A stretch of DNA of 64,000 nucleotides, taken from positions 1 to 64,000 of the forward strand of contig JAGOOG010000009.1 in the NCBI GenBank assembly GCA_017992605.1, given 5' to 3'. The position numbers were made by a program, and so were the translations under genes. This stretch comes from Deltaproteobacteria bacterium. GTDB taxonomy: Bacteria > Desulfobacterota > Desulfomonilia > UBA1062. The notes under the pieces are model-generated. The model was not told the origin of the DNA, did not search any database, and worked only from the letters and a program-made list of their open reading frames with translations. Positions 1-64,000 of the stretch are shown in pieces; positions within the stretch are counted from its first letter, which is position 1, and each line of letters begins with the position of its first letter.

Positions 1-228
1 GTTCTACAGCCATTTTTATCATTTATCGATTTGAAATTTCTTTCTATACCCACACCTAATAATATTGGTAAGTTACGTGGCATTTTTGGCCAAAAATTAA
101 TTTAACCGGACAGTAGTGATAATCAATATTATTTCAGATACTCATATCGCGCAACGAGCGCACAAACCACATCGTAGATCGTGGCCGGCTTGATCGAGCG
201 GCCTCTCCCGACACCCACGGCAGCCCTT

Positions 229-1467
229 TCAGTCGAGCCGGACGCTGTCGTCGCCCCCGCCTTCCACGCTCCCCATCGTGGAGAGGCGTTGCAGTGCATC
301 GGTATCCCCGCGCACTTCCGCGTCGAGGAAAGTCAGGATCCACGTGAAGATGTCGTCCGTCGAGCCATCGTCGAACTCGTGTTCCACTCCTTCGAGCGCA
401 ACCAGAATGCGCCTGCCTTCCAGGCGTGACATGCCGGTCCTGGTCAACGCGATCGGCGCGACCTTGTCCTGTGTCCCGCTGATGCCGAGGAACGGCAGGT
501 CGACACCGACCAGCCCTGCCTGGCTTCGACCGAACGCCGGCAGGACCGGCTGCCCGAAATACGGGATGTAGCCGACCGCCGCCTTGAGCCGCGGTTCGAA
601 GGTGATCCGTTCCCATGACAACCCCATGTCGAGGTATGAGGTCGTCAGGCCGGCGCCCCCCAGGAGCATCATCGTCTCGCCGCCCATGCTCACCCCGAAG
701 CCGCCGACCTGCGCCGCATCGACGTGATCCTTCCATTGCGGGTGCTCCAGCACGAGGGTGAGGGCCGCCGATATCGCCAGCGGCCGCATCGCCTCCAGCG
801 CCGTGAAGTTTTCCAGGTTCAGCGCCACGCCCAGGGCGTCGCCGAGGTCGTCGATCTTCAGGTCGGAAAAGCGCGAGTCGCCGTGAAACGGGGCGATCAC
901 GACGTAACCGTAGCTCGCAACGATGGACAATGCCGAGATGTATTTCTCCGAGGAGATCGGGCTGTCGTTCAGGCCGTGGGAGAACACGACCACGGGATAC
1001 GCAGATCCGTCGGCAAACAAAGGCGGGGCCGATCCGGTCTGCATGTGCGGCAGGACATCGCGGGTCGGCAGCTCATAGTCGGGACGGGGATTGTCGTCCG
1101 TCGTGGGGTAGAACACGAGCACCACGTACTCGACCGTCTGCCCGGCATAATCACCGTAGATACCGGGGTCCTGCGGTGCGGTCACGGAGACGGTCAGCGT
1201 GTTGTCAGGGTCGGCCAGCAGATCGGTCGCATACCGCGGCATGCCGTTTCCCGACGGGGCGCCTTCCCAGTAGCTCTCGGCGTCCTCGCCGGCACCCACC
1301 CGAGTGAAGTCCTGTTCGACGTTGCTGCACGCTACCTCATAGGGGCCGGGCAGCGGCAGGGCCTGCACCGTGGTGGTCGGCAGGGTGCCGCCGCCACCGT
1401 CGCTGCCGCCGCACGATGCCGCGAAGACGCACAGGAGTATCGAAAGAAACAGGGGCACGGGTTTCAT
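229..1467 (-). CDS. Lipoprotein alpha/beta hydrolase (dienelactone hydrolase / PAF-acetylhydrolase-like)
   Basis: This is a predicted exported serine hydrolase of 412 residues. The N-terminus is a lipoprotein signal ending in FAASC, with the lipidated Cys at about residue 19, followed by a Gly/Ser-rich tether. An oxyanion-type VVVFSHGLND segment, a nucleophile elbow GVSMGGE, an acid-loop candidate GTQDKVAP and a late GVEHEF histidine give a full catalytic triad in the expected order. I chose the ATG at 1467 because AAGGAG lies nine bases upstream (1477-1482); two upstream in-frame starts have no such site. It is divergent from the P-type ATPase gene. The substrate cannot be read from sequence; an esterase or lipase of the PAF-AH/DLH superfamily is likely. 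Confidence 0.8.
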   Translation of the reverse strand: MKPVPLFLSILLCVFAASCGGSDGGGGTLPTTTVQALPLPGPYEVACSNVEQDFTRVGAGEDAESYWEGAPSGNGMPRYATDLLADPDNTLTVSVTAPQDPGIYGDYAGQTVEYVVLVFYPTTDDNPRPDYELPTRDVLPHMQTGSAPPLFADGSAYPVVVFSHGLNDSPISSEKYISALSIVASYGYVVIAPFHGDSRFSDLKIDDLGDALGVALNLENFTALEAMRPLAISAALTLVLEHPQWKDHVDAAQVGGFGVSMGGETMMLLGGAGLTTSYLDMGLSWERITFEPRLKAAVGYIPYFGQPVLPAFGRSQAGLVGVDLPFLGISGTQDKVAPIALTRTGMSRLEGRRILVALEGVEHEFDDGSTDDIFTWILTFLDAEVRGDTDALQRLSTMGSVEGGGDDSVRLD

Positions 1468-1570
1468 ATGTTTTGACTCCTTCATGACAGACAACCCCTT
1501 CACTAGAGGCAACCCTGATAAATTGCAAGGTAAAAAGTCCCCGGTCAGACCTTATGGGTCGGCCTCGTGG

Positions 1571-1648
1571 ACCGTTCACGGTACGGCCGCAGAACCCTGT
1601 TGACAACACCGTCGATCCTGAACCACAATCCCCACGAACCGTCACGGT
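1571..1648 (+). promoter_or_regulatory. Candidate sigma-70 promoter of the ATPase gene flanked by two palindromes
   Basis: TTGACA at 1600-1605 is followed after 18 bases by CACAAT at 1624-1629, which would start transcription near 1636. Two near-identical palindromes, ACCGT-TC-ACGGT at 1571-1582 and ACCGT-C-ACGGT at 1638-1648, flank this promoter and could be operator half-pairs. The promoter match is moderate and the operator idea is inference. Confidence 0.4.
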
Positions 1649-1672
1649 CACTGTGAACTGAAGGGAGCACCC

Positions 1673-4414
1673 ATGGATCCATGGCACGCGCTGAGCGTCG
1701 AGGCATCGCTGAGAAGACTCGGGGCCGACCCGGCCGACGGCCTGAGCGATGCCGAGGCGTCCGGGCGGCTGAGCGAGCACGGGCCCAACGAGCTCAAGGA
1801 GACCGGCATCAAGAGCCCCGTGCTCATCCTGTGGGAGCAGTTCACCGCGGTCATGGTCCTCATCCTCATCGCTGCAGCGGTGGTCTCCGGCTTCATCGGC
1901 AAGACGGTGGAGATGGTCGCCATCCTGGCCATCGTGGTGATGTTCGCCATGCTCGGCTTTGTCCAGGAGTACCGGGCCGAGCGTGCCATCGCGTCGCTCA
2001 AGAAGCTCGCGGTGCCGCTCGTGAGGGTCCGCAGGAACGGCGTCCTGCGCGAGATGTCGGCCCGGGAGCTGGTGCCCGGGGATGTCCTCTCCCTGGAGGC
2101 GGGCAACACCGTCCCGGCAGACATCCGCCTCGTCGATGCCGTCAACCTGCGCATCCAGGAGTCCGCACTGACCGGCGAGTCCGAACCAGTCGAAAAGATC
2201 ACCGACGCGATTCCCGAGGCCGACCTCCCGCTGGGTGACCGCCGCAACATGGCGTACATGGGCACGAACGTGACCATGGGGCGAGGGTCGGGGCTCGTGG
2301 TTCAGACCGGCATGCAGACCGAGCTCGGAACCATCGCCACCCTCATCCAGGGCGTGGCCTCGGAGCCGACGCCGCTGCAGACCAGGCTCGACAGGGTGGG
2401 AAAGACGCTGGCCGTCGCCGGCATCGTCGCCGCGGTCCTGATCGGGGGCATCGGCATCATCAACGGCGAGTCCTTCGTGAACATGCTCATCATGGGCGTC
2501 AGCATCGCCGTGGCCGTGATCCCGGAGGGGCTCCCCGCGGTGGTGACCATCACCCTGGCCCTCGGGGCACAGCGCATGCTCAAGCGCCGTGCGCTCATCC
2601 GCAAGCTTCCCGCCGTGGAGACCCTGGGCTCGGTGACCGTGATCTGCTCCGACAAGACAGGCACGCTGACGGAAAACCGCATGACCGTGACCTTCATCGA
2701 CGTCGCGGGGTACAGCCTGGACCTGAAGGAATCCATGCGCGGCCGCTCCCCCGCGCTGAACCCCGGCGACATACGACGGGACCTCGTCGAGAACCAGCCC
2801 CGGCCCATCTGGCTCGCCCTCATGGCAGGCGCCCTGTGCAACGACGCCGTCCTGAAACCGGACGCGGGCCAGGGGCGGTACCACACCCTGGGGGATCCCA
2901 CCGAGGGGGCCCTGGTCGTGGCTGCCGCACAGATGGGCATGGTCAAGGAGCACATGGAGACTTTCCTGCCGCGGATCGCCGAGCTGCCCTTCGATTCGAA
3001 CCGCAAACGCATGACCACGCTCCACAGGCTTCCATCGGAAGAAGAGCCGCCCGGGTATCTCCTCCCGGTCATGAAGCCGGGCGCCACTCACGTGGCCTTC
3101 ACCAAGGGCTCGCTGGACGGGCTCCTGGAGGTCTCTTCACGCGTCCTGTCGGAAAACCTCGAGGCGCTTCCCGTCGATGAGCTCAAGGACCGCATCATCG
3201 CCGCGAACGACAGCCTGGCGGCGCAGGGCATGAGAGTGCTCGGGGTCGCCCTGCAGTGGCTGTATCCAGGCGACGACCCCTCGCAAATCCGCGAGGAGGA
3301 CCTTGCGTTCATCGGCATGGTCGGCATGATCGACCCGCCACGGCCCGAGGTGAGGGAGGCGGTCCAGGTCTGCAGGAATGCAGGCATCAGGCCGGTCATG
3401 ATCACGGGCGACCACCCCCTGACCGCATCGGCCATCGCCCGGGACCTGCGCATAGCGGGGGAGGGGGCCCGGACCCTTGCCGGCCAGGAGCTCAACCGCC
3501 TCGGCCAGGACGACCTCGAAAACCTGGTGGAAGAGGTGTCGATCTATGCCAGGGTGTCTCCCGAGGACAAGCTCAGGATCGTGCAGGCCCTGCAGAAGCG
3601 GGGGCACATCGTGGCCATGACCGGCGACGGCGTGAACGACTCGCCGGCCCTGAAGAAGGCGGACATCGGCGTGGCCATGGGGATTACCGGTACCGACGTG
3701 GCCAAGGAGGCCGCCGACGCGGTGCTCCTCGACGACAATTTCGCCACCATCGTGTCCGCGGTGGAGGAGGGCAGGGTCATCTACGACAACATCCTGCGCT
3801 TCATCAAGTACTCCATAGCCGGCAACCTGGCCAAGGTCCTCATCATGCTGCTCTCGCCGCTCATCGGCATCACCATAGCACTGCAGCCCCTCCAGCTCCT
3901 CTGGCTCAATTTGCTGACCGACGGGCTCATGGGCCTCGGGCTCGGCCTGGAGCCGGCAGAGGCCGACACCATGAACCGGCCGCCGCGCGATCCTGCCGGG
4001 AGCCTGTTCGGCAGGGGGGGTGCCCGCCATATCATCTGGGTCGGCCTGCTCATCATGGGCCTGAGCATGGCCGTGGGATATGCGTACTACTCCCCGCACG
4101 ACCGCACGTGGCAGACCATGATCTTCACCACCGTGGCCTTCACCCAGATCGGCAACGCCATCGGGCTGCGGGCCATACGGAAGCCGGGCGTGGCCGCCTG
4201 GAGTTCGAACCCGGCCATGGTCGTGGTGGTGCTGAGCGCCGTCACGCTGCAGGCGGCAGCGGTCTACTCGCCGTTCCTCAACAGGTTTTTCCACGTCAAG
4301 CCGCTGGCACCGGCGGATCTCGGCCTGTGCGTCATCCTGGGCCTGGTGGTGTTTGTCGTGGTGGCCCTGGAAAAACGTCTCTCCAGGGCAAAGGGTACGG
4401 CTCGGGCCGGCTGA
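1673..4414 (+). CDS. P-type cation-transporting ATPase (P2A, calcium-type)
   Basis: This 913-residue protein is an inner-membrane cation pump. It has an N-terminal cation-ATPase domain, an actuator with LTGES, the phosphorylation motif DKTGTLT (Asp327), and the hinge TGDGVNDSPALKKADIG. TM4 carries PEGLP (Glu285) and TM6 carries NLLTDG (Asn746, Thr749, Asp750), both hallmarks of the SERCA/PacL group. In TM5 the site-I Glu of SERCA is replaced by Lys721 in the string GNLAKV, while the adjacent Asn718 is kept. This suggests a single ion site, as in pumps with a basic residue there. GAAGGGAG precedes the ATG. The stop lies five bases from the convergent rng stop. Calcium is the likeliest substrate, but other cations are possible. 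Confidence 0.9.
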   Translation: MDPWHALSVEASLRRLGADPADGLSDAEASGRLSEHGPNELKETGIKSPVLILWEQFTAVMVLILIAAAVVSGFIGKTVEMVAILAIVVMFAMLGFVQEYRAERAIASLKKLAVPLVRVRRNGVLREMSARELVPGDVLSLEAGNTVPADIRLVDAVNLRIQESALTGESEPVEKITDAIPEADLPLGDRRNMAYMGTNVTMGRGSGLVVQTGMQTELGTIATLIQGVASEPTPLQTRLDRVGKTLAVAGIVAAVLIGGIGIINGESFVNMLIMGVSIAVAVIPEGLPAVVTITLALGAQRMLKRRALIRKLPAVETLGSVTVICSDKTGTLTENRMTVTFIDVAGYSLDLKESMRGRSPALNPGDIRRDLVENQPRPIWLALMAGALCNDAVLKPDAGQGRYHTLGDPTEGALVVAAAQMGMVKEHMETFLPRIAELPFDSNRKRMTTLHRLPSEEEPPGYLLPVMKPGATHVAFTKGSLDGLLEVSSRVLSENLEALPVDELKDRIIAANDSLAAQGMRVLGVALQWLYPGDDPSQIREEDLAFIGMVGMIDPPRPEVREAVQVCRNAGIRPVMITGDHPLTASAIARDLRIAGEGARTLAGQELNRLGQDDLENLVEEVSIYARVSPEDKLRIVQALQKRGHIVAMTGDGVNDSPALKKADIGVAMGITGTDVAKEAADAVLLDDNFATIVSAVEEGRVIYDNILRFIKYSIAGNLAKVLIMLLSPLIGITIALQPLQLLWLNLLTDGLMGLGLGLEPAEADTMNRPPRDPAGSLFGRGGARHIIWVGLLIMGLSMAVGYAYYSPHDRTWQTMIFTTVAFTQIGNAIGLRAIRKPGVAAWSSNPAMVVVVLSAVTLQAAAVYSPFLNRFFHVKPLAPADLGLCVILGLVVFVVVALEKRLSRAKGTARAG

Positions 4415-4419
4415 TTCCT

Positions 4420-5877
4420 CTACTCGGCCTTCTCGACGAGTATCTGGCCGATCCTGAGGCCATGGCCTGCCGAGACGGTTATCTCGGTTTCGAAGTCGTG
4501 CTCGAGCCGCACGAGGTGCCGCTTCTGCCGGTTGAGCACATAGAGCGCCACGTCCCGCGGCATGCGGACTTTCACCCGGGGGGGCCTGTTCCTCGTGAGG
4601 TAGAGCTGGATCTCCCGCAGGGCCATGAACGCGGCAGACTCCACGGAACGCACGATGCCGACCCCCTCACAGGTCGGGCAGGTCACGTGGCTCTTCTCGA
4701 CCAGCGGGGGCGACAGCCGCTCGCGCGAAAGCTCCATGATGCCGAACTTGGAGATCTTCCCGAACACCAGGTGGGCCCGGTCGTTCTTCAGGCCTTCGCG
4801 CAGGGTCTTCTCCACGTTGCGGATGTTCTCCCTGGAACGCATGTCGATAAAGTCGATGACGATGAGGCCTCCCAGGTCCCGCAGGACGAGCTGCCGGGCG
4901 ATCTCGGCTGCAGCCTCCCGGTTCGTCTCGAAGGCCGTCTCCTCGATGGATCTGGCGCCCGAGGACTGGCCCGAGTTCACGTCGATGACCACCATGGCCT
5001 CGGTGGGTTCGATGATGATGGTACCTCCGGACCTGAGCCTGACCGTGCGGTTGTACACGCCCTCGATCTGCTGTTCCAGCTCGAATTTCGTGAACAGGGG
5101 CTTGTTCTGCCTGTACGCCCTGATGATGTCCTTCTGCCGGGGCATGAGGGTCTTCATGAAGGTCTCCGCCCGCTTCATCGTGTCGTCGTCATCGATGATG
5201 ATCTCGGCGGTGTCGGTGGTGAGGTAGTCGCGGATGGTCCGGATGATGATGTCGCCTTCCTTGTAGACGATGCTCGGGCACGCGGCCTTCTGGAACTGGT
5301 CCTCGATGCTCTTCCACAGTCTCGTCAGGTAGGCCATGTCCCGGGCGAGCTCGGTCTTGGTCTTGTCCATGCCCGCGGTGCGCACGATGAGCCCGGTCCC
5401 CTCGGGCGGCTTGATCTGGTCGATGATCTCGCGGAGCCGCTTGCGCTGCTTCTCGTCCTCGATCTTGCGCGATATGCCCGCCATGTCCTGCCGGGGCAGC
5501 AGCACGAGGAACCGGCCGGGCAGCGAGATGTCCATGGTGAGCAGCGCGCCCTTGGCGCCTTTTTCCTCGCGGACCACCTGTACGAGGATCTCCATGCCCT
5601 TGCGCAGGGAGTCCATCACGTTCTTTCCTTCCCCGAGGTCGGGAACGAAGGCGGGATTTATGTCTCCGGCCGGTAGCAACCCATGCTTCTCCCGGCCGTA
5701 GTCCACGAAGACCGCGTTCAGGCTGTGCTCGACCTTGGAAATGCGGGCCTTGTAGACATTGCCCTTGAGCTGCTCCTTGAGCGCGCTCTCCATGTAGAAC
5801 TCCGTGAGCACGCCCTCGTCCACGACCGCCACCCTGATCTCCTCGGGGTGGATGGCGTTGATGAGCATCTTCTTCAT
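4420..5877 (-). CDS. rng: Ribonuclease G (RNase E/G family)
   Basis: This 485-residue endoribonuclease is close in length to E. coli RNase G (489) and lacks the long C-terminal scaffold of RNase E. It has an S1 RNA-binding domain around residues 39-125, a 5'-sensor/RNase H-like region, catalytic aspartates Asp299 in VVIDVNSG and Asp342 in VIDFIDM, and the zinc-link CPTC (Cys400, Cys403). The family processes 16S rRNA 5' ends and decays mRNA. It is the last gene of the mutL-miaA-ttcA-yciO-rng run and starts 11 bases after the yciO stop. Confidence 0.93.
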   Translation of the reverse strand: MKKMLINAIHPEEIRVAVVDEGVLTEFYMESALKEQLKGNVYKARISKVEHSLNAVFVDYGREKHGLLPAGDINPAFVPDLGEGKNVMDSLRKGMEILVQVVREEKGAKGALLTMDISLPGRFLVLLPRQDMAGISRKIEDEKQRKRLREIIDQIKPPEGTGLIVRTAGMDKTKTELARDMAYLTRLWKSIEDQFQKAACPSIVYKEGDIIIRTIRDYLTTDTAEIIIDDDDTMKRAETFMKTLMPRQKDIIRAYRQNKPLFTKFELEQQIEGVYNRTVRLRSGGTIIIEPTEAMVVIDVNSGQSSGARSIEETAFETNREAAAEIARQLVLRDLGGLIVIDFIDMRSRENIRNVEKTLREGLKNDRAHLVFGKISKFGIMELSRERLSPPLVEKSHVTCPTCEGVGIVRSVESAAFMALREIQLYLTRNRPPRVKVRMPRDVALYVLNRQKRHLVRLEHDFETEITVSAGHGLRIGQILVEKAE

Positions 5878-5888
5878 GGAGGACCCCT

Positions 5889-6497
5889 CTAGGCCGCCTC
5901 GATGAGCTCGGTGGGACCGAGGCCGTACCTCACGATCTCGGGCGATCCGGTCTCCAGCGAGATGACCGTAGAGGGGATGTCCGGCAGGATGCCGCTGTCG
6001 ATGACGACATCGACGCGGTGCCCGAGGTGGGACTCTATCGCGATGGGGTCGATGTGGATCTGTTCGTCGGTCAGCGGGATGCTCGTGGTGATGATGGGCT
6101 CGCCCACCTGCTCCACCAGGGCCCGGCAGAACCAGTGATCGGGGATCCTCACGCCGATGGATTTGCGGTTCGACTGGAGCAGGCGCGGAACCAGGCGGGT
6201 GGCCGGCAGGATCAGGGTGTAGGGACCGGGGAAGAGCACCCTCATGAGCCGGTAAGCCTCGTTGCTCACCTTGGCGTACTCGGTGACATCCTTGATCTCG
6301 GCGAAGATGATGCTCTTGGGTTTCTTTGATGCCTTGATCTGGCTTATGCCTTCGAGGCCGTGCTTGTTGCTCACGATGCAGCCCAGCGCATAGACGGTGT
6401 CGGTCGGGTACACGATGATGCCGCCGTCCTTGAGTATATCGGCCACCTGCGCGACCGTTCGCGGTTTCGGCCTCATCGGATCAATCTGGATCCGCAT
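5889..6497 (-). CDS. Sua5/YciO/YrdC/YwlC family protein (YciO-like)
   Basis: This 202-residue single-domain protein is the size of E. coli YciO. Its opening IVYPTDTVYALGC and the KSIGVRIPDH segment are the RNA/nucleotide-binding signature of the family, whose TsaC/Sua5 members make threonylcarbamoyl-AMP for tRNA t6A37. YciO-type members have weaker or different activity, so t6A synthesis is not certain. The ATG at 6497 is preferred to the one at 6503 because AAGGAG sits seven bases upstream of it. The start overlaps the ttcA stop by 17 bases, implying translational coupling in a tRNA-modification operon. Confidence 0.85.
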   Translation of the reverse strand: MRIQIDPMRPKPRTVAQVADILKDGGIIVYPTDTVYALGCIVSNKHGLEGISQIKASKKPKSIIFAEIKDVTEYAKVSNEAYRLMRVLFPGPYTLILPATRLVPRLLQSNRKSIGVRIPDHWFCRALVEQVGEPIITTSIPLTDEQIHIDPIAIESHLGHRVDVVIDSGILPDIPSTVISLETGSPEIVRYGLGPTELIEAA

Positions 6498-7248
6498 GGA
6501 CATTCTCCTTCATACACAAACTCGTGGTGTCGATGTTGCCGAGAGAGGCGAATATCGAGTGTTTCATGCATGGTATATCACGTTCGAGGCGTTTGATACA
6601 GCCCCTGATGAACTCGCGCCTGCTGTCGCTGCGTCTGGGGCACCGGAGCGTCACCGGCTCCACCTCGAGATAGGGGAAGTAGGCACCGATGAGGTCGCTC
6701 GTGCAGTAGGCCAGGGGCCTGATGATGCGGTTCCTCCGGTCGTCGGTGACCCGGGCCGGGGCCATGGCGCCCAGCTGCCCCGTGTAGAGACACCGCAGGA
6801 AGAACGTCTCGATGACGTCGTCCATGTGGTGGCCGAGCGCGATGGAGCTGCCCCCCCTCTCTTCGGCCAGGCCGTAGAGCGCCCCCCTCCTCAGCCTCGA
6901 ACACAGGGCGCACGGGCTCTTGTCCTTGTCGCAGGTGGTCTCGAGGATCTGCGAGATCAGCGAGTCGTACACGACCGTCTCGTACCCGAGCGTTTGCCCG
7001 ATCCAGTTCTCTATGCGATCGAACCCCGCCTCGTACCCGGTCCGCACATGAACGGGGACGATGTCGAAGTCGACCGGTGCGACCTTCCTGAGGAGCGCGA
7101 GGACCTTCATCATGACCAGCGAGTCCCTGCCCCCGGACACCGCCACGAGAACCCTGTCACCGGCACTGATCATGCGGTAGTCGCTGATGGCCCGGCCGGC
7201 CTTGCGCCGGAGCACCTTCTCCAGGTATTTCTTCGACGAATGCCTCAC
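6481..7248 (-). CDS. ttcA: tRNA 2-thiocytidine biosynthesis protein TtcA-like
   Basis: This 255-residue PP-loop ATPase has the adenylation loop SGGRDS (residues 38-43), PCALC (Cys113, Cys116), the ALGHHMDD motif and a third cysteine, Cys203. In TtcA, three such cysteines hold an oxygen-sensitive 4Fe-4S cluster that passes sulfur to cytidine 32 of tRNA. The protein is shorter than E. coli TtcA (311). A related PP-loop thiolase of the TtcA/TtuA superfamily acting on another base is possible. It starts nine bases after miaA and overlaps yciO by 17 bases. Confidence 0.85.
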   Translation of the reverse strand: MRHSSKKYLEKVLRRKAGRAISDYRMISAGDRVLVAVSGGRDSLVMMKVLALLRKVAPVDFDIVPVHVRTGYEAGFDRIENWIGQTLGYETVVYDSLISQILETTCDKDKSPCALCSRLRRGALYGLAEERGGSSIALGHHMDDVIETFFLRCLYTGQLGAMAPARVTDDRRNRIIRPLAYCTSDLIGAYFPYLEVEPVTLRCPRRSDSRREFIRGCIKRLERDIPCMKHSIFASLGNIDTTSLCMKENVHADPD

Positions 7249-7257
7249 CGGTGTCTC

Positions 7258-8193
7258 CTACCCCGGCCCACGGGCTTCTTCTTGGAGCCACTGCGAGACG
7301 GTCCGGCGGGCCGTGTCAGCTGAAGCGAAGAACACGTGGTCCTGCTGGGCCTTCACCCACGTGATCTGCCGCTTCGCGAAGCGCCTGGTGTCCCTCTGGA
7401 TCAGCCTGATGCACTCCTGCGCCCCGCACTCTCCCCGGAGGTGGGCAACGGCATGCCTGTATGCCAGGGTCTGCATGGACCTCAGGTCCGGGCCGTAGCC
7501 CTTGTCGAGGAGCCGACGCGTCTCGTCGAAGAGGCCGTCTTCGAGCATCTTCAGCGTCCTGCGGTCGATGTCCCCGAAGAGCCGGTCCCGGTCCGGCAGT
7601 ATGCATGCCGTCCTCACATCGTAGCGCTTCTGCCTGAACCCGTGCCCGGCATAGATGTCGCTCACCCTGCGGCCGGACATGAGGATCACCTCGAGGGCCC
7701 TCACCGTGCGCACGCCGTCGTTCTTCCGGACGAGCGCCGCCGCACCCGGGTCCAGCCTGCGGAGCATGCGTTCGAGATATGCCGTGCCCCTGGTCTTCAT
7801 GACGGTCCGCAGGGCCTTCCTGACCCGCTCGGAACGCGCGGGGGCAGGGGCGAGTCCGTACACGAGCGCCTTGATGTACAGCCCGGTGCCGCCCACCACG
7901 ACGGGGATTCTGCCCCTTGCCCTGATCTGACCGATCCTGTCTTCGGCCATGGCGGTGAACATGGCTGCATGGAAATCCTCGTCGGGATTCACCACGTCGA
8001 TGATGTGGTGGGGCAGCGCGGCACGCTCGGCCGGCGATGGTTTCGCCGTGGCGATGTCCATGTACCGATAGACCTGCATGGAGTCGGCGGAGACGACCTC
8101 GATGGGGAAGTCCCGGGCGAGGGCCAGGGCGCATCTGGTCTTTCCCGAGCAGGTGGGGCCCGTAACGACGATCAGACCCTCCTGCCCAGCCAT
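7258..8193 (-). CDS. miaA: tRNA dimethylallyltransferase MiaA
   Basis: This 311-residue enzyme transfers a dimethylallyl group from DMAPP to N6 of adenosine 37 in tRNAs reading UNN codons. It shows the P-loop GPTCSGKT (residues 12-19), the DSMQVYR motif, the conserved VVGGTGLYI segment and a C-terminal RFAKRQITW motif. GGAGGT lies six bases before the ATG. The gene start overlaps the mutL stop by 22 bases, a common mutL-miaA arrangement. Unlike E. coli, hfq does not follow it; hfq lies at 46.1 kb. Confidence 0.96.
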   Translation of the reverse strand: MAGQEGLIVVTGPTCSGKTRCALALARDFPIEVVSADSMQVYRYMDIATAKPSPAERAALPHHIIDVVNPDEDFHAAMFTAMAEDRIGQIRARGRIPVVVGGTGLYIKALVYGLAPAPARSERVRKALRTVMKTRGTAYLERMLRRLDPGAAALVRKNDGVRTVRALEVILMSGRRVSDIYAGHGFRQKRYDVRTACILPDRDRLFGDIDRRTLKMLEDGLFDETRRLLDKGYGPDLRSMQTLAYRHAVAHLRGECGAQECIRLIQRDTRRFAKRQITWVKAQQDHVFFASADTARRTVSQWLQEEARGPG

Positions 8194-9938
8194 CTTTCCA
8201 CCTCCGGCAACGGGATCTTCCTGAAGAGCGGCCTGCCGTGGGGGCAGGTCAGGGGAGAACCCTCCGTGACGAGTTCGTCCAGGAGGTGCTGGGCCTCCTG
8301 CCTGGTCAGGGCCTTGCCCGCACGCACGCTCGAATGACAGGCAATGGCCGAGAGCATCTCATCGAGCCGCGTTCCGGTCGTGCCTGCGCGAACCTCGCCC
8401 TCAATGATCGCATGGAGGAGGCCGAGCACCGCTTCGCGGATGTCCTTGTCGGCCAGGGGCTGCGGCACGGAACGGACGGCTATGGACGTCTCGCCGAAGG
8501 GTTCGCAGACGATGCCGAGCTGTTCCATGGCATCGGCGGCAGGCTCGAAGGCGGCATGTTCCCGGGGACTCAGGTCCAGCACCATGGGGGTCAGGAGCTC
8601 CTGCACGGCCTGGTCGCCACGGGCATGCATGCGCCTGAGCCTCTCGTAGGTGATCCTCTCGTGGGCGGCATGCTGGTCCATGATGTACAGCGAGTCATGA
8701 TCCTGGAGCAGCACGTACGTCGCGTGGAAGACGCCGATCACGGACAGGCCCCCATAGGAGAACTGCTCCGGCTGGTGCGGCGGCCCGTCCTCGAAGAGCG
8801 TGCCCGGCTGCATGCGGGCCATGGCCCGGGGTCCATAGGACGCGGATGGTTCCTCGCGAACCTCGAGGCCCCTACTGCCCTGGTTCGTGGAGCCGCGCCA
8901 GCCGTCGGCAGACCTCGCGACGGCTTCAGGATTACCCGCTTCCCGTGGCGTCCCCTGTGCGAGGGTGTCCCGGATGGATGAAACGACCAGACCGAACACG
9001 GCGCTCGAATACCTGAACCGCACCTCGGCCTTGGACGGGTGAACGTTCACGTCCACCTCGGCCGGGTCGATATCCACGAACAGCACCGCCACCGGATACC
9101 TTCCCCTCATGAGCAGGCCGCTGTACCCCTCGATCACCGCCGCCCCGAGCATGGCGTCCTTGACGGCCCGCCTGTTCACGAAGGCGTGGATGCCCGTCCT
9201 GTTCTGCCTGGCCTCCTTGGGAAGGGCGAGGAGGCCTGACACCGTCAAGCCCGGCCGTTCCCGCCTGAAGGGGACCAAGGGGTCTGAAAGCCTGGCGCCG
9301 AGGACGGCCATCGCCCGGTCCTCCAGCGTGGACCCGCCCGGCAGGTTGAGCACGGTTCTGCCGTTGACTGTCAGGGAAAACCTGATGCCGGGGTAGGCAA
9401 GGCCGTAGCGTGCAACGATATCGATGACGTTGCGCTGCTCCGTGGACGCTGTCTTGAGGAATTTCCTCCGGGCAGGCGTGTTGAAGAAGAGATCGGTCAC
9501 CTCGATGGTGGTCCCCTGCGGCAGACCCCTCGACGCCCGCCGTACCACCGTCCCGCCCTCGATGAGCAGGCTCAGCCCGTGTTCGGAGTCTCCCGGACGG
9601 GTCGCTATCTCGGTCCTGCTCACGGACAGGATGCTGGGAAGGGCCTCTCCCCTGAACCCGAGCGTCCTGATGGCACAGAGGTCGTCGACGTGTGCTATCT
9701 TGCTCGTGGCATGCCTGAGGATGGCCGTATCGAGCTCGTCGCCCGTCATGCCGGAGCCGTCGTCGCTGACGCGGATGAGCTCGCAGCCGTCACCCTGCAT
9801 CTCCACGGAGACGGTCCCGGATCCCGCATCGATGGCGTTCTCGACGAGTTCTTTGACCACCGAGGCCGGCCTCTCGATGACCTCGCCGGCGGCGATCTGG
9901 TTCACGAGGTCCGGTGGCAGAATCCTGATCCTGGTCAT
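8172..9938 (-). CDS. mutL: DNA mismatch repair protein MutL
   Basis: This 588-residue protein has the N-terminal GHKL ATPase (IAAGEVIERPASVVKELVEN, then DDGSGM and GFRGEAL) and a C-terminal dimerisation domain. The C-terminal part contains DQHAAHERITYE, matching the metal-dependent endonuclease motif DQHA(X)2E(X)4E, plus ACHSSVRAG and CPHGRP. It should therefore be a nicking MutL, as in bacteria without MutH. No clear Shine-Dalgarno precedes the ATG. It is the first gene of the leftward RNA-modification operon. Confidence 0.96.
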   Translation of the reverse strand: MTRIRILPPDLVNQIAAGEVIERPASVVKELVENAIDAGSGTVSVEMQGDGCELIRVSDDGSGMTGDELDTAILRHATSKIAHVDDLCAIRTLGFRGEALPSILSVSRTEIATRPGDSEHGLSLLIEGGTVVRRASRGLPQGTTIEVTDLFFNTPARRKFLKTASTEQRNVIDIVARYGLAYPGIRFSLTVNGRTVLNLPGGSTLEDRAMAVLGARLSDPLVPFRRERPGLTVSGLLALPKEARQNRTGIHAFVNRRAVKDAMLGAAVIEGYSGLLMRGRYPVAVLFVDIDPAEVDVNVHPSKAEVRFRYSSAVFGLVVSSIRDTLAQGTPREAGNPEAVARSADGWRGSTNQGSRGLEVREEPSASYGPRAMARMQPGTLFEDGPPHQPEQFSYGGLSVIGVFHATYVLLQDHDSLYIMDQHAAHERITYERLRRMHARGDQAVQELLTPMVLDLSPREHAAFEPAADAMEQLGIVCEPFGETSIAVRSVPQPLADKDIREAVLGLLHAIIEGEVRAGTTGTRLDEMLSAIACHSSVRAGKALTRQEAQHLLDELVTEGSPLTCPHGRPLFRKIPLPEVERWLGRRV

Positions 9939-10086
9939 GTGTGACTGGATATGTACATGATTGCCGGACCAGGCACAAGCCCCATGGACTGCGGGGTGAG
10001 CGCGGCAGCCCGATCGTTGCCGCGTCCTTCCCGGACCGGGACGGCTCCCGTGACCGCAGTGTTCGTCCTGCCCTGACGGCCGGGGT

Positions 10087-10116
10087 ATTTTATCTTCTTT
10101 TTTAGGATATCCTCAA
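10087..10116 (-). promoter_or_regulatory. Candidate promoter for the mutL operon
   Basis: On the minus strand TTGAGG (10116-10111) is followed after 18 bases by TAAAAT (10092-10087). The stretch is AT-rich against GC-rich surroundings. It lies about 150 bases upstream of mutL. A second overlapping match, TTGATT-N17-TATCCT, lies slightly upstream, so the exact hexamers are uncertain. Confidence 0.35.
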
Positions 10117-10211
10117 CGATATCATAAATCAACATATAACCATGCACGCGCTCGATCCCCAAGCGGTCGCAGGGGGCAGGGGGTCCGACCTGAATTACGA
10201 GCAGGAGGGGG

Positions 10212-12980
10212 TCAATCGTTCTGGGCCCTTCTCTTCAGACGGAGGATGCCTATGAGGAGCATCCCGGCCAGGAACATGAGGGAGAGGTCCTGGAGAAAAT
10301 GGTGATAGAATGATGAGACAGACACCTGAATAGGTGTGGTGTCTTTCCTGGGGCCTGCAATGGGACTCCGTGCGGCACCCTCTGCATCCATGCCATCGGG
10401 AACCGGGGGCGCGAGGGCCGCGGGGGCGGTCCCGGTGTCGCCGAGGTTGTCTCCGGGGGTCTGAGGGGCAGGGGTTGCCACCTTGTCCTCAATGCCGGCA
10501 GCGTCGGCCACAGGAGCGGTCGTGCCAGTGTATGCCCCGGATACGCTCCCCAGGCCATGCGGCGGGTCCCGGTCCACATCCTGCAACGATGCCAGGGCCA
10601 CACCGTCGTCCATGTCGGGCTCGCCTGACCCTTCGACGTACGTGGCCATTTCCATCCCTGGAGCTGAAGCGTATATCATGGTGTCCCGGGGGACATCCTC
10701 AGGCGCTTGGGTCACGACAACAGGGGCTTCTTCGAGGGGCTGGGACCCTGCGGCCGCGATCCCAGGTGCCCCTTCCACATCGACCGGGGCCATGACGGGG
10801 TCCTCGGGTCTGACCGACGCCGCGAGGCTCACCTCAGTGCCAGGTCGCTCCGCCTCCTCAACGATATCAGGTTCCTGCGGGGTGCTCCCGGCAATCTGTT
10901 CCTGGTCGCGGGACACGTCTGACTCGTCAGCCGCCGCATCGATGGTATCCTGGAGAGCCACGTCGTAGGTTTCCTCGGGGACCGACACTGCTGCGGTCTG
11001 GACTGCACCTTCGAGGGGTTCCTCTGGCGTCTGGGTTTCGGCGTACAGAATCAGGAGAAAATCAAGGAGACTTTCCGACCTGTTCTTCCGGGTCTCGTAG
11101 TCGGCAGCAGGGGCAACCCGATTTGCCGCATCGAGGGGTTCGTCGGCAGACAACAGGGGGGATGATCCAGAAAGTCCTGTCCCAATCCCGTCGATGGCCG
11201 TCAATGACGTGCCGGCCAGTGCGTACAAGTCTTCAACGGTCCCGTCGCCATAGTGGAGGATTGCCCCGGCATCGCCGACCGCGTACACGTTGTGAGCCGA
11301 ACTCCCCCAGACCTTGCGCAGGGAATTGCTCGTCGGGGTGGTCATGGCGTTCCAGGCGGTCCCATCGAAATGGAGCGTGGTCCCCTGTTCCCCGACGGCG
11401 TACACGTCGTTGGACGAGGCACCCCAGACCCCGTTGAGGAGGTAGAGTGTGCCGCTGTCCATGGCGCTCCAGGATGCGCCGTCGAAATGCAGGACCGTGC
11501 CCATCTCGCCCACGGCAAAGACATCACCGGGAGAATCGCTCCATACGCCGAGCAGGGTGTGGGCCGTCTGTTTCGGCAGGAGAGTCCATGACATGCCGTC
11601 ATAGTGCAGCATGGTTCCGTGCTCGCCGACTGCGTACACGTCACAGGATGAAGTCCCCCATACACTGTAGAGGATCTTGTGCACGCCCGTATCAACGGCG
11701 CTCCAGCTTGTGCCGTCGAAGTGCAGGAGCGTGCCTTCATGCCCCACTGCGTAGACGTCCCGGGAGGAGGTGCCCCATATCCCGGTGAGGGTTGCGCCTG
11801 TGCCGCTCGCCATGGTCTGCCACCCATGACCGTCGTGACGCATGATCACTCCGTGGTAACCTACCACGAAGACTTCATGTTCAGGGCTGGTCCAGACCCC
11901 GGTCAGGGAATTGGCCTGTCCCACGTCCAGGGTCTTCCATGCGTTCCCGTTGTATTGACAGACCTTTCCCTCGAGGCCCACGGCGACGATGTTGTTCCTC
12001 GAGTTGCCGAGAACGGCCATCAGGTTATTACCCTTGCCGCTCGTCATGGAGGCCCAGGAGGTGCCGTCATGGCGCAGGATGGTTCCTCCCGCACCCACCG
12101 CGAAGCACCCGTTGCCGGCAATGCCCCGGATTCCGTAGAGATTGTCCGCGTCCAAATCCTGTACCTGGTGAAAGGACTTCCCGTCGGAGTACAGGACAGT
12201 TCCCGCGTCCCCCACTGCGAACAAGCGGGAACCCTGTGCGCCCCAGATGCCATGGAGATCGCGTGTCGTGGGGGAGTCATGAGGCTGCCACGACGAACCG
12301 TCATAGTGGAGGATCGTCCCCTTGTACCCGACCGCGTAGACATCGGTGACGGATCTTCCCCAAACCGCCAGGAGGTCCCTGTGCAGGTCATTGGGCATGG
12401 CACGCCATGCGGTGCCGTTGTAGTGGAGCACGGTGCCGCCATAGCCGACTGCGAAGACATCGGAGGGGGACCCGCCCCAGATGCCCCTCAAGGTCTTCGT
12501 CGTGCCGCTGTCCATGATGCCCCAGGCCCTGCCGTCATAATGGAGGACCGTGCCGTTGTGGCCCACGGCATAGACATTGGTGCCGGAGGTTCCCCAGACG
12601 CCCCAGAGGCACTCGGAGGTCCCGCCGGCCATGGATGTCCACGCGGTCCCATCGTAATGGATAATGGTTCCATGGCGGCCCACGGCGAAAACGTCCGTGT
12701 TCGACGAGCCCCATATGGCCTGGAGGTGTTGGGCGGTCGGGGTCGACAAGCTGCACCACGACCCGCCGTCATAATAGAGGATCGTGCCGTTGTTGCCGGC
12801 AGCGAAAACATGGGTACCCGAGTGGACCCAGACAGCGTTGAGGGTGTTCCCCTGGGGAAGGGGGTTCTGCCACTCCCATTCCGAGGACAGACCTTTCCCG
12901 GGGAGAAACAGGATGCACCAGAGAACCACACAGAGTATGCAAGAAAGACCTTCGGCCTTCCTTGACCAGACAAATCCCAT
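10212..12980 (-). CDS. Exported protein with fourteen 39-residue beta-propeller-like repeats and a C-terminal membrane anchor
   Basis: This is a 922-residue secreted or envelope protein. A signal peptide (LSCILCVVLWCILFL) is followed by 14 consecutive repeats of exactly 39 residues (DNA 12836 down to about 11199) with consensus VWG-S--DVYAVG--GT-LHYDG-W. Fourteen blades of this length would fit two seven-bladed propellers; that fold is inferred. Next comes an acidic, Pro/Ala-rich linker of about 300 residues, then one hydrophobic segment (LSLMFLAGMLLIGIL) ending in RLKRRAQND, which looks like a tail anchor or sorting signal. The ATG at 12980 is chosen for GAGG six bases upstream; in-frame ATGs at 12992 and 13022 are alternatives. 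A carbohydrate-binding or surface-interaction role is plausible but not shown. Confidence 0.8.
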   Translation of the reverse strand: MGFVWSRKAEGLSCILCVVLWCILFLPGKGLSSEWEWQNPLPQGNTLNAVWVHSGTHVFAAGNNGTILYYDGGSWCSLSTPTAQHLQAIWGSSNTDVFAVGRHGTIIHYDGTAWTSMAGGTSECLWGVWGTSGTNVYAVGHNGTVLHYDGRAWGIMDSGTTKTLRGIWGGSPSDVFAVGYGGTVLHYNGTAWRAMPNDLHRDLLAVWGRSVTDVYAVGYKGTILHYDGSSWQPHDSPTTRDLHGIWGAQGSRLFAVGDAGTVLYSDGKSFHQVQDLDADNLYGIRGIAGNGCFAVGAGGTILRHDGTSWASMTSGKGNNLMAVLGNSRNNIVAVGLEGKVCQYNGNAWKTLDVGQANSLTGVWTSPEHEVFVVGYHGVIMRHDGHGWQTMASGTGATLTGIWGTSSRDVYAVGHEGTLLHFDGTSWSAVDTGVHKILYSVWGTSSCDVYAVGEHGTMLHYDGMSWTLLPKQTAHTLLGVWSDSPGDVFAVGEMGTVLHFDGASWSAMDSGTLYLLNGVWGASSNDVYAVGEQGTTLHFDGTAWNAMTTPTSNSLRKVWGSSAHNVYAVGDAGAILHYGDGTVEDLYALAGTSLTAIDGIGTGLSGSSPLLSADEPLDAANRVAPAADYETRKNRSESLLDFLLILYAETQTPEEPLEGAVQTAAVSVPEETYDVALQDTIDAAADESDVSRDQEQIAGSTPQEPDIVEEAERPGTEVSLAASVRPEDPVMAPVDVEGAPGIAAAGSQPLEEAPVVVTQAPEDVPRDTMIYASAPGMEMATYVEGSGEPDMDDGVALASLQDVDRDPPHGLGSVSGAYTGTTAPVADAAGIEDKVATPAPQTPGDNLGDTGTAPAALAPPVPDGMDAEGAARSPIAGPRKDTTPIQVSVSSFYHHFLQDLSLMFLAGMLLIGILRLKRRAQND
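11199..12836 (-). repeat. Array of fourteen 117-bp coding repeats
   Basis: The propeller gene holds 14 tandem units of 117 bp each, every one in frame with no indel between units. Protein identity between units is moderate (G-W-G, AVG, GT, HYDG and W positions are kept), while the DNA has diverged. The array is therefore old and under selection for protein structure, not a recent slippage product. Units 7 and 8 (beginning GIRGIAG and AVLGNSR) are the most divergent. Confidence 0.85.
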
Positions 12981-13483
12981 GTAAAACCTCATGTCATCGT
13001 GCCGGCATTCCGTGTCCGGCATATAAAAAATAAAGGGGAGCCGCTATGCCCTCTGAATTTCCGAAGCAAGGAAAATGCCATCCATTATCTGTGCGGAATT
13101 AAATTGACTAAATAAAAACCGGTGAGAAATGTGACCGCATTTGTGAACGCGGTTGGCAATTTTTGGGAAGATATTTTCTCACAGTCATGGCAAAGGGATG
13201 ACGATCATTCATTGACACCTTATTCTATTATAATAGCAAATGTTTTCTCTTGTGACTGTAAATGATTTCACATTTTCAGGGGGTTCGAGCTGGCCCTCGA
13301 AAATTTACCCCAGATTTTCCTTGTATTGCACGAACCCCTGTCTGGCAGGCTAATTGCTTAGTTTCACGTTCATGAAATCTGTATAATGCAATCGGGGTTC
13401 TACTGCTTCGTGAAATCTCTCAAAGCCCCTTCGAATAAGAACAAGCTTTGCAAACCAATCCATGAGAGAGAGGAGTGTCGTGT
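12981..13483. other. AT-rich divergent intergenic region
   Basis: About 500 bases separate the divergent propeller gene and the 5'-nucleotidase gene. The region is clearly more AT-rich than its surroundings. It holds no convincing gene. It contains a 12-bp perfect palindrome CTATTATAATAG (13225-13236), an inverted repeat TTCGAG-N6-CTCGAA (13284-13301) nested in a larger CAGGGGGTTCG/CGAACCCCTG pair (13277-13340), and the sigma-54-type promoter described separately. Confidence 0.6.
13342..13358 (+). promoter_or_regulatory. Sigma-54 (RpoN) promoter candidate
   Basis: CTGGCAGGCTAATTGCT matches the -24/-12 consensus YTGGCACG-N4-TTGCW with a single mismatch, and the GG-to-GC spacing is exact. Transcription would start near 13369, giving a leader of about 115 bases to the 5'-nucleotidase ATG. 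The nested inverted repeat at 13277-13340 just upstream could bind an activator. This is read by eye and not scored. Confidence 0.55.
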
Positions 13484-15298
13484 ATGAAAAAGGTAAAATG
13501 GGCTGCACTGGCAGGTACCCTCCTGCTGATACTCATGACCAGCGCGTGCTGGTTCGGAAACGTCACGGTGACCATCCTGCAGACCTCGGATGTGCACCAC
13601 CATGCCAGCGGGTACGGGCCGTACCTTGACTACACCCCCATGGACACCACCGATGGGGATGAGATCATGGGAGGCTATGCAAGGCTGGCCACACTCATCA
13701 AGAGCATCCGTGAGGAACAGAAGAGAAAATGCATCCCGACCATGGTCTTCGACTCGGGTGACTTCACCATGGGGACCGTCTATGACCTCACTGCAGCAGA
13801 TCCCATCTCGTTGAAATTCTTCCAGATGATGAAGTACGACGCCATCACCCTGGGCAACCACGAGTTCGACTGGGGTCCGCAGGGCCTGGCCATGCTCCTG
13901 TCCAATGCCGTTGCCAACGGATTCACCGTGCCGGTGGTGGCCACCAACATGGTGGTACCGGAGGATAACGTACTGCAGGGTATCAAGGATGCGGGCATAA
14001 TAGTCGGAACGAAGGTTCTCCAGCACACTTGTGGGGTAAAGCTGGGCATCATCGGCCTCATGGGCCCGGATTCCGACTCCAAGGCCCCGGTGGCTGCTCC
14101 GGTAACCTTTAACCATGATTATGCATTCATCCAGCAGCAGGTCGACTACCTGAAAAAGACCCGGAAAGTGGATGTGGTCATCGCCCTGTCCCACGGCGGC
14201 GTTGAGAACAGTGGAAAGGGAGACGACGCCGACCTGGCCAGCAACGTCACGGGCATCGACATCATCGCATCGGGCCACTACCACACCGCCACGGGCGAGC
14301 CCCTGGTCATCGGCCCGTCCAAGACCATCATCTTCTCCCCCGGCGAATATGGGAAATACCTCAGCAGACTCGACGTGACCTACAACATCTTCACGAGGAA
14401 GCTGGTGGACTACGAGTTCACCCTGATCCCGGTGGACGACTCGGTTGAGGGCGACCCCCAGATTCAGGCCGTGGTGGACGCATATAATGCCCAGATCGGC
14501 GCGGCATTGAGCAGTGCCGGTTTACCTGACCTTGATGCCCCGATTACCACCACATCCTTTGCCCTGGAAAAGTCTTCGTTCCAGGTGACCGGCATCGGCA
14601 GCCTCGCCGCCGACTCGCTCAGGGCTGTTGCAAACGGTCTCCTGGTGGAGCAGGGACTTAACATCGACACTTCGCCTCCTACTCCTTTCCATGTCGGTGT
14701 CGTTGCCAGCGGTGTCATCCGCGATGACATCTATCCGGGCAAGACCGGGATCGTAACCTTCTCAGACGTGTACAACATGCTGCCCCTGGGCATCTCTCCC
14801 TATGATCCGTCGGTCCCCGGTTATCCGCTCATGTCGGTCTATGCTTCCGGTGAAGACGTCTACACCATCTGTGAAGTCGCATTGACTCTTGCCCCCCAGA
14901 TCGGTTCGGATTACTACCTGAATTTCTCAGGTCTCAGTATCGATTATGATATTAGCGGAGCACCCATGTTCCAGGGGGTTCATGACGTAGGTGTGTATAA
15001 CCCTGGTGACTCCCTTTGCATGGGAGATACGACACCTGTGGATCCCGATGGCATGTACCGTATCGTTGTGGATCTGTACGCCCTCCAGATGCTTTATATC
15101 GTGAACGATTACCTCGAGCTTTATGGATTACCAACCATCGAGCCACTCTATCCATCGCGGATCGACAGGGATCTTGCCGAGGGTGTCCAGGAGCTCAAGG
15201 AATGGATGGCCCCGTTGTTCTTCCTGCCTATGATCGGAACAACGATCCCTGAAGCTATCTATGGCCCTGGCGGCCTAGCGATGGGGCGGGTGTACTAA
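13484..15298 (+). CDS. 5'-nucleotidase / UshA-family metallophosphoesterase, exported
   Basis: This 604-residue exported enzyme likely hydrolyses nucleotides or related phosphoesters outside the inner membrane. A lipoprotein-like signal ends in LMTSAC. The dinuclear metal site is complete: TSDVHHH, DSGDFTMG, LGNHEFDWG, ALSHGG and GHYHT, in that order within the first 280 residues. The C-terminal half fits the 5'-nucleotidase C domain. The ATG at 13484 has GAGAGGAG nine bases upstream; a GTG at 13475 is in frame but too close. It lies downstream of a sigma-54 promoter candidate and is followed by a strong terminator, so it is probably monocistronic. Confidence 0.88.
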   Translation: MKKVKWAALAGTLLLILMTSACWFGNVTVTILQTSDVHHHASGYGPYLDYTPMDTTDGDEIMGGYARLATLIKSIREEQKRKCIPTMVFDSGDFTMGTVYDLTAADPISLKFFQMMKYDAITLGNHEFDWGPQGLAMLLSNAVANGFTVPVVATNMVVPEDNVLQGIKDAGIIVGTKVLQHTCGVKLGIIGLMGPDSDSKAPVAAPVTFNHDYAFIQQQVDYLKKTRKVDVVIALSHGGVENSGKGDDADLASNVTGIDIIASGHYHTATGEPLVIGPSKTIIFSPGEYGKYLSRLDVTYNIFTRKLVDYEFTLIPVDDSVEGDPQIQAVVDAYNAQIGAALSSAGLPDLDAPITTTSFALEKSSFQVTGIGSLAADSLRAVANGLLVEQGLNIDTSPPTPFHVGVVASGVIRDDIYPGKTGIVTFSDVYNMLPLGISPYDPSVPGYPLMSVYASGEDVYTICEVALTLAPQIGSDYYLNFSGLSIDYDISGAPMFQGVHDVGVYNPGDSLCMGDTTPVDPDGMYRIVVDLYALQMLYIVNDYLELYGLPTIEPLYPSRIDRDLAEGVQELKEWMAPLFFLPMIGTTIPEAIYGPGGLAMGRVY

Positions 15299-15329
15299 TC
15301 CTTTAATTTTGGAAGACTGTCCTGACATG

Positions 15330-15374
15330 AAACCGGGGCACCGGCACTGCACGTTCTGCCGGTGACCCGGTTTT
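15330..15374 (+). terminator. Rho-independent terminator after the 5'-nucleotidase gene
   Basis: An 8-bp stem CACCGGCA/TGCCGGTG with a 10-base loop is extended, after one mismatch, by AAACCGGG/CCCGGTTT and ends in TTTT. It lies 31 bases after the stop and just before the convergent erythrin-VIT stop at 15388. Confidence 0.85.
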
Positions 15375-15387
15375 CCCATTCAAGAAA

Positions 15388-16512
15388 TTAGCCCAGATTG
15401 ACCCCGATGAGGTGCCCGATGCCGTAGGTGATGGCAGCCGCGGCAAGGCCGAATACTACCTGGCGCATACCCGAGAACAGCGCGCTGCGTCCCGTCATGA
15501 GGGTGATGGCTGCGCCGATGATGAACAGCCCAAGGGCGCTGCACAGGACGCTGGCAGCGATCCCTGCCGTCCCGGCGAAAAAGAAATAGGGGATCACCGG
15601 TATGATCGCCCCGAAGGCGAAGAGGAGGAAGGAAGTGATGGCAGCCTCCCACGCCGACCCGCCCAGTTCCTTCGGGTCGATGCCGAGCTCCTCGCGGGCC
15701 AGGGTGTCGAGGGCCGTCTTTCTGTCGGAGAGCATCCGCTCCGCCATGGACCGTGCTTCGTCGGCCGCCATGCCCTTGGCCTGGTAGATGAGCGAGAGCT
15801 CCTCCATCTCCTCCTCGGGGTTTTCTTCCAGCTCCTGCTCCTCGATGCTTATCTGGTGCTCGTAGAGTTCCCGCGAGCTCTGCACCGAGAGCCACTCCCC
15901 CAGGGCCATGGACAGAGCGCCAGCCAGGAGCCCGGCAAAGCCTGCAAGGAGGATCTCCTGCGATCCCATCCCGGCCCCGGCGACGCCCATGACCAGGCTG
16001 AACACCGAGACGAGCCCGTCGTTGGCGCCGAGCACGCCCGCGCGAAGCGCATTGCCTCCCGCTGCCCGGTGGCGGCCTTCGAACCGGGCCACCTCGCTCC
16101 CCTCGAGCCCCCCCGACGTCCTTGCCAGGTGTCCGAAGATGCGCGCATGGGTGCGCTCCTGCGCGGACATCTTCGCCGCCTCGGACTCGGGCTGTCCATC
16201 GTAGTGAGATCCGGCCCCCTGCTCGATGCCTGCGATGGTCGGCAGCACGAACGAGATGCCGAACCGGGCTGCCAGCATGCACAGAACCTTCGTGCGCCAC
16301 CCCGGCCGGTACACGGGGACCCCGGCCCCCGCCTGGCGGAGCTTCGCCTCCCAGGTCGCCGCATGGGATGCCTCGGTCTGGGCAAGCCTGCGGTAGACGT
16401 CCGCAAGGGTCGGGTTCTTCTCGAGGGAGGCAAGGCACTCGTAGAGGGTCCCGGCCTCGTGTTCCGAGAGGAGATTCTTCCGGTAACGTCTTATGTCCTG
16501 TGCTGTCGCCAT
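15388..16512 (-). CDS. Erythrin-vacuolar iron transporter fusion (MbfA type)
   Basis: This 374-residue protein has an N-terminal ferritin-like (erythrin) domain of about 150 residues with iron-ligand strings SEHEAGTLYE, TEASHAATWE and QERTHARIF. A VIT1/CCC1 domain follows (GANDGLVSVFSL, a hydrophilic EEQELEENPEEEMEEL arm, then paired C-terminal membrane helices). Characterised MbfA proteins export iron or manganese and protect against metal and peroxide stress. The ATG at 16512 is preferred because GAGGAG lies six bases upstream; the ATG at 16518 abuts it. The start sits 17 bases after the stop of the upstream PAS gene, so the two are probably co-translated. Confidence 0.9.
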   Translation of the reverse strand: MATAQDIRRYRKNLLSEHEAGTLYECLASLEKNPTLADVYRRLAQTEASHAATWEAKLRQAGAGVPVYRPGWRTKVLCMLAARFGISFVLPTIAGIEQGAGSHYDGQPESEAAKMSAQERTHARIFGHLARTSGGLEGSEVARFEGRHRAAGGNALRAGVLGANDGLVSVFSLVMGVAGAGMGSQEILLAGFAGLLAGALSMALGEWLSVQSSRELYEHQISIEEQELEENPEEEMEELSLIYQAKGMAADEARSMAERMLSDRKTALDTLAREELGIDPKELGGSAWEAAITSFLLFAFGAIIPVIPYFFFAGTAGIAASVLCSALGLFIIGAAITLMTGRSALFSGMRQVVFGLAAAAITYGIGHLIGVNLG

Positions 16513-16529
16513 GAGCATCTCCTCAATTA

Positions 16530-16868
16530 TTAGCGGATGAAGTGCGGGACAACATGGGGTATCTCCAGGACAAGCTCCACGAAACCCCTGTGCGTGCCGC
16601 CGCTGTACCAGGGCGACTGGTAGATGATCTTCTTCTTGCCATTCTTCTCGATGGTGTACACATTGTCCTGCCTGTTCTCCATGATGGCCACGAGTCTGGT
16701 CCGGGCAGGCTCCGGGTGGCAGTCCAGCAGGTTCGAGCCCAGCAGGTCCTTTCCGCCCTGTTCACGGAACATCCGGGCCGCCCTGTCATTCATCTCGAGT
16801 ATGATGCCTTCGGTGTCACATACGGTGATCGCGCCGGGGAATTCCTTGATCCATTCGTGAGTGTCCAT
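16530..16868 (-). CDS. Stand-alone PAS domain protein
   Basis: This 112-residue protein is one PAS domain (AITVCDTEGIILEMNDRAARMF, then a later beta-sheet half ending in FVELVLEIPHVVPHF) with no output domain. It would sense a ligand or redox state and act through a partner. It lies immediately upstream of the MbfA-like exporter in the same direction, so a link to iron or oxidative stress is a reasonable inference. AAAGGA is about 13 bases before the ATG, which is weak. Confidence 0.8.
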   Translation of the reverse strand: MDTHEWIKEFPGAITVCDTEGIILEMNDRAARMFREQGGKDLLGSNLLDCHPEPARTRLVAIMENRQDNVYTIEKNGKKKIIYQSPWYSGGTHRGFVELVLEIPHVVPHFIR

Positions 16869-17027
16869 TGAGAGTGGGGCATCCTTTCTCTTGTTATTCC
16901 CGTTTTTCGGAGGATATCACGTTTCACCGCCCTTGCGATATCCGTATTGTGCCCTTGGTATTCCATCCCGACTGTTCATGGAATTCAGGGTCGGAATCGT
17001 GTATTCTTCCTGGCGGAGGATGCGAAC

Positions 17028-18158
17028 ATGCAAAAGGAAACCATGTGCGTGCACAACGGAACCTACCTGGACAGCGCCACCGGCGGCGTCAACACCCCCG
17101 TATTCACCTCGTCCGCAAACTGTTACCTCGACAGGGACAGGGCCCCGTATCCCCGTTACTTCAACACACCCAATCAGGGGGCCGTGGTGAGCAAGCTCTG
17201 TGCCCTGGAGGGGGCTCAGGACGGTATCGTGTTCAGCTCCGGCATGGCGGCCATGAGCACCTCGATCCTCTCCTTTGCCGGTTCGGGGGATCACGTGGTG
17301 CTCATGGACGAGCTCTATGGCGGCACCCATTCCTTTGCCACGGGCGATTTCGGGAAACTGGGGATCACGCACACCTTCACGGCCACCGACGCCGGAGCTG
17401 TCTGTGCCGCAGTGACGGACAAGACGACGGTCATCGTGATAGAGACGCCCACCAACCCCCTGCTCAGTGTCGTCGACATCCGTCAGGTGGCGGATTTCGC
17501 CAGGGCAAAAGGCATCACCACCATCATCGACAACACCTTCGCCTCGCCGGTCAACCAGAACCCGTACCTGCTGGGCATCGACATCGTGGTGCACAGCGGC
17601 ACCAAGTACATGGGCGGCCACGGCGACCTGTGCTGCGGTGCCGTCGTCGCGTCGAGGGACAACGCCCAGCGCATCCGCGCCCTGGCGTGTCACCTGGGCG
17701 GGAGCATGAACGCCACCGAGTGCTATCTCCTCGAGCGAAGCCTCAAGACCATGGCCCTGCGCGTTGAGCGCCAGTCGGAGAATGCCATGGCCATGGCGGC
17801 TCGTCTCTCGGACCACCCCCGGGTGAAACGGGTGTACTATCCAGGCCTTCCGGAATCCCCCGGCCACGAGATCGCCAGGTCGCAGATGAGGGGCTACGGG
17901 GGCATGCTGTCCTTTGACGTCGACGAGCGCACCGTGGACCCCGATCGTTTCGTCCGCAGCCTGAAGCTCGTCCAGCCCGCCGTGAGCCTTGGGGGGGTTG
18001 AGACGACCATCTGTTCCCCTGCCGCGACCTCCCATGCACCCATGTCGGTCGAAGAGCGTGAACGCATAGGCATAACACGGTCCCTCTTCAGGCTCTCCGT
18101 GGGCATCGAGCATGTCGACGACCTCACCGCCGACCTGGACCAGGCGCTCATGTACTGA
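17028..18158 (+). CDS. Cys/Met metabolism PLP-dependent enzyme (cystathionine gamma-synthase/lyase family)
   Basis: This 376-residue fold-type I PLP enzyme acts in trans-sulfuration or gamma-elimination. The Schiff-base lysine is Lys193 in SGTKYMGGHGD, the pyridine-N aspartate is Asp168 in IIDNTFASP, and DELYGGTHSF carries the active-site Tyr. The residue that is a catalytic Cys in methionine gamma-lyase is Gly here, favouring a cystathionine-type enzyme. The usual Y-x-R-x-x-NPT string is altered to YPRYFNTPN. GGAGG eight bases before the ATG at 17028 sets the start; the ORF extends upstream without support. Confidence 0.88.
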   Translation: MQKETMCVHNGTYLDSATGGVNTPVFTSSANCYLDRDRAPYPRYFNTPNQGAVVSKLCALEGAQDGIVFSSGMAAMSTSILSFAGSGDHVVLMDELYGGTHSFATGDFGKLGITHTFTATDAGAVCAAVTDKTTVIVIETPTNPLLSVVDIRQVADFARAKGITTIIDNTFASPVNQNPYLLGIDIVVHSGTKYMGGHGDLCCGAVVASRDNAQRIRALACHLGGSMNATECYLLERSLKTMALRVERQSENAMAMAARLSDHPRVKRVYYPGLPESPGHEIARSQMRGYGGMLSFDVDERTVDPDRFVRSLKLVQPAVSLGGVETTICSPAATSHAPMSVEERERIGITRSLFRLSVGIEHVDDLTADLDQALMY

Positions 18159-18287
18159 CGCCACTTCTTATTAGGCTTTCTGGCACATATTATTAATGAT
18201 TCAGGGTACTTATGTGTCCAGGCCCCATTGACTCCCGGTGGTCCATCCTTATTATCTAGTGAAGAGCAGAGATAAAAGGAGGTTTGC

Positions 18288-20024
18288 ATGGACAAGATAC
18301 TCCGGATCGACATGGGCGCGACAGGAGGCCCGCAGTTCAAGGTTGATCCCCTCGGGCCGTATGAAGGACTCGGGGGGAGGGCGCTGACCTCGACCGTGAT
18401 CTCCCGGGAGGTCCCGCCTCTGTGCCATCCCCTGGGGGCCGAGAACAAGCTCGTGATCGCTCCCGGCATGCTCAGCGGGACTGCCGCATCCATGTCCGGC
18501 CGCCTGTCGGTGGGCTGCAAGAGCCCGCTGACCGGAGGGATCAAGGAGGCCAACTCCGGGGGGCAGGGGGCACAGGTGCTGGCCCGCCTCGGGTATGCCG
18601 CCATCATCCTCGAGGGCACACCGGAAGGGGACGACCTCTACAAGGTTTTCATCAACAAGGACGGCATCAGGGTCGAAAAGGACAATTCCCTGAAGATGCT
18701 GACCAACTACGACCTCGTGGAGCTGCTCAGGAAGCAGTACGGCGACAAGATCACCTGCATTTCCATAGGACCTGCCGGCGAGATGAAGCTCTGCGCGGCA
18801 TCGGTGGCGATAACGGACATCGAGGGCCGGCCGTCCCGTCACGCAGGCCGCGGCGGGGTAGGGGCGGTCATGGGCGCCAAGGGCGTCAAGGTCGTCATAC
18901 TCGACGATACCGGCCTGAAGAACAGGGAGCCCAAGGATCCCGAAAAGTTCAGGGCGGCCAACAAGAAGTTCGTGGAGGGCCTCACCACCCATGCGGTCAC
19001 GGGCCAGGCCCTTCCGGCCTACGGCACCAACGTGCTCACCAACATCATCAACGAGGCGGGCGGCTACCCCACCTACAATTTCAGGGACGGGCAGTTTGCG
19101 GGCGCGTCAAAGATCAGCGGTGAAACCTTTGCGGACCTGGAAACCAAGCGCGGCGGCAACGCCACCCACCCGTGCCACCGGGGGTGCGTGATCAGGTGCT
19201 CGGGGACCTACGTGGACAAGGACGGGCATTTCGTGTCCAAGCAGCCCGAGTACGAGACCGTGTGGGCCCACGGCGGCAACTGCGGCATCAGCGACCCTGA
19301 CGCCATCGCGCAGATCGACTTCCTGGACGACACCATCGGCCTGGACACCATCGAGATGGGCGTCACCATCGGCGTGGCCATGCAGGCCGGCCTCATAAAA
19401 TTCGGGGATGCGGCCGGGGCCATCGAGCTCATCAATGAAGTGGGGAAGGGGACCCCGCTGGGGAAGATCCTCGGGAGCGGCGCTGCCGTGACCGGCAAGG
19501 TCTTCGGGGTGGAGAAGGTGCCGGTGGTGAAGAACCAGGCACTCCCCGCCTATGACCCGCGGGCGGTCCAGGGCATCGGCGTGACGTACGCGACCAGCCC
19601 CATGGGCGCCGACCACACCGCAGGATATGCCGTCGCCACCAACATACTCAAGAGCGGCGGTTATGTGGACCCGCTCAAGCCCGAAGGTCAGGTGGAGCTG
19701 TCCCGCAACCTCCAGGTCGCCACGGCCGCCATCGATTCTACGGGCATGTGCCTGTTCATCGCCTTTGCCGTGCTGGACCAGCCCGAGACCTTCCAGGCCC
19801 TCATCGACCTTCTCAACGCGTTCTACGGCTGGACCCTTACAGGAGACGACGTGACCGCCCTGGGCAAGAGGGTGCTCAAGATGGAGCGGGAGTTCAACGC
19901 CAAGGCCGGCTTCACCAAGGAGCAGGACCGTCTGCCCCGCTTCTTCTCCGCGGACAAGGTGCGTCCGCACGACATCACCTTCCAGGTGACCGACGCGGAG
20001 CTTGACCAGGTCTTCAACTGGTAG
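18288..20024 (+). CDS. Aldehyde ferredoxin oxidoreductase family tungsten/molybdenum enzyme
   Basis: This 578-residue protein spans the AOR N-terminal, second and third domains. It probably oxidises an aldehyde (or reduces an acid) with ferredoxin, using a bis-pyranopterin tungsten or molybdenum cofactor. Cluster ligands are Cys296, Cys300 and Cys304 (PCHRGCVIRC) and a late Cys488 (STGMCLF). The first spacing is three residues, where P. furiosus AOR has two. A strong AAAAGGAGG precedes the ATG. It heads a run with a MoaD-like carrier and a ThiF/MoeB-like enzyme. The substrate cannot be deduced; it may belong to the less characterised YdhV-like branch. Confidence 0.9.
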   Translation: MDKILRIDMGATGGPQFKVDPLGPYEGLGGRALTSTVISREVPPLCHPLGAENKLVIAPGMLSGTAASMSGRLSVGCKSPLTGGIKEANSGGQGAQVLARLGYAAIILEGTPEGDDLYKVFINKDGIRVEKDNSLKMLTNYDLVELLRKQYGDKITCISIGPAGEMKLCAASVAITDIEGRPSRHAGRGGVGAVMGAKGVKVVILDDTGLKNREPKDPEKFRAANKKFVEGLTTHAVTGQALPAYGTNVLTNIINEAGGYPTYNFRDGQFAGASKISGETFADLETKRGGNATHPCHRGCVIRCSGTYVDKDGHFVSKQPEYETVWAHGGNCGISDPDAIAQIDFLDDTIGLDTIEMGVTIGVAMQAGLIKFGDAAGAIELINEVGKGTPLGKILGSGAAVTGKVFGVEKVPVVKNQALPAYDPRAVQGIGVTYATSPMGADHTAGYAVATNILKSGGYVDPLKPEGQVELSRNLQVATAAIDSTGMCLFIAFAVLDQPETFQALIDLLNAFYGWTLTGDDVTALGKRVLKMEREFNAKAGFTKEQDRLPRFFSADKVRPHDITFQVTDAELDQVFNW

Positions 20025-20039
20025 ACCTCATGCAGGATT

Positions 20040-20077
20040 GCACCCCTGGCAGGATCGATACTCCCTGCCGGGGGTGC
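20040..20077 (+). promoter_or_regulatory. Intercistronic hairpin between the AOR and moaD-like genes
   Basis: A 14-bp stem (20040-20053 with 20064-20077, one G-U pair) closes a 10-base loop in the 84-base gap between the two genes. No T-run follows, so it is not a classical terminator. It may stabilise or process the transcript so that the enzyme is made in excess over the small carrier. Confidence 0.6.
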
Positions 20078-20108
20078 CCCTCAATCCCTGGATGCATATC
20101 ACGCCCCC

Positions 20109-20333
20109 ATGAAGATAACGGTAAAGCTCTTCGCGACCCTGCGGCGCGGGCGCTTCGATCGCGAAATCCTCGATCTCGACAGGGGAAGCACGGTCCGCGA
20201 TGTGACCGGGTCGCTCGGCATACCTGACAGGGAGGCCGCGATCATCTTCATCGACAGCCGCCACGCGGATCTCGATACGGTGCTCGCCGAAGGAGCCAAC
20301 CTTTCCATCTTTCCACCGATAGGGGGAGGGTGA
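20109..20333 (+). CDS. MoaD/ThiS-family sulfur carrier protein
   Basis: This 74-residue ubiquitin-like carrier begins MKITVKLFATLR and ends in PPIGGG, the C-terminal diglycine that is adenylated and thiocarboxylated. MoaD supplies sulfur for the pyranopterin dithiolene. The position between an AOR-type enzyme and an E1-like activator points to cofactor assembly for the tungsten enzyme. Its TGA overlaps the next ATG. Confidence 0.9.
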   Translation: MKITVKLFATLRRGRFDREILDLDRGSTVRDVTGSLGIPDREAAIIFIDSRHADLDTVLAEGANLSIFPPIGGG

Positions 20334-21157
20334 TGGGTGCGCTCCACGATTTTCTCAGGGCGGGCAGCAGGGACGGTCTGGTGCCCCTGGCCCTCCACCG
20401 TGATGCCGTCATCCGGTTCGGCCTCGCCGACGCCGACGTCGAGGACGCGATCCTGTCGCTGGGGCTTCTGCCCGAGCGCTACCTGAGGAACACCAGGACC
20501 ATATCCCGGGCAGAGCAGCTCCGGCTCTTCAGGAGCCACGTAGCGGTCGTGGGCTGTGGAGGTCTCGGTGGCTACGTCACCGAAGAACTGTGCCGGATCG
20601 GCGTGGGAACCCTGACGGTCATCGACCCGGACGTGTTCGAGGAGCACAACCTGAACCGCCAGCTCCACGCCACCCTCGCCTCGCTGGGAGAGCCCAAGGT
20701 CGAGGCAGTCAGAAAAAGGACAGGCGAGATCAACCCGGCCGCCACGATCATCACGAGGCGGATGTCGCTTTCCAGGGAGAACGGACAGGAACTCCTGGCA
20801 GGGGCGAACCTGGCCGTCGATGCCCTGGACAGCATACCGGCGCGCATCGAGCTGGCGGGGGTGTGCGAGCGGCTGAACATCCCCCTGGCACACGGGAGCG
20901 TGGGGGGGTGGTACGGTCAGGTCACGGTGCAGTACCCGGGCGACAGGACGCTGGAAAAGCTCTATGCAGGGTGCACGGCAGACAAGGGCGTGGAGCAGGA
21001 GCTCGGCACCCCCCCGTTCTCGCCGGCGCTGGTGGCGAGCATCGAGGTCTCCGAGGCGATCAAGATCCTGCTCGGGCAGGGCACTGCCCTCAGGCACGCG
21101 CTCCTGTCCATAAACCTCCTGGACCTCGAGTTCGCTGTCGTCCCGGTGGCAGAATGA
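20333..21157 (+). CDS. ThiF/MoeB/HesA-family adenylyltransferase
   Basis: This 274-residue E1-like enzyme would adenylate the C-terminal glycine of the adjacent MoaD-like carrier. It has the nucleotide-binding loop VVGCGGLGGYVTEELCR, the DPDVFEEHNLNRQ string with the catalytic Arg, and a conserved late SIEVSEAIKILLG helix. About 60 extra residues precede the Rossmann core. The paired CxxC zinc motifs of classical MoeB are absent. The ATG overlaps the moaD stop (TGATG); an in-frame GTG at 20330 is possible. Its stop overlaps the ATG of the truncated maturase gene. Confidence 0.88.
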   Translation: MGALHDFLRAGSRDGLVPLALHRDAVIRFGLADADVEDAILSLGLLPERYLRNTRTISRAEQLRLFRSHVAVVGCGGLGGYVTEELCRIGVGTLTVIDPDVFEEHNLNRQLHATLASLGEPKVEAVRKRTGEINPAATIITRRMSLSRENGQELLAGANLAVDALDSIPARIELAGVCERLNIPLAHGSVGGWYGQVTVQYPGDRTLEKLYAGCTADKGVEQELGTPPFSPALVASIEVSEAIKILLGQGTALRHALLSINLLDLEFAVVPVAE

Positions 21158-21267
21158 CGGGTTCTTCGGTTCCGGACACGGCGCCGGTCCCGCGGTCTTT
21201 CCCCGCCAAGGGCATCGTTGAGCCCACCACGCGATGCACCCTGCAGTGCCCCATGCGCCTGAAGTGA
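21154..21267 (+). pseudogene. Truncated radical SAM maturase remnant beside AOR
   Basis: An ATG overlaps the upstream stop (ATGA), as in a coupled operon gene. The 37-codon product contains KGIVEPTTRCTLQCPM, which matches the start of radical SAM/SPASM proteins (EPTxRCNLxCxMC). The third cluster cysteine is missing: the frame reads Arg-Leu-Lys and stops. Only 84 bases separate this stop from the next gene, so the other roughly 300 residues are absent from the locus. Tungsten-enzyme radical SAM maturases are known neighbours of AOR, which supports the identity. It could in principle be a tiny functional ORF, but a deletion remnant is more likely. Confidence 0.65.
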
Positions 21268-21351
21268 GATAACTCGGTCACAGGTCCGGGATCCAAACAG
21301 TTCCCTTCGTGTGCAATCTCGTGTATAGAGAGGGGTACCCGGAATCGTACC

Positions 21352-21678
21352 ATGGCAATCGGCATACTGTCGCTCATCCTTGTCATCGGCTTCTTCGTCG
21401 TGTATCTCGCTTTCCTTGCGCCCAGGCCCGATCTCGTGTTCACCTCGGCCTCGGACGACGAGATCCGTGACGTGAAGCGCCACCTTGAGGACAACGGCAT
21501 CGAGGTGTATATCAAGGGCATGGACATGCAGCGTCTTCACGAGACGGCGTACGACCTTGTGAACCCGACCCTGCACGTCGTACATCCCGAAGATCGTTCA
21601 AGGGCCCTTGAACTCGTCGATGGCCTGAGGAGCGGTTCCCGTCGAGCGGACCGCAGAGAGGACGGCCATGGGATCTAA
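21352..21678 (+). CDS. Small membrane-anchored DUF2007-like protein
   Basis: This 108-residue protein has one N-terminal membrane helix (ILSLILVIGFFVVYLAFLA) and a soluble ferredoxin-like half with DEIRDVKRHLEDNGIEVYI and a closing VVHPEDRSRALELVDGL. That pattern fits the DUF2007 'putative prokaryotic signal transducing' family, whose function is not established. It overlaps the next gene by 11 bases. The ribosome binding site (GAGAGGGG) is rather far away, at about 14 bases. Confidence 0.65.
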   Translation: MAIGILSLILVIGFFVVYLAFLAPRPDLVFTSASDDEIRDVKRHLEDNGIEVYIKGMDMQRLHETAYDLVNPTLHVVHPEDRSRALELVDGLRSGSRRADRREDGHGI

Positions 21679-22063
21679 ACCGCCGAAGACAGGCCCTGCT
21701 AAGATGAGCAAGGAGGAGATGGAACAGTTCCTGGCACGGGCCCGGCAGCTCAACGAAGAGCGCATGAAGGGCTACCGGGAACAGTCGCTCAGGATACACC
21801 CCTGGGTGTGTGCCCGGTGCGGCAGGCAGTTCACCCTGAAGAACCTCAAGGAACTCACCGTGCATCACAAGGACCACAACCACGACAACAACCCCCCCGA
21901 CGGGAGCAACTGGGAACACCTCTGTGTGTACTGTCACGATGCCGAGCACGGAAGGTATGACGAGGCGACAGGCGACTACGTGGAACTCCCCGAAGAAGGG
22001 ACGGCCTCCATGACCCACAGCCCCTTCGCTGCACTCCAAGACATGATGAAGAAAAAGAGGTAA
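21668..22063 (+). CDS. YajD-like HNH nuclease family protein
   Basis: This 131-residue protein carries a zinc-framed HNH motif: CARCGRQF, then ELTVHHKDHNHDNNPPDGSNWEHLCVYCHDAEH, where the HHKDHNH and N-x-x-HLCVYCH elements are the metal-binding and catalytic positions. It resembles E. coli YajD (115 residues). The DNA target is unknown. GAGAGGA lies five bases before the ATG, and the start overlaps the DUF2007-like gene. Confidence 0.85.
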   Translation: MGSKPPKTGPAKMSKEEMEQFLARARQLNEERMKGYREQSLRIHPWVCARCGRQFTLKNLKELTVHHKDHNHDNNPPDGSNWEHLCVYCHDAEHGRYDEATGDYVELPEEGTASMTHSPFAALQDMMKKKR

Positions 22064-22568
22064 AAGAGACCGTTGCCGGTTTCATTTCAGGAACCGCTCG
22101 AGCACACCTTCATGTTTTCCCTCAGTCTGCCGAAAAATTATCTTGCAAGCCGAACACCAGTAGTATATGTGGGCGCCAGAATAAAAGACCGCCCACTGGG
22201 GAGAACAGAAACAATGAGAGCAGCATTCACCCTGAGCATCCTGGTTTTTTCCCTCCTGATCTTCGTGTCCTGGCTGTAGCATGAACACCCCGTGCCCTCC
22301 GTCACCACGTCCGACCGGCTAGCGCACTCGTGTGCCCTCAAGGGCGATAAGGGAACTGCCGTTCCCCTCTCGAGACAAAAGATTTCTCCGGCAAATCACA
22401 GCGTCACCCGGGTTCATGCATTAACTGGTTGAAATCGCGGAACCGGTACTCTCGTATGATTCTTGCATCGATGGAGACGGGGCGTTTTCCCCTCGATCTC
22501 ATACACAGGGAGCACTGGAGGAGGATATTCACACCACAGACGGATACCCGCGGTTACTGGTCTATGCA
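22064..22568. other. Intergenic region with little recognisable content
   Basis: About 500 bases lie between the HNH gene and the Ig/PKD gene. I see a possible 21-codon membrane peptide (listed separately) and a perfect hairpin GGGAAC-TGCC-GTTCCC near 22349-22364 with no T-run. A GGAGGAGGA string near 22517-22525 may be the ribosome binding site of the next gene. No RNA gene was recognised. Confidence 0.5.
22214..22279 (+). CDS. Possible 21-residue single-helix membrane peptide
   Basis: The short frame starts with ATG, encodes MRAAFTLSILVFSLLIFVSWL and stops. It would be one hydrophobic helix. GGGGAG lies ten bases upstream. There is no homology evidence, and short hydrophobic frames arise by chance, so confidence is low. 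Confidence 0.25.
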   Translation: MRAAFTLSILVFSLLIFVSWL

Positions 22569-24758
22569 TTGTTCGGCATGGCGTTCGCGGGCGTGGTCGC
22601 ATGCTGCTATGTGATCATCATGATGGGCACGGCCCTGGTGTCACTGGGGTCGATAGCATCGGCCTTCCCGCAGGACGAGAAGGGTTACCTCGCCCTGGAA
22701 AAAAATCTGCCCAATGGGTGCGACACGACCCTGGACACCACGCTTTTCGACGGGGTTGAAGGCGATCCCGCCTCCTGTGAATGGTACGGCCCTTTCCCCC
22801 CGGCGTCCGGGACAGAACCGGACGTGATTCTTCCCGAGGGGACCCATGCCATCTCCCTGGTGACGTTCGACGGCAATGCCCGCTCCGCCCCGCTGACCTG
22901 CCTCGTCAGCGTGGAGCCTGCCGTCACCTTTTCCTTGAAGGCGAAGCGGGGTTCGGTGGTCATCGAGCTGCCCGACCGTGGAGACATCCAGCGTCTGGAG
23001 ATCTATCGCTCCCGGGCAGACAAACCTTCCGAGCTGAAAAGGATAGCCCGGGTTTCGCCCGGCACCGCCACGTACACGGACATCACGCCGGAAGATGAAA
23101 CCTGTCTGTATGCCATTGCGGTCCTGTCCGGGGGACAGTGGTCCTTCTCAGGGGTCAGGGCCGCTCACCCCCATGGCCTGCTGCCCAGGTGGAACTACCC
23201 GCCGGTGATCTGCTCGCTGCCCGTGATCACCGCATATGCGGGATTACCGTACACCTATGACGTCCTGGCTTGTGACCCGCAGGATGATGTCCTGACCTAT
23301 TCGTTCGACAAACCCCACCCGGGGATGCGCATCGATCCCGAGTCCGGGTTCATCGAGTGGCTCCCCGACAACCCCGGCGATTATGAAACCACCGTGTTTG
23401 TTTCTGACAAGAAGGGGCACGTGGTTTCCCAGACATTCATCATCGAGGTGATCGAACTGGGCACCCCGGACAGGATGCCCACGGCCGACGCCGGCGGCCC
23501 ACACACGACCGAGGCGGGGCAGCCGGTTGCGTTCAATGGATCAGACTCCCGCGATCCTGACGATGCGGGCCTCTCGTATCAGTGGTCCTTCGGCGACGGC
23601 CACCATGGCTCCGGGGTTCTCCCGGTCCACACCTACGCTGAACCCGGTACGTACCAGGCGGTCCTCACCGTCACGGACGGCAGGGGAGGACTGGCGTCGG
23701 CGTCGTCGACCGTGACCGTCATCGAGTGCATGGCGCCCGAGGTGCACCTGGCCGTCGACCCCGCAGCCGTCACAGCGGGCGAACCGTGCTCCCTCGTCTG
23801 GTCATCGAAAAAGGCTCATGCACTCCAGATGGACCACGGCATAGGCACGGTGGGATCATCCGGGAGCCTCATGATTTACCCGGACCGGACCGCGACCATC
23901 ACCATGACCGCCTCCGGCAGGTGCGGAACCGCCACGGCCTCGGTCACGGCCCTGGTGTACGAGCCTCCTGTCCTCGACTGCTCTGTCACGACCTCCTCCA
24001 TCAGGAAGGGAACGTCAACGGCACTTGCATGGACCAGCTCACACGCTGACACCGTCACCATCGATCAGGGGATCGGTCCTGTCATGCCTGACGGGGTGCT
24101 GCACGTGTCCCCCGCAGAGACGCTCAGCTACACCATCACCGCCAGGGGCCCCGGCGGAACCGTTGCCCGGTCCGTTGCCATAGAGGTGCTTCCCGGTACA
24201 CAGGTCGACGAGGGCGATGTGGTCGTGCGCCCGCCGCCGACGGTCCACCTCACTGCAGATCCGCCCACGGTGGAACAGGGCCAGGTCTCCATCGTGTCCT
24301 GGACAACGGACCATGCCACTGCCGCGCACCTGGACAACGGGATAGGTGAGGTGGCGGTGCTCGGAACCATGGAGGTGTCTCCCTCCCAGACCACCACGTA
24401 TACGATGGTGGTCGAAGGGGAGGGGGGCTGGGCCTCTGCACGCGTCACCGTCCAGGTTCCCGTCAAGCCCCAGGTCATCATGGCCGTTTACCCGGTCACG
24501 GCAGAGGCGGGCGAGGAATGCACCCTCACCTGGTCCTCGAAAGGCGCCAGGGAGCTCTCCATAGACAACGGCATCGGAGCCGTACCGCTCAACGGGTTCG
24601 TCGAGGTGACCCCTGACAAGACCACGACCTATACCATCGTGGCGGTGGACGACAGCGGGAGGGCGTCGACCGGGCAGGTCACCGTGACCGTTGCTCAACC
24701 CCTTCCGGACACCCTCCCTGACCCGCCCGTCGAAACGCCCGACAGGGTCTCTCCCTGA
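22569..24758 (+). CDS. Exported or membrane-anchored protein with PKD and repeated Ig-like domains
   Basis: This protein has about 729 residues. An N-terminal hydrophobic segment (AFAGVVACCYVIIMMGTALVSLG) is followed by a fibronectin-like part, a putative-Ig region (residues about 210-300), a PKD domain (about 305-385, DAGGPHTTEAGQPVAFNGS to the YQWSFGDG core and HTYAEPGTY), and four Ig-like repeats of roughly 76 residues with the recurring strings TWSS and IDNGIG. These are extracellular adhesion or spacer folds. The start is unclear: TTG at 22569 and ATG at 22578 lack a binding site, and the open frame extends back to 22425 past a GGAGGAGGA without an ATG. No C-terminal anchor is seen. Confidence 0.75.
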   Translation: MFGMAFAGVVACCYVIIMMGTALVSLGSIASAFPQDEKGYLALEKNLPNGCDTTLDTTLFDGVEGDPASCEWYGPFPPASGTEPDVILPEGTHAISLVTFDGNARSAPLTCLVSVEPAVTFSLKAKRGSVVIELPDRGDIQRLEIYRSRADKPSELKRIARVSPGTATYTDITPEDETCLYAIAVLSGGQWSFSGVRAAHPHGLLPRWNYPPVICSLPVITAYAGLPYTYDVLACDPQDDVLTYSFDKPHPGMRIDPESGFIEWLPDNPGDYETTVFVSDKKGHVVSQTFIIEVIELGTPDRMPTADAGGPHTTEAGQPVAFNGSDSRDPDDAGLSYQWSFGDGHHGSGVLPVHTYAEPGTYQAVLTVTDGRGGLASASSTVTVIECMAPEVHLAVDPAAVTAGEPCSLVWSSKKAHALQMDHGIGTVGSSGSLMIYPDRTATITMTASGRCGTATASVTALVYEPPVLDCSVTTSSIRKGTSTALAWTSSHADTVTIDQGIGPVMPDGVLHVSPAETLSYTITARGPGGTVARSVAIEVLPGTQVDEGDVVVRPPPTVHLTADPPTVEQGQVSIVSWTTDHATAAHLDNGIGEVAVLGTMEVSPSQTTTYTMVVEGEGGWASARVTVQVPVKPQVIMAVYPVTAEAGEECTLTWSSKGARELSIDNGIGAVPLNGFVEVTPDKTTTYTIVAVDDSGRASTGQVTVTVAQPLPDTLPDPPVETPDRVSP

Positions 24759-24791
24759 TCCGCGACAGGGACCAGCGGCGTCCCTTGAGCC

Positions 24792-25366
24792 TCATCTGCC
24801 CCGTGGCCGTGCCAGGATCTCGAGGACCTCGAGCGTGCCGAAGCGTTTGGAAGGCCTCGACCTGACCAGCAGGACGGTGTCCGCACCGTATCCTGTCCCC
24901 CCCACGGAGAGCACCTCGGCATCCTCGGGAACGAGTCCGGCGTCGCACGCCTCCATGACGATTTCCACGGCCACCTTGGTGCCTTCGCCGAATCGACGCA
25001 GGGTGCCTGCGATGATGTACCCCGGATAGGTCCCCTGGAAATCGTCCATGAGGGATTTCTCCAGGGAATGGGTCAGTATGGTGCCGGTGTGTATGGGGAC
25101 CCCCTCGGCCCCCAGGAACCTTCGTGCCTCCTGCTCGAACTCGTCACGGTTCGGCTCCCTGAAGCCCACACTGTGGGTCACCACCACGAGCCTGGCCCGG
25201 GTCGTCTTCAGACCCCTGCAAAAGCCATGGCCGTCGTACCGGTGGTTGAGGCAACCACGACATGGGTCTTTCCGTGTTCAGCCACGTACTGCCTGACCGC
25301 CTCCATGCAACGATCGGTGTTGTGCCTGCCGGGTCTCTCAAAGAGCATGCTCTGGTGAATCTTCAT
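24792..25366 (-). pseudogene. Pyruvate kinase alpha/beta-domain-like protein, frameshifted
   Basis: The ATG at 25366 has GGAGG six bases upstream and opens MKIHQSMLFERPGRHNTDRCMEAV, reading through HVVVASTTGTTAMAFAG to a TGA near 25209. The -1 frame continues KTTRARLVVVTHSVGFREP and ends at 24792. The two parts join as one protein of about 191 residues of the stand-alone pyruvate kinase C-terminal-domain-like family if a run of four G (25213-25216) is restored to five. The total length of 575 bases is one short of a whole number of codons. This is either a true frameshift or a homopolymer sequencing error. Function of the family is unknown. Confidence 0.75.
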
Positions 25367-25399
25367 CCCATCCTCCCCATGAACAAATCATTGCGGCAG

Positions 25400-26581
25400 T
25401 TACTCCTGAATTTTCCCATACATACCTTGTCCCCCCCTGTCGAAGGGGTATGGCCTGTGACCGTGGATGACATGCAGGGCCCTGGTGTTTCCCCACCGCA
25501 CGAGCCTGCCGATCAGGGCCGGGGGGAGATATCCCAAGGCATTGAATACGACGGTCCGCCAGCGCCGTGCCCACAGGAGTTCGGGCAACACGTGCCTGTT
25601 CAGGAGTCCTTGATAGACCTTTTCAAGAGAGAGCCCCCGCCTGAGGGCGGTGGTGATGCTCACTGCAGCCGCCTCGGCGCTCCTGTGCGCATAGTAGATC
25701 CCCTCTCCGGTTATGGGATCGGCAAGACCCGCGGCATCACCCACCAGGAGAACATGTTTATGAACGGGCCGCATGACCATGCCCCCATACGGGATGGAGT
25801 GACCGTGAACCGCGAGTCGGCCCATCCCGTCACGGGGCGGCAGGATGCCGAGGCCTGCCAGGTATTCCTGAAGTATATCTATGAATTTCTTCGTGTTCCT
25901 GCGCTGAAGGCCTCCGAGACCGACAATGATCCTGTCCCTGTTCGGAAAGACCCACGCATATCCCCAGTCAACATACCCGAGATGGATCATGGGATGGTCT
26001 ACGTGCAGGGAAAGGCCGGTGCGAGGAACAAACACCTCGAGTGCTGCCGCAAGACCATGGGCCCCGGCTCGTGTGTCTTTCCCGGTTGCCGGCAGACACC
26101 TCCTGACCGCGCTATAAACCCCGTCCGCACCGAGGATGAACCTGCCGTGACAGATCCTTCCCGACGATGTCCTGATCTCCCCTGCATCGGCATCGACACC
26201 GGTGACCTCCTCGCCCTCGAAGATTCGGGCGCCCTGGGACCGTGCCTTTGCAAGCAGGTAGTGATCATAGGTTTCTCTCTCGATGAACGAGAAGGGCAGG
26301 TCGGTTGTTCCCCGTACGAGCAGTTCCTCCCTGAAAAAGATCCGGTAGCCGGACGAGGTGCAGGTAATGATCCCGTTTTCGGTCAGGGTTTCGGGGGTAT
26401 CACCGAACACCCTCTCGAGCAGGCCCAGGGTCTTCAGGGGCAGCAGCCCGCCGCAGAGCTTGGGCCTGGGGAAGATCGCCCTGTCGATCATGGCGGTGGA
26501 ATGCCCCTCGCGTGCCAGCAGGTACCCCGCGGTGGCCCCGGCAGGTCCGCAACCAGCTATGATCACGTCATATGTGTTCAT
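25400..26581 (-). CDS. Geranylgeranyl reductase family FAD-dependent oxidoreductase
   Basis: This 393-residue flavoprotein has the FAD-binding loop VIIAGCGPAGATAGYLLAREG at the N-terminus, a KLCGG motif, and the second FAD motif HVLLVGDAAGLADPITGEGIYYA near residue 285. The family reduces double bonds in isoprenoid chains (quinones, lipids) or acts on related substrates. It ends 33 bases before the frameshifted gene and is divergent from sufC. No strong ribosome binding site precedes the ATG. Confidence 0.85.
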   Translation of the reverse strand: MNTYDVIIAGCGPAGATAGYLLAREGHSTAMIDRAIFPRPKLCGGLLPLKTLGLLERVFGDTPETLTENGIITCTSSGYRIFFREELLVRGTTDLPFSFIERETYDHYLLAKARSQGARIFEGEEVTGVDADAGEIRTSSGRICHGRFILGADGVYSAVRRCLPATGKDTRAGAHGLAAALEVFVPRTGLSLHVDHPMIHLGYVDWGYAWVFPNRDRIIVGLGGLQRRNTKKFIDILQEYLAGLGILPPRDGMGRLAVHGHSIPYGGMVMRPVHKHVLLVGDAAGLADPITGEGIYYAHRSAEAAAVSITTALRRGLSLEKVYQGLLNRHVLPELLWARRWRTVVFNALGYLPPALIGRLVRWGNTRALHVIHGHRPYPFDRGGQGMYGKIQE

Positions 26582-26699
26582 CGGTCCGTACGGTACCGCT
26601 CCCGGGAGGCCTCCCCCATGGAACCCCTTGACATATCGGGAGTCATCATCAATAACAAGGTCCTGTTCACGAAAATATCACATCGTCAGGAGAGACGGT

Positions 26700-27464
26700 A
26701 TGAGTTTCTTGGAGATACACGACCTCCACGTGTCCGCCGGCGGCAAACAGATTCTCAAGGGTGTCGACCTCACCGTTGAAGCCGGCAGGACCGCCATCAT
26801 CTTCGGCCCCAACGGGTCGGGCAAGAGCACCCTGCTGGGGGCCATAGCCGGTCTTCCCGGGTTCGAGGTCACCCGGGGCGACATCGCGCTCAAGGGTCGA
26901 AGCTTGAGAGGGCTCCCGGTGGACGAACGTTCCCGCCTTGGCATCGGCATGGCCTTCCAGTACCCCCCTGCCGTGAAAGGGGTCCGTCTCGAGACCCTGC
27001 TCCAGACCCTGACCAGTGACCATGCGCTGATCAGGAATCATGCAGAGCGCCTCAACATGACCGGCTACCTGGACCGCGACATCAACGTCGGATTCTCGGG
27101 CGGAGAACGGAAACGCTCCGAGATCCTCCAGCTCATGGTCCAGATGCCCGAGCTCATGCTTCTGGACGAGCCTGAATCCGGTGTCGACATCGAGAACATC
27201 TCGGTCATCGCGCAGGCCCTGCGGGTCATGCTCGAGAAGGAGAAGCCCATCTCGAAGCGGACCCGGTCGGCCATCATGATCACCCACACCGGGTTCATCC
27301 TCGATTACATAAAGGCGGACATCGCCTTCGTGATCATGGATGGTCACGTGCTCGGGTGCGGGGCACCCGGAGAGATCTTCGACGAGATCAAGGAGTTCGG
27401 CTACAAGAAGTGCGGCACCTGCTTCGCCGAGAAATACCGCGACATGTGCGTGGAGAATCTGTGA
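26700..27464 (+). CDS. sufC: Fe-S cluster assembly ATPase SufC (SmsC type)
   Basis: This 254-residue ABC-type ATPase energises cluster assembly on SufB. Walker A is GPNGSGKST, the signature is FSGGERKRSEI and Walker B is LMLLDEPESGVD, all with SufC-specific wording. AGGAG lies about eight bases before the ATG at 26700; the frame is open far upstream but without a credible start. The C-terminus bears KKCGTCF, two cysteines not usual for SufC. The gene is followed after one base by sufB. Confidence 0.92.
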   Translation: MSFLEIHDLHVSAGGKQILKGVDLTVEAGRTAIIFGPNGSGKSTLLGAIAGLPGFEVTRGDIALKGRSLRGLPVDERSRLGIGMAFQYPPAVKGVRLETLLQTLTSDHALIRNHAERLNMTGYLDRDINVGFSGGERKRSEILQLMVQMPELMLLDEPESGVDIENISVIAQALRVMLEKEKPISKRTRSAIMITHTGFILDYIKADIAFVIMDGHVLGCGAPGEIFDEIKEFGYKKCGTCFAEKYRDMCVENL

Positions 27465-27465
27465 C

Positions 27466-28551
27466 ATGCACTCCATCGACAACGAAAGACTGATCACCAT
27501 CGGCTACGATTCCTGCGCCGCCAGTTGCGGCAGGTTCATGGTCCTCGACCACGATATTCTCGAAAAGTCAAGCGATATAGTTGGGTTACACGTGATTCCC
27601 CTCAGGGAGGCCTTCCAGAAGTTCCCACACGTAAAGGATCGGCTCTTCTTCAACCTGGTGGATGCAGACAAAAACGAGTTCACGAGGCTCGCTGCCGGTA
27701 GTGAACCCGTCGGGTACTACGTGCGCGTCGAAGAAGGGGTGAAGATCGAGGAACCCATGCAGGCCGCATTCCTCTTCGGGGGAGCCGATCCGGTGCAGGC
27801 GATACACAATATCATCGAGCTGAGTCCCGGCGCAGCGTTGAACATCGTGAACGGATGCACGACCTCCTGCAGCGACACGGCCGGTCGCCACATCGGCATC
27901 ACCGAGACATACCTGGGCCGGGGGTCGAGTCTCGGGTATACCATGCTGCACAACTGGGGACATACCATGGAGGTCTATCCAGTCGGCGCGACCATAGTGG
28001 AAGAGGGCGCCACGTACCTGTCCAACTATGTCGCCATGACCTCGGTGAAGAAGATCGTTTCATACCCGGTCGCCCATGTGTGCTCAGGCGCAACTGCCCG
28101 TTTTTACTCGATTATATATGCCCGAGAAAACTCCCTGTTCGACACCGGGGCAATGACGGTCCTCCAGGGAGAAGGAGCGGGCGGCGAGATCGTCAGCCGG
28201 GTGGTCAGCGAGGGTGGGACCGTCATATCACGCCAGATGATCTCAGGGAACGTCAAGGGGAGCATCGGCCACATGGAGTGCAGCGGCCTGCTGCTGAACG
28301 AAAGGGGCGTGATCCACTCGGTGCCCGAACTCAGGGGCGAGCACCCCGACATCAATCTGTCCCACGAGGCTGCCATCGGCAGGATCTCGGACGAGGAGCT
28401 CAGTTACCTCATGACCAGAGGTCTCTCGGAGGAGCAGGCTCGCTCTCTGATCATCCGCGGATTCCTCGACATCAGGATAGAGGGCCTGCCCGAAAAGGTC
28501 CAACTCTTGGTGGACGAGATCATTGATCGCTCCATTACGGGGTCAATTTAG
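27466..28551 (+). CDS. sufB: Fe-S cluster scaffold SufB/SufD family protein (SmsB type)
   Basis: This 361-residue scaffold protein has the central beta-helix of SufBD and a late acidic segment with SGLLLNERGVIHSVPEL and HPDINLSHEAAIGRISDEELSYLMTRGLSEEQARSLIIRGFLD, the SufBD C-terminal signature. It is much shorter than E. coli SufB (495). There is no sufD, sufS, sufU or sufE in the window. A lone sufC-sufB pair matches the minimal SMS (SmsCB) arrangement described for anaerobes and archaea. One base separates it from sufC. Confidence 0.9.
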   Translation: MHSIDNERLITIGYDSCAASCGRFMVLDHDILEKSSDIVGLHVIPLREAFQKFPHVKDRLFFNLVDADKNEFTRLAAGSEPVGYYVRVEEGVKIEEPMQAAFLFGGADPVQAIHNIIELSPGAALNIVNGCTTSCSDTAGRHIGITETYLGRGSSLGYTMLHNWGHTMEVYPVGATIVEEGATYLSNYVAMTSVKKIVSYPVAHVCSGATARFYSIIYARENSLFDTGAMTVLQGEGAGGEIVSRVVSEGGTVISRQMISGNVKGSIGHMECSGLLLNERGVIHSVPELRGEHPDINLSHEAAIGRISDEELSYLMTRGLSEEQARSLIIRGFLDIRIEGLPEKVQLLVDEIIDRSITGSI

Positions 28552-28806
28552 CGCATCCCTGACCTCGATGCCTGTGTGTCTCTCGCAGAACGGCACCAAA
28601 GGCCGATTTACGGGCATTTCTTCACCATTTGCCCCACATTGCATTTTTCAATACCGGTCAAGGGGTTTTATCATCCCCAAAAACAATGACCCTGGCTTTT
28701 CCAGGAAAAATCTGACCCCGGGAAAGGGTGGCACACGAAATCCGACCGGAGCGACAAGGGCATGTTCATCTTATTTAACATAACATATATTATCGGCCAT
28801 TCTCCC

Positions 28807-29955
28807 TCAGGTCCGGTACTGGGCATTGATCTCCACGTACTTGTGGGACAGGTCGGTCGTCCACACCATGAACCGCCCCTGTCCGGCGCCGACGGTTATG
28901 TCGATGGCGATCTCCTTGTTCGTGAGTGCATCGTGGAGCGATGACTCGGTAAAGGACCGAGCCTGGATCCCGCCTTCGACCACATCGAGGCCCTGGATCC
29001 GTACCGCTATCTCGCGGGGATCAACTTTCACCCCTGCATACCCTACGGCCGAGACGATCCTTCCCCAGTTGGGGTCGGCACCGAAGATCGCGGTCTTGAC
29101 GAGGAGCGAGTTCGCCACGGCCATGGCAATGACCTTTGCGTCACGGTCGCTGCCCGCACCGTCCACCTTCACGGTGACGAACTTGGTGGCGCCTTCTCCG
29201 TCCTGCACGATCATCCGGGCAAGACCGGCTATGACCTCGTCCATGGCATACCTGAACTCTGAGGGATCCGCCTCCACGAGACCCGACGAGCATGCGACGA
29301 GGGTGTCGTTCGTGGACATGTCGCCATCGACGGTGATGGCGTTGAAGGTGTGCCCGACGCTGTTTTTAATAATATTATCAAGATCTTGCTTGTCTACCAC
29401 CGCATCGGTGAGCACCACCGCCAGGGTGGTCGCCATGTTCGGGGCGATCATGCCCGCACCCTTGGCAAATCCCAGGATGCATGCCTCCCCTACCCGTCTG
29501 TGAACCATCTTGGGGAAGGTGTCCGTGGTCATGATGGACCGTGCGAACGGTTCAGGGTCCTGCGACAATCCCTTCACCAGCCGGGGGATCTCCGGGATGA
29601 TCCGCTCCGTGGGCAGATGCACGCCGATGGTGCCGGTGGACATGGGAACCACCTCGTCCGGGCTCACCTTGAGCTCCCGCGCCACCGCCTCCATCATGGC
29701 CCGGGCATCCGACACGCCGATGCTGCCGGTACACGCGTTGGCGTTGCCCGCGTTGGCAATGACGGCCCGGGCGCTGCCGCGTTTCACCTGTTCCATGCCG
29801 ATGAGCACTGGTGCGGCCTTCACGAGGTTCCGGGTGAATACGCCGGAGAGGGCGACATCCGTGGTGCATGCGACGAGCCCCAGGTCGAGCTTGGTATATG
29901 CAGGTGATTTTATTCCGACATTGATGGCCGAAAAGCTGAACCCTCTTGGTATCAT
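28807..29955 (-). CDS. argJ: Bifunctional ornithine acetyltransferase / N-acetylglutamate synthase ArgJ
   Basis: This 382-residue enzyme transfers acetyl from N-acetylornithine to glutamate in the cyclic arginine pathway. The self-cleavage motif is DGDMSTNDT, where the usual sequence is DGDTSTNDT; the nucleophile Thr is kept. [12 protein letters not shown] and GADPNWGRI are further signatures. The ATG overlaps the secA stop by four bases (ATGA), an unusual but tight coupling. A short ArgA-like acetyltransferase is encoded at 34.0 kb. Confidence 0.95.
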
Positions 29956-32582
29956 GTCCCTGCTCCGCAGCACTGCTTGTATTTCTTGCCCGAACCGCAC
30001 GGGCATGGGTCGTTTCTCCCTATCTTCTTGCCCTCGCGCTTGATGGTCGGCGCCTTCTCGCCGGGGCCCCTGCCCATGTGCATGCGCTGCCTGCGCTCCT
30101 GCTGGGAGACCTTCTCCACATCCTCCTGCCGCTGGATCTGGACCTTGAAGAGCCTCTCCAGGGAGAGCTCCTTCACGCGGGCCAGGGTGGTGAGGAACAT
30201 GTCGAACCCCTCCCGCTGGTACTCCCGAAGGGGGTTCTTCTGGCCGTAGCCGCGCAGGCCGATGCCGTCCTTGAGGTGGTCCATGGAAAGAAGGTGGTCC
30301 TTCCAGAGGGTGTCCAGGGTGAGCAGGAGGAAATGGCGTTCGACCATGCGCATCACCTCGGGGCTGAATTCCTGCTCCCGCATGTTGTAGTAGTCCATGA
30401 TGTTCGCACGTATCTTCCGGTACAGGTCCTCGCGGTCGGTCCCCTTGTCCGCGCTGAGCTCGATGCCCAGGTCGAAGGTGTTCTTGACCCAGGCCCTGAA
30501 TCCCTCGATGTCCCATCCGTCGATGGACCCCTTCCTGGGAAGGTAGGTCTCGATGGCATCATCGAGAACCCCGTCCAGGATCTCTTCGACCATGGACTTG
30601 AGATTCTCTTCCGAGAGTATCCGCCTCCTCTCGGCATACACCACTTCTCGCTGCTTGTTCATGACGTCGTCGTACTCGAGCAGGTGTTTGCGTATCTCGA
30701 AGTTCCTACCCTCGACTTTCTTCTGGGCACCCTCGATGCTCTTGCTTATGAGGTTGTGCTCGATGGGCTCGTCCTCCTGGACGCCGAGCTTGTCCATGAT
30801 CATGGCGATGCGCTCGGATCCGAAGATGCGCATGAGGTTGTCCTCGAGGCTCAGGTAGAACCGGGACTCCCCGGGGTCTCCCTGTCTTCCCGACCTCCCC
30901 CTGAGCTGGTTGTCTATGCGCCTGCTCTCGTGCCTCTCGGTTCCCAGGATGAACAGGCCGCCGGCGCCCACCACCTCCCGGTGTTCTTCTTCACATTGCA
31001 CGGTGAATTTCTTGAGGAGATCTTTGTACCCCTCTTCTTCCGGGCTCATGCGCTGCCTGGCGAGGAACTCGGGGTTTCCCCCGAGCTTGATGTCGGTTCC
31101 CCGGCCGGCCATGTTGGTTGCAATGGTGACGGCCCCCTTCCTGCCCGCCTGGGCCACGATCTCGGCCTCCCGTTCATGGTGCTTGGCATTGAGGACATTG
31201 TGCGGCACCCCCTTGCGCTTGAGCAGGCTGGAAACCTTTTCGGAATTTTCTATGGAGCTCGTGCCCACCAGCACCGGCTGACCCTTTTCGTGGCACAGGG
31301 AGATCTGCTGGACCACTGCCTTGTATTTTTCCTTTTCCGTCTTGTAGATCACGTCCGGGTGATCGAGCCTTATCATGTTCAGATTGGTGGGGATCACCAT
31401 GACATCGAGCCCGTAGATGTTCTTGAGCTCCAGGGCCTCGGTCTCTGCGGTGCCGGTCATGCCGGCGAGCTTTTCGTACATGCGGAAATAGTTCTGGAAG
31501 GTGATGGAGGCCAGGGTCTGGTTCTCGTTGGCAACCTTCACCCCCTCCTTGGCCTCCAGCGCCTGATGGAGCCCCTCGGAATACCTCCTCCCCGGCATGA
31601 GCCTGCCGGTGAACTCGTCGACGATGACGACCTCTCCTTCCTTCACCACGTAGTGGACATCGCGGGAGAAAAGCAGGTGGGCCCGCAGTGCCTGGTTGAG
31701 GTGGTGCACCGTCTCGAACTCGCCGGGGTCGTAGAGGTTCGCCTTGCCCAGGCGCCGCTGGAGAAACTCGATGCCCTCCTCGCTGAGCATCACGCTGTTC
31801 GCCTTCTCGTCCTTCTGGTAGAGTTCCTCGGCATTCGGTCTCCGCAGAAGGTCGATGACCGCGTTGTTGGCGTCATAGTATTTCGAGGTGGACTCCTCGG
31901 CGGGCCCCGAAATAATGAGCGGTGTGCGTGCCTCGTCGATGAGGATGGAGTCCACCTCGTCGACGATGGCATAATAGAAGTCTCTCTGCACGTAGTCTGC
32001 AAAGGCGAACTTCATGTTGTCCCGCAGGAAGTCGAACCCGAACTCGTTGTTGGTCCCGTAGGTGATGTCTGCCTGATAGTTCTCCTTGCGCTGGGCATCG
32101 TCCAGGCCGTGGATGATGACCCCCACATCGAGGCCGAGGAAACGGTAGATGGCACCCATCCACTCTGCATCGCGCCGCGCGAGATAGTCGTTCACCGTGA
32201 CCACGTGAGCGCCCTTTCCTGCGAGGGCATTCAGATACACGGGCATGGTCGCCACCAGGGTCTTTCCTTCACCGGTCTTCATCTCCGCGACCTTGCCCTG
32301 GTGGAGCACGATACCTCCCAGGAGCTGCACGTCGAAGGGCCTCATGTTCAGGGTGCGCCGGGAAGCCTCGCGGACCGTTGCAAAGGCCTCGGGCAGGATG
32401 TCTTCCAGGCCCGCCCCTGCGTCGAGCTTGTCCTTGAAATACGGGGTCATTGCCTTGAGGTCGGCGTCACTCTTTGCCCTCATGGCATCTTCCCGTGCGT
32501 TGATCGCAGCGACAAGCGGCTGAAGTTGCTTGAGCTCGCGTTCGTTCCTGCTGCCGAATATCTTTATGAGCCATCCTAACAT
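29952..32582 (-). CDS. secA: Preprotein translocase ATPase SecA
   Basis: This 876-residue motor drives proteins through SecYEG. It has the [11 protein letters not shown] Walker [21 protein letters not shown] (DEAD-like Walker B and the following motif), [14 protein letters not shown], and [21 protein letters not shown]. The C-terminal zinc motif [13 protein letters not shown] that binds SecB and lipid is intact. A TTGAAA-N17-TATGGT promoter lies just upstream. It is followed by the overlapping argJ. Confidence 0.97.
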
Positions 32583-32626
32583 GAGTACAGGCCTCTTTCT
32601 TTCAGGTATGAACCACCGAGGATAGA

Positions 32627-32655
32627 ACCATAGAATAGCATGCTCATCATTTCAA
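32627..32655 (-). promoter_or_regulatory. Candidate sigma-70 promoter of secA-argJ
   Basis: On the minus strand TTGAAA (32655-32650), a 17-base spacer and TATGGT (32632-32627) give 5/6 and 4/6 matches with ideal spacing. The predicted start is about 40 bases upstream of the secA ATG. Confidence 0.5.
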
Positions 32656-32687
32656 CAGGTATCTTGCCCCCGGGTCGGGCATGCCGC

Positions 32688-34013
32688 TCACTGGGAGCTG
32701 ATGTCCACCGCATCGATGAGCAGCGAAGGGCAGCAGACATGCCCGAAACCACGGGGGTCGTCACCCACTGCCAGCACGCGTGAGAGCATCTCATAGATGT
32801 TGCCTGAAAGGGCCGCCTCACGAACCGGATATGCACCGACCCCTTTCTCCAGCAGAATACCGTTTATGCCGACGGAAAGCTCCCCGGTGATGGGATTTGC
32901 CGTGTGCATGCCCATGATGTCCGTGACCTTCATGGTCACGGGCAGGGTTTCAAGCACGCCCGCGATGGGCTCGGGTCCGGCTTCCAGGCAGAGGTGCCGC
33001 GTGCCCAGCGCAGGCCATGACCGGTAGCCGCCCCTGACGGAGTTTCCTGTCGTGACGGTTCCGGCGCGTCTCGCCCAATAGGAATCGTAGAGAAAGCTTT
33101 CGAGAACCCCGCCTCTGACCAGTTCGTTCCGCCTTGACGGGACGCCCTCCCCGTCGAACGGGCAGATCTCTGCCGCCCTCGGGTCGAGGGGATCGTCGGT
33201 TATGGTGATGCTCTGCGAGAAACATGTCCTACCGAGCTTGTCCTTCAGGGCAGATTTCCCCTTGATCACGTTCTCCCCGAGAAACGCGTCGGCCATGAAC
33301 TCCAGGATCTCCGCCGTGCTCGTCCTGTCGAAGAGGACCGGGATCCTGGACGTCCTGATCTGACGTGCACCCAGCAGGCTGGCCGCCCTCTCCACGGCCG
33401 TCCTGCCGACTCGCTTCACGTCGAATGCGGCCAGATCGTGGCTGAAGTCGAAGTCGTATCCGGACTGCACGTCGCCATCCTGCCTGAGCGTGACCATCAG
33501 CGAGGAGGAAACGGCGGACACATTGAACGCGGCACGTATCCCGTGGGAGTTGAGGATGTGTACCTCCGACAGGGACCGTGCGAAGGACGCCTTCCTGATG
33601 TTCTCGACCCTCGGGTCCGCATCCCGGGCCGAGAGTTCGAGCGTTATGGCCCTGTCGATACACGCATCGGGATCGAGGGCTTCGATCTCGCGATCGTGGG
33701 CATGGAGCGACGGATACTCTCCATACCGGCCCGGAAAATGGTTGTGGTCATCCTTGAACTGGTACCGTGCCGATGTCACCACCGCATCGATGAGGTCGTC
33801 GTCGACATCCCTCCCGTAGGAGAACCCCATACCGCCATCGACGATAACCCTGATGCTTATGCCCGACTCACGGGATCGGGTGAGGAAGTCCGCTTCTTTC
33901 TGCCTGGACTCGGCACGGATGGTGTCCGAGGCCATGCCGAACAGCTCGAAGTCCCGTACGGACCTTCTCTCGAGGAGTCTCTGTGCCCTCTCCATGGTCT
34001 CTGACAGGCCCAC
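32688..34013 (-). CDS. pmbA: TldD/PmbA family protein (PmbA/TldE-like)
   Basis: This protein of about 441 residues belongs to the TldD/TldE protease pair that matures microcin-like peptides and CcdA. The HExxxH zinc motif of TldD is absent, so it is the non-catalytic PmbA/TldE type. Recognisable strings are GISIRVIVDGGMGFSYG, SHDLAAFD and the C-terminal GNIYEMLSRVLAVGDD. No tldD lies in the window. I chose GTG at 34013 for the AGAGGA just upstream; ATG at 33995 is the alternative. It follows the acetyltransferase stop by eight bases. Confidence 0.85.
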   Translation of the reverse strand: MGLSETMERAQRLLERRSVRDFELFGMASDTIRAESRQKEADFLTRSRESGISIRVIVDGGMGFSYGRDVDDDLIDAVVTSARYQFKDDHNHFPGRYGEYPSLHAHDREIEALDPDACIDRAITLELSARDADPRVENIRKASFARSLSEVHILNSHGIRAAFNVSAVSSSLMVTLRQDGDVQSGYDFDFSHDLAAFDVKRVGRTAVERAASLLGARQIRTSRIPVLFDRTSTAEILEFMADAFLGENVIKGKSALKDKLGRTCFSQSITITDDPLDPRAAEICPFDGEGVPSRRNELVRGGVLESFLYDSYWARRAGTVTTGNSVRGGYRSWPALGTRHLCLEAGPEPIAGVLETLPVTMKVTDIMGMHTANPITGELSVGINGILLEKGVGAYPVREAALSGNIYEMLSRVLAVGDDPRGFGHVCCPSLLIDAVDISSQ

Positions 34014-34021
34014 GGGTTCCT

Positions 34022-34480
34022 CTACAGGTCGTACACCAGGGCTATCTCCCTGCAGTCCGGGAAGTACTGGCAATGGATGCAGTCAGCCCATATCTTGTTC
34101 GGAAGGGTCGCCTTGTCCACCTCGAGAAACCCGACGCTCCTGAAGAAATCAGGGGCATACGTGAGAGTGAACACCCTCTTGACGCCGAGTTTCCGGGCCT
34201 CCTCGAGGCATGCTCCCACGAGCGCCGAACCTTCCCCCTTTCCCTGGAATTCCTTTTGAACGGCCAGGGTCCTGATTTCTGCAAGATCTGACCAGGAGAT
34301 GTGGAGTGCAGAGCACCCCCTGATGTGCGCTGGCTGCTCTTCGCCGACACTCAGCCAGAAGTCCCTGATGGTCGTGTACACCGAGTGGAGTGATCTCGGC
34401 AGGATGAGCCCTTCCCTCACGAAGGGATCGATGAGGCCTCTGATCTGTTCCGCCTCGGAAATGAACGGCTTGCGTATCAT
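34022..34480 (-). CDS. GNAT N-acetyltransferase, short ArgA-like
   Basis: This 152-residue GNAT protein has the acetyl-CoA loop VQKEFQGKGEGSALVGACLEEA. It ends with KIWADCIHCQYFPDCREIAL, a cysteine-bearing tail typical of the short ArgA-like amino-acid N-acetyltransferases found in Desulfobacterota and relatives. These can make N-acetylglutamate, and the argJ gene nearby (28.8 kb) supports a link to arginine synthesis. Substrate is inferred. Confidence 0.8.
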   Translation of the reverse strand: MIRKPFISEAEQIRGLIDPFVREGLILPRSLHSVYTTIRDFWLSVGEEQPAHIRGCSALHISWSDLAEIRTLAVQKEFQGKGEGSALVGACLEEARKLGVKRVFTLTYAPDFFRSVGFLEVDKATLPNKIWADCIHCQYFPDCREIALVYDL

Positions 34481-34570
34481 GATGTCTCACATGTCCTTAA
34501 AAGGCTTACCATTCATAGATCATCGAAACCCTTCCCAAGTCAAATGAAAAGACTGCGCCCGGACAGGAAT

Positions 34571-36232
34571 TCACGGTTCGACGGGCAGCCTTGACTCCTG
34601 GGACCTGACCAGCTCCCGGGCGTGTTCGATGACCGTCGGGCTCGGCGTGTCCCCTCCCATCATGCGTGCGAGTTCCATGACCCTGTCCGTGCCCGTGAGG
34701 CGGCGCAGCGTCGACGAGGTTGTCTTCCCCCTGACCGACTTCGTGATGACGAAGTGGGTGTCTGCAACACAGGCAACCTGGTGGAGGTGGGTGACCACGA
34801 TGGCCTGCGACTGCGCCGATATGCCCTTGAGCTTGCGCGCGATGGCAATGGCGGTCTGGCCGCTTATCCCGGCGTCCACTTCGTCGAAAATCATGGTGGC
34901 ATCTGCCGAGGCGATCTGCTGTGCCTTCACGGCCAGCATGATGCGGCTCAGCTCTCCGCCCGAGGCGATCCTGGCGAGCGGCAGTATGTTCTGGCCCACA
35001 TTGGCGGATATGAAAAATTCTCCTTTGAGGAGCGCTGCCGGGGGGTGAGCGGTCCCTCCGGCATCGACGAGGGCTTCGCCGACCCCGCCCGCATCGATCT
35101 GGTCGACCCTGAAGTCGGTGCCGGGCATGCCGAGATTTCCGAGGTCCCGGTTGATTTTCCTGCAGAGCCCGAGCGCTGCTCGTTTCCTTCTGTCGAGGAA
35201 CTCGGCCACGGCACGCCTGTACCCGTCAAGGGCCTCATCTACCGCCCTCTTCGCCTCAGCGGTGCTCTGCCCCGACTCATCGAGCAGCAGGAGTTTCGTG
35301 TCCATCTCTTCGGCGAGCCTGAGAAGACCCGCCTCATCGGTCCGGTGCTTTCTCTTGAGCTCCCGTACGGCGTTCAGCCTCTCCTCGAGCTCGCCTGTGC
35401 GTTCAGGGTCGTGTTCATAGGACTCGACCCTGCTCCTGAGCTGCCCGTGTATGTCCTCGAGCATGGCGAGTATGTCGTCCATGCTCTGGGCGAGCTTTTC
35501 CGCGGCAGGGTCGTGGCGGGCGATCCTGACCAACTGCTGGCGGGCCTGGGCAGCCAGATCGACGATGGAGGGGCCGCCAGTATAGATGAGTTCCTGAACG
35601 GATCGTGCCGCATCCCTGAGCTCTGAGGCGTTTTTCGCCGTCCTGAGCTCCAGCTGAAGGCTCTCTTCGAGTCCTTCCTCCATGCAGGCGGACCTCAGCT
35701 CCTGCAGGCAGTGTTCGAGGTATTCCCGGTCCCGCGAAAAGTCTCTGATCCTCTGCTCGAGGTCGCCGAGCCGCTCGATCGCTTCGACATAGGACTTGTA
35801 TGAGGCCTCGACGTTGTCCCTGCTCAGGCCCGCCTGCTCCTCGAGGATCCTCATGTGCTGCCTCGGGCTCAGGAGATCCTGATAGTCGTGCTGGCCGTAT
35901 ATGTGGATGAGCCCTGAGGAGAGCTCCGACAGGGAGGCGAGCGTGGCGAGCCTGCCGTCTATGAAACATCTGCTGCTGCCCGTGGGATAGACCTCGCGGC
36001 ACAGGACCATCTCCCTGCCTCCGATACGGACCAGTGCCTCGATGGTGGTCTTGTCCTTTCCGGGGCGGACCAGTTCTCGACCCGCCCTGGCACCCATGAG
36101 CAGGGCGAGGGCATCGAGGATGAGCGATTTGCCTGCGCCGGTCTCGCCGGTAATGCAGTTGAGCCCTTCCGTGAACTGGATCTCGATCTCGTCAAAGATC
36201 GCCATGGAAGAGATCTTGAGAAAGTCGATCAT
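34571..36232 (-). CDS. recN: DNA repair protein RecN
   Basis: This 553-residue SMC-like ATPase acts in double-strand break repair. Walker A is ITGETGAGKSLILDALALLMG near the N-terminus, followed by IYGQHDYQDLL, a central coiled coil rich in Glu/Arg/Leu, and the C-terminal IASGGELSRIMLAVK signature and MIFDEVDAGISG Walker B. The ATG at 36232 overlaps the nadK TGA (ATGA), so this start is preferred to the upstream GTG at 36244. Order nadK-recN is common in bacteria. Confidence 0.95.
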   Translation of the reverse strand: MIDFLKISSMAIFDEIEIQFTEGLNCITGETGAGKSLILDALALLMGARAGRELVRPGKDKTTIEALVRIGGREMVLCREVYPTGSSRCFIDGRLATLASLSELSSGLIHIYGQHDYQDLLSPRQHMRILEEQAGLSRDNVEASYKSYVEAIERLGDLEQRIRDFSRDREYLEHCLQELRSACMEEGLEESLQLELRTAKNASELRDAARSVQELIYTGGPSIVDLAAQARQQLVRIARHDPAAEKLAQSMDDILAMLEDIHGQLRSRVESYEHDPERTGELEERLNAVRELKRKHRTDEAGLLRLAEEMDTKLLLLDESGQSTAEAKRAVDEALDGYRRAVAEFLDRRKRAALGLCRKINRDLGNLGMPGTDFRVDQIDAGGVGEALVDAGGTAHPPAALLKGEFFISANVGQNILPLARIASGGELSRIMLAVKAQQIASADATMIFDEVDAGISGQTAIAIARKLKGISAQSQAIVVTHLHQVACVADTHFVITKSVRGKTTSSTLRRLTGTDRVMELARMMGGDTPSPTVIEHARELVRSQESRLPVEP

Positions 36233-37077
36233 CTCTCCTGCCACTTCAGCTTGCTTCTCAGTATCTCGAAATAGTTCCTCTGGGGGAACCGCACCAGGAC
36301 AGCCTTCATGGATCCCCGCTTGACCTTGATCCTGTCGTCCGCCAGCAGGGGGTATCCCTTCTGGCCGTCGAGGGTCAGATAGATGTTGTCCGAGGCCTTG
36401 CCCGATTTAACCACGATGATAACCTCCTGGGAGTCTGGCAGCACGATGCTCCGGTTGGAGAGGACGTGGGGACAGATGGGATTCAGGACAATGGCGCTCA
36501 CCTGGGGATGGACAATGGGACCTCCGGCTGCGAGATTGTAGGCGGTCGATCCGGTGGGGGTCGAGACGATGAGCCCGTCGGCCCAGTAGTCGGTGATGAA
36601 GGTGTCGCTCGTCCAGACCTCAATGTCTATGATCCTGGCCAGGGCTCCCTTGTTGATGACCATGTCGTTCAGCACGTGCTGGGAGGCGATTTCCTGCTCG
36701 CCCCTGAGGAGCTTGACAACGAGCATGGTTCGCTCATCAAGGATGTATCTCCCCGCCTTCATGTCTTCCAGGGACTGGATGACCTCACCCTCGGTGACCT
36801 CGGTGAGAAAACCGAGATACCCCATGTGAACGCCGAGGACGGGAATCTTCCTGGGCATGGACATGCGGATGGCCCGCAGTATGGTGCCGTCACCGCCGAG
36901 TACCACGAGGACATCCGAGTTCAGCCACACGTCACCGGTTTGACCGAGCCCGAGAGCGTCGGCGATATGGTTCTCCATGAGGCAGGACAGGTCATTGTCC
37001 CTTATCCAGGCGATCACCCGCTCTGAAAGGGCAAGGGCTTCAGGATTGTCCTCTTTGCATATGACCCCGACGATCAT
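36229..37077 (-). CDS. nadK: NAD kinase
   Basis: This 282-residue ATP-NAD kinase makes NADP. It has the GGDGT loop (VVLGGDGTILRA), the LND string (VLNDMVINKG) and the TPTGSTAYNLAAGGPI motif. The ATG at 37077 is preceded directly by an in-frame TTG; neither has a strong ribosome binding site. It overlaps recN by four bases. Confidence 0.95.
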   Translation of the reverse strand: MIVGVICKEDNPEALALSERVIAWIRDNDLSCLMENHIADALGLGQTGDVWLNSDVLVVLGGDGTILRAIRMSMPRKIPVLGVHMGYLGFLTEVTEGEVIQSLEDMKAGRYILDERTMLVVKLLRGEQEIASQHVLNDMVINKGALARIIDIEVWTSDTFITDYWADGLIVSTPTGSTAYNLAAGGPIVHPQVSAIVLNPICPHVLSNRSIVLPDSQEVIIVVKSGKASDNIYLTLDGQKGYPLLADDRIKVKRGSMKAVLVRFPQRNYFEILRSKLKWQER

Positions 37078-37149
37078 CAAGCACCATATACAAGCCGCGT
37101 TCGATGCTTGTCCAGATGAAAAAGGGGTGGGCCGGCCGGTATGATCCCC

Positions 37150-38439
37150 TCACCTCTCGAGCACGGTCACGGACTCGATGTGATAGGTCTGGGGAAACAT
37201 GTCGAAGAGTTTCAGGGATTTGACACTATAGTCGCCCTGGACGAGCTCGGCAAGATCCCTTGCCAGCGTGGACGGGTTGCAGGAGACGTAGATGATCCTT
37301 TCCGGCTTCATGCTGCACAACAGTCCCGCGACCCCTCTCGCCCCCTCGCGGGGAGGATCGAGAAGCACCGTATCGAAGGTCCTTTTCTCCCGGATGAACC
37401 GTTTCACCGCCCTGCATGCATCGTCGCGGATGAACCGTATCCCGGGGGCGCTGTTTCTCCTGGCGAGCATCTTCCCCGTTTCTACGAGTGCGGCATTGTT
37501 CTCCACGGCAATGACCTGCCTGCCTGAGACGGCCTGGGGGATGCCGAAGTTGCCGGACCCGCTGTAGAGGTCGAGGAGTGTTTCTGCCCCTGAGGCCTTG
37601 TCGAGGACATCCTCTATGAGAAGTCCGTTCACCTGGATATTCGCCTGGATGAACCCGTCGAAACTGCCGGCAAAGGTCATCTCCCTCCCGTGTATACTCA
37701 TATGGTAGAGGCACGAAGAATCGCCGAGGACGAGTTCACTGCCGCGTCCTCCTTGAAACAGGCACGAAAGGCCCTTCAGTCCCATGGTACGATACATGCG
37801 GTGCAGCCGGTCCAGGGTCTCCTTCCCTGCGCCCCCCTTCAGGAAAACCCTGAGCAGCGCCTCGTCCGAGGGTGCGTGGATCTCCAGGGCGTCGAGACCG
37901 TTCAGGGGGTCAGCCCCGAGAAAATCCCCTATCCTATCGAGCACCTCCATGCAGCCGTCATTGAGGACCATGCACTTCTCCACAGGCACTACTGAATTGG
38001 ATTGTTTCCTGAAAAACCCGAACCTGTACCTGTCGGACGGCGGACACCTGAGCTGCGCGTGGCATCGGTACCCGGCATGCATCGGGGAAAGCACCGACTC
38101 TTCCATATGCGATGGTGTTATCCCCTTCCGACCGATCTGTTCCTGCGCAATCGCCAGTTTCGCGAGAACCTGGTGCGCGTAGACAATGTGCTGCCAGTCG
38201 CATCCGCCGCACTCGGGGAAATATGGACAGGCAGGCTCCTGGCGCCAGGGGGATATCTTGATAAGCTCCTGAAGGCGTGCCTCGACATACCCCCGGTGCT
38301 CCCTATGAACCGAGACAAGCACACGCTCACCGGGGACGACCAGGGGGACAAAGACGACCTTGCCGTCATCTCTTCTCCCGACACCACTGCCGCCATAGGA
38401 AAGGGACTCGATCGAGACGACGAACTGACCACGTGTCAT
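37150..38439 (-). CDS. 23S rRNA/tRNA (uracil-5-) methyltransferase, RlmD/TrmA family
   Basis: This 429-residue enzyme has an N-terminal TRAM domain, the iron-sulfur cluster ligands CPYFPECGGCDW plus a later Cys (VEKCMVL), a SAM-binding LLDLYSGSGNFGIPQA motif, the LLDPPREGA motif and the catalytic SCNPSTLARDL. The cluster points to the RlmD (RumA) or RlmC type that makes m5U in 23S rRNA; which uridine is not certain. The ATG at 38439 is chosen because GAGG lies nine bases upstream. Confidence 0.9.
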   Translation of the reverse strand: MTRGQFVVSIESLSYGGSGVGRRDDGKVVFVPLVVPGERVLVSVHREHRGYVEARLQELIKISPWRQEPACPYFPECGGCDWQHIVYAHQVLAKLAIAQEQIGRKGITPSHMEESVLSPMHAGYRCHAQLRCPPSDRYRFGFFRKQSNSVVPVEKCMVLNDGCMEVLDRIGDFLGADPLNGLDALEIHAPSDEALLRVFLKGGAGKETLDRLHRMYRTMGLKGLSCLFQGGRGSELVLGDSSCLYHMSIHGREMTFAGSFDGFIQANIQVNGLLIEDVLDKASGAETLLDLYSGSGNFGIPQAVSGRQVIAVENNAALVETGKMLARRNSAPGIRFIRDDACRAVKRFIREKRTFDTVLLDPPREGARGVAGLLCSMKPERIIYVSCNPSTLARDLAELVQGDYSVKSLKLFDMFPQTYHIESVTVLER

Positions 38440-38536
38440 GCTCATGTTCCTCTCATATATCAGATTCCTGCAATGCACCAGTGCCCTGCCAGGCCCTCTC
38501 GTTGCAATGAACCCCGGCGTACGGTATGATCCCGCC

Positions 38537-39175
38537 ATGGAAAACATCGTTGCCTGGCTCGTGCACACCATAGGAAGCCTGGGATACCCGGGCATTGTCG
38601 CCCTGATGTTCCTGGAAAGCTCCTTCTTCCCGTTTCCCAGCGAGGTCGTCATCCCGCCGGCAGGCTATCTCGTTTCCACCGGTCAGATGGACATGGGGCT
38701 CGTCATCCTGTGCGGTATCGCGGGCAGCCTGCTTGGTGCGCTCTTCAATTACGCCCTTGCGCTCTGGCTGGGGAGGCCGCTGCTCATCAAATATGGCAAG
38801 TACATGTTTCTTCCCCCTGACCGGTTCGAGAGGGTCAGCGCCCTCTTCAACGCCCACGGAGAAATCACCACCTTCACCTGCCGGCTCATACCGGGAATCA
38901 GGCAATATATCTCGTTTCCCGCCGGTGTGGCCCGCATGAACATGTTCCGTTTCTGTCTCTACACATCCCTCGGTGCCGGCATATGGATTGTCGTGCTCGC
39001 CTACATCGGCTTCCTCGTGGGAAACAACATGGAGCTCGTCCGCCGCTATTCTCACCAGGCCGTTCTTGTGATCCTGGCGGTCATGGTTGTCGTCATCCCT
39101 GCATACGTTTTTTTTCACGCAAGAAAAAGATCAAAATGTCCGGACAGTAGAGATGTCTCCGGTCAAAATGAATGA
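38537..39175 (+). CDS. DedA family membrane protein
   Basis: This 212-residue inner-membrane protein has several helices and the family strings FLESSFFPFPSEVVIPPAG and RLIPGIRQYISFPAGVARM, the latter carrying the conserved G-x-R-x-x-x-x-x-P-A-G. DedA proteins flip phospholipids or undecaprenyl phosphate and support membrane energetics. The start codon has only a weak ribosome binding site. It is divergent from the methyltransferase gene. Confidence 0.9.
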   Translation: MENIVAWLVHTIGSLGYPGIVALMFLESSFFPFPSEVVIPPAGYLVSTGQMDMGLVILCGIAGSLLGALFNYALALWLGRPLLIKYGKYMFLPPDRFERVSALFNAHGEITTFTCRLIPGIRQYISFPAGVARMNMFRFCLYTSLGAGIWIVVLAYIGFLVGNNMELVRRYSHQAVLVILAVMVVVIPAYVFFHARKRSKCPDSRDVSGQNE

Positions 39176-39279
39176 GGTCTCATTGTGTGCAATTTGATTT
39201 CGGTGGGTTATATTTCGTAGCGTATAACCTCCTTGATTCATTGTTCTTTGTTCTGGGTGATGTTCCCCAAAGATCCTCG

Positions 39280-39309
39280 TTGACTTTTGTGAAAGATAGG
39301 CATTATAGT
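39280..39309 (+). promoter_or_regulatory. Sigma-70 promoter of the rpoH-like gene
   Basis: TTGACT (39280-39285) and TATAGT (39304-39309) are separated by 18 bases, with 5/6 matches each. The transcript would begin near 39316, about 20 bases before the ATG. The flanking sequence is locally AT-rich. Confidence 0.6.
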
Positions 39310-39335
39310 GATATATCCCATTTTCGGGAGGGTCT

Positions 39336-40094
39336 ATGGGGAGCAGGTATCCGTCTTCGGATTTCGAGAACTACACTCGCAAGATCAAGGACTACTCCCT
39401 CCTCACCCCCGAAGAAGAGCTCGACCTGGCGCGCAGGTACAGGCAGGGCGACATCGAAGCGGGCAAGAAGATCATAACATCCAACCTGAGGTTCGTGGTG
39501 AAGATCGCCCAGCCGTATTTCCACCTCGGATACGGGCCGCTCGAAATTGTCCAAGAGGGCAACATGGGACTGGTCAAGGCGCTGACGCGCTTCGATCCCG
39601 ACATGGGGGTGCGCTTCATCTGTTATGCGATCTGGTGGATCAAGGCATACATCAAGAACTTCATACACAAGAGCTACCAGGTCCACACGGGCAGGCTGAC
39701 CCACGCCAAGGGCCTCGTTTCCCTGGACAGCACCATCCCGAGCGACACCGACCACGAGGAGAGCCTTCTGGACCATCTCCTCTACGAGGGCCCGGATCAG
39801 GACGACTTCTATTCCTACAAGGAGAGACACGCCTATCTCCTGAATCTCCTCCGCTGCGACCCCCCCATCCTGAGCAAGCGGGAGGTCTTCATCATCGAAA
39901 AGAGGTTCTTCAGCGACCCCCCGGCAACGCTCAAGGACATAGCGGTTCAGATCGGGGTGACCAGGGAGAGGGTCCGGCAGATAGAGATGCGTTCGCTCCA
40001 GAGGATCCGGGAGGCCATCGAGAAGCAACGTTCGATCCTGGCCGAGGACCTGCACATAGGCCATGAATACCCCATGAGAAGGAAGAAGTTCTGA
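39336..40094 (+). CDS. rpoH: RpoH-like sigma-70 family factor (sigma-32 type)
   Basis: This 252-residue sigma factor lacks region 1.1. Region 2 reads SNLRFVVKIAQPYFHLG, LEIVQEGNMGLVKALTRFDP and VRFICYAIWWIKAYIKNFI. Region 4 ends in ATLKDIAVQIGVTRERVRQIEMRSLQRIREAI. The QEGNMGL form and overall size match heat-shock sigma factors. GGGAGG precedes the ATG. It converges on dnaB with a 21-base gap. Confidence 0.85.
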   Translation: MGSRYPSSDFENYTRKIKDYSLLTPEEELDLARRYRQGDIEAGKKIITSNLRFVVKIAQPYFHLGYGPLEIVQEGNMGLVKALTRFDPDMGVRFICYAIWWIKAYIKNFIHKSYQVHTGRLTHAKGLVSLDSTIPSDTDHEESLLDHLLYEGPDQDDFYSYKERHAYLLNLLRCDPPILSKREVFIIEKRFFSDPPATLKDIAVQIGVTRERVRQIEMRSLQRIREAIEKQRSILAEDLHIGHEYPMRRKKF

Positions 40095-40115
40095 GGACCG
40101 ATCCCGACAGGGACG

Positions 40116-41465
40116 TCAGTGCTGGAGATCGAGTTCCCAGAACTTGGTGTACTCGGGCAGCCACTTCAGCTTGATGGTGCCGGTGGGGCCGTTCCTGTGC
40201 TTCGCGATGATGATCTCCGCTATACCCTTCTCTGCGCTGTCCGGGTTGTAGACGTCGTCACGATAGATGAAGCAGATGACGTCGGCATCCTGCTCTATGG
40301 CGCCGGACTCCCTGAGGTCTGACATCATGGGCCTCTTGTCGCCCCGCTCCTCCACCCTCCGGTTGAGCTGGCTGATGGCGATGACCGGTATATTGAACTC
40401 CTTGGCTATGGCCTTGAGCGTTCTCGATATCTCCGAAATCTCCTGTTCGCGTGAATCGGTGCGCGTTCTCAGGGTCATGAGCTGGAGATAATCGACCACG
40501 ACCAGCCTCACGTCCACCTGGGATACGAGCCTGCGGATCTTGGCCCTGATCTCCACGGGCGAAATGCCTGGCGTGTCGTCGATATACAAGGGCGAGTCAT
40601 TGAGTTTTCCCGATGCCTCAAGCAGCTTGCTCCAGTCCTCTTCCTTCAGCATGGTCAGCGACGACGCGGACCTCACGTAACTCTGGTTTATCCAGGCCTC
40701 GCAGGCAAGCATCCTCAATGCAAGCTGGTCGATCCCCATCTCCAGGGAAAAGACGGCCACCGGGAACTGCTCGACCACGGTTACGTACTGGGCGATGTTC
40801 ATGGCAAGGGAGGTCTTGCCCATGGAGGGCCGGCCTGCCACGATGATGAGGTCCGACTTGTGGAGCCCGCCCAGGAGCTGGGTGTCGAGATCGCCGAAGC
40901 CGGTGGGGACGATTCCCTGGTCGACCTCGCCCTTGGCCATGCGGCTGAGGTTGTGATAGAGGTCCTGGAGGGGGATCCCGATCCGCATGAGACCGCCCTT
41001 TTTGTCCTTGACCTGCTTGTTGATGGCGTAGATGATCTGTTCGGCCGTCTCCAGTACCTCCGAGACCTCGCCCGAGGGTGTCCTGGCAGTGCGTATGATG
41101 TCCCCGGCACCGGTTATCAGTGACCTCAGAATGGACTTGTCCCTGACCAGCCGTGCGTAGTACTCGATGTTGGCAGTCGTCGGGATGTTGTCTGCGAGCT
41201 GCGAGATATAGGAGGCACCCCCGATCTTGTCCAGCCTCCCCTTCTGCTCTATGGCCTCGGTCAGCGAGACAAGGTCTATGGGCAGCCCCTTGTCCATGAG
41301 ACGCAGCATCTCTTCGAACAAGATGCGGTTGCGCTCTGCATAGAAGTCTTCCGGGGAAAGGATCTCGGTGACTGCATCCAGCGAGGAATTCTCCATCAGG
41401 ATTCCTCCCAGGATGTATTCTTCCGCCTCCCTGCTGTGGGGGAGAGAAACCGCTGGGGTGTCCAT
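40116..41465 (-). CDS. dnaB: Replicative DNA helicase DnaB
   Basis: This 449-residue hexameric 5'-3' helicase has an N-terminal domain starting SREAEEYILGGILMEN, a linker, and a RecA-like domain with Walker A AGRPSMGKTSLAMNIA and Walker B VVVDYLQLM. A conserved ISQLNRRVEERGDKRPMMSDLRESGAIEQDAD stretch follows. It lies one base after rplI in the rpsF-rpsR-DUF2232-rplI-dnaB cluster. Confidence 0.97.
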   Translation of the reverse strand: MDTPAVSLPHSREAEEYILGGILMENSSLDAVTEILSPEDFYAERNRILFEEMLRLMDKGLPIDLVSLTEAIEQKGRLDKIGGASYISQLADNIPTTANIEYYARLVRDKSILRSLITGAGDIIRTARTPSGEVSEVLETAEQIIYAINKQVKDKKGGLMRIGIPLQDLYHNLSRMAKGEVDQGIVPTGFGDLDTQLLGGLHKSDLIIVAGRPSMGKTSLAMNIAQYVTVVEQFPVAVFSLEMGIDQLALRMLACEAWINQSYVRSASSLTMLKEEDWSKLLEASGKLNDSPLYIDDTPGISPVEIRAKIRRLVSQVDVRLVVVDYLQLMTLRTRTDSREQEISEISRTLKAIAKEFNIPVIAISQLNRRVEERGDKRPMMSDLRESGAIEQDADVICFIYRDDVYNPDSAEKGIAEIIIAKHRNGPTGTIKLKWLPEYTKFWELDLQH

Positions 41466-41466
41466 G

Positions 41467-41922
41467 CTACTCGCCCTGTGACTCTGGAACCACCTCCACC
41501 TTCACCTTTGCGGTCACTTCCGGGAAGAGCCGCACATCGACCTCGTGGGTACCCACATGCCTGATCGGCTCGTGCAGATGGATCTTCTTCCTGTCCAGCT
41601 CGAAGCCTTTTGCGGTGAGGGCATCGAAGATGTCGGAGCTGGTTATGGAGCCGAAAAGTTTTCCCTCCTGGCCCGTCTTGGCGGTGAACGACAGGCTCAC
41701 GGATGAGATCTCCTCGGAAAGTTTCATGGCATGCTCGCGGGACTTCGCTTCAGATCTGACCCGCGCCTGGATCTTGTCCTTGAATGCCTTGAGGTTCGAG
41801 TCGGTGGCCAGAAGCGCCAGACCCTTGGGAACGAGAAAGTTCCGGGCATAGCCATCCTTGACCTTCACCTCCTGTCCCACGCTGCCGAGGCCCTCGATCG
41901 TCTCCAGAAGTACTACCTTCAT
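41467..41922 (-). CDS. rplI: 50S ribosomal protein L9
   Basis: This 151-residue protein has the L9 N-terminal RNA-binding signature GSVGQEVKVKDGYARNFLVPKGLA, a long connecting helix and a C-terminal domain containing GKLFGSITSSDI. It overlaps the upstream DUF2232 gene by four bases and precedes dnaB by one base. Confidence 0.97.
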   Translation of the reverse strand: MKVVLLETIEGLGSVGQEVKVKDGYARNFLVPKGLALLATDSNLKAFKDKIQARVRSEAKSREHAMKLSEEISSVSLSFTAKTGQEGKLFGSITSSDIFDALTAKGFELDRKKIHLHEPIRHVGTHEVDVRLFPEVTAKVKVEVVPESQGE

Positions 41923-42839
41923 TCTCTATCTCCTTTTGGTGTTCGTATCCTTTTGCGAAAATCGAACCAGGCGTCAAACAACCCGAGCCCGGCTACCATA
42001 ACCATCATATATATCTGTATCAAGATCAAAATGTAAATAGGCCAGCGAAGAAGAACGGGCCACGCGCGCTCCCCCATGAAGACCGCCACGATGGCCAGGC
42101 CCTGAAAAAAATACACCTGCCCCACGACAACGAGGAGGTTGAGTCCGACATCCGATAGGGTCTTCAGGGGAAGAACCGAGAGAACTCCTCCGATGATGAA
42201 CCCGGCTATCATCCACTCCGGGGCCTTCCATTCGCGCAGGGACATGCCCTTCATCCTCGAGGATACGAGCACCAGGTTCAGCCACAGGACAAACGCTGCC
42301 CCTGTCAGCACGATGGCAGGGAACAGCATGACGATTCTTTCTCGCAGGAGTGCAAGCATGTCCTGGAATTCCTGCTGCTCGGCACCCGAGAGCATGTTCT
42401 CGGAAGCTACCCGGAACCCGTCCACCACCCTGTCGGCCCACCCGCCTATGACCGCCGAGTACGATGCGCCGCTCTCCCCTGTGGCCGAAAGAACCCCGGC
42501 CATGACTATCCCGAAGACCAGGGAGGAAGGGACAACCACGGCGAGGCCGAAGCTGCCGCTCCTGATGAAATGCCGCATGGCAAAGGCCGAAACCAGGAGC
42601 ACACCATAGATGAAGGCCCCTATGGTGAACGCCGGGATGAACGCCAGCAGCAGAGGGGAGCATGCAAGGACGAGGGACCAGCCCAGCGACATCCTCTGCG
42701 TGCACAGACAGTATGCGGCCGGATACACGGCTGCCGCGGGAAGGAACGCCTCGGGTGCCGCCATGACGAGCACAGAGTAGAGCAGGAAGACCCCTGATAT
42801 GATCCACCGGGTCTTCCCGCCTCCGCTCACGACGGGCAT
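41919..42839 (-). CDS. DUF2232 family multispanning membrane protein
   Basis: This 306-residue protein has about eight hydrophobic segments and little conserved polar sequence. DUF2232 (YybS-like) proteins commonly sit between rpsR and rplI, exactly as here. The function is unknown; a role in envelope transport or S-component-like substrate binding has been suggested for relatives. Its stop overlaps the rplI start. Confidence 0.8.
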   Translation of the reverse strand: MPVVSGGGKTRWIISGVFLLYSVLVMAAPEAFLPAAAVYPAAYCLCTQRMSLGWSLVLACSPLLLAFIPAFTIGAFIYGVLLVSAFAMRHFIRSGSFGLAVVVPSSLVFGIVMAGVLSATGESGASYSAVIGGWADRVVDGFRVASENMLSGAEQQEFQDMLALLRERIVMLFPAIVLTGAAFVLWLNLVLVSSRMKGMSLREWKAPEWMIAGFIIGGVLSVLPLKTLSDVGLNLLVVVGQVYFFQGLAIVAVFMGERAWPVLLRWPIYILILIQIYMMVMVAGLGLFDAWFDFRKRIRTPKGDRE

Positions 42840-42843
42840 GTCT

Positions 42844-43104
42844 CTAGTCGTGCACAGTGAAGGGGATCAAGGCCATGATCCTGGCCCGCTTGATTTCCGT
42901 TGCCAGCTTCTTCTGATGGAAGGCGCAGGTACCTGTTATCCTGCGGGGCAGGATCTTTCCCCGTTCGGTGATGAAATCCTTGAGCACATGCGGAGCCTTG
43001 TAATCGATGGGCAGCGTCTTCTCCTCGCAGAACCTGCACGTCTTCCTCTTGTAGTACGGCTTCTGTCTCGGGTTTGAATGGGATCTCGGTGGTCTGTCCT
43101 GCAT
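42844..43104 (-). CDS. rpsR: 30S ribosomal protein S18
   Basis: This 86-residue protein contains the S18 core [60 protein letters not shown]. CxxC and a later Cys suggest a zinc-type paralogue form. It lies one base downstream of rpsF. Confidence 0.96.
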
Positions 43105-43105
43105 G

Positions 43106-43477
43106 TTAGGCTCCTACATCTTCTTGCTCTGCCGCCGGCGTTGTCTCCGGCTCAACTTCGGCCTTCGGCTCGAGGTCTTCACGGGTGACATGTTTGTCGA
43201 GCTTCACCACCACGAACCTGATGACATTCTCGTCGATGCGCAGAAAGCGCTCGATCTCCGCTACCATCGCCCCGGGACCATCGAGGTACACGAGGAAATA
43301 CTGGCCGCGGGACTTCTTCTTGATCTTGTAGGTGAACCCCTTGAACCCCAGATCGTCGAAGCGAATGATTTCACCCTTGTTCTTGGAGATGGTGCCCTTG
43401 AGGCGGGTAAGCAGCTTTTCCCGTTCCTCTTCCCCCATGTCGGGGTTGAGGATGAACATGATCTCGTAGAGATTCAT
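43106..43477 (-). CDS. rpsF: 30S ribosomal protein S6
   Basis: This 123-residue protein starts [13 protein letters not shown] and has the S6 ferredoxin-like fold strings [21 protein letters not shown] and [14 protein letters not shown], with an acidic C-terminal tail. A strong AAGGAGGTAGTG precedes the ATG at 43477; the open frame extends upstream without another site. It begins the ribosomal part of the cluster. Confidence 0.96.
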
Positions 43478-43592
43478 CACTACCTCCTTGTGGATTATAG
43501 CCCCATTTTGGAGCAAGGAGCGAACACTCCATATACCAACGACTTCCCTTATGCAAGCCTGAAATGGAGGTACCCGCACGTGCCGCACAGAA

Positions 43593-43868
43593 TCAGTAGT
43601 ATCGGACAGTGAATGACCTGTACTCACCCTCCGGATCCACCTCCTGCACATCGACGGCATCGACACTCGCCCCGGGAGGGCCCTGGTGACACCAGGCAAG
43701 CATCTTCTCGACAGCAGTCTCGTCACCCTGGATGTGGGCCTCCACTGATCCATCCACCGTATTCCTCACCCATCCCGTGAGCTTCAATTTCCGGGCAATC
43801 TCCTGGGTGGTGGCACGAAACCAGACCCCTTGTACCCTTCCATGGATCATAAGGCGCAGAGCCTTCAT
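43593..43868 (-). CDS. acyP: Acylphosphatase
   Basis: This 91-residue enzyme hydrolyses acyl phosphates. The phosphate-binding loop GRVQGVWFRATTQ with its Arg and the GWVRNTVDGSVEA segment with the catalytic Asn are intact. It starts four bases after the ligA stop, so both are probably in one transcript. Confidence 0.93.
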   Translation of the reverse strand: MKALRLMIHGRVQGVWFRATTQEIARKLKLTGWVRNTVDGSVEAHIQGDETAVEKMLAWCHQGPPGASVDAVDVQEVDPEGEYRSFTVRYY

Positions 43869-43872
43869 CGTA

Positions 43873-45933
<2,061 letters not shown>

Positions 45934-46068
45934 CTAACATAAAAAAGACTTGATCAAAAGATCTTTATGATTAATATTCATAGGAGTAAGGATACCATCG
46001 TTGACAATAAGCACAACACAGAAAACGATTGGAATAGGTGAATGAGTTCTCGCCGCAAGGAGGTTGCA

Positions 46069-46305
46069 ATGGGAAAAGTTGTGTTTAATGTGCAGGATCA
46101 GTTCCTCAACCAGGCCCGCAAGGAAAGGGTCCCGATCATCGTAACCCTCATTGATAACACCAAGGTTGAAGGGTTTGTGAAAAGCTTCGATCCTTTCTGC
46201 ATATTGATCCAGACCGAGAAACCGATCCTCATCTACAAGCATGCGGTAGGAAGAATCGAACCGGCAGAGGTCAATTCGAAGCTCAAGGATTTCCTGGCAG
46301 GATGA
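46069..46305 (+). CDS. hfq: RNA chaperone Hfq
   Basis: This 78-residue Sm-like protein has the Sm1 strings QDQFLNQARKERVPIIVTL and GFVKSFDPFCILIQ and the Sm2 IYKHAVGRIEP, where KHA is the Hfq signature. It lacks the long C-terminal tail of E. coli Hfq. AAGGAGG lies six bases before the ATG. It is not next to miaA but is translationally coupled to an exported protein (ATGA overlap). Confidence 0.96.
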   Translation: MGKVVFNVQDQFLNQARKERVPIIVTLIDNTKVEGFVKSFDPFCILIQTEKPILIYKHAVGRIEPAEVNSKLKDFLAG

Positions 46306-47411
46306 GTATTCTCCGCATATGCATGTGCGGGGTTCTCTGGCTGGTTCTGCTCGCCTTCGGCATGAACCCCGCACGAGCCGAAGTCTGCCTCACCACAACG
46401 GGCTTCGGCTCCCTCGTTGACGGCAATGTATCTCGGGCGGAGAAGACCGCCTTTGATGACGCGCTGTTCAAGGCGTACCTTGAAACGGCCCTGAGGTTTG
46501 TCCCCGGGAGCTCTTCCATGGAACTCGCCCGGGTCCTCAAGACTTTCGTCTCATCGAGAGGGAACCAGGACGTCGTCCAGTATAAGATAGTATCACGCTC
46601 ACAACTGGATGCCATGCTGATACTCTCCATGGACATGAAGATCAACGAAACCCCCCTGAGGGAGTGGCTCCAGGGACAGGTGCTGACAACCCCTCTCGAC
46701 CTGAGGCCACGAATCATCCTCGTCATAACCACGCGAGGTCCTGGTCAGTCCGAGAGGCATGAATGGTGGACATCGAGCACCCCCAAGGGCTACTCGCCCT
46801 TTGAGACACAGCTGGCCAAGAACCTCAGAGAAGCCGGAGAGAATGTTGCAGGCCCCCCATTGCATATAACAAAACCACCGGCAGGGCCTGACAAGGCGAT
46901 CATCCTTGCAGACTCCACAGGGGCGGACCTTGTCATCACAGGCCTCCTTTCTCACAAATCCATCGATGCAACCATGATGGAGTCGCGGCTCGATCTATCT
47001 CTCATGGATTCCAGGGCCAGGCAACGACTGACCTCCACCTCGACGACGCTCAAGGGGACGGTCGACGAGAAAACCATGCATGATCTTCTGATTACAGCTG
47101 TCATGGGTCAGTTAAGGGAGGGAATCGCAAAAAAGGTTGTCAGGGTGAAACCTGCCGTGAGCAAGCGGACGCTGTGCATCGAGGGCATCCGGGACAACGA
47201 TACTTATCAGGCAATAATCGCAGCTCTTCGTTCAATGGCCGGTGTATCGTCGGTCACTATTTCGCGCGTCCAGGGTCACACGGCCTGTCACATCCTTCAG
47301 ATACAAGGAAACCTTCAGGACGTCATGGAAAGCCTCAGGCAAAGGAACATCGTTCCGGCGGACATGATCATAGAAGGCGATACCGCATATTTCCGTATCT
47401 TGAATCAATAA
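46302..47411 (+). CDS. Exported protein of unknown function coupled to hfq
   Basis: This 369-residue protein has a clear signal peptide (CGVLWLVLLAFGMNPARA, cleavage after ARA). I do not recognise the family. The middle holds alternating beta strands (IILVITTRG, AIILADSTGADLVITGLL), and the C-terminal 90 residues (LCIEGIRDN through VSSVTISRVQG to ILQIQGNLQDVMESL) suggest a compact alpha/beta module like those in flagellar or secretin-associated periplasmic proteins. Its ATG overlaps the hfq stop, and a strong terminator follows. A periplasmic role is inferred. Confidence 0.7.
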   Translation: MSILRICMCGVLWLVLLAFGMNPARAEVCLTTTGFGSLVDGNVSRAEKTAFDDALFKAYLETALRFVPGSSSMELARVLKTFVSSRGNQDVVQYKIVSRSQLDAMLILSMDMKINETPLREWLQGQVLTTPLDLRPRIILVITTRGPGQSERHEWWTSSTPKGYSPFETQLAKNLREAGENVAGPPLHITKPPAGPDKAIILADSTGADLVITGLLSHKSIDATMMESRLDLSLMDSRARQRLTSTSTTLKGTVDEKTMHDLLITAVMGQLREGIAKKVVRVKPAVSKRTLCIEGIRDNDTYQAIIAALRSMAGVSSVTISRVQGHTACHILQIQGNLQDVMESLRQRNIVPADMIIEGDTAYFRILNQ

Positions 47412-47415
47412 CTCA

Positions 47416-47442
47416 AAAGGCGCCGGAAGATCCGGCGCCTTT
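47416..47442 (+). terminator. Perfect terminator hairpin after the hfq unit
   Basis: A perfect 12-bp stem (47416-47427 with 47431-47442) closes a 3-base AGA loop; AAA on one side and TTT on the other make it usable from both directions. It lies between convergent genes ending at 47411 and 47468. Confidence 0.9.
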
Positions 47443-47467
47443 GTCCTCGATCACCTCGCGGGATCTC

Positions 47468-47908
47468 TTACCAGGGTCTGGTCTGTTCGTGAAACCTGCT
47501 CCTCATATTTTCGTCCTGCAGGTTCACTGGCTTGTCGAGTATCTGGATCTCGGTAGCCAGAAGAACATTGGACTTGATCTTGTCATCCCATGCAAGTCCG
47601 CCTTTTGCGAGGACGAGAACGCCCTTCTTCAGTGAACCCTTGGGCTGTTCAGATCCCCTGTTATCCAGGATGTGAGTCTTCAGGTGCTTGCCTCTGATGG
47701 TAGTGTCGATGAGCTTTACCCACCGCTCTGATATCACGATGTATTCCTTGGCTGTGTCCATAATGGTACCCTGTATCACGGAAGGATCCCACTCTCTGAG
47801 TCCATTGTCCAGAGTGTCCGCATGAGCAGTCGCAAAACACACCAGTACAAGAAAAACGGAACAGCATCCGAGCAGCAAGTGCAGTCTTGATCTTATCATG
47901 ACACTCAT
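47468..47908 (-). CDS. Small exported protein at the end of the minor pilin operon
   Basis: This 146-residue protein has a signal peptide (LLLGCCSVFLVLVCFATAHA). The mature part is mostly beta with SVIQGTIMDTAKEYIVISERWVKLIDTT, an OB-like pattern. I do not recognise the family. GGAGG six bases before the ATG gives a clear start. It follows pilY1 by 12 bases, the position occupied by pilY2 in Pseudomonas, so a role in pilus assembly is plausible but unproven. Confidence 0.75.
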   Translation of the reverse strand: MSVMIRSRLHLLLGCCSVFLVLVCFATAHADTLDNGLREWDPSVIQGTIMDTAKEYIVISERWVKLIDTTIRGKHLKTHILDNRGSEQPKGSLKKGVLVLAKGGLAWDDKIKSNVLLATEIQILDKPVNLQDENMRSRFHEQTRPW

Positions 47909-47920
47909 GTGTTTCCTCCT

Positions 47921-50900
47921 TTATTGCTTCAGCCAGTAGTAGCGGATAACGCTTCGTTTGTCCTGCGTATCCAAGGGGGTCGGCCCCTGCTCGGTTCCCA
48001 CGACGATGAACACGCCCTGCTCGGTAACAACAAGGGTCGGTTCTGAAGGGATCCCTGAGCCGATATCCTTGTACCTGTCCTCCTTGGTAAGCATGGCTGA
48101 GTTCCCGTCGAAGTTTTCGAATACCGCTTCGCCTGTCCGGTAATCCACGGCATAGATTCTCGCCGCCCCTGAACCGGACCCTGTGCCGCAGGGATCAGTA
48201 CCGACCGATGTCGCCGTGCTCGGGGTAAAGGTCGTGAAATAGACGATCTTGTTGTAGACCAGGGGGGTCGAAACGACCTTTTCTCCACTGTGCTCGAGAT
48301 CGAAGAACCACCCGTTACCGCTGTATGACAGTGTCTGTCGGAGGGCAGCCTTCTCGGCATCCGACAACGATGAGGGCGATGATGTGGTCCCCTGGAGTGT
48401 GTCGGTCGTTATGTCGGCGAGGCTCGAGTCGTTGAGCGGGCTGTCGTCGTTCCAGGTGGCAGGCCACGTGTATCTGATGGCATAGAACCTGTTGTATGTC
48501 TTCGTGGCAGGAGCGGTCTCGTCACCGGTCAATGCGGTAGGGTCCTCGCGGTCTCCGCTGCCGATGTAGACCCAGTCTCCCCATGTTTCCTGGGCTATGC
48601 CAGGGGCGTAGAAAAACTTCCTCAGCTTGGCGGTGCTGCCACGATTCTGGGCAGAGAATAGCAGTCTCTTCGTCCATGTCCCATCGTTCGGCGTACCCGT
48701 TACTGTCGACCTGTCATCGAACACAAAGAGATCCCCACCCAGGGAGGGTGCATAGATAACGTCGTCGCAACCGTCGTTGTTGTCGTCGTAGGACCTGAAG
48801 TCCACCATGGAATACCGCATCTTGGCGTAATTGTTGTAGTTGAAATTGAGGCTGGACACCACCGAACCCGTGGTGGCATTGACGGCGAAGATCGCTCTGC
48901 CCTTGGTATCGCCCGTGCCTGGATCGTCGTTGTCCTGGTTCGTATCGTATCCTCCTGCCAGGAGCAGAACTTCCTGCCTGCTGCTCTCGCTGGCACCGGT
49001 CTTGATGCTGCAGAAATAGGGGGTGCTCCACGACTGGCCGAGCTTCTCGTCGGCCGGGTTGGGGCCCAGGACATTCTTCGATATCGACGTGGTGAAGGTC
49101 GGGGAAGTGTAGTCTGTGATGTTCAGGATGAAGTACTGGTTCGTGAGTTCGCCGCCCGATGTGTAGTCCTTGCCGCCGCGTCTGAGCCCGAAGGACAGAT
49201 ACGTGTTGTTGTTCGTCTCGCTCTTGTACACCACGGGGGAACCGTCGACAAAGTACTCGTGCTCTGAATTCCCGGGTATAAGGTTTGTGCTTCCCTCTGC
49301 CGGCAGATATTTGAGGTTGGGCAGGAGATCACTCGGCATGAACGCCCACGACTCCTGCACCGTATCGTCCTCGAGGTTGTCTGAGGTGCCCTGGTCGTTG
49401 TCCAGGAAGCAGTGCATGAAACCGTCGTTGCTGCCGACGAAGATGATGTTCCTGTTCATGGTCTTGTCATAGTGGATGGCGGGCTGTGAGTGGATGATGT
49501 CGCCGAGGACCCAATCCCGCGCCCTGCTGTCGGCTCCGGAATAAGACGGTGCATAGATGCCCGTCGCGGCCACGAAGTCGACGAGGTCGTCCCGTTCCTC
49601 GTCGCTTGAGAGACCGAGGTCTGCGGCAGAGATGTTCGCCGTGTTGAAAGCTGTCATGCTCGTCCCGTCGTTGACCTTGAGGTTCCTCGTGGACTGTGTC
49701 TTCAGGACTGCACCGGCACCTCCGATATCCACGGTCATGCCCTCGATGCCCGTGACCTCGGGGCCCCAGACCGAGTGAGCGCCGGGATTGAGCGCGCCCG
49801 ATGCCGTGGTCGCCGGCTGGCTGTGCCGGTCGAGCACCTGTCCCTGCTTGCTGAACCCGAACTTCTTGAGGTTGCCCTGCCAGAGCCCCGGGGTCATGGC
49901 ATCCGGCGCGAAGATACCTATGTAGAGCCCGTTGTCCGCATAGGTCCTGTTCATCCTGTTTACCGGCACCACCGGGGAGATGAACTGGGAGTTCGATTCC
50001 AGGATGCTCCCGATGATCTTCTCGAAGATGTCCTGGAGGCTGATGCTGTCGCTGGTGGTGAAGTAGTCTCCCTGCCCGTGCTGGGCGTCTGCAGTTTCGC
50101 TCAATAGAACATGGTCAATATCGAAGCCGATGGTGTAGGTAATGAGGTTCTGGGTGGGGAAGTCACTGTTGTCGAAGGATACCCCGTTGACATCAGACAT
50201 GTTCTTCAAGAGGTCCTCGTCGTAGAGGAACTTAGCCACGTCGTCGAGGTAGTCACTCCCATTGCTCGCATAGGCAATACCGTCGCTGTTGTGATACTCG
50301 TCGATATGGGTGCTCGCGTCACCGTCATAGTCCCCGATGGGTTTGTCGTTGATATAGTTCGTGTCCCACAGCTTGCTGTTACGGTCCTGGGTGGACTCGC
50401 CGTCGGTCATGAGGATGATGTAGTTCTTCTGACACCGGTATTCTATCGCAGGATCGAATGCCGTGGCATAGTTCACCCCGCTGTTGAACCAGGACTGCTT
50501 GCGGGCATAATACAAGCCTGCCTCGGCCAGGGTCTCTGCCAGCGGCGTCCAGGTGCTGGCGGACAGTGAGTTGATCTGGGCGATCAAGGCGTCTTTCTCG
50601 GCGGTCGTCTCTCTGTCTGCAACGGGCGCGAGAATACGGCCGCCCTCCTCGTCGTTGAAGATCATGACCCCAAAGCGTACCCCGGTGGTGGTCCTAATGA
50701 GGTTCGCTATGGTCCTCTTGGCGACAACGATCTTCTGTTCCCAGTGCGGTGCTGCCGCCGATAGATAGTTTCTATAATTGCCGGTTCTCAAGTTTTTTGT
50801 CGTATATGAGGTCCCGCAGGGATGAGGACTCGTACTACTTATCTGACCCTGCCAATGCCCGAAATCGTTCAGGGCACCCCGGGCCTCGGTGCACGAAATC

Positions 50901-51205
50901 TCTCCTGAATCGACGATTTCATTCGTTCCGATATATTGCCAGGATTCCCATCCCCACCATTGTTCCCGGTAAACATATCTCCGGTTATAGCTGCCCGTGT
51001 AAACGGTGCTCGGGTCATATTCGTCGCTCGAACCCTGTACCCAGACATTTTCCGCCATACTGCCCGAATTGTCGAAGATGATGAGCACGTTCGGGGGGAC
51101 GTTGACGGACCCTCCTCCGAAGATCTGTGTATCTTCAGCATAGACGGGTGCTGTTATGGTTATGGCGAGAATGGTTATGATGAGTGTCGCATCTCTCCTG
51201 ATCAT
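47921..51205 (-). CDS. pilY1: Type IV pilus tip adhesin PilY1
   Basis: This 1094-residue exported protein has a signal peptide (LIITILAITITAPVYA), a von Willebrand A-like domain (IIFDNSGSM MIDAS motif, LMTDGES) and a C-terminal propeller with the calcium-type loop DDNNDGCDDVIYAPS. PilY1 caps the pilus, senses surfaces and sets retraction. The ATG at 51205 is chosen over 51223 because AAGGAG lies seven bases upstream. It follows the PilX-like gene and precedes the small exported protein. Confidence 0.93.
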   Translation of the reverse strand: MIRRDATLIITILAITITAPVYAEDTQIFGGGSVNVPPNVLIIFDNSGSMAENVWVQGSSDEYDPSTVYTGSYNRRYVYREQWWGWESWQYIGTNEIVDSGEISCTEARGALNDFGHWQGQISSTSPHPCGTSYTTKNLRTGNYRNYLSAAAPHWEQKIVVAKRTIANLIRTTTGVRFGVMIFNDEEGGRILAPVADRETTAEKDALIAQINSLSASTWTPLAETLAEAGLYYARKQSWFNSGVNYATAFDPAIEYRCQKNYIILMTDGESTQDRNSKLWDTNYINDKPIGDYDGDASTHIDEYHNSDGIAYASNGSDYLDDVAKFLYDEDLLKNMSDVNGVSFDNSDFPTQNLITYTIGFDIDHVLLSETADAQHGQGDYFTTSDSISLQDIFEKIIGSILESNSQFISPVVPVNRMNRTYADNGLYIGIFAPDAMTPGLWQGNLKKFGFSKQGQVLDRHSQPATTASGALNPGAHSVWGPEVTGIEGMTVDIGGAGAVLKTQSTRNLKVNDGTSMTAFNTANISAADLGLSSDEERDDLVDFVAATGIYAPSYSGADSRARDWVLGDIIHSQPAIHYDKTMNRNIIFVGSNDGFMHCFLDNDQGTSDNLEDDTVQESWAFMPSDLLPNLKYLPAEGSTNLIPGNSEHEYFVDGSPVVYKSETNNNTYLSFGLRRGGKDYTSGGELTNQYFILNITDYTSPTFTTSISKNVLGPNPADEKLGQSWSTPYFCSIKTGASESSRQEVLLLAGGYDTNQDNDDPGTGDTKGRAIFAVNATTGSVVSSLNFNYNNYAKMRYSMVDFRSYDDNNDGCDDVIYAPSLGGDLFVFDDRSTVTGTPNDGTWTKRLLFSAQNRGSTAKLRKFFYAPGIAQETWGDWVYIGSGDREDPTALTGDETAPATKTYNRFYAIRYTWPATWNDDSPLNDSSLADITTDTLQGTTSSPSSLSDAEKAALRQTLSYSGNGWFFDLEHSGEKVVSTPLVYNKIVYFTTFTPSTATSVGTDPCGTGSGSGAARIYAVDYRTGEAVFENFDGNSAMLTKEDRYKDIGSGIPSEPTLVVTEQGVFIVVGTEQGPTPLDTQDKRSVIRYYWLKQ

Positions 51206-51243
51206 GTCACCACTCCTTTTCATCTCGGTTCTCGACTTTCTGG

Positions 51244-51681
51244 TTATTGTGCAGGCGGGAACACCTTGTATGCGCCCACATCGAGTTTCTGGTTGTTTCC
51301 ATCATCCGAGGCCTCGAAGAGGTAAAATCTAGCGCGGAAGGATGGATCATAACCCGATCCCACCGGGGGTTTCCTGACAGCCTCAAGGGTGACGGTGACA
51401 TTCGTCCCGTCGGGCAACGTCCCACCGGGGTACGTGTAGGAGTTTCCCGAGGTCGTTGCCACCGCCGCAAGTGCGGCCGTGTTCTGTATGAGGACGAGGC
51501 TCACTGCAGACTCGATGTTGGCGAAATCTGTTATGTAACGCCTTTCATTCCCTGCCATCTTCGACTCAAGGGAAGACGTCCTGGTCATCATCACGCCCAT
51601 GATGATGGCAGCCACCATGACGATGAGCACCAGGATGAGCACTGCACCTTCCTTGTCCCTCAGAATCATTTTCATTTTCAT
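51244..51681 (-). CDS. pilX: Type IV pilus minor pilin PilX-like
   Basis: This 145-residue prepilin has the processing site KEG|AVLILVLIVM without Glu5, as usual for the PilX N-domain, and the conserved SLESKMAGNERR motif. It would join the minor pilin complex that primes pilus assembly. The first of three closely spaced ATGs is listed; ATGs at 51675 and 51669 are alternatives. Confidence 0.85.
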   Translation of the reverse strand: MKMKMILRDKEGAVLILVLIVMVAAIIMGVMMTRTSSLESKMAGNERRYITDFANIESAVSLVLIQNTAALAAVATTSGNSYTYPGGTLPDGTNVTVTLEAVRKPPVGSGYDPSFRARFYLFEASDDGNNQKLDVGAYKVFPPAQ

Positions 51682-51714
51682 CTGTGAAGCCCCCTGCCGC
51701 CTTTCATGGACACA

Positions 51715-52146
51715 TCATTCCAGCTCATCCATGACGAGCGGCAACGTGAACATATGATTCAGGCTCTTCTCTTGCCAGGTCACGAAAATGGTCACAGTCC
51801 TGCCTGTGCCTCCCGTGTTTGGCGTCGTATCCACCCGATAAGACACGTTGTAGGGAATATTCCTCGACATGGTGGTGGTCGTGCTGTGTATGCCGACACT
51901 CATGGAGTCGTGAACGAACGACAGACCTCTGAGGAACTCCATCTGGTCCTCTGCAGCGTTTACCGCCTCGGTGAGCTGCATGCTGAAGTTGTTGGCCTGC
52001 ACCGAGGCCTGATGCATCTTCAGTATTCCCATGATGCCCAGGGCAAAAACAAAAATGGCCACAACCAGCTCGATGAGGGTGAACCCTGCACTCCGGCCTG
52101 TCCTCATATTCCCTCTCTTGTCTTTCTCCGCCGATTTAGATTTCAT
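51715..52146 (-). CDS. pilV: Type IV pilus minor pilin PilV-like
   Basis: This 143-residue prepilin has the cleavage site SAG|FTLIEL followed by VVAIFVFALGIMG, the PilV-type second half of the hydrophobic helix. The start at 52146 overlaps the pilW stop by 11 bases. ATG at 52107 with AGAGGG just upstream gives a more usual leader length and is a real alternative. Confidence 0.85.
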   Translation of the reverse strand: MKSKSAEKDKRGNMRTGRSAGFTLIELVVAIFVFALGIMGILKMHQASVQANNFSMQLTEAVNAAEDQMEFLRGLSFVHDSMSVGIHSTTTTMSRNIPYNVSYRVDTTPNTGGTGRTVTIFVTWQEKSLNHMFTLPLVMDELE

Positions 52147-52774
52147 CGATAGTACCGTTCCGCCTGCAGACCCAGCGCGAGAGCGTCCTCTCTATGGCAT
52201 TGCCTGTCTGTGGGTCGACCTTGTCGCCTTCCTTGGTGACGGTGACCTCTATGAACCTCACGGCACGGGCCTGTGCCTGAGAAAGGGTGCCGGCCCCCGG
52301 GTCGATCTGCTGCGTGGTGTTGGTCTTTGTCCTGCCAAGATACTGAAACGAGAGGAGCGTGACATTCCGGGCAAGGATCTGGGTCACACCGGCGTTTACA
52401 TCTATCCGCTCGAGATTGCCGTTGTTGAGCCGGTATGTCACAAGCTCGTCGGTGCCGGTGGTAACGCCGTCATTGGTGTAGTCCATCTGGAGTTGGAGGG
52501 TGCTCGTCCCGCTCGTCCCCGTAGGAATCCCCTGGATATTGCCCGACGGATCCCGGCTCAGCCCTGCGTGCATGATGTCCATGGCAATGACGTCCATGGC
52601 GGCGCGGATATCCTGCTGAGTGGCCGCCACCTGCGTCTGTGCCTGCCCTGAGTTGTGCTGGAGCTGGAAAGTCATGTATACCGTACCCATGAGCAGCAGT
52701 GATAAAACGAGGACAATCATGAGCTCGATGAGGGTGAGGCCTTTGCAGTTCGTTAATGCCTGGAATCTCTTCAT
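52136..52774 (-). CDS. pilW: Type IV pilus minor pilin PilW-like
   Basis: This 212-residue prepilin has the cleavage site CKG|LTLIELMIVLVLSLLL and the PilW-type body with QQDIRAAMDVIAMDIMHAG. It overlaps fimT upstream by four bases (ATGA) and pilV downstream by 11. Confidence 0.9.
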   Translation of the reverse strand: MKRFQALTNCKGLTLIELMIVLVLSLLLMGTVYMTFQLQHNSGQAQTQVAATQQDIRAAMDVIAMDIMHAGLSRDPSGNIQGIPTGTSGTSTLQLQMDYTNDGVTTGTDELVTYRLNNGNLERIDVNAGVTQILARNVTLLSFQYLGRTKTNTTQQIDPGAGTLSQAQARAVRFIEVTVTKEGDKVDPQTGNAIERTLSRWVCRRNGTIDEI

Positions 52775-53262
52775 GGTTCGATACTCACTGTCCCGCCGGG
52801 ATTGAGCCTTATTCTCCTCCAGTTATCCGCTGCAGGCGCCTTGTCACTGGTGATGGTGACCGTGACCTCGGGTGTGGTGGCAAATCCCCGGAAGGTGAAT
52901 CCGGTCGTCGTTGCCAGTGAAATGAGATCGATTTCCGGCGGCATGTTTGTATGTGGCACGATGACATGTCCGTCGGCGTCCTGTATCATGTACCAGTCGT
53001 TGGCCGCATCGATCTGTATCTGGACGTCCCGTGCCCGTGTTATAGCTTCGCTCCGCGCCCTCTGGATGTTGGAGAACATCTCCCTGGATGTCGCGTCGAG
53101 GCTCCTCTTGCTGAACCATCCGATCATGTTGGGCGCTGCAACTGCGGCCAGGATACCGATGATGACGACCACGACCATGAGTTCCATAAGCGTCATCCCC
53201 GAAGACCTGCCCCGGAAGGTGTACCGCCCAGTTCCAGTATACAATTCAAGCTCCTTTTCCAT
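52771..53262 (-). CDS. Type IV pilus minor pilin FimT/FimU (GspH-like)
   Basis: This 163-residue prepilin has a 22-residue leader, the cleavage site SSG|MTLMELMVVVVIIGILAAVAAP and the GspH/FimT fold (SNIQRARSEAITRARDVQI). It starts one base after the comEC stop. FimT-type pilins can bind DNA for uptake in some species, which fits the neighbour. Confidence 0.9.
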   Translation of the reverse strand: MEKELELYTGTGRYTFRGRSSGMTLMELMVVVVIIGILAAVAAPNMIGWFSKRSLDATSREMFSNIQRARSEAITRARDVQIQIDAANDWYMIQDADGHVIVPHTNMPPEIDLISLATTTGFTFRGFATTPEVTVTITSDKAPAADNWRRIRLNPGGTVSIEP

Positions 53263-53263
53263 C

Positions 53264-55552
53264 CTAATGATTATCGGCAGGTATCAGCACCGACTTAACA
53301 GCGATGCCCTCAGGCCCTGATGTAATCAGCGTCTCTCCGTGCATATCAGTGCGGAAGACCCTGACCCCGTGCGTTCTCAGTCTCTGGAGCGTTCCCTGTG
53401 CAGGGTTGCCATATACATTTCTGTATCCGCAGCTTATCACGGCAACATCCGGCTTGACTACTTCAAGGAAGGGGTTCAGACACGACTTTTCCGAGCCATG
53501 GTGCGCAACCTTGAGAATATCTGCGGAGATGTCCTCGTTGGTGTGTACCAGCGTGAGTTCGCCGAACATGTCTGCATCTCCCATGAAAAGACCCGTCATC
53601 AGCCCGTCATGTACCCTCAGGACCACTGACTGCAGATTCTGGTCCACTGGTCCGTCAAAATCGATCAGTCTGTTCCTGGGATTCAGGACATCCACGATCA
53701 TCGATCCGACACGGAGCCTATCACCGCGGCAGACATATTTCAATGGTATGGATTTCTCTTTTGTAATACGCATTACCTCCTGGAAATATTGATTATTCGT
53801 TTGTCTGGCATTGAGCCACAGTTCGCCCACACGGAATCGTTCGAGTATGAAAGGGGCTCCACCGCAATGATCAGGGTGCAGGTGGGTGATGACCATCACG
53901 TCAAGTGATGTGCGTCCTCTGCGGAGGAGATGAGGCGCGATGATGTACCTGCCCGCGTCGAAAACCCCATAGGCAGGTCCGGCATCGATAAGCACCGCAT
54001 GTCTGCCCTGGGATATCAGTGAGCAGTCACCCTGTCCTACACTGATGAAATCGAACTTCGTATTCCCGCCATTCTCAATGGTATGTTTCAGGATCGGTAG
54101 CAAAATCAAAATAGCCGCTGCCACTGCGAGGACAATGGGCCTCACCCGCGACCTGGCGCCCCAGAACGCTATAATGAGCGCTGTGTAGCTTATATATACC
54201 CATGAGACCCAGGGCCTCGCGACCGGATGCTGTGACCCGAGGAGGTCGCTCATGGCCAGAAGGATATGCAGTGCCTTCATGGAGAGCGTGAAAACAGGTC
54301 CGCTCAACGCCGGGCAGATGAGGTGAATCAGTATGCCCAGGATGGACAGGGGCATGATCACCGTCCCGAAGAACGGCACTATGAAGCAGTTCGCCGGCAG
54401 GCTCACGCATGAAACGAAGCCGAAGAGATATACCGCGACGGGAAGCGTGAACACCCCTGCTGCAGGGGTTATCAGGAGCCATGTGAACCATGGCGGCGAA
54501 CCTTTTGTCTTTTCGACGAGCCCCCCGATCCCCAGTACCGCACAGAAGGAAAGCTGGAAACTCGCGCTGAAGAGTGCTTCTGGCCAGATAATGAGGATGA
54601 GAATGCCTGCCAGGGAAAGCCCGCCGATCAGGTCGTATTTCCTGAGGGAAATGAGGCATGCGGCACAGCTCACAGCCATGATGCAGGATCTCAGGACGGT
54701 AACCTCAGGCCCTATGAACCATGTGTAGACGAGTGCTGCGCCGACAGCCCCGATGCGTGAGAGCAAGGGGGCATCGGTACGCAGGGCCAGAGGCGGCATG
54801 ATCCGCAGGATGCAGAAGATGAGACCATAGCCTAAAAGCATCGTGATCCCGATATGGAGCCCCGAGATCGCTATGAGGTGCGAAATTCCCAGTGCGTTGA
54901 AACGATCGCGCAGCGAATGGGTGATCCCCGATCTGTCACCGAGGACAATGGCCTTCACGAGTTCCGCCTCAGGTCTTGAATACCGGTTAAGAAAACGAAT
55001 CAGTTCTTCTCTCTGCCCGGGCGGGGAATCAGATCCACCGGTGTCCAGGGCCTCCGAACCGCTCTCAGCGTACCCTGTCAGCACAATGTTCCTGCTGAGC
55101 AGATAGTGCTGGTAGTCGAATTCCCCTGAGTTTCCGTTTCTTCTGGGCTGTCGTACCCTGACGCCTAAGGAGAGACGGGAACCCTTTACCAGCCCTGTCA
55201 CGGTTTCAGAAACGGTTACCAGCGCCTTTCCCCTTACGCTCCTGCCGTCGATGTCGACATTCCCAAGAACGACACGGAACATACCATGGGCATATTCGGT
55301 TCTATCCACTTCTCCCGAGACCTTGTAGACTCCCTCTGCGATATCTTCCCATCCTGGACCCATGGTGAACGCCATGAAGCCGAGGAGGACTCCGAGCAGT
55401 GCATGGGGGATGCGTTCCTTGGTGATGAGCATGGCGCCAAGAAAAAGGCCGAAGCAAAGCCCGGGTCCGTCATGGTGCATCGCGACGATGCTGCAGCACA
55501 TCCCTGCGAATACCAGCACGAGCGGATTGTTTCTTCCCACGTGGCGAAGCAT
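53264..55552 (-). CDS. comEC: DNA internalisation-related competence protein ComEC/Rec2
   Basis: This 762-residue protein forms the channel that carries transforming single-stranded DNA across the inner membrane. It has an N-terminal OB-like domain, a competence domain with HLIAISGLHIGI and many helices, and a C-terminal metallo-beta-lactamase domain with VMVITHLHPDHCGG and LKVAHHGSEKS. AAGGAG lies seven bases before the ATG at 55552, but it is buried in a perfect hairpin. It is the first gene of the comEC-pilin run. Confidence 0.93.
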   Translation of the reverse strand: MLRHVGRNNPLVLVFAGMCCSIVAMHHDGPGLCFGLFLGAMLITKERIPHALLGVLLGFMAFTMGPGWEDIAEGVYKVSGEVDRTEYAHGMFRVVLGNVDIDGRSVRGKALVTVSETVTGLVKGSRLSLGVRVRQPRRNGNSGEFDYQHYLLSRNIVLTGYAESGSEALDTGGSDSPPGQREELIRFLNRYSRPEAELVKAIVLGDRSGITHSLRDRFNALGISHLIAISGLHIGITMLLGYGLIFCILRIMPPLALRTDAPLLSRIGAVGAALVYTWFIGPEVTVLRSCIMAVSCAACLISLRKYDLIGGLSLAGILILIIWPEALFSASFQLSFCAVLGIGGLVEKTKGSPPWFTWLLITPAAGVFTLPVAVYLFGFVSCVSLPANCFIVPFFGTVIMPLSILGILIHLICPALSGPVFTLSMKALHILLAMSDLLGSQHPVARPWVSWVYISYTALIIAFWGARSRVRPIVLAVAAAILILLPILKHTIENGGNTKFDFISVGQGDCSLISQGRHAVLIDAGPAYGVFDAGRYIIAPHLLRRGRTSLDVMVITHLHPDHCGGAPFILERFRVGELWLNARQTNNQYFQEVMRITKEKSIPLKYVCRGDRLRVGSMIVDVLNPRNRLIDFDGPVDQNLQSVVLRVHDGLMTGLFMGDADMFGELTLVHTNEDISADILKVAHHGSEKSCLNPFLEVVKPDVAVISCGYRNVYGNPAQGTLQRLRTHGVRVFRTDMHGETLITSGPEGIAVKSVLIPADNH

Positions 55553-55558
55553 GCTCTG

Positions 55559-55577
55559 ACTCCTTTCGTAAAGGAGT
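55559..55577 (-). promoter_or_regulatory. Hairpin covering the comEC ribosome binding site
   Basis: On the minus strand the RNA reads an ACTCCTTT arm, a 3-base loop ACG and a perfectly complementary AAAGGAGT arm. The second arm contains the comEC Shine-Dalgarno AAGGAG, whose spacing to the ATG is seven bases. The site would be closed when the hairpin forms. Confidence 0.7.
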
Positions 55578-55658
55578 GGCGATAGACACAATCATCCACC
55601 TCAGGAGAAGGTATAGAGAAAGGAACTTCTTCAGGAACTCAATCACACAGGGGACTTC

Positions 55659-56576
55659 TCAGTCTGTCAGGAGACCCCCGATAAGTTCATTCACGGCAGC
55701 AACTCCATGCTCCTCGAGAAAAGAACCGACGTCATCGATGATCCCTGGGTAACAGAACGGATCTCGAAGGCCGGCGCTGCCTACCTGTACGGCAGTGGCA
55801 CCTGCAAGCATGAACTGGATGACGTCACGGGCGTTCATGATACCGCCCGAGGCTATCACCGGAATGGTGACCGCACGGGACACATCCCAGACGATCTTGA
55901 GGCTCATGGGTTTGACGGCTGGACCGGACAGACCTCCTGTGATGTTTCCAAGAATCGGCCTGCGGGTCTTCTCGTCAATGGCCATGGCGGGATATGTATT
56001 CGCACAGGTGAGTGCATCGGCCAGAGCCTCCTGCGCTGCCAGCGCATTTTCCCTGATGTCGGTAACCATAGGGGAGAGCTTCACGATCAGGGGCTTCCCG
56101 CAGGCCTGTCGTACCCGTCTCACCAGGGCATGGAGTGCTGCAGGATCCCTCCCGAACTCGATGCCGCCTTTCTTGACGTTCGGACAGGACACGTTCATTT
56201 CAAGGGCCGATACTCCTTCGATATCGAGCGCCTCCGCGGCACGCACATACTCGTCTTCCGTCGTTCCGAAAAAGTTGACGATCACCCTGGTGTCGAACTT
56301 TCTCAGGAATGGGAGCTTGTGACTGGCAAATGCCGGAATCCCGATATTCTCGAGCCCGATGGAATTGATCATGCCGCAGGGGGCCTCCACGATGCGCGGC
56401 GTGTGATTGCCAATCTTGGGGGCCAGGGAAAGCCCCTTGGTGACCACGGCACCGAGAATCGACAGGTCGAAGAACTCGGCAAACTCCTCCCCATAGGCAA
56501 AGGTGCCCGATGCACTCATGATGGGATTCTTCAGTGTGAGTTCGGGCGTCAGAGCAACTGAAATGTCCATCTTCAT
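55659..56576 (-). CDS. pyrD: Dihydroorotate dehydrogenase B, catalytic subunit
   Basis: This 305-residue FMN enzyme oxidises dihydroorotate to orotate in pyrimidine synthesis. The catalytic base is the Cys of MNVSCPNVKKGG (class 1B), and the FMN strings PVIASGGIMNARDV and GATAVQVGSAGLRDP are intact. It works with the PyrK electron-transfer subunit encoded just upstream. The start overlaps the pyrK stop; ATG at 56570 is an alternative. Confidence 0.95.
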   Translation of the reverse strand: MKMDISVALTPELTLKNPIMSASGTFAYGEEFAEFFDLSILGAVVTKGLSLAPKIGNHTPRIVEAPCGMINSIGLENIGIPAFASHKLPFLRKFDTRVIVNFFGTTEDEYVRAAEALDIEGVSALEMNVSCPNVKKGGIEFGRDPAALHALVRRVRQACGKPLIVKLSPMVTDIRENALAAQEALADALTCANTYPAMAIDEKTRRPILGNITGGLSGPAVKPMSLKIVWDVSRAVTIPVIASGGIMNARDVIQFMLAGATAVQVGSAGLRDPFCYPGIIDDVGSFLEEHGVAAVNELIGGLLTD

Positions 56577-57784
56577 CCCCAGATGATGTCATCCGCAGCG
56601 AATACGGGTCCATCGCGGCATACCCTCATGCTGCCGCCCTTCGTCTGCACCACGCATCCGGCACAAGCCCCGAAGCCACAGGACATGTGCTCTTCGAGGG
56701 AGATCTCGCAGTAGGCCCCCTTCCGGGAGGCGAGTTTCGCTCCTGCTCGAAGCATCCCTTCGGGACCACAGGCATAGATCACAATCTCTTCGCCGACGGT
56801 TGACCCTCCGAGAACGAAGTCCAGGGCATCTGTTGCCAGACCCTTCCGGCCGCAGGAACCGTCTTCCGTCATGACGACTGTCCGTGTGTTCGGAATGGAT
56901 GTCACTCTCTCCAGGAGGGGCAGTTCACGCTTCGTCCTCGCCCCGATGATGAACGTGCCGTTTCCCATTCTCTCTGCAAGGGCAAGTACCGGCGGAAGTC
57001 CTGTCCCACCCGCCATGTAAATCACGTGGTCTCCAGTCCTTCTCGTAAATCCCTTTCCCAGCGGTCCGAGAACCTTGACACGTTCACCGGCACGTTTCGC
57101 CGCGAGCAGTTCCGTTCCTGTACCCTTGACCCTGTACAGCAGCTCCACCTCATCGCTCGTCTGCCCGAGAACCGCCAGAGGCCTTCGGAGAAAAGGCTCA
57201 CTGCCCCAGCTTACCTGCACCATCGCGAACTGTCCCGGTACAGCCTGGGGAAGACCGCCTTCAAGCACGAGATGGTACGTCTTCTCCGCCACCTCGATAT
57301 TGCGCACGACCGTGCACGTCATGTCAAGGGGTCCCCTCGCCTTCAGATCCTTCACCATGATCTCCGCATCCTCTTTCGTGTCCGAATAATACCCCCGCCA
57401 GGTGCTCACGTGTGAAAAGCCTATGGACGCGTACAGTGACCGTGCCGGCTTGTTGGACTTCCTCACCTCGAGCACTGCACATACCTTGTCGATGGCAACG
57501 GATTGACTGATTATGTCCTGAATGAGTCTCTTTCCGATTCCCTTTTCCCTGTATCCCGGACGGACCGCCAGGTTCAGTATGTGTACCATGGACGACAAAC
57601 ACAGCGCGAAACAATACCCCACCAGGGTATCTCCTTCGAAGACGAGGGCGGAAAGGCAACGCTTGTCTTCCAGCGTCGTCGCGAAGGTCTGTGTGTCCCA
57701 AGGGGAAGGAAAGGACATGCGCTCTATGGCGGCGACCTCTGCAATGTCCTCCGGAAGGGCAGCGCGGACTGTTAGAGCATCCAT
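56573..57784 (-). CDS. RimI-type acetyltransferase fused to PyrK
   Basis: This 403-residue ORF joins two proteins in frame. Residues 1-150 are a GNAT domain of the ribosomal S18 N-acetyltransferase type, with MSFPSPWDTQTF, NLAVRPGYREKGIGKRLIQ and the closing GYYSDTKEDAEIMVKDL. Residues 154-403 are dihydroorotate dehydrogenase electron-transfer subunit PyrK with the FAD site RRPLAVLG, the NAD loop GGTGLPPVLALA and the 2Fe-2S ligands CGFGACAGC plus a late Cys. No stop separates them. Met154 with GAGGGG upstream might also start a free PyrK. The stop overlaps pyrD. Confidence 0.88.
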   Translation of the reverse strand: MDALTVRAALPEDIAEVAAIERMSFPSPWDTQTFATTLEDKRCLSALVFEGDTLVGYCFALCLSSMVHILNLAVRPGYREKGIGKRLIQDIISQSVAIDKVCAVLEVRKSNKPARSLYASIGFSHVSTWRGYYSDTKEDAEIMVKDLKARGPLDMTCTVVRNIEVAEKTYHLVLEGGLPQAVPGQFAMVQVSWGSEPFLRRPLAVLGQTSDEVELLYRVKGTGTELLAAKRAGERVKVLGPLGKGFTRRTGDHVIYMAGGTGLPPVLALAERMGNGTFIIGARTKRELPLLERVTSIPNTRTVVMTEDGSCGRKGLATDALDFVLGGSTVGEEIVIYACGPEGMLRAGAKLASRKGAYCEISLEEHMSCGFGACAGCVVQTKGGSMRVCRDGPVFAADDIIWG

Positions 57785-58446
57785 GTGAGCACAAGCACCA
57801 GGACGAGGCCCAGAGCGAACATGCCGGCATGTGACTTCCTCGGCATCTCCCGGGAAACGAGTGAAGCCAGGCCTATCATCACGCAGGCAAAGGGCACGAT
57901 CGACAGTGCGGTTATCAAATTATCGGGAATGATCGTCCTGACAAGGGAAGAGACCCAACCCAGGACGAACGTGCAGAAACCGAGCAGCACCAGGGCCATG
58001 ACGAAGGCCCTGGAGACCGCCTTGATCAAGGCCTGTGACACCTCCCTCTCCCCCGTGTTTGCCTGGTGGGCTATGACCCCCTCGTTCATGGTCCTCAGTC
58101 GCATGTCCAGAGCCCTGCCCGCGAGAGAGCAGGGCAGGCTCAGGAGGACTGACAGACCGGCGGCAGCTGCGGGCGAGGCCCATGATGCGGTCATGACGGC
58201 TACCGGCACAGCGACCGCTGTGCAGAAGCTCTCGTCGTTGGGCAGATACGCGCCCACGGGCGGAGAATTGAGCCACAGGAGCTCGAGGGAAACGCCGACG
58301 AGGATGCCTGTTCTCATGTCTCCCATGACAAGTCCGATGAGCGGCCCCATGATCATGGGCCTGCTGACCATGAACTGGAACACAAACACCCTGTCCATCC
58401 ACAGGACCGCCCCGGCAAGCACTCCGAAAAAACAGGCCGTCATCAT
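57772..58446 (-). CDS. PTS mannose-family EIIC component
   Basis: This 224-residue membrane protein has the EIIC strings SRPMIMGPLIGLVMGDMRTGILVGVSLELLWL and GAYLPNDE of the mannose/sorbose family. It would form part of a sugar channel. Its start overlaps EIIB by four bases and its stop overlaps the RimI-PyrK gene by 13. The partner membrane component EIID, normally required, is not encoded next to it. Confidence 0.85.
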   Translation of the reverse strand: MMTACFFGVLAGAVLWMDRVFVFQFMVSRPMIMGPLIGLVMGDMRTGILVGVSLELLWLNSPPVGAYLPNDESFCTAVAVPVAVMTASWASPAAAAGLSVLLSLPCSLAGRALDMRLRTMNEGVIAHQANTGEREVSQALIKAVSRAFVMALVLLGFCTFVLGWVSSLVRTIIPDNLITALSIVPFACVMIGLASLVSREMPRKSHAGMFALGLVLVLVLTWML

Positions 58447-58931
58447 GGTTCCACCATATCAAGAATGGACCTCATGTCAATACAGCGCTCACGGGGAACG
58501 GATTGCAGCGTCACCTCAACTCCCTTCTCTATCAGTTCCCTGACAAGACGGAGGTCTTCTCGATCAACCCATACCGAATAGGAAACCTGCCTGGAATCCG
58601 TCATGGATTTGTTGTTCCCTATGTTGAGCCTCTTGAACGGGAAACCCGCAGCGAACAGGCGGTGTGCGTCCTTGATGGTGGACACGATGACCAGGGTCCG
58701 TTTCTCGTTGAATTCGCAGTCTGCGGTCATCCGTCCCGCATCGTCAAGACTGACGATCCTGAGCCTGATCCTTTCAGGTATGGCCATGGACATGATGGTC
58801 TTCTGTATCTGGTCGCCCGCGAGTTCGTCGTTGGCGACAACGACACCCTGGGCATTCAGGTGGGGGATCCATGATTCGAGAATCTGCCCGTGAATGAATC
58901 TGTCATCCACCCTGACGAGCAACACGTTCAT
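58443..58931 (-). CDS. PTS mannose-family EIIB component
   Basis: This 162-residue cytoplasmic protein carries the phosphorylated histidine His14 in RVDDRFIHGQ. It accepts phosphate from EIIA. It overlaps EIIA by four bases and EIIC by four bases, an obvious translationally coupled set. Confidence 0.9.
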   Translation of the reverse strand: MNVLLVRVDDRFIHGQILESWIPHLNAQGVVVANDELAGDQIQKTIMSMAIPERIRLRIVSLDDAGRMTADCEFNEKRTLVIVSTIKDAHRLFAAGFPFKRLNIGNNKSMTDSRQVSYSVWVDREDLRLVRELIEKGVEVTLQSVPRERCIDMRSILDMVEP

Positions 58932-59341
58932 TTTTCGGCCACATTCGTTGCGAGGATCTCTGACGCGATATGGATGTTCTTCGACCCGCCCTCCTTGAGC
59001 ACGCGTGCGAGTTCGAAGATATCCTTCCCTTTTCTTTTGGTGAGCGCAGTGATCACCATGGGCAGGTTCACACCGGTGATGACTTCGATCTTTCCGTTTT
59101 CCAGAAAGGAAAGGCTGATGTTGGACGGGGTCCCGCCGAACATGTCCGTGAGAATGATGATGCCCTCTCCCCTGTTCACCTCTTTGATGGAGTTCTTCAG
59201 AAGCTTGCGCAGGTCATCCACATCCGTACCCTGTGTAAAGGAGCACGATTTGAAAGCCTCGGTAGGGCCGACAATCATCCGTGCAGTGTCTTCGAATGCG
59301 CTCGCAAGATCTCCATGAGCAACGACGATGATTCCCACCAT
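58928..59341 (-). CDS. PTS mannose-family EIIA component
   Basis: This 137-residue protein has its phosphorylation site at His9 in VVAHGDLA and the dimer segment ILTDMFGGTPSNISL. It starts 14 bases after rapZ. No HPr, EI or HprK is in the window, so the phosphate source lies elsewhere. Confidence 0.92.
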   Translation of the reverse strand: MVGIIVVAHGDLASAFEDTARMIVGPTEAFKSCSFTQGTDVDDLRKLLKNSIKEVNRGEGIIILTDMFGGTPSNISLSFLENGKIEVITGVNLPMVITALTKRKGKDIFELARVLKEGGSKNIHIASEILATNVAEK

Positions 59342-59355
59342 AGTTCAAGCCCTCC

Positions 59356-60225
59356 TCACGAGATGTCACGATGCTTTATCCTGCTTGGATACCCGGCATC
59401 CTCGATCGCCTGTCTGACCTCTTCTGCGATTGCCACCGATCTGTGTCTGCCGCCCGTGCACCCTATGGCGATGTTCAGATATGACCTGCCCTCCTTCTTG
59501 CAGAGAGGCAGGATGAATTCTATGAGGTCCTTGAATTTCTGAAGAAACCGCTCGTAGGTCTCAAAAGATCGCAGGTATTCCTTCACCTCGACGTCCGATC
59601 CCGTCTTGCCCTTGAGATGGTCGACAAAATGGGGATTCGGGAGGAATCTGACATCCATGACGATATCGGAGTCCATGGGGATGCCTTTCTTGAATCCGAA
59701 GGAACTTACCTCGATGTACATGTCCCTGGATTTGTCTTCGGTGGAGACTATCTCCTTGATCCTGGCCGCTAGTTCGTGAACATTCAGCTGGGATGTGTTC
59801 ACGATGAAATCGGCTATTCCCCTCAAGGGTGCAAAGAGATCCATCTCCGCCTCTATGGCGTCGAGGAGATTCGGGTACTGATCACTCAGAGGATGCCTGC
59901 GCCTTGTCTCCTTGTAACGATTCAGAAGGTGTTCCTTGCTCGATTCGAGAAAGATGAGACGGACATTCTCGGTCAGGCGCCTCATCTGTGAAATGATGGA
60001 CGGAACCCTCTGGACGAGCAATGGCGCACCCGCACGCGCATCCATACATATGCAGACCTTGTGTATGGTGAACGATGCAGAATCATAGAGCTCGAGGAAC
60101 TTGTTCACGAGGCCTATGGGCATGTTGTCCATGCAGAAAAAGCCTTCATCCTCGATGGTCTTGAGGGCCGTCGTTTTTCCCGAGCCGGAAAGGCCCGTTA
60201 TAAAGAGAATGAAAACATTCTTCAT
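59356..60225 (-). CDS. rapZ: RNase adapter protein / nucleotide-binding protein RapZ
   Basis: This 289-residue protein has the P-loop ITGLSGSGKTTALK, DNMPIGLV, and a C-terminal domain with IAIGCTGGRHRSVAIAE. In E. coli RapZ steers RNase E to the GlmZ RNA and controls amino-sugar synthesis; in other phyla its role is less clear. It heads the PTS-pyr run. A weak promoter lies upstream. Confidence 0.95.
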   Translation of the reverse strand: MKNVFILFITGLSGSGKTTALKTIEDEGFFCMDNMPIGLVNKFLELYDSASFTIHKVCICMDARAGAPLLVQRVPSIISQMRRLTENVRLIFLESSKEHLLNRYKETRRRHPLSDQYPNLLDAIEAEMDLFAPLRGIADFIVNTSQLNVHELAARIKEIVSTEDKSRDMYIEVSSFGFKKGIPMDSDIVMDVRFLPNPHFVDHLKGKTGSDVEVKEYLRSFETYERFLQKFKDLIEFILPLCKKEGRSYLNIAIGCTGGRHRSVAIAEEVRQAIEDAGYPSRIKHRDIS

Positions 60226-60588
60226 GGATTCACTCTACCCGATAGCAAGGGCTCTTAATCAGGCAGTCTTCTGCCCGGTTTATGACAGTATTGTTTTCAT
60301 GAAGTCCGCAACCTCACGCGTGTCGGTTCTAGATATAACTCATTTGGATATCTGTCAATGCGCATATTCTCCCGGGAACATGCCTCCCGTGGTAGCCATG
60401 CGACACTATGTAAGGACCGTCATCCCGCTGCACCCTCCGGTTATCGAATATGAACAGGACCATGGTATGGGGAATGCCCTCTGTCCTGAAGACTTCCCAT
60501 AAAGATTAATCCTTGAATTTCCGATTGATGACACGAGGGATGGTATATCCTCGAACCATAAAGACGGGTCGCCTCAAGGAGGTAGTGT
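60226..60588. other. Divergent intergenic region between rapZ and the STAS gene
   Basis: The gap holds a leftward promoter candidate for rapZ at about 60330-60358. A strong AAGGAGG (60577-60583) belongs to the STAS gene. Frames on either strand here are short and lack family features, so I call no gene. Confidence 0.6.
60330..60358 (-). promoter_or_regulatory. Candidate promoter of rapZ
   Basis: On the minus strand TTGACA (60358-60353) is a perfect -35. The -10 is poor: TATATC after 15 bases or TATCTA after 17. The predicted start is about 100 bases upstream of the ATG. Confidence 0.4.
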
Positions 60589-60897
60589 ATGGATGTGGCC
60601 ACAAGGATATCGGGCGATACCTTGTACGTGAAGATCTCAGGGCCAGTAGACACCCCTGCGGCAGAGATACTGCGTACGGAACTCAACAAGATCGCCTCGC
60701 AGAAGCCCCAGAAGGTCGTCATGGACCTTTCAACGGTACCTACCATGGGCTCCTCTGGTATCGGCAAGATCCTCATGTTCTTCAAGAGCCTCGACGGAGC
60801 CAAGGCCAGTTTCGAGATCAAGGGGATTCACGAGAATCTCTTCAACATATTCAAGGCAGTGAAGCTCGACAAGCTCTTTCCCATATCGTTGAGGTAA
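60589..60897 (+). CDS. STAS domain protein (anti-sigma factor antagonist-like)
   Basis: This 102-residue single-domain STAS protein contains VVMDLSTVPTMGSSGIGKIL, where SSG is the serine normally phosphorylated. Such proteins switch partners according to phosphorylation. It is followed five bases later by a second STAS gene and then cheY and cheA, so the partner may be the chemosensory complex and not a sigma regulator. Confidence 0.85.
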   Translation: MDVATRISGDTLYVKISGPVDTPAAEILRTELNKIASQKPQKVVMDLSTVPTMGSSGIGKILMFFKSLDGAKASFEIKGIHENLFNIFKAVKLDKLFPISLR

Positions 60898-60902
60898 GGA
60901 TC

Positions 60903-61199
60903 ATGCAAATCACTGTGGACAGCGCGGGCGTGATACACTTCAAAGGAAATCTGGTGGTTTCGACTATCGAAAACGTCCATTCAACCCTTGAGTCGCTCCT
61001 CGAAAGGTCTTCCCGGGTCGTGACATTGGACCTCAGCGGCGTAAATGAGATAGACATCGCCGGGCTTCAGCTGCTCTACTCTCTCAAGATGACGTTTGAA
61101 ACAGACGGTGCCTTGCGCATACGTGCCTTCAGTCCCACCATTGGGGACATCCTCGGCGCCTCGGGCTTCGGCATCGCCCTGAAGGAGGCCCTGCCATGA
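60903..61199 (+). CDS. Second STAS domain protein, without the usual phospho-serine
   Basis: This 98-residue STAS protein reads VVTLDLSGVNEIDIAGLQLLYSL. The position that is usually Ser or Thr before A/SG is Ile, so it may not be phosphorylated. It resembles MlaB-like or chemotaxis-linked STAS proteins. Its stop overlaps the next ATG (ATGA). Confidence 0.85.
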   Translation: MQITVDSAGVIHFKGNLVVSTIENVHSTLESLLERSSRVVTLDLSGVNEIDIAGLQLLYSLKMTFETDGALRIRAFSPTIGDILGASGFGIALKEALP

Positions 61200-61576
61200 T
61201 CAGGAAGAAGATCCTCGTGGTGGACGACTCGGCCACACTGAGGGCTTCGGTCAATTACACGCTGAGGGCCGCCGGGTTCGAGACCGTCAACGCCGTCAAC
61301 GGAGCGGACGGTCTCGAGAAACTCTCTGAGGCACATAGACAGGGTGATGTGATAGGCATGATCATCAGCGACATCAACATGCCGGTCATGGACGGCATCA
61401 CCTTTATCAAAGAGGTGAAGAAGACACCGTTCAGGTTCCTTCCGATTCTCGTGCTCACCACCGAATCCCAGGAGGAGATGAAGCTCAAGGGCAAGCAGGC
61501 GGGTGCATCCGGCTGGCTCGTGAAGCCGTTTAAACCGGAACAACTGGTCTATGTCACGAAAAAATTCATGAGGTAA
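61196..61576 (+). CDS. CheY-like response regulator
   Basis: This 126-residue single receiver domain has the acidic pair VVDDS, the phospho-acceptor Asp in IISDINMPVMDG, the conserved Thr in LVLTTES and the Lys in LVKPFKPEQL. No output domain is present. It starts inside the STAS stop and lies just before cheA, its likely kinase. Confidence 0.93.
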   Translation: MIRKKILVVDDSATLRASVNYTLRAAGFETVNAVNGADGLEKLSEAHRQGDVIGMIISDINMPVMDGITFIKEVKKTPFRFLPILVLTTESQEEMKLKGKQAGASGWLVKPFKPEQLVYVTKKFMR

Positions 61577-61579
61577 GCC

Positions 61580-63673
61580 ATGGCAATGGATGAACTCGTC
61601 AAGGTATTCATGGAAGAGAGTGAGGATGAGATCCGCGAGCTGGAAACCGGCCTCATCAAGCTTGAGGAAGAAAGCGGCGACGAAGACACCATCAACAGGG
61701 TCTTCCGGGCAGCACACACCATCAAGGGCTCCGCCGGCCTGGTGGGGTTCGAGAACGTCAGCAACTATACCCACACCATAGAGAACATCCTGGACAGGAT
61801 ACGGAAGAAGGAATTGAGCGTTACGAAGAAGCTCATCACCACCCTGCTCGAATCGGTGGACTTCCTCAAGAGAATGATCGCTGCAGGTAGTGAGGGAGAG
61901 GAAATCGACGACCACGAGGTTGAGAAATCGACGGGTCTGCTCAAACGCTTCGCCGGGGTCGCGCCAGGTACAGGAGAACAGCCGGTGGGCCAGATCAGGA
62001 CGGCGGACAAGACCGGAGACAAGGTACTCTCCATAAACATGAAATTCAGATCCGACATTCTGACCACCGGGCAGGACCCGATCATGCTCATCCGGGAACT
62101 CAGGGAACTAGGCGAGATCCTCGAATCACGGGCGTTCACGGGTGTAATACCCGATTTCTACAACCTGTCACCGACAATCTGCTATACATCCTGGGAGGTG
62201 ATCCTCCGGACGACCAAGCCGCTCTCGGACATACACAACGTCTTCATCTTCGTCATGGATGAGAACGACATCACCATAGTCGACATATCGTCACAGTACA
62301 AGGGGGGAGTCGACCTCACCCTCGCAGAGAAGCCCATTGGCGAGATTCTGGTGGAGAAAGGCCTTGTCAAGGAAGATGACGTCCTCGAGGCGCTCAAGGA
62401 ACACAAGACCACGGGTCAAGCGCTGGTTGAGAAGGGCAAAATATCCAGGGAAGCGGTGGAGAAGATGGCCCTGGCCCAGGCGCAAAGCAGGAAGATCACC
62501 AAGTCGGCAACCATACGGGTCGACACCGACAAGCTGGACAAACTCGTGAACCTGGTCGGAGAGATGGTCATATCCGTGGCACGCATGACCCAGTGTGCGA
62601 GTGAAGTCACGGATTCGTCTCTGTCGCGTACCCTGCAGGGCGCGACATCGGCCCTGGAAAGGATCTCGCGGGATCTGCAGGAACAGGTCATGCGGGTCAG
62701 GATGGTGCCCGTCGAAGGGACCTTCAACCGTTTTCGCAGGGTGGTCAGGGACATGTCCTTCGAACTCGGCAAAAAGATAGAGATCAGAATGAGCGGTACC
62801 GAGACGGAGCTCGACAAGAACGTCATAGAACAGATCAGCGACCCGCTGAAACACATGATCCGCAACTCCATTGACCATGGCATCGAATCCCCCGAGGAAC
62901 GGCGTCGTCTCGGCAAGCCTGAGGTCGGAACCATCTGGCTCAAGGCATTCCAGAGAGAGGGGAACATCTTCATCGAGATATCAGACGACGGCAAGGGCAT
63001 AGACAAGAAGAAGGTCCTTGCCAAGGCTATCGAAAAGGGCCAGGCGGAACAGGGAAGATCTTATTCCGAAAAGGAGATCTTCGACATGCTCTTCGCCCCG
63101 GGCCTCTCCACTGCCGAGAAGGTGAGCGAGCTCTCGGGCAGAGGGGTAGGTATGGATGTGGTGAAGCGCAATATCGAGGATCTCAGGGGAAGCGTCGAGA
63201 TATCCTCGGAGGAGGGCAAGGGCTCCACCTTCAGGGTGAAGCTGCCGCTCACGCTGGCGATCATAGACGGCATGATGGTCAAGGTTGGCGATGAGGTGCT
63301 CACCATCCCCCTGGCCGTCATAGACAAGTCCGTCCGGCCATCGAAGACCGAGATCAAGACCGTCGAGGGCAAAGGCGAGCTCGTGGACATACGGGGTGAT
63401 TATCTCCCCCTGGTCCGTCTCTACGACCTCTTTAAACTCCCCACGGAAAAGACCGATCCAACCCAGGCCCTTGTCGTGGTGCTGCACGGGGTGGATAGCA
63501 GGTTCGGCATCCTGGTGGACGACGTGATGGGTCAGACCCAGGCGGTCATAAAGAGCATCGACAAGAACTTCAAGAAGATCGAGGGGACCTCCGGCGCGAC
63601 CATACTGGGCAACGGCAGGGTCTCACTCATACTGGACGTGCACAGCATCGAGCGGATGGCATTCCTGGCCTAG
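61580..63673 (+). CDS. cheA: Chemotaxis histidine kinase CheA
   Basis: This 697-residue kinase has an HPt domain with His46 in FRAAHTIKGSAG, the dimerisation helices (VRVDTDKLDKLVNLVGEMV), the ATPase boxes (HMIRNSIDHGIESPEER, ISDDGKGID, GRGVGMDVVKRNI) and a C-terminal CheW-like domain. Between HPt and dimerisation (residues about 145-310) it carries an unusual insert: an alpha/beta part, then GEILVEKGLVKEDDVLEALKEH, which resembles the N-terminal domain of pilus ATPases GspE/PilB. GAGG precedes the ATG. Confidence 0.93.
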   Translation: MAMDELVKVFMEESEDEIRELETGLIKLEEESGDEDTINRVFRAAHTIKGSAGLVGFENVSNYTHTIENILDRIRKKELSVTKKLITTLLESVDFLKRMIAAGSEGEEIDDHEVEKSTGLLKRFAGVAPGTGEQPVGQIRTADKTGDKVLSINMKFRSDILTTGQDPIMLIRELRELGEILESRAFTGVIPDFYNLSPTICYTSWEVILRTTKPLSDIHNVFIFVMDENDITIVDISSQYKGGVDLTLAEKPIGEILVEKGLVKEDDVLEALKEHKTTGQALVEKGKISREAVEKMALAQAQSRKITKSATIRVDTDKLDKLVNLVGEMVISVARMTQCASEVTDSSLSRTLQGATSALERISRDLQEQVMRVRMVPVEGTFNRFRRVVRDMSFELGKKIEIRMSGTETELDKNVIEQISDPLKHMIRNSIDHGIESPEERRRLGKPEVGTIWLKAFQREGNIFIEISDDGKGIDKKKVLAKAIEKGQAEQGRSYSEKEIFDMLFAPGLSTAEKVSELSGRGVGMDVVKRNIEDLRGSVEISSEEGKGSTFRVKLPLTLAIIDGMMVKVGDEVLTIPLAVIDKSVRPSKTEIKTVEGKGELVDIRGDYLPLVRLYDLFKLPTEKTDPTQALVVVLHGVDSRFGILVDDVMGQTQAVIKSIDKNFKKIEGTSGATILGNGRVSLILDVHSIERMAFLA

Positions 63674-63731
63674 GCACGAGGCATGAACCACGTCCGGACG
63701 ATATGATACCAAACGCGGAGGAGATAGAATC

Positions 63732-64000
63732 ATGGCCATGAGATGGAAGCTTCGTGAAAGACTGACGGCATTGATCCTGGGTGCCTGCCTGATACCTCTG
63801 ATCGTCGTCATCGTGTACGTGGGTGTCAGCATCAGCGGGCACCTGAAGGAGCAGGCGCAGGATTACCTCAAGGTCAAGGTGGAGGCCTTCGTCAGAATGG
63901 CGGAGATGAGGAGCGCCTCCATCGAGGGCAACCTGGATATCATCAAGGAGCAGCTCATAAGGTCTCTCAAGAACGACCTCATCCGTGAGGCGTCCAAGGA
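63732..64000 (+). CDS. Methyl-accepting chemotaxis protein, 5' part (truncated by window end)
   Basis: The first 89 codons are visible. A positively charged start (MAMRWKLRERLTAL) leads into one membrane helix (ILGACLIPLIVVIVYVGVSI) and then an extracytoplasmic helical region (LKEQAQDYLKVKVEAFVRMAEMR). GGAGGAG lies upstream of the ATG. Position after cheA and the helix pattern suggest a chemoreceptor or a sensor kinase with a similar input domain; the signalling domain is beyond the window. Confidence 0.65.
   Translation, partial: MAMRWKLRERLTALILGACLIPLIVVIVYVGVSISGHLKEQAQDYLKVKVEAFVRMAEMRSASIEGNLDIIKEQLIRSLKNDLIREASK

Follow-up and report, generated by a model that had tools for sequence, protein, structure and literature searches.

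The window, meaning the whole 64,000-nucleotide stretch of DNA analysed here, holds a gene for an aldehyde ferredoxin oxidoreductase (AOR) at the head of an operon that closes on a reading frame of only 37 codons. Does this frame mark the place of a lost radical SAM maturase and, if so, how would the AOR still be matured? The genes concerned are, in order:

18288..20024, + strand: AOR (tungsten aldehyde ferredoxin oxidoreductase family), 578 aa, intact (Pfam PF02730 and PF01314)
20109..20333, + strand: MoaD/ThiS-like sulfur carrier, 74 aa, GGG at its end, intact (Pfam PF02597; orthologues in both congeners and in the relatives L096 and L097, described below)
20330..21157, + strand: ThiF/MoeB-like E1 adenylyltransferase, 275 aa, intact (Pfam PF00899, E = 3e-48)
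21154..21267, + strand: very probable remnant of a TIGR04311 radical SAM/SPASM gene: 37 codons from its start, then TGA (intact counterparts at L096:10836-12158 and L097:3519-4841)
21265..21351, + strand: relic end (TGA) and non-coding gap, with no further radical SAM similarity
21352..21678, + strand: DUF2007-like small protein (Pfam PF09413, E = 4e-4, below the gathering score; synteny with the congeners G003 and G004)
21668..22063, + strand: YajD-type HNH nuclease (NCBIfam NF008448, above cut-off; synteny with G003 and G004)

The AOR has the AFOR_N and AFOR_C domains and the conserved cluster cysteines (C296, C300, C304 and C488, invariant among nine homologues), and its closest solved relatives are AORs (e.g. 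9mqx and 1aor). ThiF retains the motifs GCGGLGG and FEEHNLNRQ in an alignment with seven homologues, and MoaD retains its terminal glycines when the window is compared with the congeners.

The short frame at 21154-21267 was confirmed; its 37-residue product, MTGSSVPDTAPVPRSFPAKGIVEPTTRCTLQCPMRLK, ends in EPTTRCTLQCPMRLK, followed by TGA. Its ATG is coupled to the ThiF stop, as an earlier note on this DNA had observed: the stop codon TGA at 21155-21157 sits within the four bases ATGA that also hold the ATG. When the 37 residues were searched against NCBIfam with E up to 1, TIGR04311 (rSAM_Geo_metal, ‘radical SAM/SPASM putative metalloenzyme maturase’) was the sole family returned, and no match to TIGR04317 was found. 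Residues 16-37 correspond to TIGR04311 profile positions 1-22 (E = 0.008), a match of only 22 residues whose 15.2 bits are far below the curated whole-protein cut-off of 400 bits. When 83 AOR loci were searched in six frames with an HMM, the window segment was recovered at E = 0.0023 (profile 11-41).

Intact counterparts are found in relatives. Among 80 named AOR loci compared via the AOR alignment, the best two were L096 (Syntrophus sp. MAG GL140) and L097 (a delta proteobacterium MAG), whose AORs, 79% identical to the window AOR, are the closest from beyond the genus. In the AOR tree, the window trio and L096/L097 fall in a six-row fork with support 90, within an 11-row set at 97. Both relatives have the gene order AOR, MoaD, ThiF and a 440-aa TIGR04311 protein; the radical SAM gene overlaps ThiF by four bases, exactly as the relic does, and its product reads PALKPYPTKLFVETTTRCNLQCPMCLK. 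The L096 protein scores 605 bits against TIGR04311, and 267 bits, under the cut-off, against TIGR04317 (W_rSAM_matur, ‘tungsten cofactor oxidoreductase radical SAM maturase’), a related radical SAM/SPASM family. Aligned to PALKPYPTKLFVETTTRCNLQCPMCLK, the stub PVPRSFPAKGIVEPTTRCTLQCPMRLK scores 84-92 (92 against the L097 homologue); of 300 base-shuffled controls, the highest-scoring reached 44. The N-terminal resemblance to radical SAM proteins on which the earlier note relied is therefore real and exceeds chance, and the relic shares with intact TIGR04311 members both sequence, up to LQCPM.LK, and operon place, which points to descent from that family.

The differences are as plain. The intact copies have 440 residues, a CX3CX2C cluster motif and a SPASM domain; the relic stops with a TGA directly after LK, so that the SPASM domain and about 400 codons of the radical SAM gene are missing. 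The cluster motif had been described as lacking its third cysteine and everything after it. All residues after LK are indeed gone; the third position itself, however, is present and reads Arg in RCTLQCPMR (CGC, vs TGC in L096 and L097). Past LK, at 21265..21351 on the + strand, no radical SAM similarity was detected (best local score 20 vs a shuffled median of 24), and no further gene pieces 3' of the stub or on the opposite strand rose above the shuffled level. Because the third iron-sulfur ligand, the remaining radical SAM domain and the SPASM domain are missing, a stub of this sequence can have no radical SAM activity; nothing can be argued from it about any other function. Like the earlier note, we read the frame as a truncated radical SAM gene; very probably it represents the 5' end of a TIGR04311 radical SAM/SPASM gene that has been lost, once last in an AOR-MoaD-ThiF-rSAM operon, with a history as set out below.

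Two congeners, G003 and G004, have an AOR of the window kind (89% and 87% identical), and in both the same DUF2007 and HNH genes lie downstream. After the ThiF stop, G003 reads MTAQTPIAMRPHPTKLIV..., of which about the first 20 radical SAM residues align before the sequences diverge (0 and 2 of 300 shuffles scored as well); the overlap with ThiF is lost. Directly 3' of ThiF, G004 carries an apparent internal piece of the radical SAM gene, GGEFEGLARAMQAARTRRTAPRHTGIEFVLR..., without the N-terminus (0 of 300 shuffles as good; profile 140-191 at E = 0.19 in a local HMM search). Neither remnant alone matched a public family, and both assignments, which are weaker evidence than the window stub, draw on place as much as on score. 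Between its putative remnant and the DUF2007 gene, G004 has a gene for a 448-aa protein carrying ferredoxin domains of the 4Fe-4S type (L039:3480-4823, − strand), which the window does not have. Because the remnants differ, either the common ancestor still had much of the radical SAM gene, which was then lost in separate events, or a single early inactivating event came first and the dead gene eroded along separate lines.

The rest of the operon has been kept. The AOR, MoaD and ThiF frames are open in the window and in both congeners, and pairwise NG86 estimates among the three give dN/dS values of 0.08-0.11 for AOR, 0.16-0.29 for MoaD and 0.18-0.38 for ThiF (the G003 ThiF gene being read over two contigs that share 99 identical end bases). 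These three genes are still under purifying selection, although dN/dS averages over the time since the species split and would miss an AOR that stopped working only very recently. For L096/L097, the pair with the intact operon, the values are 0.045 for AOR, 0.09 for MoaD and 0.25 for ThiF; because the ThiF ratio is similar there, we do not claim that loss of the radical SAM gene has relaxed selection on ThiF or MoaD.

The earlier note had asked whether the AOR is still matured or whether a second copy acts in trans. A full maturase elsewhere in the genome, serving the AOR and making the operon copy redundant, would have parallels in several Geobacter-type genomes, in which TIGR04311 is kept apart from the AOR locus, and G003 encodes, at a contig end, the last 114 residues of a tungsten maturase of the TIGR04317 type, whose gene may be complete there (G003:C24:30496-30839; L214:3494-3838). 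In the window's own genome, no other TIGR04311 or TIGR04317 gene was found, in an assembly that is 98.5% complete in 63 contigs and thus leaves some room for a missed copy; the weaker radical SAM matches there are other enzymes, AhbC (C51) and MoaA (C53). G004 likewise yielded neither TIGR04311 nor TIGR04317. We therefore rate supply in trans as improbable. About as improbable is a decay of the entire operon with an inactive AOR, which would fit the absence of an AOR of the window kind from two further members of the genus (G001 and G002) and the faster divergence of MoaD and ThiF relative to AOR; against it, the AOR has its full length and its cysteines in all three species, with dN/dS values close to 0.1, and ThiF evolves fast in the intact-operon pair as well.

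Two further readings concern the short frame itself, and both are very unlikely. Its ATGA overlap with ThiF suggests that it may still be translated, in which case it might have been kept as a coupled leader or for a short peptide with a function of its own; that overlap, however, is inherited from the intact gene, and the congeners, in which the note had proposed to look for a conserved short product, have none: G003 diverges past about 20 residues and G004 lacks the N-terminus, on which ground we rejected a conserved peptide. An assembly or binning artefact is conceivable in a multi-contig assembly whose read data are not visible, yet the junction is internal to a contig, and the separately assembled G003 repeats the order ThiF, short remnant, DUF2007, HNH.

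The genome encodes five AOR-family proteins. The four besides that of the window lie at C3, C12, C49 and C55 (L215-L218), the one at C3 near a benzoyl-CoA reductase/double-cubane-type protein. Across genomes, a TIGR04311 match (E 1e-40) is lacking in 31 of the 50 with an AOR at least about 70% identical, and presence or absence of the family requires only three changes on the AOR tree; its presence thus follows lineage. Interrupted copies occur elsewhere. In the Nitrospirota MAG WY3.bin121, a TIGR04311 gene beside the AOR (L106:10839-12284) is interrupted by a single TAG in frame, either because a point mutation made it a pseudogene or through faulty assembly; a selenocysteine reading was rejected, the stop being TAG and the close homologue L115 having Lys at that position. 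A TIGR04311-like match at G196:C126:358-1635 (L191) has one in-frame TGA near its start.

The intact operons of L096 and L097, together with the differing remnants, suggest an ancestor with an intact AOR-MoaD-ThiF-rSAM operon, in which the radical SAM gene would then have lost function; in the window lineage, a deletion would have taken nearly the whole gene, and a mutation the third cluster cysteine. Judging from family name and operon place, the target of the intact radical SAM/SPASM enzyme would be the AOR or its pterin cofactor; MoaD and ThiF are by homology a predicted sulfur carrier and its activating enzyme. Because of this homology and the presence of MoaA, we expect a working basic pterin route, so that the AOR is probably still matured without the radical SAM enzyme, most likely by the ordinary molybdopterin route (MoaA) with its own MoaD and ThiF. 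The window AOR would then be active, and the likeliest interpretation is that the maturase is dispensable for it and was lost, rather than replaced in trans by a second full copy. We give even chances to the broader proposition that the maturase gene was worn away independently in each of the three congeners, with AOR, MoaD and ThiF retained, and that this AOR subfamily either needs no radical SAM enzyme from its operon or forgoes the change that the enzyme makes to cofactor or protein.

Comparable loci have been described. In Thermococcus kodakarensis, tk1066-tk1065-tk1064 encode an AOR, a MoaD-type ubiquitin-like protein (Ubl) and a radical SAM protein proposed for cofactor maturation, and the available text of that report says only that the neighbouring radical SAM protein ‘might be involved’ (PMC11323500). 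The window resembles this locus in having an AOR by a MoaD-like gene and differs in that the radical SAM gene is present there; the likeness is one of gene neighbourhood. CsWOR87 of Cetobacterium somerae is reported, in the available part of its description, as an active tungsten oxidoreductase adjoining worX and thiF (PMC13328260); it is, as in the window, a single-subunit tungsten oxidoreductase beside a pterin-type gene and thiF, from another organism and another clade.

The finding is ordinary gene decay within a known family. Its value lies in what decayed: TIGR04311 is named only a ‘putative metalloenzyme maturase’, and a search by family name found no papers naming TIGR04311 or TIGR04317 in the literature collection covered. 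A genus with different gene losses and a kept enzyme, alongside close relatives with the full operon, provides matched pairs with and without the maturase, in which the dependence of AOR cofactor and activity on it can be tested; the decay amounts to a naturally occurring knock-out of a maturase whose role is unproven.
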